Positions 1 through 42,756 of a stretch of 42,756 bases of DNA are shown piece after piece; positions within the stretch are counted from its first letter, which is position 1, and each line of letters begins with the position of its first letter. This DNA is from Anaerolineae bacterium (lineage in GTDB: Bacteria > Chloroflexota > Anaerolineae > B4-G1 > SLSP01): positions 1 to 42,756 of the forward strand of contig JALOOJ010000008.1 in the NCBI GenBank assembly GCA_025454475.1, given 5' to 3'. The translations under genes and the position numbers were made by a program. Under the pieces are notes generated by a model. The model had not been told where the DNA came from. It ran no database searches and saw nothing but the letters and a program-made list of their open reading frames with translations.

Positions 1-4
1 GACG

Positions 5-535
5 TTGAAGATCGTCGTGACTGGCCCCTTCTCCTCAGGCAAAACCGAGTTCATCCAGGCCATCAGCGAGATCGACGTCGTCTCAACAGACCGCAGGATC
101 ACCCGCCGGTCGGAGCGGATCAAAGACCAGACGACGGTCGCTATGGACTTTGGCCGGATCACGATCGATGAAGAGATTATCCTCTACCTGTTCGGAACAC
201 CGGGGCAACGTCGCTTCGACTTTATGTGGGAGATCCTGTCGGAGGGGATGCTCGGATTCGTCGTGATGGTTGATAGCACTCGTCCGGAGACCTTTCGCGA
301 GGCTCGTCGCATCCTCGATACGTTCCGCAGCTATTCGCCGGTGCCGTATCTTGTAGCAGCCAACAAGCAAGACCTTGTGGATGCTTGGCCAGCCGATGAT
401 CTGCGCATCGTGCTGCGAGTCGATTCGGATGTCAGGGTTGTGCCATGTGTGGCGAAGGACAAGGAATCCGTCAAGGAGGTCCTGCTGGAGTTGCTGTACG
501 CGATCCTGGAACTGGTCGAGCCAGAGGAAGTCTAG
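5..535 (+). CDS. MglA/Arf-like small GTPase (5' end may lie outside window)
   Basis: This 176-residue protein is a Ras-like GTP-binding switch of the bacterial MglA/Srp-type branch. The P-loop GPFSSGKT is at residues 7-14, the G3 region FGTPGQRRF at 63-71 and the guanine-specificity motif NKQD at 120-123; CVAKD at 148-152 is in the G5 position. The usable start is TTG at base 5, and the frame stays open to the window edge, so the true start may lie upstream. G3 carries Pro where many Ras proteins have Ala, as is common in bacterial MglA-like GTPases. Such proteins usually work with roadblock/LC7 partners, and the genes downstream are receivers and regulatory-domain proteins, so a role in signalling or cell polarity is likely but inferred. 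The next gene starts 3 bases after the stop, suggesting an operon. Confidence 0.88.
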   Translation: MKIVVTGPFSSGKTEFIQAISEIDVVSTDRRITRRSERIKDQTTVAMDFGRITIDEEIILYLFGTPGQRRFDFMWEILSEGMLGFVVMVDSTRPETFREARRILDTFRSYSPVPYLVAANKQDLVDAWPADDLRIVLRVDSDVRVVPCVAKDKESVKEVLLELLYAILELVEPEEV

Positions 536-538
536 CCC

Positions 539-1327
539 ATGAGTTCAATGGTCACCGAAAAGGGCATTGTGCACTTCGAGGCCATCGGCAAGGGCGAGCC
601 AGTGGTCCTTTTGCATTGCTGGCTTGGCTCATGGAACTATTGGCTGTCGACCATGGAGTTCCTGGCAGAGCACGCGTACAAGACGTATGCTCTGGATTTT
701 TGGGGCTTTGGCGAGTCCGCCAAACAGGGCACCTTCACCGTTGTCGAATATGTGGCGATGGTCGATGAGTTCATGGAGCGGATGGGACTGGCCTCGGCAC
801 GGGTCATGGGCCACTCGATGGGGGGCACCGTGTCGCTCGCGTTGGTGCTTGCCCATCCCGAACGTGTGTCAAAGGTCGCAGTTGTGGGCTCGCCGATTGT
901 GGGTTCGGGACTCAGCCTGCTGCTCAAGGCTGCCGGCTATCAGTGGATCGCGAAAGCGTTGTATGGTGTTCCGGGCCTTCTGCCGGCGCTGCTCAGGACG
1001 CTCTCTGTGACCTACGCGCGGGACTGGCGCACACTGTGGGAGATGCTGCGCAAGGATCTCTCGCGGACGACAGTTGAATCGTTCTCACGCAGCATCGGCG
1101 ACCTCCGGACCACCGACCTGCGCCCAAGACTCCACGGATGTGGCGTGCCGGTGATGGGGATTTATGGTCGTAGAGATAACATCGTCAACCCCGAACAGGG
1201 CAGCCTGCTAAGTGAGGGGATTAGCGACCATGTCGTGCACTATTTCGAGGGTTCGGGCCACTTTCCGATGCTCGATGAGACCCAGCGTTTCCACGAGGCG
1301 ATTCTCGAATTTCTGGCGGGGACGTGA
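539..1327 (+). CDS. alpha/beta hydrolase, complete catalytic triad
   Basis: A 262-residue alpha/beta-hydrolase-fold protein. The oxyanion-hole region is LLHCWLGSWNYW near residue 24, the nucleophile elbow GHSMGG places Ser93, the acid is Asp213 in YGRRDN, and His241 lies in GSGHFPM. It has no signal peptide, so it is probably cytoplasmic. The substrate cannot be read from the sequence; esterase, lipase and C-C hydrolase families all share this fold. A paralogue at 4606-5394 shares the W-LGSW-YW and ALDFWGFG blocks, so the two hydrolases bracket the regulatory genes between them. The gene ends in a GTGA overlap with the V4R gene, implying translational coupling. Confidence 0.9.
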   Translation: MSSMVTEKGIVHFEAIGKGEPVVLLHCWLGSWNYWLSTMEFLAEHAYKTYALDFWGFGESAKQGTFTVVEYVAMVDEFMERMGLASARVMGHSMGGTVSLALVLAHPERVSKVAVVGSPIVGSGLSLLLKAAGYQWIAKALYGVPGLLPALLRTLSVTYARDWRTLWEMLRKDLSRTTVESFSRSIGDLRTTDLRPRLHGCGVPVMGIYGRRDNIVNPEQGSLLSEGISDHVVHYFEGSGHFPMLDETQRFHEAILEFLAGT

Positions 1328-1974
1328 GCGTTGACCTTCTCGGTCGTCCTGCGAGCTTCCCCAACAAGATCTCGCGGATTCTGCTTCTGGCTGTGCGGGA
1401 TGTCCTGGGACCAAACGGCAGCACCGCGGTTCTGACGACGGCGAAGCTTCCGCACTACGCCACCGCGTTGCCTGTTGCCGACTTCCAGCCGGGACTGACC
1501 TTTGTCGAGGTCGGGCGGCTCTTCGAGGCACTCGAAAGTGTCTACGGTGTGCAGGCCAGTGATCGATTAGCGAAACAGGCTGGCAGAGAGAGCTTCAGAT
1601 ATTGGATCGAGGGATTCGGAGGGCTCGTCGGCTTTGCTGACGTGTTACTGCGGTTCCTTCCGTTGTCAGCCCGGGCCAGGATCGGAGTTGAGGTCGTGGC
1701 TGAGATCTTCAATCGCTACACGGATCAGAGCGTCGCGCTGGGTGAGAGCCGGGAGCGCTATCTCTTCACGCTTGAGACGTGTGGGTTCTGCACCGGGCGC
1801 CGAGCTGAGATTCCCGCGTGTGGCTATGTGCATGGAACCCTGGATGAGTTGTTGTTCTGGATAAGCCGAGGACGCCGATTTGCCATTGAGGAGACGGCGT
1901 GCATTGCGTTGGGAGACCCGGTTTGCACCTTCTCGATCGACAAGGCGCCGCGCAGCCCGGCTGTGGCGAAATGA
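1324..1974 (+). CDS. V4R-domain protein
   Basis: This 216-residue protein ends in a V4R (4-vinyl reductase-like) small-molecule-binding domain. The hallmark cysteines are in ETCGFCTGR, in PACGYVHG and in ETACIALGDPVCTFSI near the C-terminus. V4R domains bind hydrophobic ligands or metal and occur in bacteriochlorophyll-synthesis proteins, sensory regulators and TRAPP-like proteins. No DNA-binding or enzymatic partner domain is visible, so this is probably a stand-alone sensor module. The GTG start overlaps the stop of the preceding hydrolase by 4 bases. Its neighbours, a GTPase and receivers, support a signalling role. The N-terminal half up to about residue 90 is not recognised. Confidence 0.8.
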   Translation: MSVDLLGRPASFPNKISRILLLAVRDVLGPNGSTAVLTTAKLPHYATALPVADFQPGLTFVEVGRLFEALESVYGVQASDRLAKQAGRESFRYWIEGFGGLVGFADVLLRFLPLSARARIGVEVVAEIFNRYTDQSVALGESRERYLFTLETCGFCTGRRAEIPACGYVHGTLDELLFWISRGRRFAIEETACIALGDPVCTFSIDKAPRSPAVAK

Positions 1975-1977
1975 TCC

Positions 1978-3231
1978 ATGCGTAAGGTTATCCTGCGAGA
2001 TACGCGCAAGATCCCTCCATTCAACGAGCCGGCGCGGGAGCTGAGCGTTCTGGCGAAGCCGCTCTGGCTGCACCAGCGCGACTTGTTGGCGCGGTATACC
2101 ACCGAGGAGCGCGAGGTCAACTCGCCGGAGGAGATCAAACCTGATCGCGCGGAGATGCTGGTCTACCGCGACAATCTCTATTTCGACGCCGTGTTCATCG
2201 ATGAGTTCGTCCGGCGGGCGCGGGCTCTGGGCAAAGCGTGCCAGGTTGCCTTTGCGCTGGACGACCGCGCCATCTTGGGCCACGCGATCTATCTTCAGGA
2301 GGGTATCCGCAAGCAGGGTCAACATTATGTCGCCGACTTGTGGTATTACCCGCGCGGCGTTGAGCCGTACGTGAGCCCCCTGGTGATTGATACCGAGCCG
2401 CGTGAGGTTGGGTTCTACCACGTGCCCACTCATATGTCGAACCCGTACGGCGATCTGGTCTACGACTTGCCGACAAAGCCGTTTCTGTCGGTGGAGCACT
2501 GGCTCCACGTCCTGCACGCCAATGTGGACTTCGGGATCTTTGCGGTTGGTGCGCGTTTCGAGCGGGACGCCGAACGGGATGTTGGGCTGAACCTGCGACT
2601 CCTGTGGCGAGGCATGTTCGAGCGCAAGCAGGTTTTGAGTTCTTCATTCTTGGTAAAAGTCGGCAAGAACTGCAGCATTGACCCGACTGCGACGATTCAG
2701 GGCCCCACCGTCATCGGTAACAACGTGTCTGTTGGCGCCGGGGCGGTTGTCGGTAATTGCCACATCGGCGATAATGTGACGATTGACCAGGGCTGCCAAC
2801 TGATGCTCAGCGTGGTGGGCAACGGCTCGTTTCTGCCGTTTCGCGCGGCGCTCTATCGCTCGGTGTTGATGGAGGACTGCGTCGTAGCACAGAACTCCTG
2901 CCTGCAGATGACAGTAGTTGGGCGGGGGTCTTTTGTGGGCGCAGGAAACACGTTCACCGATTTCAACTTGGTGGACCGGCCTTTGCGGTCGTACTACAAA
3001 GGAGCGCTTCAGGACACTGGGATGACGGCCGTGGGGGGCGCTGTTGGACACAATGTACGCATCGGGTCCGGGCTGATCATCTTTCCAGCGAGGATGATCG
3101 ACTCCGACGTGATTCTCTTCGCGACTCCCGAAAGGCGCGTGATTCGGAAGAACGTCCTCTGGGAGGACAGCGATCATCTGGGGCTTGATGGGGGGCAGAC
3201 CCTCCATCCCCGGTTGTACCCGCGAGATTGA
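1978..3231 (+). CDS. left-handed beta-helix (hexapeptide-repeat) protein, nucleotidyl/acyltransferase-like
   Basis: A 417-residue protein whose second half, about residues 225-385, is a left-handed beta helix. The hexapeptide repeats read as I-GPTVIGNNVSVGAGAVVGNCHIG and continue through NVTIDQG, FVGAGN and VGHNVRIGSG. The N-terminal half lacks the LAGG-x-G-x-R loop of sugar nucleotidyltransferases, so it is not a normal GlmU or GlgC. It resembles the multi-domain hexapeptide proteins sometimes annotated as GlmU-like. It starts 3 bases after the V4R stop and has no signal peptide. The GTPase/regulator context suggests a scaffold or a modifying enzyme for a cell-envelope polymer, but the substrate is unknown. 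Confidence 0.78.
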   Translation: MRKVILRDTRKIPPFNEPARELSVLAKPLWLHQRDLLARYTTEEREVNSPEEIKPDRAEMLVYRDNLYFDAVFIDEFVRRARALGKACQVAFALDDRAILGHAIYLQEGIRKQGQHYVADLWYYPRGVEPYVSPLVIDTEPREVGFYHVPTHMSNPYGDLVYDLPTKPFLSVEHWLHVLHANVDFGIFAVGARFERDAERDVGLNLRLLWRGMFERKQVLSSSFLVKVGKNCSIDPTATIQGPTVIGNNVSVGAGAVVGNCHIGDNVTIDQGCQLMLSVVGNGSFLPFRAALYRSVLMEDCVVAQNSCLQMTVVGRGSFVGAGNTFTDFNLVDRPLRSYYKGALQDTGMTAVGGAVGHNVRIGSGLIIFPARMIDSDVILFATPERRVIRKNVLWEDSDHLGLDGGQTLHPRLYPRD

Positions 3232-3264
3232 TGAAGGTTCGATTTCCAGAGCAGGAGGTATGGG

Positions 3265-4155
3265 ATGAGCGCAGGTCGCATCCTTGTGGTCGAAGATGAT
3301 GCAGATATCTCCAATATGCTACAGCTCTATTTCAAGTCTCAGGGGTATGATGTCTATGTTGCCCTGCGGGGAGCAGCCGCGCTCGATCTGACCCGGCATA
3401 AGATGCCCAACGTGATCGTGTTGGACATCATGCTGCCCGACATCGACGGCTATGAGGTCTGCCGCCGATTGCGCACGAACTTGCGTACGAGCCATATCCC
3501 TATCATCTTCCTGACGCAGAAGGATGAGCGGACCGACCGTATCCGTGGTCTCGAGCTCGGGGCTGATGATTACATCACCAAGCCCTTCGATGTCGAGGAG
3601 CTCCGTCTGCGCGTTCGGAATACCATCAAGAGCGCTGAGGTTGCTAGTCTGACCAACCCGACGACGGGGCTGGCGAGCGGACGGCTGATCGAGCAGCAAC
3701 TCCGCGAGCTCCTGAGAGTCGATGGGTGGGGGGTGCTCTATATCGGCATCAAGGGACTCCAGGCCTTTAATGAGGCCTACGGCTTTGTTGCCGGCCAGGA
3801 GGTGCTGCGTTTCACTGGGATGTTGTTGAACGCGGCTGTCGACGAGATCGGGACTGCCAGTGACTTCACCGGCCATATCGGGGGGGACGAGTTCATCGTC
3901 ATCACCAGAGGTGCAAAGGTTGAGTCGCTTCGAGATGCAATTCGCGATCGGTTCGACAATGATGTCGGCACGCACTATGACTTCATGACCCGTATGCAGG
4001 GGTATCTGTTGACAAAGGACGAGGCCGGCAACGAGGTCCGGACGTCGCTAATGCGACTGGCCATCGGCTTCCTCAAGGCCGAGGACGGTCCGTTTACCGA
4101 TATTCGCGAAATCACGGAGGCTGCTGCCGAGGCCCGGCGCCGGGACAGTGTCTAG
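3265..4155 (+). CDS. response regulator: receiver plus degenerate GGDEF domain
   Basis: A 296-residue protein. Residues 5-120 are a complete receiver with acidic pocket EDD at 10-12, phospho-acceptor Asp54, Thr84 and Lys106. Residues 131-290 are a GGDEF-fold domain opened by NPTTGLASGR, with an intact GGDEF motif at 206-210. The upstream metal and base-binding signature of diguanylate cyclases, normally D-x-D-x-F-K-x-x-N-D-x-x-G-H-x-x-G-D, reads G-I-K-G-L-Q-A-F-N-E-A-Y-G-F-V-A-G-Q. The first metal-binding Asp is therefore Gly and the last Asp is Gln. By family knowledge this predicts loss of c-di-GMP synthesis and a binding or dimerisation role instead. AGGAGG lies 6-11 bases before the ATG. 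It is probably in one transcript with the next receiver. Confidence 0.88.
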   Translation: MSAGRILVVEDDADISNMLQLYFKSQGYDVYVALRGAAALDLTRHKMPNVIVLDIMLPDIDGYEVCRRLRTNLRTSHIPIIFLTQKDERTDRIRGLELGADDYITKPFDVEELRLRVRNTIKSAEVASLTNPTTGLASGRLIEQQLRELLRVDGWGVLYIGIKGLQAFNEAYGFVAGQEVLRFTGMLLNAAVDEIGTASDFTGHIGGDEFIVITRGAKVESLRDAIRDRFDNDVGTHYDFMTRMQGYLLTKDEAGNEVRTSLMRLAIGFLKAEDGPFTDIREITEAAAEARRRDSV

Positions 4156-4205
4156 CCTCCGCAGTCTGGCTCCTGCGACATTGAGCCCCGAAGAGGAGTA
4201 GCCGT

Positions 4206-4583
4206 ATGGCCAAGATCCTGATCGCTGAAGATGAGCGTGATATCCGGGACCTGATCACATTCACGCTTCAGTTTGCCGGTCACGAGGTTGTGTCGGCTCG
4301 GAACGGGGCTGAGGCGGTCGATCAGGCGCTGGCTGCCCTGCCCGACCTCATCTTGCTTGACGTGCGCATGCCTACAATGACCGGCTACGAGGCGTGTGAA
4401 GCGCTCAAGGCTCAGCCCGAGACGAAGGACATTCCCGTCATCTTCCTGTCCGCCAAGGGGCAGGACGTCGAGATCCGCCAGGGACTGGAGGCCGGAGCCG
4501 CGGACTACATTCTCAAACCCTTTGCGCCCGATGAGCTTGCCGCACAAGTGCAGCGGGTACTGGAAAGTAGGGGCCAGGCGTAA
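4206..4583 (+). CDS. stand-alone response regulator receiver (CheY-like)
   Basis: A 125-residue single-domain receiver. The acidic pocket is EDE at residues 8-10, the phospho-acceptor is Asp52 in LLDVRMP, the Ser/Thr switch position is Ser82 in FLSAKG, and the conserved Lys is Lys104 in YILKPF. There is no output domain, so it must act by protein-protein contact, as CheY or a phosphorelay shuttle does. GAGGAG sits about 8 bases before the ATG. No histidine kinase is adjacent; the only one in the window, at 14250-15302, belongs with a different regulator. Placement after the receiver-GGDEF gene suggests a common pathway. Confidence 0.92.
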   Translation: MAKILIAEDERDIRDLITFTLQFAGHEVVSARNGAEAVDQALAALPDLILLDVRMPTMTGYEACEALKAQPETKDIPVIFLSAKGQDVEIRQGLEAGAADYILKPFAPDELAAQVQRVLESRGQA

Positions 4584-4605
4584 GCACCCCCTTGGAGCCT
4601 TTGCG

Positions 4606-5394
4606 ATGAGCGCCGTTGTTCTCGATGATAGCCTCGTGCACTATGAGGCGCTCGGCCGTGGCAGGCCGCTCCTGTTTCTGCACGGCTGGCTGGGTTCGTG
4701 GCGGTACTGGGTGCCGACCATGATCGAGTTTTCGTCATCACACCGAGCGTATGCCCTGGATTTCTGGGGTTTCGGCGACTCGGACAAAGCTGCATCGCGG
4801 TACAGCATACCCGCGTATATTGACCAGGTCGCTGGGTTTCTGGATTATCTGGGGATTGATCGTGTGCCGATTGTGGGACATGGGCTCGGGGGTGTGGTGG
4901 GCCTCAGTCTGGCGTTGGCCCAGCCCGAGCGTGTCGATCAGGTGTTGGCTGTCAGTGTGCCGTTGACGTCTGCGAGCATTGGGCGCGCGCTGAGTGGCTT
5001 CGGCGGTGGAGAGAACCCTGCCAAGGCCATCTTGGGCCGCCGTCTCAAGTCGTATGAAGAGGTGGATATCGAGGCGGCAAAGACTGACGGTGATGCGGTG
5101 GTCGAGAGCGTGCGCTCAGCCGCCGATCTGGACATTCCGGCGCTTCTCCGTGGGCTAACGCTACCTGTGCTTGTGGTTGCCGGACAGGACGATGTCATTG
5201 TCCTGCCGCCCGATGAAAGTGCCGTGCCGGACCTGAGCGCCAATGTCCACTCGATTGTCTTCGATGGAGTGCAGCACTACCCGATGTTGGAGCAACCAAA
5301 CAAGTTCGCCCGGCTGCTTCGCGACTTCTTCACCTATCGCGCTGACTGGGACAGGATGCAGCTAAAGGATGAATGGAAGCGTCGCATGCGCTAG
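4606..5394 (+). CDS. alpha/beta hydrolase paralogue lacking the nucleophile serine
   Basis: A 262-residue alpha/beta-hydrolase-fold protein paralogous to 539-1327; both carry W-LGSW-YW and the ALDFWGFG block. The nucleophile elbow reads GHGLGG, so position 93 is Gly (codon GGG) instead of Ser. The acid Asp195/196 (GQDD) and His224 (VQHYPM) are kept. By family knowledge, loss of the Ser removes classical serine-hydrolase chemistry, which suggests a binding or regulatory role or altered chemistry. The ATG at 4606 is chosen because the protein then aligns end to end with its paralogue; the frame runs open further upstream into the receiver gene. The cap region is rearranged relative to the paralogue. 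Confidence 0.88.
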   Translation: MSAVVLDDSLVHYEALGRGRPLLFLHGWLGSWRYWVPTMIEFSSSHRAYALDFWGFGDSDKAASRYSIPAYIDQVAGFLDYLGIDRVPIVGHGLGGVVGLSLALAQPERVDQVLAVSVPLTSASIGRALSGFGGGENPAKAILGRRLKSYEEVDIEAAKTDGDAVVESVRSAADLDIPALLRGLTLPVLVVAGQDDVIVLPPDESAVPDLSANVHSIVFDGVQHYPMLEQPNKFARLLRDFFTYRADWDRMQLKDEWKRRMR

Positions 5395-5452
5395 TGCAAG
5401 CCACCTGCGGCGTTCAAAGGTGCTTCCCGAGCTTCGTTGGGGGTCGTAACGA

Positions 5453-6217
5453 ATGAAAAAGAGCGCGGAATCTGATCCCTGGGCGATGGGTTTGACCATG
5501 CGAGCCCTGGTCCTGGTCGCAGTTTTTGCGGCCCTCCTGGTCCCGGCCGGACTGGTGCCCATTGTCGCGGTAGCGACTGGCACGGAAGGAGTGGCTGAGC
5601 CGGGCGGGAGTCTCGTCGTCATCCCATTGAGCACTGCGACACCCGTTGCGACGCCAGTGACCGAGTTCACGCCGACGCCGACAGTGCCGCGCGTAGGGAT
5701 AATTGCCGGGCATACGGGGAGCGACAGTGGCGCGGTCTGCGATGACGGCCTGCAGGAGGTTACTATCAACACTGATGTCGCGCGCCAGGTTGTGACGATG
5801 CTGACCGCCCGGGGATGGCTTGTCACTCAGCTGGAAGAGTTCGATTCGCGATTGACGGGCTACCAGGCGGACGCGTTAGTGTCGATCCACGCGGATTCGT
5901 GTACGCTTGTGGATCGCTCGGGATTCAAAGTTGCCCGCGCCGAGCTGAGCTCGATCCCGGATGCGGAGGATCGACTGATTGGCTGCCTTAGCCGGTTGTA
6001 TGCTGAGCGGACAGGCCTGCCGTTTGACCCATTCACGATCACCTATGACATGCGGCGGTACCACGCACTCTATGAGATTGACCCTAACACGCCGGCAGCG
6101 ATTATCGAGATCGGGTTTATGTCCGGTGATAGAGAACTGCTGACTGAGCGATCCGAGATTGTCGCGCGTGGGATCGCCGACGGCTTGGTGTGTTTTATAG
6201 AAGGCGAGTCCCGTTGA
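5453..6217 (+). CDS. membrane-anchored N-acetylmuramoyl-L-alanine amidase (Amidase_3)
   Basis: A 254-residue peptidoglycan amidase, cutting the bond between MurNAc and the stem peptide. A single hydrophobic segment at about residues 16-42 is followed by a Thr/Pro-rich linker at 58-80, so it is predicted to be exported and anchored. The Amidase_3 zinc and catalytic residues are visible: His87 in AGHTG, Glu102 in LQEVTINT, His146 in SIHAD and Glu219 in IIEIGFMSG. At 254 residues it is little more than the catalytic domain, with no SH3, AMIN or LysM repeats. Its stop lies just upstream of, and slightly overlaps, the ssb promoter. Confidence 0.9.
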   Translation: MKKSAESDPWAMGLTMRALVLVAVFAALLVPAGLVPIVAVATGTEGVAEPGGSLVVIPLSTATPVATPVTEFTPTPTVPRVGIIAGHTGSDSGAVCDDGLQEVTINTDVARQVVTMLTARGWLVTQLEEFDSRLTGYQADALVSIHADSCTLVDRSGFKVARAELSSIPDAEDRLIGCLSRLYAERTGLPFDPFTITYDMRRYHALYEIDPNTPAAIIEIGFMSGDRELLTERSEIVARGIADGLVCFIEGESR

Positions 6218-6241
6218 TTTGCGGGTTCTCTGAGGTAGAAT
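6214..6241 (+). promoter_or_regulatory. sigma-70-type promoter candidate for ssb
   Basis: TTGATT at 6214-6219 and TAGAAT at 6236-6241 are separated by 16 bases. They overlap the amidase stop codon and lie about 60 bases upstream of the ssb ATG. The match was judged by eye; no start site is mapped. Confidence 0.55.
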
Positions 6242-6300
6242 AGGGATCAGAACTCCTCTGTTGTAGTGCTTACGCTCGTACTCGAAAGGAGTCGTACGCG

Positions 6301-6723
6301 ATGTCTTACCAGAAGGTGATCATTGTTGGGAATCTGGGACGCGACCCCGAGATGCGTTATATGCCTGACGGGACGCCTGTTACGTCCTTCAGTGTGGCGA
6401 CGAACCGCAAGTGGACGAACACAGATGGCTCCCAAGGTGAGGAGACAGTCTGGTTCCGCGTGTCTGTCTGGCGCCGTCAGGCGGAAACGGTTGCTCAGTA
6501 TCTGACCAAGGGACGGCAGGTCATGATCGAGGGGCGACTGACCGCGGACAAGGCGACGGGTGGCCCCCGTATATGGACGGCTCAGGATGGCACACCACGC
6601 GCCAGTTACGAGCTGACCGCAGATCGCGTTGTCTTTCTCAGTGGTCGAGGTGACGCAACACCGGGTGGTGGAGAGGGCGTGGATGGCCCGATCATCGAGG
6701 ACGACGACGTTATCCCATTCTAG
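6301..6723 (+). CDS. ssb: single-stranded DNA-binding protein
   Basis: A 140-residue SSB. The OB fold occupies about residues 1-110, beginning with the typical YQKVIIVGNLGRDPEMRYMPDG and continuing through SFSVATNRKW and TVWFRVSVWRRQAE. A Gly-rich linker is followed by the conserved acidic tip DDDVIPF, which docks partner proteins of replication and repair. AAAGGAG at 6285-6291 precedes the ATG. A strong hairpin follows the stop, and a promoter lies upstream, so ssb may be transcribed as a single gene with partial read-through into the DUF3467 gene. Length and motif order are ordinary for the family. Confidence 0.97.
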   Translation: MSYQKVIIVGNLGRDPEMRYMPDGTPVTSFSVATNRKWTNTDGSQGEETVWFRVSVWRRQAETVAQYLTKGRQVMIEGRLTADKATGGPRIWTAQDGTPRASYELTADRVVFLSGRGDATPGGGEGVDGPIIEDDDVIPF

Positions 6724-6750
6724 GCTGCAGTCCACGACGAGGTTCCGAAA

Positions 6751-6780
6751 ACAGAGGGGAGAAATCCCCTCTGTTGTGTT
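6751..6780 (+). terminator. hairpin terminator after ssb
   Basis: A perfect 10-bp stem (6751-6760 with 6765-6774) closes a GAAA tetraloop and is followed by TGTGTT. The stem is strong but the U-rich tail is short, so termination may be partial. Confidence 0.65.
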
Positions 6781-6796
6781 CTGATGGAGGCGAGAG

Positions 6797-7114
6797 ATGT
6801 CGCAGCAGAAACCGAGGTCTATCAACATCGAGCTGCCCGCTGACCTGGACCCGACCTACGCCAATTTCGCCGTGATCTCGCACACACCGTCCGAAGTGAT
6901 CATCGACCTGGCGCAGATGCTACCCAACCAACCAAAGGTGCGGGTTCGATCGCGGGTGGTGATGACCCCGCTCAACGCGAAGTTGATGCTGCGAGCGCTG
7001 GAGGACAATCTGTCCAAGTTTGAGTCCGCCTTTGGGGAGATCGCGGTTCCCGGTCAGGGCGATGACCTGATCCGATCGTTCTTTGGCGGCAAGCTGCCGC
7101 CAGAAACGGAGTAA
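6797..7114 (+). CDS. DUF3467 family protein
   Basis: A 105-residue protein with the DUF3467 pattern. YANFAVISHTPSEVIIDLAQ at residues 22-41 is followed by a basic stretch, RVRSRVVMTPLNAKLMLRAL, and a C-terminal helix. DUF3467 proteins are small, widespread in anaerobic and thermophilic bacteria, and have no established function. GGAGG at about 6785-6789 precedes the ATG. The stop is 6 bases from the translin-like gene, so the two are probably cotranscribed. No catalytic residues or membrane segments are visible. Confidence 0.85.
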   Translation: MSQQKPRSINIELPADLDPTYANFAVISHTPSEVIIDLAQMLPNQPKVRVRSRVVMTPLNAKLMLRALEDNLSKFESAFGEIAVPGQGDDLIRSFFGGKLPPETE

Positions 7115-7120
7115 GGGCGT

Positions 7121-7756
7121 ATGAATGAGACGTTCCAGACTTGGTTGGATGAGCTTGCCGCGTTGGCGGAGTCGGACCTCGCGGCGCAAAACCAGATCCG
7201 TGATGAGGCGTTGGCACAGAGCCGGGATCTGATCCGGCTTTGCTCCAACGCGATTCGCGCGGGTCACAGGGACGCGTGGGATGAGGCGGAGACACTACTG
7301 GCTGAAGCCGATCGTGTGGGGCAGGAGATGCAGACGTTGCTGGCACCCTACCCGGAATTGGTCTACGCTGGGTACACGCAGGATGCGCTCAAGGAACTCG
7401 TAGAGGCTCGTGTGACGCTGGCCCTGATCTCTAACCGCGCGTTACCCTCGGTTGAGAACGCCGGCATTCCGCTCAACACCTATCTCAACGGCGTCTGCGA
7501 GGCCGCGAGTGAGCTCCGGCGGCGTTGCCTCGATATGCTGCGCCACGAGAAGTCCGATGAGGCTGAGCGATTGCTGGCGGCGATGGATGCAGCATACGAG
7601 GTCCTGATGTCGTTCAGTTACCCCGATGTGATCACCAGGGGGCTGCGGCACAAGGTGGACCAATTGCGAGGCGTACTCGAGCGAACCCGCGGCGATCTGA
7701 CGAACAATCTGCAAATGGAGCGGCTCCTGAAGGCACTCAAGGCCGTCCAGCCCTAG
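7121..7756 (+). CDS. translin-like protein
   Basis: A 211-residue, almost wholly helical protein resembling the translin family, which forms ring-shaped complexes that bind single-stranded nucleic acid. Visible markers are the long N-terminal helix with DEALAQSRDLIRLCSNAIRA, the middle VYAGYTQDALKELVEA, and the C-terminal YPDVITRGLRHKVDQLRGVLERTRGDLT, which matches the translin C-terminal helix pattern. Prokaryotic members are sometimes mislabelled haloacid dehalogenases, but no HAD motif is present. GGAG lies about 9 bases before the ATG. Placement after ssb and the DUF3467 gene is compatible with a nucleic-acid role, which remains inference. Confidence 0.8.
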   Translation: MNETFQTWLDELAALAESDLAAQNQIRDEALAQSRDLIRLCSNAIRAGHRDAWDEAETLLAEADRVGQEMQTLLAPYPELVYAGYTQDALKELVEARVTLALISNRALPSVENAGIPLNTYLNGVCEAASELRRRCLDMLRHEKSDEAERLLAAMDAAYEVLMSFSYPDVITRGLRHKVDQLRGVLERTRGDLTNNLQMERLLKALKAVQP

Positions 7757-7782
7757 GGGGCTGTCGCTTCACATCCGCGTTC

Positions 7783-7885
7783 GGCGAACTGTCTTGTTCG
7801 CCTCTGGGCGACGAGATGCCTTGCGACGGAGCGAGCGCGCCACACTGGGTGGTGCCTGGTCGAGGGTGAACACGGCGGTTCGCCC
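7783..7885. repeat. two intergenic hairpins with GGCGAAC / GTTCGCC arms
   Basis: The first hairpin pairs GGCGAAC at 7783-7789 with GTTCGCC at 7796-7802 around a 6-base loop. The second pairs GGGTGAAC at 7864-7871 with GTTCGCCC at 7878-7885, with one G-T wobble. Related arms recur at 37212-37250, suggesting a small family of dispersed inverted repeats. Neither has a T-rich tail. Confidence 0.55.
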
Positions 7886-7904
7886 ACGCAGAGGGCGCTT
7901 TGGC

Positions 7905-9771
<1,867 letters not shown>

Positions 9772-9802
9772 CAGCACATCCTATCTGAGGAGTCATCATA
9801 GC

Positions 9803-11005
9803 GTGTCTGAAGACCTACTGCTTGAGCAACTCCGAACCAGCCTCAAAGCACGGACAGGATGTCGTGAAGATGACATCAGGGTGGTGCGCTCGCCGCTGCG
9901 CGTCTCTCCCTTGGGGGCTCACGTCGATCATCAGGACGGGTTGGTTACGGGAATGGCGCTCGATCAGGCCATCTATCTCGCGTTTCTGCCCCGTGCAGAT
10001 GATTGGGTCCACGTTACGAGCCTGAACTTCGAAGGTTCTGCGGATTTCCGCCTCAATGCGATCCCGCCGCAGATTCCCCGAGACTGGGGCAACTATGCGC
10101 GGGGCGCCGCGCTCGCGTTGGCACAGGCCCACGAGATCCGTGTCGGACTGGATGCTGTGGTGATCGGGGCTATGCCTATTGGCGGCTTGAGCTCGTCTGC
10201 CGCGGTGGGCGTCGCCTATCTGCTGGCGCTGGAGTCCGCCAACGACCTGCAGCTGAGCCCAGAGGAGAACATCGAGCTCGACCGCTATGTGGAGAACGTG
10301 TATCTGGGACTTAGGAACGGCGTGCTGGATCAGTCGGTCATCCTATTGAGCGATCGTGACTGCCTGACCTTCCTGGACTGCAGCACGATGGCGGTGCAGC
10401 GAATACCGACTAAGGCAAGCCGCGAGGAGTATGAACTCCTTGTCGTCTACTCCGGGATTCGGAAAGCCCTCGTCGGGACCGACTACAACAGTCGTGTGGC
10501 AGAGTGTCAGGCGGCCGCGCAGTTGCTCTTGCGCTGGTCAGGTCACCCCGAGGCCAACGGCGACTCGCGGCTCCGACTGGTAGATCCGGCTGTGTATACT
10601 GCATGGGGCGATCGATTGCCGGAGCCACTTGGTCGCCGGGCGAAGCACTTTTTCACCGAGCAGCAGCGGGTGCGTGAAGGGATAGAGGCGTGGCGCATTG
10701 GTGATATCGGGCGCGTTGGCGAGCTGATGCGCGCTTCAGGCGCCAGTTCGGTGAATAACTATGAGTCCGGTTCGCCGCATCTGACATCCTTGTACGAGGT
10801 TCTATGTGCGTGCCCGGGTGTCTATGGTGCGCGTTTCAGCGGCGCGGGCTTTCGTGGGTCATGTGTTGCGTTGAGCCATCCCGACTACCGTGATGAGATC
10901 AGAGGTTTCATCGCTCAGCGTTATCCGGCCCTACACCCGGACATTGCCGACTGCTACAGTGTCCACTTTTGCCGGACGAGCGAATCCGCCCGGCTTCTCG
11001 ACTGA
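9803..11005 (+). CDS. GHMP kinase resembling galacturonokinase
   Basis: A 400-residue GHMP-family sugar kinase. The galactokinase signature is altered to RVSPLGAHVDHQDG at about residues 33-46, in place of RVNLIGEHTDYNDG. The ATP loop is GGLSSSAAVGVAYLLALESAN, and the C-terminal motif is YGARFSGAGFRGSC. From memory of the family, the PLGAHIDHQ block, the YLGLRNGILDQS block and GARFSGAGFRG are close to plant galacturonokinase, which makes galacturonate 1-phosphate; true GalK is encoded separately at 29613-30779 with canonical motifs. The GTG start has TGAGGAG about 10 bases upstream. Substrate preference is inferred from motifs only, and galactose or another hexose remains possible. Confidence 0.82.
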   Translation: MSEDLLLEQLRTSLKARTGCREDDIRVVRSPLRVSPLGAHVDHQDGLVTGMALDQAIYLAFLPRADDWVHVTSLNFEGSADFRLNAIPPQIPRDWGNYARGAALALAQAHEIRVGLDAVVIGAMPIGGLSSSAAVGVAYLLALESANDLQLSPEENIELDRYVENVYLGLRNGVLDQSVILLSDRDCLTFLDCSTMAVQRIPTKASREEYELLVVYSGIRKALVGTDYNSRVAECQAAAQLLLRWSGHPEANGDSRLRLVDPAVYTAWGDRLPEPLGRRAKHFFTEQQRVREGIEAWRIGDIGRVGELMRASGASSVNNYESGSPHLTSLYEVLCACPGVYGARFSGAGFRGSCVALSHPDYRDEIRGFIAQRYPALHPDIADCYSVHFCRTSESARLLD

Positions 11006-11021
11006 CCCGGAGATCTGCGGA

Positions 11022-11546
11022 ATGGCCAGCCGATCGCCTGAAGGAGCCGTAGCGACGCGTAGCCAGATCTCCAGATGGATGGACAGGCTTGGTGTTCTGG
11101 CTGTTTTGTCTCTGGTCCTGGTCGGTACCGGGATCGCGCTGCTTGTTTCGGATCTTCCGCCTGTGGTCGTGAGTTGGGAAACGGCTAGTGAGGTAGGCAC
11201 TGCCGGCTTCAATGTCTACCGTACCCCCGCATGGTCCTCGGCGACGCCGGGTCCAGCGGTACGGGCCAATGTCGACCTGATTCCGGCGGAGGGTGACGAG
11301 ATGGTAGGGGCTGCCTACAGTTTCGTGGACGACGATGCGAGTTTGAGACCATGGCGCCGCTACCGCTACCAGATCGAAGAAGTGGAGTGGAATGGCAGTG
11401 CGACCCTCTACCCGGAGGCCGTTCAGGTCAGAGCCGGGCTTCCGCGCGCCTGGACCAAGGTGGAGGGGTCCTTTTTGATCGTGCTTGGGCTCGCTCTGCT
11501 GTGGAGTCGCCTGCGCCGCGATGTGAGCCTTGGGGTAGATGGGTGA
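11022..11546 (+). CDS. small membrane protein with FN3-like extracellular domain
   Basis: A 174-residue protein with two hydrophobic segments, at about residues 24-43 and 149-162, flanking a beta-rich domain. That domain has fibronectin-III-like spacing: VVVSWETASEVGTAGFNVYR, then YSFVDDDASLRPWRRYRYQIEEV and a WNGS turn. The predicted topology puts the domain outside, with an Arg-rich C-terminus, SRLRRD, inside. The ATG at 11022 is chosen because the longer frame overlaps the kinase gene and its N-terminal residues are uncharacteristic. The GTGA overlap with the next gene suggests coupled translation. Function is unknown. Confidence 0.72.
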   Translation: MASRSPEGAVATRSQISRWMDRLGVLAVLSLVLVGTGIALLVSDLPPVVVSWETASEVGTAGFNVYRTPAWSSATPGPAVRANVDLIPAEGDEMVGAAYSFVDDDASLRPWRRYRYQIEEVEWNGSATLYPEAVQVRAGLPRAWTKVEGSFLIVLGLALLWSRLRRDVSLGVDG

Positions 11547-12604
11547 CGCTGGTCCTCAAGGTCGATCCCGAGCGGCCGGACCCCGAGCCGATTGCGCGGG
11601 CTGCTGCCGTGATCAGGGCCGGGGGGCTCGTTGCTTTCCCCACCGAGACCGTCTATGGTCTCGGGGCGAACGCCCTGGACCCCGAGGCCGTTGCTGGGAT
11701 ATTCCGCGCCAAGGATCGGCCCGCATATGATCCCCTGATTGTGCATCTGCTCGATGCGACCGTACTGCCTGATGTCGTGTCGCAGGTGCCCGATGTCGCC
11801 CTGGAGCTTATCGCGCGTTTCTGGCCCGGTCCGTTGACGCTGGTCTTGCCGCGCGGTCCACAGGTCCCCACGCAGGTGACGGCGGGCGGCGATACGGTCG
11901 CGGTGCGTGTTCCTTCACATCCTGTAGCGCGAGCTTTGTTGGCTGCCGCACAGGTTCCCATTGCGGCGCCCAGCGCGAACCGTTTCGGGCGGGTGAGTCC
12001 CACCTGTGCCGAGCACGTGCTGGCGGATCTGGACGGCCGTATCGACCTGTTGTTGGACGGGGGCAGTACCCAGGTAGGCGTTGAATCCACGGTGCTTTCC
12101 CTCGCCGGCTCCATTGCGACGATTCTGCGTCCGGGCGGCGTGAGCCTTGAGGCGTTGGCCGAGGCTCTGGGCGAAGTTCAAGTGGCTCAGGAGATCCCTG
12201 TCGAGGGCGAGGTCTTGCTCTCTCCGGGGACGACGTCAAAGCACTACGCGCCCCATGCAATCGTAGTCCTATATCGGGGAGGTCGCGAGGCGGTGTTGGA
12301 GAGGATGCGGCAAGACGCGGTCCAACGGGTGGACCACGGGGACACCGTCGGACTTCTGCTTGTGGATGAGGATCTCTCAGCCTTCGGCGCCCTCCCGGTC
12401 CGCCGCGCCTCTCTGGGCACAGTCTCCACGATGGAGGAAGTCGCACAACAACTCTACGCCGCGCTGCGGACGTTGGATCAGGCGGATGTGTCGGTGATCA
12501 TGGTTCGGGACTTCGGGCCGGAGGGATTGGGATTAGCGATTCGCGATCGCCTCACCCGAGCCGCGGCGGGAAGAGTTATCGTCGTGACCGAGGACGCCGC
12601 GTAG
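11543..12604 (+). CDS. L-threonylcarbamoyladenylate synthase (Sua5/YwlC, long form)
   Basis: A 353-residue enzyme that uses threonine, bicarbonate and ATP to make threonylcarbamoyl-AMP, the first step of t6A modification of ANN-decoding tRNAs. The YrdC domain covers about residues 15-205, with GGLVAFPTETVYGLGANA, KDRPAYDPLIVHL, the APSANRFGRVSPT loop and VGVESTVLSL. ILRPGGVS leads to a C-terminal Sua5 domain containing SPGTTSKHYAPHA, which marks the long form. The GTG start overlaps the previous stop as GTGA. The gene is convergent with the sigma factor, only 13 bases apart, leaving no room for an intergenic terminator. Confidence 0.94.
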   Translation: MTLVLKVDPERPDPEPIARAAAVIRAGGLVAFPTETVYGLGANALDPEAVAGIFRAKDRPAYDPLIVHLLDATVLPDVVSQVPDVALELIARFWPGPLTLVLPRGPQVPTQVTAGGDTVAVRVPSHPVARALLAAAQVPIAAPSANRFGRVSPTCAEHVLADLDGRIDLLLDGGSTQVGVESTVLSLAGSIATILRPGGVSLEALAEALGEVQVAQEIPVEGEVLLSPGTTSKHYAPHAIVVLYRGGREAVLERMRQDAVQRVDHGDTVGLLLVDEDLSAFGALPVRRASLGTVSTMEEVAQQLYAALRTLDQADVSVIMVRDFGPEGLGLAIRDRLTRAAAGRVIVVTEDAA

Positions 12605-12617
12605 GCTGATCACGTCT

Positions 12618-13880
12618 CTAGCTGCGCAGGAAATCGCGGAGGCGTCGCGCGTGGGCGGGATGCCGGAGGCGGCTGAGCGCCTGGGCCTCGATCTGTCGGA
12701 CCCTCTCTCGTGTAACCCCGAGCTTTTTGCCTACCTGCTCCAGCGTGTACGTCTGCCCATCCAACAGCCCGTAGCGCATCTGGAGGATCTTGACCTCGCG
12801 TGGGGGAAGATCCACCAGAATCTCCATCAGTTGGTCCCGGAGCATAGCCGAGCTGACGCGGTCGGGCGGCGACGGGCTTTCGGTGTCTTCTACGAAGTCG
12901 CCCAGGGTGCTCTCGCCTTCATCGTCCGTCGGCATTTCCAGCGACAGAGGCCGGCGCGCCACATCCAGCATCTGCTCAACTTTGCGTGATGGGATCTCCA
13001 TCTCGGCGGCAAGCTCTTCAGGTGTGGGGCTGCGGCCAAGCCGCTGGGTTAACTGATGCGAGATCCGCAGCATTTTGTTGATCTGGTCGCCCATATGGAC
13101 GGGAACACGGATGGTGCGGCTCTGGTCCGCAATCGCTCGCGTCACAGCCTGCCGGATCCACCATGTCGCGTACGTGGAGAACTTGTGCCCGCGCTTATAG
13201 TCGAACTTGTTGGACGCGCGGATAAGGCCGATGTTACCTTCCTGGATAAGGTCGAGGAACGGGACGCCGCGTCCGATGTACTTCTTGGCAACGCTGATGA
13301 CGAGCCTTGAGTTCGCCCGGATCAGGTGCTCGCGGGCATCGATCCCATCCTCAAGCTGGTGCTCGAGCTCGTAACGCCGATCGTCGTTGCCATATCTACC
13401 GGCGCCGAGCCTGGCCTGGGCTCTCTTTCCGGACTCCATCCGCATCGCTAGCGAGACTTCCTCGTCCGCTGTGAGGAGTGGGACCTTGCCAATCTCCTTC
13501 AGATAGAGACCGATGGTGTCGTCGATCTCGATGGCACGGTAGATATCCTCTTCGGTCTTCTCTTCGCCGTCGAGATCCTCCAGATCTTCGAGGTCCCCCA
13601 GATCTTCGAGATCCCCAAACGCCTTCGCGAGCCCACTGGGTACCTTTTCGCCAGGCCCACCGACGACAATCCCCGCATCGATCAGCGTGGAAATCGTCTC
13701 ATCCAGTTTGCCGATATCATCCTCGGCCTCAGGGAACACACGCTGAATGTCTTCATAGGTGACATACCCGCGCTCGTTCCCGAGGGCAAGCAGCGTCTCT
13801 GCACCCGTGAGATAGGCATCAAGAGGATCGGTGTCCTCTTCTTGTTCTTCCTCGAATTGCTCTTCCAAAACCAAGACCAC
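12618..13880 (-). CDS. primary RNA polymerase sigma factor (RpoD/SigA)
   Basis: A 420-residue sigma-70. Region 1.1-like helices at about 20-90 are followed by an acidic repeat, then region 1.2 ([18 protein letters not shown]). Region 2 holds [34 protein letters not shown] and [18 protein letters not shown]. Region 3 follows, then region 4 with [15 protein letters not shown] and the helix-turn-helix [21 protein letters not shown]. This completeness marks the housekeeping factor rather than an alternative one. The start is GTG with AAGGA 4 bases upstream. Odd point: the linker before region 1.2 is an in-frame 18-bp tandem repeat rich in Asp, Leu and Glu. The upstream gene group is closed off by a strong terminator at 14058-14092. 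Confidence 0.96.
13568..13616 (-). repeat. 18-bp in-frame tandem repeat in the sigma-factor gene
   Basis: Units 13581-13598 and 13599-13616 differ at one base, and a partial third copy lies at 13568-13580. They encode the acidic run D-L-E-D-L-G/E between regions 1.1 and 1.2. The period is a multiple of three, so copy-number changes would keep the frame. Confidence 0.75.
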
Positions 13881-13994
13881 AGTTCCTTATGGCTACGAGA
13901 GACCTTCCGTGCACCAAGCGTGGGGGGTCACAAGCGGTAGATCTCCCCTGGGTCGTCCGGGTAGAGGTCTGCCTAGGCCCGACAACCCGCCCGC

Positions 13995-14045
13995 ATTGTA
14001 GCATGTCGACGATAATAGAGTAGTGAAGTTGACTGGCTTGTCAAC
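13995..14045 (-). promoter_or_regulatory. possible sigma-factor promoter region with inverted repeat
   Basis: On the minus strand TTGACA lies at 14044-14039, TATTAT at 14017-14012 and TACAAT at 14000-13995, but no pair has ideal spacing (21 or 38 bases). The TTGACA is one arm of an inverted repeat, GTTGAC 14028-14033 with GTCAAC 14040-14045. A promoter must lie between the terminator at 14058 and the GTG at 13880; the exact elements are uncertain. Confidence 0.35.
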
Positions 14046-14057
14046 AGTGCCCGCGCG

Positions 14058-14092
14058 AAAAAAAAGCACGGGTGGTCGTGACCACCTGTGCT
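14058..14092 (-). terminator. rho-independent terminator of the kinase/regulator transcript
   Basis: Read on the minus strand, a 12-bp stem with one A-C mismatch (14092-14081 with 14076-14065) closes a 4-base loop and is followed by a run of eight T. It is the best canonical terminator in the window and separates the DegS/DegU-type genes from the sigma-factor gene. Confidence 0.88.
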
Positions 14093-14182
14093 AACAGGGT
14101 CTACTATAGCATAACCCGCAGCCGAAAGTCAAGAGGCAATCTGCGATTCTCGCTGTAGCAGTACGTGGTGTATTCAGGCGCC

Positions 14183-14215
14183 AACGGTCCCCGGCCACCG
14201 GGGCCGGGGACCGTT
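14183..14215. repeat. perfect 14-bp GC-rich hairpin downstream of the kinase gene
   Basis: Bases 14183-14196 pair perfectly with 14202-14215 around a 5-base loop. It lies 34 bases past the kinase stop, about 90 bases before the canonical terminator, and has no T tract. It may protect the mRNA 3' end, assist termination or be a dispersed repeat. Confidence 0.7.
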
Positions 14216-14249
14216 ACGTGTCCGATCCGGGCTCGCGAAGCGTTCCGGC

Positions 14250-15302
14250 CTAGTCCCAGTGCTGCTCGATTGGCAGCTGAAAGCTGACACGGAGTCCCTT
14301 CCCAGGGGCGCTAGTGAAGTGGATGCTCCCGTTGAGCATTTCGATCCTCTCCCGAAGGGTGCTGAGATTGAGCCGCGCTGCGTCCGCTGAGGCCAACGCT
14401 TCGTCGATCTCAAACCCGATCCCGTTGTCCTCCATCGCCACGCGCACTTCGTCATCCTCGATGTTCAGATGAACCGAGATGCTGGAGGCCTGATCCTGTT
14501 CGCGCGCCAGATGGATCAGTGCCTGAATCACCCGGAAGATGGTGACTTCCTTGTGTGGCGCCAGCCGCCGATCTTTTCCGGTGACGCTCAGCGTCAGGCC
14601 AGTGAATCCCTCATCAGTGATTCCCGAGACATACCGCCGAATCGTCGGGATCAGGCCGAGGTCATCCAGCATCATCGGGCGCAGGTCGAAGATGAACACT
14701 TTGACAGACTTGAAGGCGTTGACCACGCTTCTCTTCAGCTCGCCAAGCTCGTGCCGCGCACGTTCAGGGTCACGATCGAACAGCCGCTCGCAGATCTCAG
14801 CCTGAAGGACCAAGTTGGTCAACGATTGGGCGGGACCATCGTGCATCTGACGCGAGAGCCGCAGGCGTTCTTGCTCCTGCGCTTCGATGATGTTGATGAC
14901 CATCGCCTGTGTTGTGTCTTTGTCGTTGTCTACGGCAGTTCCCGGTTCGGCGATTGCCTCCGGGGGCGCAAAACTGAGCACTTTGGTGTAGAGCTCGGCA
15001 AGACGGCTAAGATTGCGCTGGTCGCTCTGAAGTTTCTCCAGTTGCCCACGCATTGTGAATAGGCGCTGCTGGTTCTCTACAAGTGTGTCGTAACCTTTGC
15101 GGATATCCTCGCGAGGTATGGTATCGAACGATGATTCCACCTGGCGCAAACGACTGACGGCACGTGCATTGGCCTGCATCAAACGGTCCACCTCGCCCAC
15201 CGTTTGCTGGATCAGCATATCGATCTCCTTCAGCTCGCGCTGGATCTGGTCTGAACCGGCGCGACAGAAGTCTGTGAACTGGTCCCAGTTAGTCTCTACC
15301 AT
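14250..15302 (-). CDS. DegS-like cytoplasmic sensor histidine kinase
   Basis: A 350-residue kinase without membrane segments. Residues 10-115 are a long coiled-coil sensor region of the DegS type, rich in Gln, Glu and Arg. HisKA_3 follows with the phospho-acceptor His154 in RQMHDGPAQSL, the H-D-G-P signature of the NarX/DegS class. The HATPase domain shows AMEDNGIGF near 291 and SAPGKGLRVSFQLP near 325. AGAGAGGAA precedes the ATG. The partner regulator lies 32 bases upstream in the same direction, and a hairpin plus terminator follow. The stimulus is unknown; DegS-class kinases sense cytoplasmic or metabolic signals. Confidence 0.92.
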   Translation of the reverse strand: MVETNWDQFTDFCRAGSDQIQRELKEIDMLIQQTVGEVDRLMQANARAVSRLRQVESSFDTIPREDIRKGYDTLVENQQRLFTMRGQLEKLQSDQRNLSRLAELYTKVLSFAPPEAIAEPGTAVDNDKDTTQAMVINIIEAQEQERLRLSRQMHDGPAQSLTNLVLQAEICERLFDRDPERARHELGELKRSVVNAFKSVKVFIFDLRPMMLDDLGLIPTIRRYVSGITDEGFTGLTLSVTGKDRRLAPHKEVTIFRVIQALIHLAREQDQASSISVHLNIEDDEVRVAMEDNGIGFEIDEALASADAARLNLSTLRERIEMLNGSIHFTSAPGKGLRVSFQLPIEQHWD

Positions 15303-15334
15303 AGATTCCTCTCTCTATGCGATACGCGTGCGGC

Positions 15335-16045
15335 CTATTGCTTTGGCAGACGCACCCAACCGTGTCGGAGCGCGTAGATGGCGGCCTGCGTGCGATCGGA
15401 TCGGTTTAGTTTGGCCAGGATCGAGGTGACGTGGTTCTTTACCGTCTGTTGGCTAATCCCAAGCGTCAGGGCGATCTCTTTGTTGCTGAGCCCCTCAATA
15501 ATCTGCTGCAGGATCTCCATCTCGCGCTCGGTGAGAGGCGAGAACGTGGTGTCTTCCGGGCTGATCCCATACCTGCGGTACAACTCAAACAGCCACTGGC
15601 CCGTCTCCTCTTGTGTCATACGTTTGTTCGCGATCAGGTAGTACCCCTGCGCAACGAGATGAATGGTTTCCACGAGCTGCGCGGGCGTTATGTCTTTGGC
15701 AAAGTAGGCCGAGGCGCCAATGCGGATGGCGCGGTAGATCTGCTCTTCGTCATCATAGGCTGTGAGAATGATGATGGCGATGTCCGGATGGTCGTTCTTG
15801 ATCCGTTGTGTCACCTGCATCCCGTTCATCGTGGGCAGGTTGACATCCATTAACACAACATCAGGATGGACCGTCGCGATCATCGCGAGCGCCTCTTCAC
15901 CATCGCTGCTTTCCGCAACGACGACAATGCCCGGTTGCGAGTTCAGGACGTCGCGGATGCCCTGGCGGAAGAAGGGGTGATCATCGACAATGGCAACGCT
16001 GATCACGTCCGTCGGACCAGGCGTCTCAGCTTCCATATCGGTCAC
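15335..16045 (-). CDS. NarL/DegU-type response regulator
   Basis: A 236-residue regulator. The receiver has the acidic pair DD at 21-22, phospho-acceptor Asp67 in LMDVNLP, Thr95 and Lys117. The C-terminal LuxR/NarL helix-turn-helix starts at about residue 168 with PLTEREMEILQQIIEGLSNK and contains ISQQTVKNHVTSILAKL. It is the obvious partner of the adjacent DegS-like kinase. The reported start is GTG at 16045; the ATG at 16036, with GGAA about 9 bases upstream, is an equally good alternative three codons in. The flavoprotein gene upstream ends only 21 bases away, so a shared transcript is likely. Confidence 0.93.
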   Translation of the reverse strand: MTDMEAETPGPTDVISVAIVDDHPFFRQGIRDVLNSQPGIVVVAESSDGEEALAMIATVHPDVVLMDVNLPTMNGMQVTQRIKNDHPDIAIIILTAYDDEEQIYRAIRIGASAYFAKDITPAQLVETIHLVAQGYYLIANKRMTQEETGQWLFELYRRYGISPEDTTFSPLTEREMEILQQIIEGLSNKEIALTLGISQQTVKNHVTSILAKLNRSDRTQAAIYALRHGWVRLPKQ

Positions 16046-16066
16046 TTCCGCGCATTGATGACGGGA

Positions 16067-17116
16067 TCAGGGCTCGACCAATGCGAACAACGTAGGCTGA
16101 CGATCATAGAGCACGAGTTCCGCCAGCTCGTCGGCCGCGACAAGAGCGAGGTTCAGGCCGAAGGGGCCAAGGCCGTTGATGATGTAGACGTCAGGTTGGC
16201 CGGGAAGCTCTCCCACCACAGGCATCGCTCCATCCCTGATGGTGACCCAAGAGGTGAACCGCTCACGGACCGCGGCGTTGGGACAGAGTTGGTTTGCCAC
16301 AGCGCTGAGGCGCCAGAGGATATCCGTTTCGGTGCTGTCCCACCCCGTCAGACAGATGCTTTGGGCGTGGGGCACAAAGAAGATATGCCCATTGTCCAAA
16401 ACCAGCGGACGCGTCAGTGTCCCGGTGTTCTCAAAGACGATGGTGTGGACACACACCGGGTGCAAGATCTCGGCTAGCCCGGGATCGAACCTGATAGCGT
16501 GGACACCATTGGCGAAGATCACCTTGCGCGTCCAGAGGTAGCGCCGATGTGCCGAGACGGCGATACTGCCGTCGAGCTGTCGCTTGACCCCCTCAACCTC
16601 GGCATCGCACTCGACAATGATGTTCTCGTGCTCCAGAAGCTTGTTGATCAGCGCCTGAGGGGTGAACAACAGGTCGTCACTGGTGCTTATGGCCACCTGA
16701 TCGCCATAACGGCTATCGTCCTCAAGCGTCACGTCGTAGCCATATTGCTTGAGCTGTGCTGCTGACTCACGGAACTCTGCCGACTGGCTCGCGTCGACAG
16801 CCAGCCGCAGGCTCCCGACCTTTTCCGATGCTATACCGCAACGCTCCAGCAGAATCTCGAGGCGCACCAGGTTTTCAGAGGTGAGCTCCCACAGGGTGTG
16901 AGCCACCTGGTCGCCCCGCCGCTCGACCGCCTGCGTGAAGGGTTCCGGTGTGCCCAGGAGGGCCAGGCCCGGCTGGTGCTTGACGGTTCCCCCCAGTGAT
17001 TCCGTGGCCTCAAGCACAACAACCTTCAGGCCTTCCTCGGCGAGGGTCGAGGCAACCAGGGCACCGGCTAGCCCCGCACCCACCACAGTCACATCGTAGG
17101 GCTCAATGGCTGACAT
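16067..17116 (-). CDS. FAD-dependent oxidoreductase of the DAO family
   Basis: A 349-residue flavoprotein. The dinucleotide-binding motif VVGAGLAGALVASTLAEEG is at about residues 10-28, followed by the acidic end of strand 2, VVVLEATESLGG. The C-terminal FAD motif is VYIINGLGPFGLNLALVAADELAELV. The order and size match the D-amino-acid oxidase/glycine oxidase superfamily; the substrate cannot be told, and no ThiG or similar partner is adjacent. AAGGAA precedes the ATG. The upstream gene for an anchored Thr/Pro-rich protein ends 16 bases away, and the regulator gene starts 21 bases downstream, so the four genes may form one operon. Confidence 0.85.
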   Translation of the reverse strand: MSAIEPYDVTVVGAGLAGALVASTLAEEGLKVVVLEATESLGGTVKHQPGLALLGTPEPFTQAVERRGDQVAHTLWELTSENLVRLEILLERCGIASEKVGSLRLAVDASQSAEFRESAAQLKQYGYDVTLEDDSRYGDQVAISTSDDLLFTPQALINKLLEHENIIVECDAEVEGVKRQLDGSIAVSAHRRYLWTRKVIFANGVHAIRFDPGLAEILHPVCVHTIVFENTGTLTRPLVLDNGHIFFVPHAQSICLTGWDSTETDILWRLSAVANQLCPNAAVRERFTSWVTIRDGAMPVVGELPGQPDVYIINGLGPFGLNLALVAADELAELVLYDRQPTLFALVEP

Positions 17117-17132
17117 GCTGGTTCCTTTCAGT

Positions 17133-18026
17133 TTACCGTGGAGGCGCCACGATCAGTTCCGCCTGGTCGAAGAACGCTGCGTTGTTAACGTGTGGATAAG
17201 CCGGCTCAGCAAAGAAACAGACGGTGATGCGACCGAGAGGAGGCGATCCCACCGCTCCTTCCTCACCCTCTTTCGGAGAAGGGGCTGCCATCTCAGCCAC
17301 CAAGACAGTCGGCGAGGTCAGAGTGACCGTGCCGCTGTTCTGGTTGATGCGCATCTCGCCACCCCACCGGGCGTTGTTGCAGGTGCCCGAGCCGGTCGGG
17401 TCAATGCCGGCCCTGACGATCAGCGTGTCGAGAGATGAGAAGGCGGCGGCCTTGATGCGGAAGGTGATCCGGCTGCCCGCAGTGGCAGTTACGGTCTGAT
17501 GAACCCAGGTTCGGAACTTCAGCCAGCGTATCGTCTCGATCTTGAGTGTGGTTCCGTTGATCCGGCGGACAGGATCGTCGGCTGCAGTGAACACCGGCTC
17601 GGCATAGGATGTGTCAGTGTTGTACTGGTCGCCACCCTTATAGTTGACGTAGGCATCCCATTCCCACCCGGGGATGCGATTGGGCAGCAGGAAGTCAAAG
17701 TCAGCACCTTCCAGCTTGACGGCGATGAGCGGCACGGGTGTCGAGGTAGGTGTTTCCGTCGGCACACTCGTAGGTATAAGGGTCTTTGTCGGCGCGGGCG
17801 TGTTCGTTGGCCTTGCCATCGGCGTTGGGCGCGGTGTCATAGTTGGGACCGGTGTCCAGGTCGCAGCCGGGGTCTGCGTCGGCTTGGGCGTAGGCACTAT
17901 CTGCGCAACTTGGGCGGGTTGGCGCAGCGAGCTAATGACGATGGCTGCGAGGCCCCCTATAACAGCCAGGTCAAGGACAGCAAGAATGAGAAGGATGATC
18001 CTCTGCGTTTGGCTCAGTGATCTCAT
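17133..18026 (-). CDS. membrane-anchored Thr/Pro-rich protein with beta-sandwich-like C-terminus
   Basis: A 297-residue protein of unknown function. One membrane helix lies at about residues 10-34. A linker at 42-98 is built of T-P, P-T and T-x-T-P units typical of extracellular spacers in this kind of bacterium. The folded part from about 100 to the end is beta-rich, with SRITFRIKAAAFSSLDTLIVRAGIDPTG suggesting a carbohydrate-binding-like or jelly-roll domain. The ATG at 18026 is preferred to the GTG two codons earlier because GAGAAAGTG then falls at ribosome-binding distance. Residues 248-266 look like a translated dispersed repeat. Confidence 0.78.
   Translation of the reverse strand: MRSLSQTQRIILLILAVLDLAVIGGLAAIVISSLRQPAQVAQIVPTPKPTQTPAATWTPVPTMTPRPTPMARPTNTPAPTKTLIPTSVPTETPTSTPVPLIAVKLEGADFDFLLPNRIPGWEWDAYVNYKGGDQYNTDTSYAEPVFTAADDPVRRINGTTLKIETIRWLKFRTWVHQTVTATAGSRITFRIKAAAFSSLDTLIVRAGIDPTGSGTCNNARWGGEMRINQNSGTVTLTSPTVLVAEMAAPSPKEGEEGAVGSPPLGRITVCFFAEPAYPHVNNAAFFDQAELIVAPPR
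17229..17285. repeat. repeat-like insertion inside a coding region
   Basis: The DNA encodes APSPKEGEEGAVGSPPLGR and contains an imperfect hairpin of the CCCTCTTTCGGAGAAGGG type, familiar as an intergenic dispersed repeat. It interrupts the beta-rich domain in frame without a stop. Judged by pattern only; no second copy was found in this window. Confidence 0.45.
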
Positions 18027-18153
18027 AAGCACTTTCTCGTCGCGCTTCAGTCACGGAGGCGCTGATCCACCTTGGTTAGCGCAGGCCCCAGTTTTGGTGA
18101 TATTCTAGTTTGTATCCATCATACTCTAAGGTTACTGCGATGACAAGCCATCG

Positions 18154-19035
18154 CTAATTGCAGACATGGTGCGATTGCGTGAAGAGCTGTCCGCATCCCG
18201 CGCGGATACCGCTCCCCCGACGTTGGCGCACCGTATGAGGGATTCCGTGAGCGTCGAGCACTGAGGCGAAATCCGCCATCGCCTGAGGCGCAGCCGGTCG
18301 GTACTGGGAGTCGGATGTCGGGTTGAGCTGGATGAGGTTGACGTGCGAAGGCAGGTCCTGCAGCCATCCGGTGAGGGCGTGCGCCTGTTCCTGCGTGTCA
18401 TTGATGCCCTTGATCATCACCCATTCATAGAACACCCGTCGCCTGGTACGATCCGTGTATTGGCGCACGGCATCGAAAAGCTGCGGGAGAGGGTAAGCAC
18501 GGTTGACCGGCATGAGACTGTTGCGCAGGTCATCGGTGGCGGCATGCAGGGAGATCGCCAGTTTGATCGGCCAACGAGGGTGCACGTCCGCCAGACACAG
18601 AATGCCTGGGACGATGCCTGCGGTGCTGAGCGTGATGCGCCCAGGCGCCAGTGCTAGCCCATGAGGATCGACCAGACGCTCAACGGCCTTAAGAGTCTGC
18701 TCCGTATTGAGCAGCGGCTCGCCCATGCCCATGAAGACAACGTTGGAGAGCCGACCGGCCTGATCACCCAGATACCCCTGGAAGTGACGCACCTGGCTGA
18801 CAATCTCACCCGCCGAGAGTTGGCGTACAAACCCCATACGGCCTGTGGCACAGAAGCCGCATCCGCACGCGCAGCCCACCTGCGTTGACGCACAGACTGT
18901 GAAGCGTTCACGGTACCTCAGCAGCACCGACTCGATCTGAGCACCGTCCGACATCTGCAGTAGGTGCTTCTGCGTGCTGCCGTCAGGACTGATCTCTTGG
19001 GCGATCAGCAAGGGCGTAACGATAGGATTATCCAC
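18154..19035 (-). CDS. RlmN-like radical SAM rRNA methyltransferase, N-terminally short
   Basis: A 293-residue member of the RlmN/Cfr family (C2 methylation of A2503 in 23S rRNA, and A37 of some tRNAs in RlmN). The radical SAM cluster Cys are 55, 59 and 62 in VGCACGCGFCATG. GMGEPLLN, ISLHAATDDLRN and the C-terminal methyl-accepting Cys281 in GIRAGCGQL are all present. The protein begins just before the DGSTQKHLLQMSDGAQIESV block, so the N-terminal helical domain of about 75-90 residues found in normal RlmN (350-385 aa) is missing. The frame has a stop 14 codons upstream of the GTG start, so this is not a start-choice artefact. It is divergent from the TPR gene. Confidence 0.88.
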   Translation of the reverse strand: MDNPIVTPLLIAQEISPDGSTQKHLLQMSDGAQIESVLLRYRERFTVCASTQVGCACGCGFCATGRMGFVRQLSAGEIVSQVRHFQGYLGDQAGRLSNVVFMGMGEPLLNTEQTLKAVERLVDPHGLALAPGRITLSTAGIVPGILCLADVHPRWPIKLAISLHAATDDLRNSLMPVNRAYPLPQLFDAVRQYTDRTRRRVFYEWVMIKGINDTQEQAHALTGWLQDLPSHVNLIQLNPTSDSQYRPAAPQAMADFASVLDAHGIPHTVRQRRGSGIRAGCGQLFTQSHHVCN

Positions 19036-19100
19036 GTGCTTGCCTGTGCACTCAGCGTCGGATGCGATTGTGAATCAACACCCTGTCTACCAACGATATT

Positions 19101-19129
19101 TTGACTTTTCGTCTAAAGCATAGCATAAT
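19101..19129 (+). promoter_or_regulatory. promoter of the TPR protein gene
   Basis: TTGACT at 19101-19106 and CATAAT at 19124-19129 have the ideal 17-base spacing. GAGGAGGA at 19161-19168 is the ribosome binding site of the GTG at 19173. This is one of the clearest promoters in the window. Confidence 0.7.
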
Positions 19130-19172
19130 GTAACTGGAAGACCAACGCTAGCAACGGCCAGAGGAGGATATC

Positions 19173-22100
19173 GTGACCGAGATCTCCTTGCAATCGTACG
19201 AGAATGAGATCGATCAGCTCATTGAGCAGGCTCGTTATGTCGAGGCGCTAGTCCACATCAGGCACCTCTTGAGTCAGTCGCCGCACTATGTTGGTGCGTA
19301 CTACCTCCTCGGAAAGACGCTGCTGGAAGCTGATCTTCCCGAGCTTGCCGTCGACATGTTCCGCCGCGCGCTCAGCGCTGATCCTGAACATCTCTTGTCG
19401 CGCATTGGCCTGGGTCTGGCTCACGAACGGCACAATGATCTCGACGGCGCCCTCTGGAATCTTGAGCGTGCGTTGGAGCTGGATCCCGGCAATGCCGAGA
19501 TTGCCGAAGAACTCCGCCGCACGTATGGCCGTCGCGATGGGGTCGAGATCGATTACGTTCCTCAGACACGAGCGGGCTTGGCGCGTCTCTATCTCCGTGG
19601 TCGCCTGTATGGGCGTGCGGCGGAGGAGTTGGGTGCGCTCCTCGCGGAGCAGCCCGGACGCCCTGACCTCATGACGGCGTTGGCTGAGGCCCACTGGCGC
19701 AATGGTCAACTGGTTCAAGCATCGGAGGTGTGCCAGCAGATTCTGGACAAAATGCCTTACAACTGCAAGGCCAACCTTCTGCTGGGATCGTTGTGGGCCG
19801 GCGGTGGACAAGAAGAGGGATGGATCTACCTGCGCCGGGCTCAGGAGGTCGACCCAGCGAACGATCGGGCAAGTGCGCTATTTGGCACAGAGTCCCTGTT
19901 GGAGCCGGTTGAGGTCACAGTCGATCGTCTGACCTTTGATCCCGACGCGATTGACGTCGATCAGGGGAGTGCCTGGTTCAAGCGGTTGAAGTCGGCCTCG
20001 ATCAGCACGGGTATATCTGAGGCGCCTCCCGAGATGACTGGCGCAGAGATGCGCCTTGTCGAGATCACCGCAGGTCTGGAGGCCCAGATCGAGATTCCTG
20101 ACTGGCTGCGCGAGTTGGGCTTGGGTGATAAGGAAGAGGACCGCGCGGGTGGCCTAGGTTGGATGGCCGATGTCGGCTTCGCCGAGGCAGAAACGCCGGC
20201 GGTCGAGGTGTCAAACGCGCCGGTGGAGGCCGAGCTGCCAGCGGAGGCGGAGGGTGTAGTGACTGAGTTGGAGATGGCTCCGGCTGCCGCGACTGAGGAC
20301 GCTGGGGCCGCACCCGAATGGCTTCAGGAGCTAACGGTGGAAGCCGCCGATCTGGATTTCGAGGAGGGCGAGGGGGCACCCGCTTGGTTGCTCGAACTGG
20401 CGGGGGAACAGCCGTCTGTGCCAGAGGTCAGCCCCACGCTTAGGCTGGAGGAGGGGACTATTGAGGAGGTCGACGCTGGAGCCGAGGTGGAGGTCGAGGC
20501 CGCGGACTGGCTCTCGGGTCTCACCCTGGACGAGGCGGCGCCCCGAACCGACGATACGCGCGAAACAACACTCATCGAAGGCCTTGAGGCGGCGGAAAGC
20601 GAAGAAGCTTTGCCCGACTGGCTAGCCGAGCTCAAGTTGTCGGAGGTTGAGACAGAGACGCCCGCGGTGGCACTCACTGAGGAGGAAATGCCTGACTGGT
20701 TGGCTGAGTTGGAACCGCCAGTGGCTGAGGAAGAAGTGCCCGAGATAGCGCTCAGTGAGGAGGAGGCGCCGGACTGGCTGGCTGCCCTAGAGTCGTCGGA
20801 GGCGCAGGAAGGGGCGTCCGAGGCGATTCTAGCTGCGGAGGAGGTGCCTGACTGGCTGGCTGAGTTGGAGCCATCGGAGGCTAAGGCGCCCGATGACGCG
20901 ATCGCTGCTGAGGAGATTCCCGAGTGGTTGGCGGCACTGAAGCCGGCGGAGGTCGAGGTCACCGAAATTGCGCCTCCTGCAGAGGAGACGCCCGACTGGT
21001 TGGCCGCGCTGGAGCTATCTGAGACGCAACCAGTTGAGACTGCACCGGCTGCCGAGGAGCTGCCCGATTGGCTGCATGAGCTTGAAGCTGAGGCGCCAGA
21101 GGCCCTACCTGAGCCGGGCGATATCGCGGCTGTCGCGTCGCCCGTCGAGGAGGAGGGCATTAGGTCTGGTGCTGCCGCGCTGACCTGGATCGAGGGTCTG
21201 GCCGGCGGATGGGACGACGAAACGCCAGCCGAAAAGGTAGCCGAAGCCCCAACCGTGGTTGAGGCGTTTGAGGCCCCCGCATCTGTGTTGGAGATGCCGG
21301 AGGTTGGCGAGGAAACACCCGTGGTGGGAGAAGAGACAGTCGCCATTGAGGAGCCCTCGCCGCTCGAGGTTCCTGAGTTGCCCGAGGGTGATCTCCTGTC
21401 CGGAGACGATGCGCTGGCTTGGCTTGAGAGCCTGGCAGCCGGCAAGGAAGAAGAGCTGCGGATCCAAGTCGAGCGGGAGTCTGAGCGACGGGTGGCGGAG
21501 ATCATGGGCCGAAAGGTTGAGGAGCCTGCGGCGATGGTTGAGTCCGTTGATGCAGGTCTCACTGTCATTGAGGCGCCGGAGCGTGGCCACGAGGCGGCTG
21601 AAGTGGTGATCGGCTTGGAGGAGGCCTCGACGGTTGAGCTCGAGGGGGCCCCGATCGAAGTGTCGGAGGCAGTTGGGCCTGAGGGCGCTCTTTCCGAGCT
21701 TCAGGGCCTTACCGCCGGAGAGGATCTGCTGTCCGGTGAGGACGCGCTGGCCTGGCTGGAGAGCCTCAGCGTTGGCAAGGAAGAGGAGTTGCGACTGCAG
21801 GTCGAGCAGGAGTCGGAGGAGCGCGTTGCCGAGATACTTGGGCGCAAGCGTATGGCGCCGATGGAAGCTGTGGGCGAAGCCGAAACGCAGGTTGAGCCCA
21901 CGATGCCGGTCAAAGACGTTACCGATCTCCCGGCTGGCGATGTGGAACTCCTGCCCGCCGCACCTGAGGCGCCGGAAAGCGTTCCGGAGGCTTGGGCTGA
22001 GACCGTCTCGACTGTGGACTCCGTGGAAGCCTTGCCCGAAACGGAGGCGCTATCGGGCGAGGATGCTTTGACGTGGTTGGAGGGCCTGACGCCCGAGGAA

Positions 22101-22793
22101 GAGGAAGAGCTGCGCGCTCAGGTTGCGCAGGAGGGTGCGGCTGTAACCTCCACGGCAGGAGTCGCCGCCGAGACCGTCTTTGGCTGGTCGGCATTTGGTG
22201 CGGAGCCTGAGGAGGTCGCATCCTCCGTCGAGACAGCACCTGAAGAGGCCGAGGTTGTCCCAGCGGCTCCCGAGCCAGTCGGCGTGCTTGCGCCTGAGGG
22301 GGAGAGGGTGCCTGAGCCCGCTGTTCTCGAGCCAGAGTCCCCGGCAGAGCCCGTGCCGACGATCGCTGTGCCTGAGGCAGTCGTGGCGCCTTCCGTACCT
22401 CACGAGCAAGCGCCTCAACAGGTCGACGAGGAACCGGAGCTGCAGGCGCCGCCCTCGAAACCTCGACAAGCAGCAGAGGTGTCTGCGCCTACAGGCACGG
22501 ATCTCGATGAGATGCGTGCTTACCTCAAACAGAAACGCTCAGACCATGCCGCTCGGCTTTCGTTCGCGCGTACGTTGTGGGAGATAGGAGAGATCGCCGA
22601 GTCTTTGGATCAGTACGGGCGGTTGATCAAGTCCGGGGCGAAGTCTGCCGATGTAACACAGGATTTGGAGCGCTATGCTGAGGAGAAACCGGACGGCCCG
22701 GGTGTCTTGCGGACGCTCGGTGATGCTTACATGAAGCATGGTGCGTTGGACAAGGCCCTGGAGACTTACAACCGCGCGATGCACCAACTGTAG
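19173..22793 (+). CDS. large acidic TPR protein with P-x-W-L-x-x-L motif arrays
   Basis: A 1206-residue cytoplasmic-looking protein with no signal peptide or membrane segment. Residues 1-240 are TPR repeats, for example YYLLGKTLLEADLPELAVDMFRRAL with the canonical W/L-G-Y-A-F-A-P spacing. The middle, about 300-980, is very rich in Glu, Ala, Pro and Val. It carries eleven short blocks of the form x-P-D/E/A-W-L-x-x-L, then four of the form A-L-x-W-L/I-E-x-L, some followed by GKEEELR-Q-E-E-RVAEI-GRK. The last 120 residues return to TPR (FARTLWEIGEIAESLDQYGRLI and LGDAYMKHGALDKALETYNRAM). Such proteins look like scaffolds whose W-L motifs are docking sites. Base composition follows the acidic codon bias. 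Function unknown. Confidence 0.88.
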   Translation: MTEISLQSYENEIDQLIEQARYVEALVHIRHLLSQSPHYVGAYYLLGKTLLEADLPELAVDMFRRALSADPEHLLSRIGLGLAHERHNDLDGALWNLERALELDPGNAEIAEELRRTYGRRDGVEIDYVPQTRAGLARLYLRGRLYGRAAEELGALLAEQPGRPDLMTALAEAHWRNGQLVQASEVCQQILDKMPYNCKANLLLGSLWAGGGQEEGWIYLRRAQEVDPANDRASALFGTESLLEPVEVTVDRLTFDPDAIDVDQGSAWFKRLKSASISTGISEAPPEMTGAEMRLVEITAGLEAQIEIPDWLRELGLGDKEEDRAGGLGWMADVGFAEAETPAVEVSNAPVEAELPAEAEGVVTELEMAPAAATEDAGAAPEWLQELTVEAADLDFEEGEGAPAWLLELAGEQPSVPEVSPTLRLEEGTIEEVDAGAEVEVEAADWLSGLTLDEAAPRTDDTRETTLIEGLEAAESEEALPDWLAELKLSEVETETPAVALTEEEMPDWLAELEPPVAEEEVPEIALSEEEAPDWLAALESSEAQEGASEAILAAEEVPDWLAELEPSEAKAPDDAIAAEEIPEWLAALKPAEVEVTEIAPPAEETPDWLAALELSETQPVETAPAAEELPDWLHELEAEAPEALPEPGDIAAVASPVEEEGIRSGAAALTWIEGLAGGWDDETPAEKVAEAPTVVEAFEAPASVLEMPEVGEETPVVGEETVAIEEPSPLEVPELPEGDLLSGDDALAWLESLAAGKEEELRIQVERESERRVAEIMGRKVEEPAAMVESVDAGLTVIEAPERGHEAAEVVIGLEEASTVELEGAPIEVSEAVGPEGALSELQGLTAGEDLLSGEDALAWLESLSVGKEEELRLQVEQESEERVAEILGRKRMAPMEAVGEAETQVEPTMPVKDVTDLPAGDVELLPAAPEAPESVPEAWAETVSTVDSVEALPETEALSGEDALTWLEGLTPEEEEELRAQVAQEGAAVTSTAGVAAETVFGWSAFGAEPEEVASSVETAPEEAEVVPAAPEPVGVLAPEGERVPEPAVLEPESPAEPVPTIAVPEAVVAPSVPHEQAPQQVDEEPELQAPPSKPRQAAEVSAPTGTDLDEMRAYLKQKRSDHAARLSFARTLWEIGEIAESLDQYGRLIKSGAKSADVTQDLERYAEEKPDGPGVLRTLGDAYMKHGALDKALETYNRAMHQL
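20094..22089 (+). repeat. coding repeat array of W-L motifs
   Basis: Fifteen degenerate copies of a short block encoding x-P-x-W-L-x-x-L or A-L-x-W-L-E-x-L occur here. Middle copies such as PDWLAELEPSE and PDWLAALESSE are spaced about 25-40 residues apart with Glu/Pro/Val linkers. The two copies near 21410 and 21740 are long near-duplicates (LLSG-DALAWLESL--GKEEELR), evidence of internal duplication. Confidence 0.75.
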
Positions 22794-22800
22794 GCGATGG

Positions 22801-22859
22801 GGAGATCCCGGATCTCCGGTGGCTGGTGTACAACCGGGTAGGCCTATGGCCTACCCGGT
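22801..22859. terminator. two hairpins between convergent TPR and ndk genes
   Basis: GGAGATC 22801-22807 pairs with GATCTCC 22811-22817. A perfect 12-bp stem pairs 22833-22844 with 22848-22859 around a 3-base loop, followed on the plus strand by a pyrimidine-rich tail. The position between convergent genes suits bidirectional termination, but T runs are weak on both strands. Confidence 0.6.
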
Positions 22860-22881
22860 CTTCTGTCCTTCTGCCGGCAGG

Positions 22882-23478
22882 CTAGAACATCAGCTCTTCG
22901 CCGGCGCGCTCGTAGTCGAAGATTTCGTCGGAGGTGAACCAGTACGCGATCTCCATAGCGGCCTCCTCGACATTGCCTGAGGCGTGGATCAAGTTCTTAG
23001 TTGATCGTTTCTCCAGGCTCGACAGCGTGTTCGAGTCGATGGCATAGTCCGCTCGGATGGTGCCGGGTTCGGCTCTTGCCGGAATGGTGAAGCCGATCAT
23101 CCGGCGCACGGCTGTGATGGCGTGAACGCCCTGAAGGACAATCGCGACCACGGGTCCGCTCGAAACATACTCGATCAGCCAGCGCCGCACCATGGTGCCG
23201 ATCTCCAGAGGATCCTCTGTGCCAAGGACCGCCAACACGTCCATCCCGAACTGCGCAAAGGAGTCAAGCGTCTTATGCCCCATGCCCGCGATCCAGGTGT
23301 CGTCTCCCGCGTAGTGCCCTGCGGCTTTCTCCTCAGTCGGGATCACCATCTTCAGCCCTACGATTTTGAGGCCCGCGCGCTCGAAGCGAGCGATGATCTC
23401 GCCCGATAGGCCTCGCGCTACCGCGTCCGGCTTGAGCAACACAAGGGTTCGTTCTCTCCTGATTGCGTCTGCATCCAT
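22882..23478 (-). CDS. nucleoside diphosphate kinase, enlarged form
   Basis: A 198-residue NDK, transferring a phosphate from ATP to NDPs. Diagnostic pieces are RTLVLLKPDAVARGLSGEII at the N-terminus, VRRMIGFTIPARAEPGTIRADYAID, and the phospho-His in KNLIHASGNVEEA, with EIAYWF close behind. Normal bacterial NDKs are 135-155 residues. This one has extra residues after the first helical region (AGDDTWIAGMGHKTLDSF onward) and about ten before the catalytic His. The ATG at 23478 is preferred over 23508 because AAGGAG lies 9 bases upstream. A 14-bp hairpin lies between fixX and this gene, so it may not simply share the fix transcript. Confidence 0.93.
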   Translation of the reverse strand: MDADAIRRERTLVLLKPDAVARGLSGEIIARFERAGLKIVGLKMVIPTEEKAAGHYAGDDTWIAGMGHKTLDSFAQFGMDVLAVLGTEDPLEIGTMVRRWLIEYVSSGPVVAIVLQGVHAITAVRRMIGFTIPARAEPGTIRADYAIDSNTLSSLEKRSTKNLIHASGNVEEAAMEIAYWFTSDEIFDYERAGEELMF

Positions 23479-23503
23479 GTCAGCGTCTCCTTTGATCTTA
23501 CAA

Positions 23504-23540
23504 GACAAGCTGAAGCCTGTTCGAGGGGCTTCAGCTTGTC
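23504..23540 (-). terminator. hairpin between fixX and ndk (weak terminator or attenuator)
   Basis: A perfect 14-bp stem, 23504-23517 with 23527-23540, encloses a 9-base loop. On the minus strand TTGTAAGAT follows, so there is no clean U tract. It sits 25 bases past the fixX stop and 26 before the ndk start, and probably lowers read-through or marks RNA processing. Confidence 0.55.
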
Positions 23541-23565
23541 CGGTTCGTGCGTCTCGCGTCTGTGG

Positions 23566-23916
23566 CTAGCCGAACTTGTAGGCGACGCCAAAGCCGCCGC
23601 GGGGAAGTTCCCAATGGATGTTCTTATAGGGACATCCAACCCGACAGCTGCCGCACTCGACACAGCTCTGGTAGGCTACCTGAATGCGGCCGTCATTACC
23701 CTGGGTGTAGACGCCCACCGGGCAGAAGTAGAGGCACGGCTTGTGCTCACAGCGATGGCATACCGCTTGATCGATGATGCTTAGGTGTGCAACGTCCTCA
23801 TCGATGAAGTACTTTAGGCTCATCAGGAGGTCGTCGACGTAGACGTTCGGCAGCGTCTTCTTGACCTCCTCTGCCAGTTCTTTCGCCTCAAACGCATCGC
23901 CTGTTTTCATTGCCAT
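23566..23916 (-). CDS. fixX: FixX-type ferredoxin-like protein
   Basis: A 116-residue iron-sulfur protein ending the fix cluster. Eight Cys lie in two groups: CHRCEHKPCLYFCP near residues 53-66, and CVECGSCRVGCP near 85-96. GG-G-YKFG at the C-terminus is the FixX hallmark. The N-terminal 45 residues, containing VDDLLMSLKYFIDEDVAHL, are typical of FixX rather than of simple ferredoxins. FixX passes electrons between the EtfAB-like FixAB and the flavoprotein FixC. It starts 4 bases after the fixC stop. Confidence 0.92.
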   Translation of the reverse strand: MAMKTGDAFEAKELAEEVKKTLPNVYVDDLLMSLKYFIDEDVAHLSIIDQAVCHRCEHKPCLYFCPVGVYTQGNDGRIQVAYQSCVECGSCRVGCPYKNIHWELPRGGFGVAYKFG

Positions 23917-23920
23917 ACGA

Positions 23921-25252
23921 TCACCATCCCATCACTGAGCGCGCCATCGCGACCATATCCCCGGCGGCCTTGGCCAGCCCACGTTGATTGGTCAAGGACC
24001 CGAGCATCCCCTTGAAGAGCTCCTTCTTGGGTTTCCCGTAGGCGGTGAAGAACTGGCCCAGGGCGCCGTTTACGAAGTTCGGGTAGACGTCCATGAACTG
24101 CGGGTGCGTCTCCAAGAACCTGGAGAAACCGCGGTACTGTCGCAGGTCCTTGAGGATGAAGCCTTCGCTAAGCCGATCCTCATAGCGCGACATCACCTTC
24201 GCGGTGAAGTCACCGCGGCTGTGTGCCTCGAGGGCGGTCTCCCCGGCGAGCTTGCCCGCAATGATGGCCATGTTGGTGCCCTCCCAGTGCAAGGCATTGA
24301 CCATCGCGGCAGCATCGCCAGCGACCATTGCGCCATCAGTACAGAGCTTCGGCATCGCGCGATAGCCACCCTCGGGGATCAGATGCCCGCCGTATTCCAG
24401 CAACTGTCCGCCCTTGATCAGTGGGGCGATAGCCGGATGGTCGAGATACCGCTGTAGGATATCGTAAGGCCTGAGGCGGTATTCAGCGAGCGTGTCCAGC
24501 ATCACGCCCAGGCCGATGGACACGCTGGCCTTGTTGGTGTAGACAAAGCCCATCCCAGGCAGGCCTAGCGACACATCGCCCAACACCGAGACGGCAAGCC
24601 CGTGCGCGTCATCCGCAAGCCCGAAGCGCGCGTTGATCGTCTCCATAGGGAGTGAAATGACTTTCTTGAAGGCCAGCGCCATCTGGGCAGGCTCAAGATC
24701 GCGGTTAATCAGCCCCAGCTTCTGGGTGAGGATGTTGTTGACGCCCTCGCAGATGATTACGACCGGCGCATAGACCTCACCTTGGGGCCGGTCGGTGATG
24801 ACGCCGATAACGGCTCCCGCCTGACCGTTGTCCTCGCGGATGAAGTCCACAACAGCGGTTTTGGGGATTAGGAAGGCGCCCGCGGCCTGGGCCTGTTCGG
24901 CCCACCACAGGTCGAAGTTGGCCCGGAGCGTGATGAACGCATCGGCCGGCTGCGCATTGAGCTCGCCGCCCTGCACGGTCATCCGCGTCAAGCCGTCCTT
25001 TCCCAGGAACCAGAAACCCGCCTCGGTGACGGGCCGCTCGAAGGGTGGACGCCGATCCATATAGTCGGGCACGAGATCGGCGATCGCGTGCGTGTAGATC
25101 GCTCCCCCGAAGTAGTTCTTGCCACCAGGCTTTTGCCCACGCTCGATCAGGGCAACCTTCAGCCCGCCCCGCGCCATAACCATCGCCGCCGCTGAGCCGG
25201 CAAGGCCGGCTCCCACAACAATGGCATCGAACGCGATACGCTCGTTGTTCAT
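23921..25252 (-). CDS. fixC: FixC-type flavoprotein:quinone oxidoreductase
   Basis: A 443-residue FAD protein of the FixC/ETF-QO family. AIVVGAGLAGSAAAMVMARGG at about 10-30 binds FAD, GGKNYFGGAIY is the family-typical loop, and GAMVAGDAAAMVNALHWEGTNMAI near 310 is the second FAD motif. FixC is shorter than mitochondrial ETF-QO because its iron-sulfur part is the separate FixX, as here. With FixABX it can take electrons from NADH and split them between quinone and ferredoxin or flavodoxin, by knowledge of characterised FixABCX. Its start overlaps the fixB stop by 4 bases (ATGA), as in tightly coupled operons. Confidence 0.94.
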   Translation of the reverse strand: MNNERIAFDAIVVGAGLAGSAAAMVMARGGLKVALIERGQKPGGKNYFGGAIYTHAIADLVPDYMDRRPPFERPVTEAGFWFLGKDGLTRMTVQGGELNAQPADAFITLRANFDLWWAEQAQAAGAFLIPKTAVVDFIREDNGQAGAVIGVITDRPQGEVYAPVVIICEGVNNILTQKLGLINRDLEPAQMALAFKKVISLPMETINARFGLADDAHGLAVSVLGDVSLGLPGMGFVYTNKASVSIGLGVMLDTLAEYRLRPYDILQRYLDHPAIAPLIKGGQLLEYGGHLIPEGGYRAMPKLCTDGAMVAGDAAAMVNALHWEGTNMAIIAGKLAGETALEAHSRGDFTAKVMSRYEDRLSEGFILKDLRQYRGFSRFLETHPQFMDVYPNFVNGALGQFFTAYGKPKKELFKGMLGSLTNQRGLAKAAGDMVAMARSVMGW

Positions 25253-26292
25253 GCCTGTGCCTCCTTGCGCGCCTTGATCTCCTTGATCATCGCTGGGATG
25301 ACCTCGTAGAGGTCCCCAATGATGCCCACGTCAGCCACCTCGAAGATGGGGGCGTTAGGATCGTTGTTGATAGCGATGATGAAGTCCGAGTTCTGCATCC
25401 CCACCTTGTGCTGTAGGGCGCCGGAGATCCCGGCTGCAACGTAAACCTTGGGTCTGACCGTTTTGCCGCTTTGCCCAACCTGGTGGGCGTAAGAAATCCA
25501 GCCGGCGTCGACGCAGGGTCGCGACGAGCCCACAACACCGCCCATCGCATCAGCCAGTTCCTTGATCAGCGCGAACCCATCGGGCCCGCCAAGGCCACGC
25601 CCTCCGGAGACGATCACGTCGCTGTACTCGATGTCCACAGTGTCTTCCTTGGCGTGGATGAACTCGAGGATGCAGGCCCGCGCACCTTCCTCGGTGACGT
25701 CGAGGGACTCTTCCACGATCTCGCCGCGCGCCTCGGGGTCGTAGGCCGGAGCGGGGAACACCCTTGGACGCACACTGGACATCTGGGGCCTATGGCGCCG
25801 GCAGACGATCGTGGCCATGATATTGCCGCCGAACGCCGGGCGGGTCGCCAGAAGCAGCTTCTGCGATGCCCCCTTAACGTCTCCCATCTCCAGCTTGGTG
25901 CAGTCAGCGGTGAGCCCTGTGCCTAGCGAGGTGGCTATTGCGCCCGCGAGATCCCGGCCGAGGGTGGTGGCTCCAATCAGGAAAACCTCCGGCTCGTACT
26001 TCGTCGCGATCGCCTCGATGCCCATATAGAACGGGCAGTTGCGGTAGTGTTCGAGCACGGGATCGTCCATCAAGTAAACACGATCGGCGCCGTAGCCGAT
26101 CGCCATTTCTGCGATGGCCCGCACCTGGTGTCCCAGCAACACGCCCTCGACGACAACCTCGTCGCCCGCGGCGGCTGCTTCTTCGGCGACCTGCGATGCC
26201 AGGACACGTGCAACGCCAAGGAGCTCCCACGAGACCGGGTGCACGTGGCCAAGTTCCTGCTCCAGGAAGACCCAGAAGCGCCGTGTCGTCAT
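25249..26292 (-). CDS. fixB: electron transfer flavoprotein alpha subunit (FixB)
   Basis: A 347-residue EtfA/FixB. The N-terminal domain resembles the FixA fold (MTTRRFWVFLEQELGHVHPV). The C-terminal FAD domain from about residue 215 has VIVSGGRGLGGPDGFALIKELADAMGGVVGSSR, AHQVGQSGKTVRPKVYVAAGISGALQHKVGM and IIAINNDPNAPIFEVADVGIIGD, in the normal order. The size is ordinary for the family. It overlaps fixC and fixA by four bases each. The FixB versus ordinary EtfA assignment rests on the adjacent fixC and fixX. Confidence 0.94.
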   Translation of the reverse strand: MTTRRFWVFLEQELGHVHPVSWELLGVARVLASQVAEEAAAAGDEVVVEGVLLGHQVRAIAEMAIGYGADRVYLMDDPVLEHYRNCPFYMGIEAIATKYEPEVFLIGATTLGRDLAGAIATSLGTGLTADCTKLEMGDVKGASQKLLLATRPAFGGNIMATIVCRRHRPQMSSVRPRVFPAPAYDPEARGEIVEESLDVTEEGARACILEFIHAKEDTVDIEYSDVIVSGGRGLGGPDGFALIKELADAMGGVVGSSRPCVDAGWISYAHQVGQSGKTVRPKVYVAAGISGALQHKVGMQNSDFIIAINNDPNAPIFEVADVGIIGDLYEVIPAMIKEIKARKEAQA

Positions 26293-27128
26293 TGCGCACC
26301 CCCGATCATGGTCTGAAGGACCCCGGCCTCTTGGGCCTTCTTGAACGTAAAGGCCAAGGCTGCCTCGATCCCCTCTTCGCGCGCGCTGATTTTCTCGCCG
26401 GGTTCAGGAAGCGGTGGCGTGCCCATCTGATAGACGATCGTGGGCGATCCACGAACCCCGATCATCTCGGTGTCAAATGTAATGGGCCCATCCATCGTCC
26501 AGACCTCGGGTTCATAGCGCAACGAGCGGATCAGATCGGGCAATGGTGCAAAGGGAATCTCGGCAATATCCTTCTCGCACGTCAGAAGCGCCGGCAGCGG
26601 GGTCTCGACGACTTCGGTCCAGCGCTCCGTTTTGCGCTCGACGACGACTGTCGCATCATCGAGGTCCACCGCACGTATGGCCACGGCGTAGGTCACGATG
26701 GGCATATCGAGCCGCACCGCGACGCCGGGGCCTACCTGGGCCGTGTCACCGTCGATGGCCTGTTTGCCGAAGAAGATCAGGTCCAGTGGGTCCTGCTCGT
26801 GGATAGCCCGGATGACCTCAGCAAGTACATACGAAGTGGCCAGGGTGTCGGCACCCGCGAACTTGCGGTCGGAGACCAAAATCCCTCGATCCGCGCCCAG
26901 CTCGATCGCCTCACGGATCGTGGTGATAAAGGAATTGGGGCCCATGGAGACCACCGTGACTCGCCCGTTCAACTTGCGCTTCCATTCCACAGCAGCCGCA
27001 AGCGCGTGGGCGTCATAGGGGTTCATGATCGCCGGAACGCCTTCGCGCACGAGATTGCCGGTAACGGGATCGATGCGGATGTTGGTGGTATCGGGCACCT
27101 GTTTTATCGCTACAAGTGCGTGGAACAA
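26289..27128 (-). CDS. fixA: electron transfer flavoprotein beta subunit (FixA)
   Basis: A 279-residue EtfB/FixA. Diagnostic parts are VAIKQVPDTTNIRIDP at the N-terminus, IMNPYDAHALAAAVEWK near 36-52, and DLIFFGKQAIDGDTAQVGPGVAVRLDMP, the signature of the EtfB nucleotide-binding region. The start is TTG at 27128, supported by AGGAGG about 6 bases upstream; no in-frame ATG lies at the N-terminus. The gene is first in the fixABCX unit, 31 bases downstream of the CoA-transferase gene, and probably shares its transcript. Which subunit carries the bifurcating FAD cannot be decided from motifs by eye. Confidence 0.94.
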   Translation of the reverse strand: MFHALVAIKQVPDTTNIRIDPVTGNLVREGVPAIMNPYDAHALAAAVEWKRKLNGRVTVVSMGPNSFITTIREAIELGADRGILVSDRKFAGADTLATSYVLAEVIRAIHEQDPLDLIFFGKQAIDGDTAQVGPGVAVRLDMPIVTYAVAIRAVDLDDATVVVERKTERWTEVVETPLPALLTCEKDIAEIPFAPLPDLIRSLRYEPEVWTMDGPITFDTEMIGVRGSPTIVYQMGTPPLPEPGEKISAREEGIEAALAFTFKKAQEAGVLQTMIGGAQ

Positions 27129-27159
27129 ACGTCACCTCCTCAACACGGAAATCACTACC

Positions 27160-28464
27160 TCAGATATAGTCTAGACCCTTGGCCTGCTCGGTCAATGTCT
27201 CGCGGAACTTCGGATGGGCGATGGCGATCAAGGCTTCCGCACGCTGCCGGATGCTCTTTCCATAGAGATCAACCGCCCCGTACTCGGTCACGATCCAATG
27301 TACGTGGTTGCGGGAGGTGACCACGCCCGCGCCCTGCTTGAGCATGGGCACGATGCGGCTCATCGTGTCATCCTTGGCGGTGCTGGGCAGCGCGATAATC
27401 GGCACGCCGCCCTCGCTGCGTGACGCCCCGTAGATGAAGTCCATCTGCCCGCCGACGCCGCTGTAGAGCTTTGGTCCGATGCTATCCGCACAGACCTGGC
27501 CTGTGAGGTCGACCTCGATCGCCCCATTTATGGCAACCTGGCGGTAGTTGTGACCGACGACACACGGATCGTTGACATACTCGGTGGGATGGAGCTCCAC
27601 AAGGTCGTTGTGATCGAGCCAGGGATACAAGTCCCGTGACCCCAGGATGAAGCCGGCGACGATCTTCCCCGGATGGAGCGTCTTCCTGGCTCCGGTGATG
27701 ACACCCTTCTTGACGAGGTGCACAACCCCATCGGAGAAGAGCTCCGTGTGGATACCGAGGTCCTTTCTGTCCTCCAGGTGAGGCAACACCGAATCGGGAA
27801 GCGCCCCGATTCCCATCTGGAGTGTCGCGCCGTCCGGTATCAACTCGGCAATCCGTTTGGCGATCTGCTCCACCACCGGATCGCGGGGATCCGCCGCCAT
27901 CCGGTATTCGTCAAGCGGTGTGTCTACTTCCACAATGTAACTGAGATGCTCGACGTGAATGAGCGTGTCGCCGAGGATGTAGGGCATCTGCGGGTTGATC
28001 TGGGCGACGATAGCCTTGGCGGAGCTGGCGCCAGTCTTCGTCAGTCCGGTCTCAATGCTGAAGGAGCAGAACCCGTCCGCATCGGGCGGCGAGAGGTGGA
28101 CAAAGGCGACGTCGACGGGGAGCACCCCTTTCCTGAACAGTAGCGGGTATTCCGATAGCAAGACGGGCGTGTAGTCCGCCCGTCCATCCCACACTGCCTG
28201 GCGGACGTTGTGGCCGATGAACATCGAGTTGGAGCGCAGGTGTCCCTGCAGCTCCGGCGCGTTCCAGGGGGCCGGACCAACTGCCAGCGGCTGGGCGATC
28301 TCCACGTCCTGGAGCTGCGGAGCGCGGGCCACCAGTGCATCAGTGAGCGTTCGTGGGACGCTGCAGTTGCCGGTCAGGAATATACGTGTGTGTGATCGAA
28401 CCGTAGCTGCGACAGCCTCATCGGCGGTCGTGACTTTGTCTGCATAGAGCGCTTGCCAATCCAT
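27160..28464 (-). CDS. acetyl-CoA hydrolase/transferase family (4-hydroxybutyrate CoA-transferase-like)
   Basis: A 434-residue family I CoA transferase. VAFVHLSPPDADGFCSFS is the N-domain signature. ATLQMGIGALPDSVLPHL precedes LGIHTELFSDG, whose Glu is the family's covalent CoA-thioester residue. GGQMDFIYGASRSEGG and HWIVTEYGAVDLYGKSIRQRAEALIAIAHP are the C-domain signatures. Members move CoA among acetate, butyrate, 4-hydroxybutyrate and similar acids; the substrate is not readable here. With the neighbouring alanine dehydrogenase and FixABCX it fits acid activation or release during amino-acid fermentation. It starts 17 bases after the ald stop. Confidence 0.92.
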   Translation of the reverse strand: MDWQALYADKVTTADEAVAATVRSHTRIFLTGNCSVPRTLTDALVARAPQLQDVEIAQPLAVGPAPWNAPELQGHLRSNSMFIGHNVRQAVWDGRADYTPVLLSEYPLLFRKGVLPVDVAFVHLSPPDADGFCSFSIETGLTKTGASSAKAIVAQINPQMPYILGDTLIHVEHLSYIVEVDTPLDEYRMAADPRDPVVEQIAKRIAELIPDGATLQMGIGALPDSVLPHLEDRKDLGIHTELFSDGVVHLVKKGVITGARKTLHPGKIVAGFILGSRDLYPWLDHNDLVELHPTEYVNDPCVVGHNYRQVAINGAIEVDLTGQVCADSIGPKLYSGVGGQMDFIYGASRSEGGVPIIALPSTAKDDTMSRIVPMLKQGAGVVTSRNHVHWIVTEYGAVDLYGKSIRQRAEALIAIAHPKFRETLTEQAKGLDYI

Positions 28465-28481
28465 GCTTGTGGAGCGCCTCC

Positions 28482-29567
28482 CTATCGGGGGCCAAACGGC
28501 GTGGAGTCTTCAATGAGCTCGCCATTACGCATCACGAGGCCGCAGCGCAGGGCCTCATTCTGGGCGATCGCGGAGGCGACACCCATCGCGGCGAGATGCC
28601 GGATGTAGGACCAGGCCGCGTTGTTGAAAGCGTGAGTGGACGTGCGCGGGACCGAGCCGGGCACGTTGGGCACGCAGTAGTGCACGACATCTTCCTCGAT
28701 GTAGGTGGGGCAGTCGAGCGTCGTGGGCCGGCTCGTCTCGGCGCACCCGCCGCTGTCGATGGAGAAGTCGATGATGACCGATCCCTTGCGCATCGTCCGC
28801 AGCATTTCGCGAGTGATGACCACGGGCGTGCGCTTGCCGGGATTGCGGACCGCACCAATGATGACGTCCGCAAAGCGCGCCACGTAGGCTACGTTGAAGT
28901 CGTGGTCGATCATCGTTGTGACACGGCCCTGGAACTGCGTGTCCAGTTCCCGCAGGTGATCGAGTGAGCGGCTGAGGATGAAGACCTTCGCTCCCAGTCC
29001 CAGGAAAGCGCGCGCGGCGTTCTGACCCACTGTTCCCGATCCCAAGATCACAACATCGCCTGCAGAGACGCCCGGCACGCCATTGAGGAGGATGCCGCGC
29101 CCCCCGTTCTGCCTCATCAGCATCGAGCCTGCGAGGTACGGCGCCATCCGCCCCGCGACCTCGCTCACCGTCTTGAGGATCGGGAAGTCGTGCCTGTCCT
29201 TCCGGATCATCTCATAGGCAATCGCGGTGATGCGCCGATCCCGTAGTCCGCGCACGTCCTCGTCGGGGATCTGGGGAAGTCCAAGGAAACACATCAGCGC
29301 CTGACCACTGGTCATCCAGCCGATCTCCTCAGGCGTGGGCCTGAGCACCTTCAGGATGAGCGCGCTATGGGCATAGAGCTCCCCGCCATTGTGGACCAAC
29401 GTCGCGCCCATGCGCTCGTAGTCGTAGTCATCGAACCCAGCCCCAACGCCGGCGCCGCTCTCAACGAAGCACTTGTGCCCGTCCTTGGTCAGCAACCCGA
29501 CGCCGGCCGGAGTCAGACCTACACGTTCCTCACCCGGAAGCCTCTCCTTTGGAATGCTGATGTTCAT
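28482..29567 (-). CDS. alanine dehydrogenase family protein lacking the catalytic His
   Basis: A 361-residue AlaDH/PNT-family protein. It begins MNISIPKERLPGEERVGLTPAG with the substrate Arg15, keeps Lys73 in LKVLRPTPEE, and has the NAD motif VVILGSGTVGQNAARAFLGLG. It also has the long block SIDSGGCAETSRPTTLDCPTY, then HYCVPNVPGSVPRTST. In characterised AlaDHs (alanine + NAD to pyruvate + ammonia + NADH) position 96 is His in a TYLHLA context; here that stretch is CFLGLPQ, with Gly96. It may act on another substrate or be a divergent branch. It lies 45 bases after galK and 17 before the CoA transferase. Confidence 0.87.
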   Translation of the reverse strand: MNISIPKERLPGEERVGLTPAGVGLLTKDGHKCFVESGAGVGAGFDDYDYERMGATLVHNGGELYAHSALILKVLRPTPEEIGWMTSGQALMCFLGLPQIPDEDVRGLRDRRITAIAYEMIRKDRHDFPILKTVSEVAGRMAPYLAGSMLMRQNGGRGILLNGVPGVSAGDVVILGSGTVGQNAARAFLGLGAKVFILSRSLDHLRELDTQFQGRVTTMIDHDFNVAYVARFADVIIGAVRNPGKRTPVVITREMLRTMRKGSVIIDFSIDSGGCAETSRPTTLDCPTYIEEDVVHYCVPNVPGSVPRTSTHAFNNAAWSYIRHLAAMGVASAIAQNEALRCGLVMRNGELIEDSTPFGPR

Positions 29568-29612
29568 AATGCGCTCCTTATTTCACCCTCTCTTGCGACA
29601 CCGACTGCACGA

Positions 29613-30779
29613 TCACGCCACACGGGCGACGCCATTGTCCGGAAGCGTCACATAGACGGTGGGCTGCTTGCCGTAGACGGCGTCATAGACCTCGTCTAGA
29701 CGCGCCTCGATATCGGGGACGGCCGCCTCGTCGGCGATCGCAATGATGCATCCCCCGAACCCCGCGCCGGTCAGGCGCGCCCCATAGCAGCCCTCTACCT
29801 CGGAGGCTGCCTGCACCAGCGTGTCGAGCTCAGGTATACTTACCTCGTAGTCGTCGCGTAGGCTGCGATGTCCCTCAAGTAGCAACTGCCCAGCGTGGTT
29901 CATACGGCCTTCGAAGAGGTCACGCGCGACCTGAAGCACACGGTTGTTTTCGGTGACGACGTGACGCGCCCGGCGATAGACGATCTCCGGAAGGTCGGTC
30001 TGGAATCGATCGAGCTGCTGTGGGGTCACGTCGCGCAATGCCGTGATGTCGGGGAAGCGCTCCTTCAGAATACTGACTGCTTGCTCGCACTGGGCGCGAC
30101 GCACATTGTACTCGGAGCCTGAGAGCTTACGGCGGACCGTGCTGTCGGCAACCACAACGGCAATCCCCGCTGGCATGCTGAAATAGGCGCGCTCCAAGGT
30201 CCGGGTATCCAACATCATCGCGTGGCCTGCGCGCCCGCACGCGCTAATCATCTGGTCCATAATGCCGCAGTTGACGCCAACGTACTGGTTCTCAGCCTTT
30301 TGGCAGAGGAGCGCAAGGTCGGATAGCTTCATGCCGAACCCGCCGAGTTGATCCCACGCGTAGGCGAAGGCCACCTCGACTGCTGCGGATGAGGACATCC
30401 CGGCGCCGACAGGCACGTCCGAGCTGAGCACGCCGTTGATCCCCCCGGGCGCGAATCCCTGTTCAAGCAGAGCCCAGACGACACCCTGGGGATAGTCGGA
30501 CCACCCCCCGCCGGATGAGGGTGTGCGGTCCACCGGGAAGGTCTTCTCGTCATTCCTCATATCCAGGGCTCGTACGGTTGCCCAACTATCGTCCCGGGGC
30601 CCGATGGCCAGCCACGCCGCCCGATCGACCGCCACCGGAAGCACGAACCCATCGTTGTAGTCGGTGTGCTCCCCAATCAAGTTGACCCTGCCCGGTGCGC
30701 GCACCACCATCGCAGGGGCCTCGTGGAACCGCGTCTGGAATGTATCGGTGACCTTTTTCTGAAGAAGATGTTCGGACAT
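29613..30779 (-). CDS. galK: galactokinase
   Basis: A 388-residue GHMP kinase phosphorylating galactose at C1, the entry step of the Leloir pathway. The canonical signature GRVNLIGEHTDYNDG is at 30-44, the ATP loop GAGMSSSAAVEVAFAYA follows, then MDQMISACGRAGHAMMLDTR, and YGARLTGAGFGGCIIAI near the C-terminus. The ATG at 30779 is preferred over a longer frame because GGGAGG lies 5 bases upstream and the extra N-terminal residues run into the promoter. It has its own promoter and a palindrome at the start site. No galT or galE is in the window, so galK stands apart from the usual gal genes. Confidence 0.94.
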   Translation of the reverse strand: MSEHLLQKKVTDTFQTRFHEAPAMVVRAPGRVNLIGEHTDYNDGFVLPVAVDRAAWLAIGPRDDSWATVRALDMRNDEKTFPVDRTPSSGGGWSDYPQGVVWALLEQGFAPGGINGVLSSDVPVGAGMSSSAAVEVAFAYAWDQLGGFGMKLSDLALLCQKAENQYVGVNCGIMDQMISACGRAGHAMMLDTRTLERAYFSMPAGIAVVVADSTVRRKLSGSEYNVRRAQCEQAVSILKERFPDITALRDVTPQQLDRFQTDLPEIVYRRARHVVTENNRVLQVARDLFEGRMNHAGQLLLEGHRSLRDDYEVSIPELDTLVQAASEVEGCYGARLTGAGFGGCIIAIADEAAVPDIEARLDEVYDAVYGKQPTVYVTLPDNGVARVA

Positions 30780-30790
30780 GCCAACCTCCC

Positions 30791-30806
30791 AATCGCGATC
30801 GTGATT
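30791..30806 (-). promoter_or_regulatory. palindromic operator candidate at the galK start site
   Basis: AATCGCGATCGTGATT is a 16-base palindrome with one mismatched pair, centred on CGATCG. It overlaps the end of the -10 element and the predicted transcription start of galK, the usual place for a repressor site. The regulator is unknown. Confidence 0.4.
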
Positions 30807-30833
30807 ATAACGGCAACCAGGCAAATCCGCCAA
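30804..30833 (-). promoter_or_regulatory. galK promoter candidate
   Basis: On the minus strand TTGGCG (30833-30828) and a perfect TATAAT (30809-30804) are 18 bases apart, about 25 bases upstream of the galK ATG. The remaining intergenic stretch to 30968 shows no gene. Confidence 0.6.
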
Positions 30834-30968
30834 CGAGCGCGGCGTCGGTACGGGCACGTGCGCTCAAGACGTTCCTGCGCTCAAGCTGCCCGACGCCTGA
30901 AGCGTGGCAATCACCACCGTTGGACTACATCGGAACTGGTGCTCCGCCCTGCGCGCGGCGCCGCGGGC

Positions 30969-32621
30969 CTACCTCCCGCCCTTGTCGGGGACGATGTCGA
31001 GTAGGACACCGGTTTCAAGGAGGCGCTGAATGAGCTGAGCGGTATGCTCCTCGCGCACGGTCGCCGCTGTTGTGGTGATCTGCTCCTCGATGAGGGCTTG
31101 GACCTCGGGCCGCTGCAGGACTTGAGGATCGGGCACCCGTAGTACCCACGTGTGTGATAGCCGTCCCCCCTCCGCCCGATGATAGGAGCGCTCGATGGCA
31201 GTCTCCATGGCCCGCGGCAAAGTGTTGTGTCCGGTGGCCTGTTTGAGGAATGCGAGGATGCGATCATGCGAGATTCGCTGCTGCTTCGCGCGGTCGATTG
31301 ACGTTGGCGACAGCCGGTAACGGTACACTCCTGGGCCGCCGATGAACTCGGCGATTCGGCTGAGCTGAAACCGCTCAAACCGTCGCCGCGGCGGCGCCAG
31401 GATTTCGGCACGGTCATCCATTTCCAGCGGGTCGATGTCGTGAAAGCTTGGGGGTGCGCCATCGGCTAGCAAAGCTCGCCCGGCTTCCGTGAGCCTGAAG
31501 GCAGTGGGCATCGTCGCTGCAGGGTCGCGCCCGAGGTCCACGAGCCCCAGCCAGGATAGAGGACCACTGATAAAGTCGGCGATGAGCGCGCCTTCAACGG
31601 CGTCCCACTCGTCAAAGCCGCGCAGGGGAGCCTCGGTGTGCGCGTCGCGGGGGGCCCAGGACACGTAGTCACCATCGGGGCGCAGGAAGTCGGTCACATT
31701 GTGTTTGACGTACTGTACAAACATTCCCAGGTCATACCAGGCCCCGGGATCGCAGCGCCTAAGCGCTGACAGAAACGCCTCGCGCGTGTGCCGGGGCTCG
31801 TTGGGCCAGTGGTTGACTGGGTCAGGAGTCAGGTTAGGAACGTGACTGATATCATTGTACGCTTGGCTTGTGATCCAGGCTTGGGCGAGGGTGGACCACT
31901 GCGCCCAAAGATCGGCCCTGAGCCACGTCAGAATAGCGCTGGGTACTGGACGAAACTGGCCTTCTAACTGATGGATCCATCCGGCCTCTACCGAGAGCGT
32001 CTCGATCAGGAGCAGGCGCCGCGCGGCGGGAGCATGAAGCTGGGACACGACATGCTCCCGTTGCAGGTCGATCCGTTGCAGCGAGGACCAAAAGGTAACA
32101 AGGTCGTCGGCGAGGGCATCGCTTCCAAGTTCCTGGATTGGCGGAGCCTCGGTGGTGTGTGGCGCCGCGATCTGTAACTGAGGCGGCGCGGGCAGATAGA
32201 GCATCAGCTCCTCAGGCGCGAAGGCCATCTCCACAGGCTTGCCGAGGCGGTCATCGAAGGAGCGGTGAACCCAGCCCATGACAAAAAGCGACTCGGCTGC
32301 CGAGGCTGGGTCTCGCCAGAGCCCCTCGCGCTCGATGCGCCCAGCACCGATGGCACGTACCTGCCCCCACCGCCTGACAAAGATGGCCCAGGGGATCGCG
32401 CCTCCGTGACGCACCAGGTCATCCAATGCGGCGCGCTCCTCAGATGATAGGCGATCGAGGCTGCGATCGACCGCGTTGGCAGTGGCAAGCGCCGTCACCA
32501 GCTCAGCAGCCATGTCGGCCTTTCGGCTTGACGACAGCTCGAACTCCCATAGCTGGGCAATCACACGGAGGCGGGATGGGTCGCTGTCGAGAAAGGATTG
32601 GTAGAGTGTCCTAAGGGCCAT
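30969..32621 (-). CDS. XPB/Ssl2-like helicase-associated protein
   Basis: A 550-residue protein resembling the helicase XPB/Ssl2 N-terminal-domain family found as stand-alone proteins in Actinobacteria and Chloroflexota. It has no Walker or DEAD box motifs, so it is not itself a helicase. Recognisable parts are helical N-terminal modules (LSSEERAALDDLVRHGGAIPW), a central LTEAGRALLADG winged-helix-like segment, and the C-terminal region RISHDRILAFLKQATGHNTLP. A DNA-binding or repair role is only inferred. The ATG at 32621 has no obvious ribosome binding site; a TTG at 32681 would add 20 residues of low-complexity character. It has its own promoter candidate and is divergent from iorAB. Confidence 0.78.
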   Translation of the reverse strand: MALRTLYQSFLDSDPSRLRVIAQLWEFELSSSRKADMAAELVTALATANAVDRSLDRLSSEERAALDDLVRHGGAIPWAIFVRRWGQVRAIGAGRIEREGLWRDPASAAESLFVMGWVHRSFDDRLGKPVEMAFAPEELMLYLPAPPQLQIAAPHTTEAPPIQELGSDALADDLVTFWSSLQRIDLQREHVVSQLHAPAARRLLLIETLSVEAGWIHQLEGQFRPVPSAILTWLRADLWAQWSTLAQAWITSQAYNDISHVPNLTPDPVNHWPNEPRHTREAFLSALRRCDPGAWYDLGMFVQYVKHNVTDFLRPDGDYVSWAPRDAHTEAPLRGFDEWDAVEGALIADFISGPLSWLGLVDLGRDPAATMPTAFRLTEAGRALLADGAPPSFHDIDPLEMDDRAEILAPPRRRFERFQLSRIAEFIGGPGVYRYRLSPTSIDRAKQQRISHDRILAFLKQATGHNTLPRAMETAIERSYHRAEGGRLSHTWVLRVPDPQVLQRPEVQALIEEQITTTAATVREEHTAQLIQRLLETGVLLDIVPDKGGR

Positions 32622-32759
32622 CGTACGTGTTCGGTTCGTCGGAGACCTCCACCCGTGTTGGGTGGGGAGCCATGAGGCCAACTCACCACGTGCTACGTTC
32701 GCGTGGTAGGCCAGCCGATAAACTTCCTATCGATTCAGGCGTGATAGTACTGTCGGGGC

Positions 32760-32787
32760 ATTATAGCCGTTGCAGGTTCGGCGGCAA
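32760..32787 (-). promoter_or_regulatory. promoter candidate for the XPB/Ssl2-like gene
   Basis: On the minus strand TTGCCG (32787-32782) and TATAAT (32765-32760) are 16 bases apart. The leader to the ATG would be about 130 bases. Confidence 0.5.
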
Positions 32788-32804
32788 CCGACCGCACGCT
32801 GGAT

Positions 32805-32863
32805 AGACCTTTGAGCTCTGCGACCCGACCGGGCGCTGGCTAACCACCAAGAGCACAAAGGTC
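32805..32863. repeat. inverted repeat sharing a 14-mer with 41997-42030
   Basis: GACCTTTGAGCTC at 32806-32818 pairs with GAGCACAAAGGTC at 32851-32863 with one mismatch, around a 32-base loop. The 14-mer AGACCTTTGAGCTC at 32805-32818 is identical to one arm of the perfect hairpin at 41997-42030. Confidence 0.6.
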
Positions 32864-32904
32864 ACAGAGCGGACACATGGCGTGCTTTCTGAGGATGGCC
32901 AACC

Positions 32905-32934
32905 TTGGCTCGCGGAGGGCCTCCAGGCTATAAT
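32905..32934 (+). promoter_or_regulatory. iorAB promoter candidate
   Basis: TTGGCT at 32905-32910 and a perfect TATAAT at 32929-32934 are separated by 18 bases, about 90 bases upstream of the iorA ATG, which has GAGGAGG at about 33013-33019. Confidence 0.6.
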
Positions 32935-33026
32935 CTCCGTGTGCGCCCGTAGTCTGATCGCTCCATGATTCGAGCGGCGCGTGTTTTGAGCCGTGAGGAC
33001 ATCGCATCAGCTGAGGAGGTCATGGT

Positions 33027-34856
33027 ATGAAGGTGCTTCTATCGGGCAACGAGGCCATCGCGCTCGGGGCATGGGAAGCTGGGATCCAGTACGCCTCTGC
33101 GTATCCTGGCACCCCTTCGACCGAGATACTGGAGAATTTCGCACGCTATCCGGGCATTCGCGCCGAATGGGCCAGCAACGAGAAGGTGGCGCTGGATAAC
33201 GCGGTGGGGGCGGCGTTCGGCGGCGCCAGGACGCTGGCGGCGATGAAACATGTCGGCGTGAATGTCGCGGCTGACAGTCTGATGTCGGTCTCCTACACGG
33301 GTGTGAAGGGCGCGTTGATCCTGGTGAGCGCTGACGACCCCGGCTGCCTCTCATCGCAGAACGAGCAGGACAATCGTCAGTACGCGCGGTTTGGGAAGTT
33401 CCCCTGCATTGATCCTGCCGACAGCGACGAGGCGCGACGCTTTGTGGGGATTGCCGTCGACGTCAGCGAACAGTTTCGGACGCCGGTGATGCTGCGCACG
33501 ACGACGCGGTTGTCCCACTCCAAGTCGGCAGTAGAGGCCAGGGTACCCGACGCGCGCGAGTTCAAGCCCTTGTCGCCCTTCGACCGTGAGGATGGTCTGG
33601 ACCGGACGATCCTTCCTGAAGTGGCGCGACGCCGCCACCCTGAGATCGAGGCGCGGCTCAACGCCATCGCCGAGTGGTCGGCGACGGAGGGGTTTGACTG
33701 CGGGGTGAACCGCATCGAGTGGGGCGAGACCGACATCGGTATTGTCACCTCGGGTATCACCTATCAGTATGTGCGTGAGCTCGCGGGCCACAAGTCCATC
33801 CTCAAGCTGGGGATGAGTTACCCACTGCCGCTGGATAGGATTCGCGAGTTCGCCGAGTCGGTCGACACGCTCATCGTCGTCGAGGAGCTCGACCCCTTTA
33901 TTGAGGAGCAGATCCGGGCTGCTGGCATCGTTGTGGCGCACGGAAAGGACGTTATCCCGATCTGTGGAGAGCTCACGCTGGCGGCGGTTCGTCAGGGGCT
34001 GTACGAAGCGGGGCTGCTGGCAGCGCCACTCGAACAGCCCGCACCTTTTGAGGACGTGACAGTGCCCCGGCGCCCGCCCGCGCTCTGCCCCGGTTGCCCG
34101 CACCGCGCTTTCTTCTACAACCTGAGACGCCACAAACGCAAGGCGGTGCTCGCGGGCGACATCGGTTGCTACTCGATGGGGGCGATGCCGCCTTATGAGG
34201 CCATGGACATGGTGATCTCGATGGGCGCGAGCATCGGTATGGCGCATGGGTTTGCGCGCGCGGGTGGGCAGGAGTCCGCGATCGCCACCATCGGCGACAG
34301 CACGTTCTTTCACTCGGGCATGGCGCCGCTGGCCTCGGCGGTCTACAACCGGTCGAATATCGCCGTTGCCATTCTCGATAACCGCATTACGGCAATGACG
34401 GGCCAACAGCAAAATCCTGGAACGGGCATCACGCTCCAGGGCGAGCAGGGCCACGAGATCGACATCGCGATGGTGTGCCGCGCTATGGGCGTCACCTTCG
34501 TCGAGGAGGTCAATGCCTGGGATGTCAACGCGGTCAACAAGGTGCTGCGCGATGCTCTCGCCCATGAGGACGGCCCGGCGGTTGTCGTCGTGCGGGGTGC
34601 CTGCGTCTTCACGCCGCACTTCCACCTACAACCCAAGATGCACGTCGACCTGGCGAAGTGCGTCACCTGCGGTTCCTGCTTCCGTGTCGGCTGTCCTGCC
34701 ATCATCAAGAGCGACGAGATCTACCCGACCAGCGGCAAGCAGAAAGCAGCCGTCGACCCGCTCCTCTGCACGGGTTGCACCGTGTGCATGCAGGTGTGTC
34801 CGGTGCAGGCGATTGGTCCAGCGGAGCGAGAAGGCAGTCTACAGGAGGCGCTATGA
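33027..34856 (+). CDS. iorA: indolepyruvate:ferredoxin oxidoreductase alpha subunit
   Basis: A 609-residue IorA, which decarboxylates aryl-2-oxo acids from aromatic amino acids to aryl-acetyl-CoA while reducing ferredoxin. The N-terminal pyruvate-ferredoxin-type domain has NEAIALGAWEAGIQYASAYPG. The TPP domain has CPGCPHRAFFYNL, GDIGCYSMGAMPPYEAMDMV and IGDSTFFHSG with downstream DNRITAMTGQQ. The C-terminus holds two [4Fe-4S] motifs, CVTCGSCFRVGCP and CTGCTVCMQVCP. GAGGAGG precedes the ATG. The gene overlaps iorB as ATGA. It is an oxygen-sensitive enzyme class, pointing to anaerobic growth. Confidence 0.96.
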   Translation: MKVLLSGNEAIALGAWEAGIQYASAYPGTPSTEILENFARYPGIRAEWASNEKVALDNAVGAAFGGARTLAAMKHVGVNVAADSLMSVSYTGVKGALILVSADDPGCLSSQNEQDNRQYARFGKFPCIDPADSDEARRFVGIAVDVSEQFRTPVMLRTTTRLSHSKSAVEARVPDAREFKPLSPFDREDGLDRTILPEVARRRHPEIEARLNAIAEWSATEGFDCGVNRIEWGETDIGIVTSGITYQYVRELAGHKSILKLGMSYPLPLDRIREFAESVDTLIVVEELDPFIEEQIRAAGIVVAHGKDVIPICGELTLAAVRQGLYEAGLLAAPLEQPAPFEDVTVPRRPPALCPGCPHRAFFYNLRRHKRKAVLAGDIGCYSMGAMPPYEAMDMVISMGASIGMAHGFARAGGQESAIATIGDSTFFHSGMAPLASAVYNRSNIAVAILDNRITAMTGQQQNPGTGITLQGEQGHEIDIAMVCRAMGVTFVEEVNAWDVNAVNKVLRDALAHEDGPAVVVVRGACVFTPHFHLQPKMHVDLAKCVTCGSCFRVGCPAIIKSDEIYPTSGKQKAAVDPLLCTGCTVCMQVCPVQAIGPAEREGSLQEAL

Positions 34857-35440
34857 TTACCAACTTGGACATGCTCTTCGTCGGCGTCGGTGGGCAGGGG
34901 GTCCTGACGGCGTCGGATATTGCGGCGCAGGTAGGGCTGGATTTGGGGCTGGATGCGAAAAAGTCGGAGGTGCACGGGTTCGCGCAGCGCGGGGGCGTGG
35001 TGGATAGCCACGTGCGCTGGGCGCCCGCCGTGGGCTCTCCGACGTGTGAGAAGGGCACGGTCGACGTGCTGATGGCCTTCGAGCTACTGGAGGCTGGGCG
35101 CTGGGTCGACTGGCTCAGGCCCGGCGGGATGATCGTCGTCAACCGCCAGCAGATCACGCCGATGTCGGTCAGCATCGCGAACGCAGTCTACCCGGATGAG
35201 GCGGCGCTCCTGGCGGCGCTGCGCGGCAGAGCGAGCAAGGTCGTAGTGGTCGATGCGCTGCCGCTGGCTGAGGAAGCGGGCAACACGCGCACCGTGAACA
35301 CGATCATGCTTGCAGCGCTGTCCACGTTGCTGGAGACGGACGCGGAGGTCTGGGAAACGGCGATCCTGCGCCGCGTGCCGCAGAGGTACGCTGACGTGAA
35401 TAGGGAGGCCTTCCGCTTGGGACGTGCGGCGGCGGGTTAG
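34853..35440 (+). CDS. iorB: indolepyruvate:ferredoxin oxidoreductase beta subunit
   Basis: A 195-residue IorB (pyruvate/ketoisovalerate oxidoreductase gamma-type domain). It has LFVGVGGQGVLTASDIAAQ at the N-terminus, the family-typical KKSEVHGFAQRGGVVDSHVRW, and EAGRWVDWLRPGGMIVVN. The ATG overlaps the iorA stop, so the two subunits are translationally coupled; AGGAGG lies about 6 bases upstream inside iorA. The C-terminus is ordinary and complete. The first integron-type core site lies only 22 bases past the stop. Confidence 0.95.
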   Translation: MITNLDMLFVGVGGQGVLTASDIAAQVGLDLGLDAKKSEVHGFAQRGGVVDSHVRWAPAVGSPTCEKGTVDVLMAFELLEAGRWVDWLRPGGMIVVNRQQITPMSVSIANAVYPDEAALLAALRGRASKVVVVDALPLAEEAGNTRTVNTIMLAALSTLLETDAEVWETAILRRVPQRYADVNREAFRLGRAAAG

Positions 35441-35461
35441 GCTTCTTGCGGCGAACCTGTA

Positions 35462-35468
35462 GTTGGGC
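35462..35468 (+). other. integron-type core site GTTGGGC at the 5' cassette boundary
   Basis: GTTGGGC fits the integrase core consensus GTTRRRY, cut after the G. It lies 22 bases past iorB and 25 before the first cassette ORF. No full attC or attI could be recognised upstream, so it may be an attI remnant or a secondary insertion site. Confidence 0.6.
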
Positions 35469-35492
35469 GGCTAAGCTGTATATGGAGATCGA

Positions 35493-36299
35493 ATGGACAT
35501 TACCGACGACGACCTCAGTAGGTTTGAAGCGGAGGGTGCCGCGCCTTTGCCGGTCACAAATGATCAAGGTTACGTCGAAAATGAAGGTGCTCGGATCTGG
35601 TATGCAAGTTACGGCTCCGGCGCGCCAGTGATTCTCTTGCACGGTGGCCTCGGTAATAGTGGCAATTGGGGGTACCAAGTTCCTGCGCTGGTCAGAGCTG
35701 GCTATCGGGTCATATTGATTGACAGCCGAGGTCACGGCCGTAGCACGCGCGATGCGCGACTGTATAGCTATGAGCTGATGGCATCCGATGTTTCGAAGGT
35801 AATGAATGTACTGCATCTTGCGAAGGCGAGTCTGGTTGGCTGGAGCGATGGCGCATGCACAGCATTGGTTCTTGCTTTGAAAGCCCCAGCCCAAGTTGCG
35901 GGCGTGTTTTTCTTTGGGTGCAATATGGACCCGAGCGGTACCAAGGAGTTTGTTTTCACACCGATTATTGGGCGATGCCTCAACCGGCATAAGCAAGACT
36001 ACCAGCGGCTATCGGCCACGCCGAGCCAATTCGATGAGTTTATCGAGGCAGTTGGCCTGATGCAGAGAACGCAACCCGATTATCCGGCGGATGATTTGGC
36101 TCAGATCAGCGTACCAGTTGTGATTGTACATAGTGAGCATGATGAATTCATCATGCGTGAACACGCCGAATATCTCGCTCGGAGTATTCCAAATGCGAAA
36201 TCGGTCAATCTACACGGTGTCAGCCATTTCGCACCGCTACAGAGGCCTGAGCAATTCAACATTGCAGTGCTTGCATTCCTCGGCGGAATCCTACCTTGA
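35493..36299 (+). CDS. alpha/beta hydrolase (first cassette gene)
   Basis: A 268-residue alpha/beta hydrolase. The oxyanion region is ILLHGGLGNSGNW near residue 49, DSRGHGRS follows, the nucleophile Ser is in GWSDGA near 116, the acid is in HSEHDEF, and His lies in GVSHFAPLQ. It is not closely similar in sequence to the two hydrolases at 0.5 and 4.6 kb. GGAG is 5 bases before the ATG. The start lies 25 bases after an integron-type core and the stop 45 bases before an attC-like site, which is the classic cassette layout. Codon use is more AT-rich than that of its neighbours, indicating transfer. The substrate is unknown. Confidence 0.88.
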   Translation: MDITDDDLSRFEAEGAAPLPVTNDQGYVENEGARIWYASYGSGAPVILLHGGLGNSGNWGYQVPALVRAGYRVILIDSRGHGRSTRDARLYSYELMASDVSKVMNVLHLAKASLVGWSDGACTALVLALKAPAQVAGVFFFGCNMDPSGTKEFVFTPIIGRCLNRHKQDYQRLSATPSQFDEFIEAVGLMQRTQPDYPADDLAQISVPVVIVHSEHDEFIMREHAEYLARSIPNAKSVNLHGVSHFAPLQRPEQFNIAVLAFLGGILP

Positions 36300-36344
36300 A
36301 GCAAGCTAGTGGGAAACTGGGACAGGCTTCCTCCTACAGCAGTC

Positions 36345-36468
36345 GCCCAACAAGCGTTTTCACCCGACCGCCTACCGCCCGGTTTTTCAAAGTTGGTACG
36401 CCAGCGAAGGAATTGTATGATGGAGTGAGTCTTGCTGGCCCGGCGACGGGTCAGACGCGACGTTGGGT
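36345..36468 (+). other. attC-like recombination site 1 (124 bp)
   Basis: R'' GCCCAAC (36345-36351, RYYYAAC) and R' GTTGGGT (36462-36468, GTTRRRY) are complementary at 6 of 7 positions. Just inside, the left arm (GCGT, then CACCCGACCGCC at 36361-36372) can pair with the right arm GGCGACGGGTCAGACGC with bulges, as the L boxes and extra-helical bases of attC do. The length is within the usual attC range. Confidence 0.75.
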
Positions 36469-36484
36469 GCACTGCATACGAGGC

Positions 36485-37060
36485 ATGTCTATTTCAATGT
36501 CTTGGCTAATAACAGTAACAGGACGACCGGCCGCAGGGAAGTCAACATTGGCAGCTTGGCTAGGAAAGCGATTGGCTTTTCCCGTTATCAGCAAGGACAG
36601 TATCAAAGAGGTTCTATTCGACCAACTTGGCTGGCAGGATCGCGAATGGTCTAAAATGCTCGGACGAGCAAGTGTGGAGTTGATGTATTACTTTGCTCAG
36701 GTTCAGCTCGAACTTGGAAATTCTGTGATTTTGGACAACGCATTTCATCCCGATTTGGCGTCGCCAAAGCTGCAGGCACTTGAGAAACAGTACAAAGCCA
36801 ACGTGCTCCAGGTTATTTGTGATACCAGCAGCGATATCCTGTTTGAGCGTTTCAGACAACGGGCTGAGTCGGGAATGCGTCATGACGGCCACGTGGATAT
36901 GCAATCTTTGGATGAACTCAAGGCGAATTTGAGACAAGAGTGTTCACTGCGACTGGATATTGGCGGCCCTGTACTGCATGTAGACACAACCGACTTGGCG
37001 GCGCTTCGCTATGAAGTCATACTTGAACAGGTTAAGGCCGTCATAGACAGTGTCGACTAA
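36485..37060 (+). CDS. P-loop kinase, AAA_33 type (second cassette gene)
   Basis: A 191-residue nucleotide-binding protein with Walker A GRPAAGKST near residues 13-21, then KDSIKEVLFDQLGW, and a C-terminal LID-like region with FRQRAESGMRHDGH. It resembles the AAA_33/zeta-like small-molecule kinases, which include antibiotic and polynucleotide kinases; the substrate is not deducible. The ATG at 36485 lies 17 bases past the attC core, which is typical of cassettes. A second ATG at 36497 is possible, and the longer open frame back to 36296 runs through the attC site and is not believed. The composition is AT-richer than the flanks. Confidence 0.85.
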   Translation: MSISMSWLITVTGRPAAGKSTLAAWLGKRLAFPVISKDSIKEVLFDQLGWQDREWSKMLGRASVELMYYFAQVQLELGNSVILDNAFHPDLASPKLQALEKQYKANVLQVICDTSSDILFERFRQRAESGMRHDGHVDMQSLDELKANLRQECSLRLDIGGPVLHVDTTDLAALRYEVILEQVKAVIDSVD

Positions 37061-37071
37061 TCGATAACTGC

Positions 37072-37195
37072 GCTCAACACTGCATGCACCCGACCGCCCA
37101 TACGGTTCGAGTTCTACAGCTACTTTGGCGCGACCATCGCTGTTCGGGATGCAGGCGTCGCTCGTCGCACCTTGGTCGGCGGGTGATGCTTAAGC
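37072..37195 (+). other. attC-like recombination site 2 (124 bp, degenerate right core)
   Basis: R'' GCTCAAC (37072-37078) and R' CTTAAGC (37189-37195) bound exactly 124 bp, as in site 1. CACCCGACCGCC recurs at 37087-37098, at nearly the same offset as in site 1 (15 versus 16 bases). GGTCGGCGGGTGATGC at 37174-37189 forms the opposite arm. The right core differs from GTTRRRY at its first base, the cleavage G. Confidence 0.68.
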
Positions 37196-37211
37196 TCGCT
37201 CTCTGGATGTG

Positions 37212-37297
37212 GGGCGAACTGTCGTCCCGCGTAGACGCGGGCGTTCGCCCAGGGCTCATCGCGCAGCCTTGCCGGACAGGCGAAGTGCAACTTCGCC
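37212..37297. repeat. nested and simple hairpins downstream of the cassettes
   Basis: GGGCGAAC 37212-37219 pairs with GTTCGCCC 37243-37250 around an inner stem, CCCGCG 37226-37231 with CGCGGG 37236-37241. A second hairpin pairs GGCGAAGT 37279-37286 with ACTTCGCC 37290-37297 and abuts the methyltransferase stop. The arms resemble those at 7783-7885, suggesting a dispersed repeat that may also terminate the minus-strand operon. Confidence 0.6.
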
Positions 37298-38122
37298 CTA
37301 CGACGCGATGAAAAGGCCGGAGGTCTTCGTGATGTGGAAGGCGCCCTTGGTCTCGATGGTCGCTGAGATGGTGCGACGGATCGTCGCCCATTGAGAGGGC
37401 TCCAGCGTGACGTGCATCAGCGTTGACGAGGAGCGCAGGTAGGCGACGATAGGCTGCACCTCTGTCACCTCAAGCGCGTCCTCGTAATCGTAGCGCGCCA
37501 CGCTCGGGAAGACCTCCGCAAGCTGGTCCCCGCCATTCTCCAGCGTGAAGCCGCTCGCGACGGCCTGGGTGCGCGCGTGGATATCGGGGATGAAGGCTTC
37601 GACCAACGCCCACAGCTCCGTCATAGCCCCGCCGCCCACGGTCGTCGCAAAGAGCTTGCCGCCGGGCAGCAGCACGCGGCGGATTTCGGCGAGCGCCCGC
37701 CGGCGGTCGGGTACATGGTAGAGCATGTGGTTGGCGACCACGGCGTCGAAGCCAACGCGGTCGGAGCCAACGGCATCGACTCCCGCTGCCGCGCCATCGA
37801 AGGGGAGCGACTGGGCGTCGACAACCTTAAGCGTGGGCGCGGGCTTGAGGTCCACCAGCTTCCGCTGCGCCGCTTCCACCATCCCCGGTGACGCATCAGT
37901 GAGCGTAAGCTCCCATCCTGCGGGGATTCGTGGGCGGTTGATGGCCCAGAGGTCGCCGGGCCCGCAGCCGAGCTCGAGGATACGGGCGTGCTCCGGAAGG
38001 CGCATCATCGTGTCAAAGACCCAGCGTTGCCACCCGTAGGTGTTGGTACTGAAGCGCGCGTGGAGCGCGATGCGGGCGTTCAGATTCTGGTCGTCCTTGT
38101 ACTGCTCTCGTAAGTCACCCAA
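37298..38122 (-). CDS. class I SAM-dependent methyltransferase
   Basis: A 274-residue methyltransferase. Motif I is ILELGCGPGDLW at about 48-59, followed by LTLTDASPGMVEAAQ, VDAQSLPFDG and FDAVVANHMLYHVPDRRRALAEIRRVLLPGGKL, the UbiE/Methyltransf_11 pattern. The start is TTG at 38122, supported by GGAGGA about 5 bases upstream; the longer frame into the LOG gene is rejected. The 8-base overlap with the LOG stop indicates coupling. It is the last gene of the glycyl-radical operon. The methyl acceptor is unknown; a nucleoside-derived or small-molecule substrate is a guess from context. Confidence 0.88.
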   Translation of the reverse strand: MGDLREQYKDDQNLNARIALHARFSTNTYGWQRWVFDTMMRLPEHARILELGCGPGDLWAINRPRIPAGWELTLTDASPGMVEAAQRKLVDLKPAPTLKVVDAQSLPFDGAAAGVDAVGSDRVGFDAVVANHMLYHVPDRRRALAEIRRVLLPGGKLFATTVGGGAMTELWALVEAFIPDIHARTQAVASGFTLENGGDQLAEVFPSVARYDYEDALEVTEVQPIVAYLRSSSTLMHVTLEPSQWATIRRTISATIETKGAFHITKTSGLFIAS

Positions 38123-38699
38123 GCACTTCCTCCAGTCCGATCCATTTGCGTGGCGGCAAGACGGGTTCGTAGGCGTCGAGGTAGGTGAGCGCACTCTCCA
38201 CGTCCTCGCTGACGGCGTATAGATCGCGCCACGGTTTGGCAAACCCCCCGCGGTAGTAGTGTTCGAACAGCGCGATCAGCGGCTCGTAGAACCCCTGGAT
38301 GTTAAGCAACACGACCGGTTTGGTGTGCTCCCGGAGCTGGCGGAGGGTCAGGATTTCGGTCAGTTCCTCCAGCGTACCGAAGCCCCCCGGGAGGACGAGA
38401 AACGCGTCCGCCAGCTCCTCCATGCGGGCCTTGCGCTCGCGCATGTCGCGTGTGACCACGAACTCATCGGCTTCTGCGAAGGTGATGGGCTCGGCCGCCA
38501 GTCGTTGGGGCATGACACCGATCACGCGCCCACCACCGGACTTGACCGCACGGGCCAACGCTCCCATCAGGCCGATGCCGGCGCCTCCGTAGATGAGTGT
38601 ATCGCCGCGCTGGGCGATCAGCCGCCCCAAGGTGTCCGCCGCCGTGAAGAAGACAGGGGCGACGCCGTCGCTGGATGAGCAGTATACGCAGATGTTCAT
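38115..38699 (-). CDS. LOG-family nucleotide 5'-monophosphate phosphoribohydrolase
   Basis: A 194-residue Rossmann-fold protein of the LOG/TIGR00730 family. It has the nucleotide-binding GGAGIGLMGALARAV at 38-52, MRERKARM near 86-93 and the catalytic signature PGGFGTLEELTEILT at 104-118. Members cut the N-glycosidic bond of AMP or cytokinin-type nucleotides to free base and ribose 5-phosphate; despite older labels, they are not lysine decarboxylases. It is 12 bases downstream of the nucleoside phosphorylase, so the two together form a base-releasing pair in this operon. Confidence 0.92.
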   Translation of the reverse strand: MNICVYCSSSDGVAPVFFTAADTLGRLIAQRGDTLIYGGAGIGLMGALARAVKSGGGRVIGVMPQRLAAEPITFAEADEFVVTRDMRERKARMEELADAFLVLPGGFGTLEELTEILTLRQLREHTKPVVLLNIQGFYEPLIALFEHYYRGGFAKPWRDLYAVSEDVESALTYLDAYEPVLPPRKWIGLEEVLG

Positions 38700-38711
38700 C
38701 GTGGCTCCGTG

Positions 38712-39494
38712 CTAGAGCTCCAGACAGGCTTCGGCTGCCAACCAGAACAGCTTCTCGCGGACGGAGGTACGCTCGTTCCAGCGGCGCGAGTCCCATGTAT
38801 CGCCGCTGACGTCGTCCCCGCCGTATAGGATCTGACCGAAGGTCACGCCGCGGAAGGCAGCCACCGCGAAGAACGCGGCGGCTTCCATCTCGACGGTCAG
38901 AGCCCCTTCTTCTTTGCGTAGGGCGATCTTCGCCGGTGTCTCGCGATAGAACGCATCGGTAGTCCAGGTCTTCCCCAGCACGTAGGGGACCTCGTGATGC
39001 GTCAGAACGCGCTCGACGGCCTGGACTGCGCACTCGGAGGCATAGGCCTCGCGGGCGGGGGCGGCGTAGTGGTAGGAGGTCCCCTCATCGCGGATTGCCG
39101 CCGTGGGCACGACGAGGTGCCCTACTGTCAGGTCACGATTGAGCACGCCTGCGCCGCCACATGCGATGGCCGTCCGCACGCCCTTGGCGATCGCCTCCTC
39201 CAGCAGCCCCGCAGCCAGTGGCGCGCCGACGCCTGGGTGGAAGACCGTAAGCCGTTGTCCATCCACCTCGAGCTCATAGAACGGGTGCTCGCCCATCTCG
39301 GACTTGGAGCTGCTGACTTTCCTGAGACGTCCTCTCTCGACGAGCTGAGTGAGCACTTCCTGGAAGAAGCAGATAACGCAGTCTGGCGCGATGTCCTCGG
39401 GCTTGATGAGCTCGCCGGGCTCAATCAGCGCCTTGCGGGTCGTGTCAAACTCCAGGATGGGGAAGTCCCGACGGAGGTGTTCTTTCGTGTTCAC
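38712..39494 (-). CDS. nucleoside phosphorylase (uridine/purine phosphorylase family)
   Basis: A 260-residue PNP/UDP-family enzyme, splitting a nucleoside with phosphate into base and ribose 1-phosphate. Family features are TVFHPGVGAPLAAGLLEEAIAKG, IACGGAGVLN, the VVPTAAIRDEGTSYHY block and VEMEAAAFFAVAAFRGV, whose E-M-E holds the ribose. The GTG start at 39494 overlaps the glycyl-radical-enzyme stop as GTGA; the longer upstream frame lies inside that gene. Whether it prefers uridine, purine or a modified nucleoside is not readable. The context suggests a joint pathway with the LOG protein. Confidence 0.9.
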   Translation of the reverse strand: MNTKEHLRRDFPILEFDTTRKALIEPGELIKPEDIAPDCVICFFQEVLTQLVERGRLRKVSSSKSEMGEHPFYELEVDGQRLTVFHPGVGAPLAAGLLEEAIAKGVRTAIACGGAGVLNRDLTVGHLVVPTAAIRDEGTSYHYAAPAREAYASECAVQAVERVLTHHEVPYVLGKTWTTDAFYRETPAKIALRKEEGALTVEMEAAAFFAVAAFRGVTFGQILYGGDDVSGDTWDSRRWNERTSVREKLFWLAAEACLEL

Positions 39495-41839
39495 TGGCGG
39501 TGCTTTGTCCGGCCGATGATGTGGTCTTGCAGATCCTTGGGGATGAGCCGGAACATCTGCGAATACCCGGCGACGCGAACGGCGATATTGCCATAGTGCT
39601 CGGGATCGGCCTGTGCCTGCCTGAGGCGTTCCGCCGTGACAACGTTCCACTGCAGTTGGCCCACGCCCATCCCCATAGCTGTCGTGATGAGCTGAGCGAC
39701 CAGGTTCGGCCCCGCGGGTCCCTCGACGAGCACGGGGTCAATCTCCACGATCGCGGCTGATCCACCGGCGGCTTTGGTATGGGGCAGCCGAGCTAGCGAG
39801 CTGAGTAGTGCGGTGATACCTTTGACATCCCGTCCCTGTTGGGCCGAGAGCGAGTAGGCCAGAGGTTCACCGGCTCGCCGGCCGTCGGGCGTCGCGCCCA
39901 CGTTGTGCCCGAAGTCGAGGTGCCATACGAAGGAGAAGAGATGCACGAAGTATCGCCCGCCGAGTGGGCTGCGCATCCCGTCCATCAGCGCGATGAAGTC
40001 ATCGTCGACTCTTGCCGCCAGGGCGTCGACCTCCGGATCGTCATTTCCGTACTTCGAGACACTCAGGAGCCGTCGTCGGAGAGGCTCGAAGCCCTCGTAG
40101 TCAGCCGCTATGGCCGCCAGGAGCTCACCGGCGTCGATGGCCTTCTGCTCAAAGAGCAGGCGCTTGAGGGTCATCAGCGAGTCCGCGGTGGTCGCAGTGC
40201 CGATGAAGCAGACGGAGTGGTAGTCGTAGATGGCGCCGCCATCGGTGATATCGCGCCCGCGCGCTATGCAGTCATCGGTCAGCGTCGACCAGCACGGCTG
40301 CGGCCCCGCCTCCCGCTGCGCCAGCTCGCCGCGGTTCACGTGATAGACCATACGGCGCGCGAAGAAGTCCACCTGTCTGCAGTAGGCGTCGTACAGCGCA
40401 TCGAAAGTGGCGAACGAGGCCAGCGCGCCGGTCTGCGGGCCCACCTGTTCTCCGGTGCGCGGATCCCTGCCGTCGAACAGCGCGTACTCCAGGCACTTGG
40501 TCGAGCAAAGGATCCCAGACACCGCATGCGGGTTCGCCCGTCCCGGAATCGTCAGCTCCACGCACCCGATCGGCGCATAATCGCGCGCATCCTCAAGCGC
40601 GATGCCCCGATCGGTGAGGGCCGGGATGAAGACGTCATCGTTAAAGATGAAGGGGATGCCGCCGCCGCGGGCGATCAGATCGCTCGCGAGACCGATGAAC
40701 TCGGATGGCGTATCGGGACCGACGCGGATGGAGACATCGCGCACAAAGCCGACGCTGCGGGTCGCCTCCAGGATGATGCCGCTTAGCTCGTTCACGGCGT
40801 CGCGACCCCATCGGTCGACGCCGCCCAGCGTGATCGCCTGGACGTCGTAGTCGCGGTAGAGGCGGCAGGCGAGCTCTTCCATGAGATGCCGCGCGTCGTT
40901 GGCGGATAGGCGCCCGGCATCGCGATCGGCCTCGTAGTACGGGTAGAGGATTTGGTCCAACCGTCCGATCGAGTTGGCATTGACGCCGTCCTCGCCGCAC
41001 GTCAGGATATGGGCCAGCCAGAGCGCCTGGACGGCCTCAGCGAAGGTCCGTGCGCTATGCGCAGGCACCCGGTCGCAGCGCTCGGCGATGTCCAGGAGGC
41101 GATGGACCTCCTGTGATGAGTTGGCCGTGCGAGCGAGCTCGCGCGCCGTCTCGGCGTAGCGGTGGCCCAGGAGGATTCCCGCCTCGCAAACGGCGAGGGC
41201 GGCGCGCCAGAAGTTCTCCTTCTGCGGGTACTCAGGGTCGGCGATATCCGCTGTACTCAGGCACGTCTCGATCTCCGTCCGAATCCCCGCAAATCCGACC
41301 GCCAGGACCTTGGCATAGTCGCGGATGGAGTGGTTCTCCATCCAGCCATGCGCCCAGTAGACCCCGCTCGTGTCGCCCGTGCCCATAACACCTGCTTGGT
41401 AGGCCTCCGGAAAGCTCCCGATGGCCTGCCACAGGGGGCTGCGCCAACGTGCCACGACCTCGCAGATAGACGGGAGTTCAGCGGGCGTGATGCCCAGGGC
41501 CGCCATGTGCGCTGTGTGGTTGGGATCGTCCGGATCGGGCAGCGGCAGGCGCGGGTAATCCTGCGGAAGGTGGTTGCCCGCGATCTGCCATTCGGGTTCG
41601 ATCTCGACAGGTGCGAGCCTGATCAGCTCAACCAGGTAATTTGCCCTGATCTGAACCCGTGACCAACCGCTCTTGTTGGCCAGCACCGGCGCCGGAGATT
41701 CTGTTGGGGTATTCGCCCGCCAGAAGGCGACCGTCGAAAGGAAGGGGTTGTGGGCGATGTGAGAGCCTCCGCGCGCCATCACGTCGTCGCGCAGGCGCTC
41801 GATCCTTGGTGGTGTCGTCTTGATCTCAACGGTTTCCAC
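39491..41839 (-). CDS. glycyl radical enzyme of the PFL-like (eliminase-type) family, function unknown
   Basis: A 782-residue glycyl radical enzyme. The radical site is Gly758 in the C-terminal RVAGYSQMF. The thiyl Cys426 sits in YAPIGCVELTIPGRA, a G-C-V-E form shared by glycerol/diol dehydratases, choline TMA-lyase and HypD, whereas PFL itself has a Cys-Cys pair. Residues after the Cys, ANPHAVSG, lack the usual eliminase Pro, so the branch is unclear. GTG at 41839, with AAGGAG 6 bases upstream, is the start. No radical SAM activase is in the window, so activation must come from elsewhere. It heads a four-gene operon with two nucleoside/nucleotide-cleaving enzymes and a methyltransferase. Confidence 0.9.
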   Translation of the reverse strand: METVEIKTTPPRIERLRDDVMARGGSHIAHNPFLSTVAFWRANTPTESPAPVLANKSGWSRVQIRANYLVELIRLAPVEIEPEWQIAGNHLPQDYPRLPLPDPDDPNHTAHMAALGITPAELPSICEVVARWRSPLWQAIGSFPEAYQAGVMGTGDTSGVYWAHGWMENHSIRDYAKVLAVGFAGIRTEIETCLSTADIADPEYPQKENFWRAALAVCEAGILLGHRYAETARELARTANSSQEVHRLLDIAERCDRVPAHSARTFAEAVQALWLAHILTCGEDGVNANSIGRLDQILYPYYEADRDAGRLSANDARHLMEELACRLYRDYDVQAITLGGVDRWGRDAVNELSGIILEATRSVGFVRDVSIRVGPDTPSEFIGLASDLIARGGGIPFIFNDDVFIPALTDRGIALEDARDYAPIGCVELTIPGRANPHAVSGILCSTKCLEYALFDGRDPRTGEQVGPQTGALASFATFDALYDAYCRQVDFFARRMVYHVNRGELAQREAGPQPCWSTLTDDCIARGRDITDGGAIYDYHSVCFIGTATTADSLMTLKRLLFEQKAIDAGELLAAIAADYEGFEPLRRRLLSVSKYGNDDPEVDALAARVDDDFIALMDGMRSPLGGRYFVHLFSFVWHLDFGHNVGATPDGRRAGEPLAYSLSAQQGRDVKGITALLSSLARLPHTKAAGGSAAIVEIDPVLVEGPAGPNLVAQLITTAMGMGVGQLQWNVVTAERLRQAQADPEHYGNIAVRVAGYSQMFRLIPKDLQDHIIGRTKHRQ

Positions 41840-41849
41840 GAACTTCTCC

Positions 41850-41868
41850 TTGGCGCAACTTGCGCCAA
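41850..41868. promoter_or_regulatory. perfect palindromic operator candidate of the glycyl-radical operon
   Basis: TTGGCGCAACTTGCGCCAA has two perfect 9-base arms around one central base. It covers the predicted transcription start, touches the -10 element and overlaps the edge of the ribosome binding site, as expected for a repressor site. The alternative is an RNA hairpin hiding the ribosome binding site. Confidence 0.6.
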
Positions 41869-41896
41869 TGGTAGGGCAGATCGGGCCAGGCGTCAA
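41868..41896 (-). promoter_or_regulatory. promoter of the glycyl-radical operon
   Basis: On the minus strand TTGACG (41896-41891) and TACCAT (41873-41868) are separated by the ideal 17 bases. The palindrome begins at the last base of the -10. Confidence 0.58.
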
Positions 41897-41960
41897 ACAC
41901 GATCCGAGTACCGGAAACGCGCCTCAGAAGGCGTTGGCAAGCGTCTGGCACTTCTCGCTA

Positions 41961-41988
41961 TTGACGGCGGTATGGGGGCTCGTATACT
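41961..41988 (+). promoter_or_regulatory. promoter of the PNPOx-like gene
   Basis: TTGACG at 41961-41966 and TATACT at 41983-41988 are 16 bases apart. The predicted start, near 41995, is at the foot of a 14-bp hairpin. Confidence 0.62.
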
Positions 41989-41996
41989 CTTTCAGA

Positions 41997-42030
41997 AGAC
42001 CTTTGAGCTCCCCGAAGAGCTCAAAGGTCT
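41997..42030 (+). promoter_or_regulatory. perfect 14-bp hairpin at the 5' end of the PNPOx-like transcript
   Basis: AGACCTTTGAGCTC (41997-42010) pairs perfectly with 42017-42030 around a 6-base loop. It begins where the transcript should start, so it may stabilise the mRNA, act as an operator or be an early terminator. The same 14-mer occurs at 32805-32818. Confidence 0.62.
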
Positions 42031-42065
42031 CTTTGGAACGAGATCATCATAGCAGGAGTGATCCT

Positions 42066-42548
42066 ATGCCTTCGTATCATATGCACAAGACCGAGGCTGC
42101 TATCACCGACGAGGCCGCGATTCAGGCCATCCTCGAAGGTGGGAAGTTCGCCACTTTGGCCTTTGCCCGGGGGGGCGAGCCATATCTGGTCACGATGAAC
42201 TACGGGTATGAGCCTGAACAGCGGGTACTGTACTTTCACTCCGCCCCGGACGGGCTCAAGCTCGACTTTGCCCGCGCCAACCCCCAGGTGTGCGGGACGG
42301 TGATCGTGGATGAAGGATATCTCCCGAAACGATGCTCGCATGCCTACCGGTCGGTCGTTTTCTGGGGTCGGGTCCAGTTTCTCGAGACTGTGGAAGACAA
42401 GGCCGAGGGCTTGGGCGTCATGATCGACTGCCTGGAGCCTGACCCTGCAGCTACACGCAAGCGGCTGCTATCCGATCCTGGTCGCCTTGAGAATGTCGCT
42501 GTCTTCAGGGTTGTGATCGAGGAGATCACGGGCAGGGTTGGGAAGTGA
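42066..42548 (+). CDS. pyridoxamine 5'-phosphate oxidase-like flavoprotein (NimA-type)
   Basis: A 160-residue FMN-binding split-barrel protein of the PNPOx-like class 2 family. It has ITDEAAIQAILEGGKFATLA, then PYLVTMNYGYEPEQRVLYFHSAPDGLKLDF and SHAYRSVVFWGRVQFLE, which follow the barrel strand order of NimA-like nitroreductases and unknown heme- or FMN-binding relatives. The ATG at 42066 has AGGAG 8 bases upstream; the frame upstream of it runs through the hairpin and promoter and is not used. The gene is monocistronic-looking with its own promoter. The true substrate is unknown; antibiotic reduction is one possibility only. Confidence 0.87.
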   Translation: MPSYHMHKTEAAITDEAAIQAILEGGKFATLAFARGGEPYLVTMNYGYEPEQRVLYFHSAPDGLKLDFARANPQVCGTVIVDEGYLPKRCSHAYRSVVFWGRVQFLETVEDKAEGLGVMIDCLEPDPAATRKRLLSDPGRLENVAVFRVVIEEITGRVGK

Positions 42549-42586
42549 CTCCCTACCTTCCGGGGACGTTTCGGGTCGACGCGGTA

Positions 42587-42595
42587 TGGTATACT
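42587..42595 (+). promoter_or_regulatory. extended -10 promoter candidate for the last gene
   Basis: TGG immediately before TATACT (42590-42595) gives an extended -10. No good -35 is present. The start codon of the next gene is 24 bases downstream. Confidence 0.45.
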
Positions 42596-42618
42596 CCTTC
42601 CGGAGCTGAAGGATCACG

Positions 42619-42756
42619 GTGACTGACGCAGAGCAGTCGGGGATCGCATCCGTGCCATTGACGCGGGCCGGCATCCTGGCGGTCTCCGCGTACATTGGCG
42701 CGCAGATGATGTCGGACATCGGCAGCCTGAAGATCGCGTCTGTGGCGGGATTCAGC
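42619..42756 (+). CDS. VUT/YhhQ-like queuosine-precursor transporter, partial (3' end beyond window)
   Basis: The first 46 codons of a gene running off the window end. The GTG start at 42619 has AAGGA about 9 bases upstream (CTGAAGGATCACG). The translation includes ILAVSAYIGAQMMSDIGSLK, a hydrophobic first helix followed by a polar residue pattern that resembles the N-terminus of the VUT family (YhhQ-type transporters of queuosine precursors). The assignment rests on a short stretch and is tentative; any multi-pass membrane protein would start similarly. Confidence 0.5.
   Translation, partial: MTDAEQSGIASVPLTRAGILAVSAYIGAQMMSDIGSLKIASVAGFS

Follow-up and report, generated by a model that had tools for sequence, protein, structure and literature searches.

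Between iorB, which encodes the beta subunit of indolepyruvate oxidoreductase, and a methyltransferase gene on the opposite strand, the 42,756 nt-long stretch of DNA analyzed here (the window) carries two genes arranged like integron gene cassettes. This raises the question of whether they are cassettes and how they came to lie behind a metabolic operon. A CALIN is a cluster of attC sites lacking an integron integrase; such clusters are common and are reported where at least two attC sites occur without the integrase gene intI (IntegronFinder 2.0, PMC9024848). We consider it very likely that the locus is a two-cassette CALIN, in which an integron integrase inserted a hydrolase cassette and a kinase cassette, both bearing an attC of their own, into the space that separates iorB from the methyltransferase gene (Table 1).

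Table 1 Features of the cassette block and its flanks in the window.
Feature	Position	Strand	Remarks
iorB (indolepyruvate oxidoreductase subunit beta), upstream flank	34853..35440	+	Outside the element
5' core GTTGGGC (G^TTRRRY)	35462..35468	+	Left array boundary, 21 bp past the iorB stop codon; direct reading
Cassette 1, 1000 bp	35463..36462	+	GC 0.538; limits predicted from G^TT cleavage points 35462 and 36462
ORF1, alpha/beta hydrolase, 268 aa	35493..36299	+	Pfam Abhydrolase_1, 92 bits
attC site 1, 124 nt	36345..36468	+	R'' GCCCAAC, L'' CACCCG + extrahelical A, R' GTTGGGT; 28.2 bits
Cassette 2, 727 bp	36463..37189	+	GC 0.51; limits predicted from attC1 and degenerate attC2
ORF2, small P-loop kinase, 191 aa	36485..37060	+	Walker A GRPAAGKST, AAA_33 family
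attC site 2, decayed, 124 nt	37072..37195	+	R'' GCTCAAC, L''/L' stem + extrahelical A intact, R' CTTAAGC; 22.6 bits
Methyltransferase, downstream flank	37298..38242	-	Outside the element; directly 3' of iorB in same-genus G003

The order of a core, an ORF, an attC-like site, a second ORF and a second site, with both ORFs in the same direction, had been described in the original prediction and is present as described, entirely on the plus strand. ORF1 and ORF2 start 24 and 16 bp past the first and second core, respectively, and their stop codons lie 45 bp before site 1 and 11 bp before site 2. Judged from the sequence, both units have the makeup of a cassette, that is, one apparently promoterless ORF followed by its own attC in a single direction. 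The two sites are spaced 0.7 kb apart on the same strand and thus provide the at least two attC sites at which a CALIN is reported, the second being decayed at R'. The AT-richer composition that had been claimed was also found: the GC content of the two-cassette block is 52.6%, compared with a mean of 61.6% (sd 0.021) for non-overlapping 1727-bp segments of the contig, none of which falls below 57%.

Integron integrase loci were gathered across the phylum with the TIGR02249 cut-off, the adjoining DNA was fetched, and attC sites were recognized by their R boxes together with an L stem that contains an extrahelical base. From 21 aligned sites belonging to integrase-linked arrays of the same phylum, we built a covariance model, leaving out the window's own sites, and scanned the whole window unfiltered. 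In the training alignment, 94.4% of the cells were paired for the attC structure, versus 79.6% after shuffling and 26-43% after sliding, and the training sites show strong covariation. The model, run as the check that the original prediction had called for, picked out just two sites in the window, both at the predicted places and on the plus strand, with E values of 1.5e-5 for site 1 and 4e-4 for site 2; the third-best match scored 12.7 bits. As controls, two sets of other bacterial DNA (~0.68 Mb in total) were scanned; the best score was 18.3 bits in the 544-kb set and 14.6 bits in the 134-kb set. A genome-wide search for further attC sites, also proposed earlier, gave among the 150 of 3142 candidates scored a best match elsewhere of 17.5 bits (G000:C178:12349-12488), which lies at noise level and was rejected as a further attC. 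Site 2 was absent from this output and, as 150 of the 3142 candidates were scored, more weak attC sites may be present in this genome.

A strict R/L box scanner detected neither site in the window, a scanner modelling the extrahelical base placed site 1 at the top of its window matches, an Rfam search of the window at gathering thresholds had no match, and BLAST of the attC1 DNA against its own genome yielded chance matches besides itself. The bottom-strand folds, which had been suggested as a check, were mildly more stable than those of shuffled sequences (z of -1.6 for site 1 and -2.3 for site 2; top strand, -2.0 and -0.4), and their energy alone is not decisive. Because these fold energies are just mildly unusual, the case for attC rests on the covariance model and the aligned register.

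Both sites have a left arm composed of CACCCG, an extrahelical A and CCGC, with a matching right arm (ACGGGTCA and GCGGGTGA), and in the alignment the L''/L' stem and the extrahelical A fall in the same columns as in attC sites of the same-family genome G022, the same-genus genome G002, the same-order genome G024 and others. For site 1 the claim of an attC-like GCCCAAC...GTTGGGT element was borne out, since both R boxes fit the consensus (RYYYAAC and GTTRRRY) and the model supports it; its outer L pair is mismatched and its inner stem imperfect. The second site, predicted as an equivalent 124-bp element, is matched by the model and has an R'' box that fits RYYYAAC, but its R' box, CTTAAGC, departs from GTTRRRY and the spacer between L' and R' is ~6 nt short, visible as a gap in the alignment. 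Both sites score below the better attC sites of relatives (about 40-80 bits). Because the right end of site 2 is short and its R' box reads CTTAAGC, we infer that the 3' end of the array decayed or was cut, and cassette 2 has probably lost the capacity for clean excision.

A search for intI across the entire genome, a 369-contig draft that is 95.7% complete, found no TIGR02249 match over the cut-off, so that the name CALIN, as originally proposed, fits two model-supported attC sites with no intI detected. The genome's two best integrase candidates score better as Xer-type recombinases. Since the draft is 95.7% complete, the absence of intI is not proven, and the gene could be missing from the assembly. 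A complete integron has intI and attI beside its array; here intI was not found and iorB is separated from the first core by 21 bp. As a separate observation, this genome (L003, G000:C305; 304-1182 and 1390-2268) encodes a tyrosine recombinase that scores about equally as XerA and as an integron integrase, below the cut-off for both, and adjoins a transposase-like ORF.

The original prediction had held cassettes to be notable in a probable Chloroflexota chromosome. The assignment to Chloroflexota is consistent with the nearest relatives and with the attC sites, whereas the claim of notability did not hold up: of 400 genomes in the phylum, 42 carry intI over the cut-off, as do 13 of 60 relatives, attC matches at E<=0.05 occur in 49 of these 60 (own genome counted in both cases), and the phylum is already among the published integron carriers (PMC9668308, PMC8618304). 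Around this lineage, attC clusters far outnumber the detected integrases, partly owing to the fragmentation of draft genomes.

How the block reached its place can be read in part from the corresponding loci of relatives. In the same-genus genome G003, the methyltransferase gene lies within about 200 bp of iorB and no gene was found between them; both neighbours are conserved, the iorB DNA is 82% identical to that of the window, and the junction is not alignable. The comparison of syntenic iorB loci that had been suggested thus revealed relatives that lack both genes here; in G003 the methyltransferase gene comes directly after iorB. Elsewhere the interval is variable, and the intervening genes are all on the reverse strand. 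By inspection of the sequence, three genomes of another genus in the family have a reverse-strand toxin-antitoxin-like pair behind iorB, and two same-genus genomes (G001 and G002) have an adenosine-deaminase-like gene there. Two outcomes had been named in advance as contrary to the prediction, the failure of both sites to match an attC model and the vertical inheritance of the two genes at this locus; both were looked for and neither was found. Probable acquisition through an integron integrase is supported by the model matches and by the absence of the block from relatives.

Two further features of the surroundings were noticed. A GC-rich palindromic unit (GTCCCGCGT..CGCGGGCG..GCCC) occurs in 51-bp tandem copies in G003 (L225:795-947) and once in the window flank (37224-37257). 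Farther downstream, an 801-aa ORF on the minus strand (39491-41896) has a glycyl-radical-like C-terminus (RVAGYS) and looks like a glycyl radical enzyme.

Three routes to a CALIN are listed in the literature, namely, off-target insertion by IntI elsewhere, loss of intI, and rearrangement (PMC8618304). Off-target insertion probably fits best here because the first core follows the complete iorB after just 21 bp and because the same-genus locus is empty. The left edge of the block is G^TT, but its 3' edge has decayed too far to be read as a clean join of either the G^TT or the G^WT type, and hence this junction cannot confirm the off-target step. We regard it as unlikely that a complete integron once stood at the locus and left the two cassettes after deletion of intI and attI. 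The genus did have an apparently decaying integron: elsewhere in the G003 genome (L222, C226), positions 1338-2054 encode a C-terminal intI fragment that scores 170.9 bits as intI versus 79 as XerC and whose N-terminal part is missing, and about 2 kb past it, behind a DUF4145 ORF, lies an attC-like match of 22.9 bits (3761-3848). Loss of intI is also one of the reviewed routes (PMC8618304), but the 21 bp in front of the first core hold no remnant of attI or intI, the spot between iorB and the methyltransferase gene is empty in G003, and the deletion would have had to end precisely behind iorB. Delivery of the block by homologous recombination, or by a transposon carrying a piece of an array, instead of by direct integrase action at the site appears quite improbable; the spot behind iorB is variable, takes in other DNA in relatives and has a ragged 3' end in the window, yet the left edge coincides exactly with the G^TTGGGC core, which is expected of insertion by an integrase, and no transposase ORF was seen within the block. 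That two ordinary genes are flanked by chance inverted repeats is hardly credible and, despite single-strand folds only slightly more stable than shuffles, largely refuted by the model scores and the alignment register, as both matches have the predicted coordinates, strand and order, exceed everything in the control DNA and share the extrahelical A and the spacing of relatives' attC sites, and as the block is absent from relatives.

An integrase-inserted cassette pair remains the preferred reading. The hydrolase has a nucleophile elbow (GWSDG), Asp and His motifs farther on and an SD-like GGAG upstream, and it shares the fold family and the catalytic motifs with alpha/beta hydrolases of the PcaD and bromoperoxidase-esterase group. 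Proteins with 70-75% identity to it occur in Pseudomonadota (Rhizobium, Phyllobacterium, Paraburkholderia), Bacillota (Paenibacillus) and other Chloroflexota, whereas a search of 59 relatives at E<=1e-70 did not find it. Its tree did not resolve a donor, and the DNA beside its homologues gave no attC match above 18.3 bits. The kinase matches the AAA_33 family and aligns over 177 residues with its homologue 2rhm, a solved putative kinase (E 1.1e-35). Kinase homologues were found in 7 of the 59 relatives, the stronger matches at 39-43% identity, and a scan of the genome_contigs set with the kinase turned up no relatives; the block as a whole had no plasmid match by megablast. In the same-genus genome G002, a homologue with 41% identity is followed, 25 bp past its end, by an attC scoring 50.1 bits, which indicates that the kinase family is found as a cassette in this genus outside the window as well. 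The cargo had been proposed as a possible resistance or modification pair. No curated resistance-family cut-off was reached, the hydrolase falling below every NCBIfam cut-off shown, including those of macrolide esterases (57 bits versus 420), and PADLOC gave just one marginal Walker-A match of the kinase (VakA, 18 bits), which was rejected. A resistance or defence function is hence unsupported by sequence comparison.

In the mechanism that we propose, an IntI that either acted in trans or was later lost would have recombined attC, folded from its bottom strand, with a genomic site resembling G^TT just past iorB, which is insertion at a non-attI, off-target place. The last attC would then have lost its R' box, probably fixing the cassette pair, and the hydrolase and kinase genes would be transcribed by read-through from iorAB. 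Such read-through is plausible since the genes run in the same direction, begin 21 bp behind and have no terminator-like site between; none was found in 35300-37400, where promoter-like sites stayed at chance level in a promoter scan.

Compared with known systems, the locus is one more CALIN, and both CALINs and Chloroflexota integrons are already known. Like other CALINs, it has two same-strand attC sites with ORFs between and no intI nearby (PMC9024848), but it is minimal, with two cassettes and an attC degenerate at R', where the average is almost six attC sites (PMC9024848). Integrons of Chloroflexota relatives (for example, G024, G021 and G022) share its attC architecture, composed of R'', a spacer and L'' with the extrahelical A and in many cases about 125-133 nt long; in contrast to the genome studied here, where no intI was detected, their intI is intact and their attC sites are more numerous. 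Cassette insertion at attG sites has been reported by Loot et al. (2024), and, as far as that work is represented by its citation in PMC12901181, the cassettes of the window are likewise chromosomal, intergenic and without attI, whereas their decayed 3' join makes the place a candidate attG junction only.

The locus is a small, well-delimited insertion in a lineage whose integrons the literature consulted covers mainly in lists. We tentatively suggest that off-target insertion joined two foreign genes to iorAB, that the loss of R' may have made them permanent members of the operon and, more widely, that off-target insertion might be the usual fate of cassettes in the order, because attC clusters outnumber integrases so strongly. 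A phylum-specific attC model matches most genomes of the order and intact intI is found in a minority, which makes this lineage a good one for studying the fixation of cassettes outside integrons.
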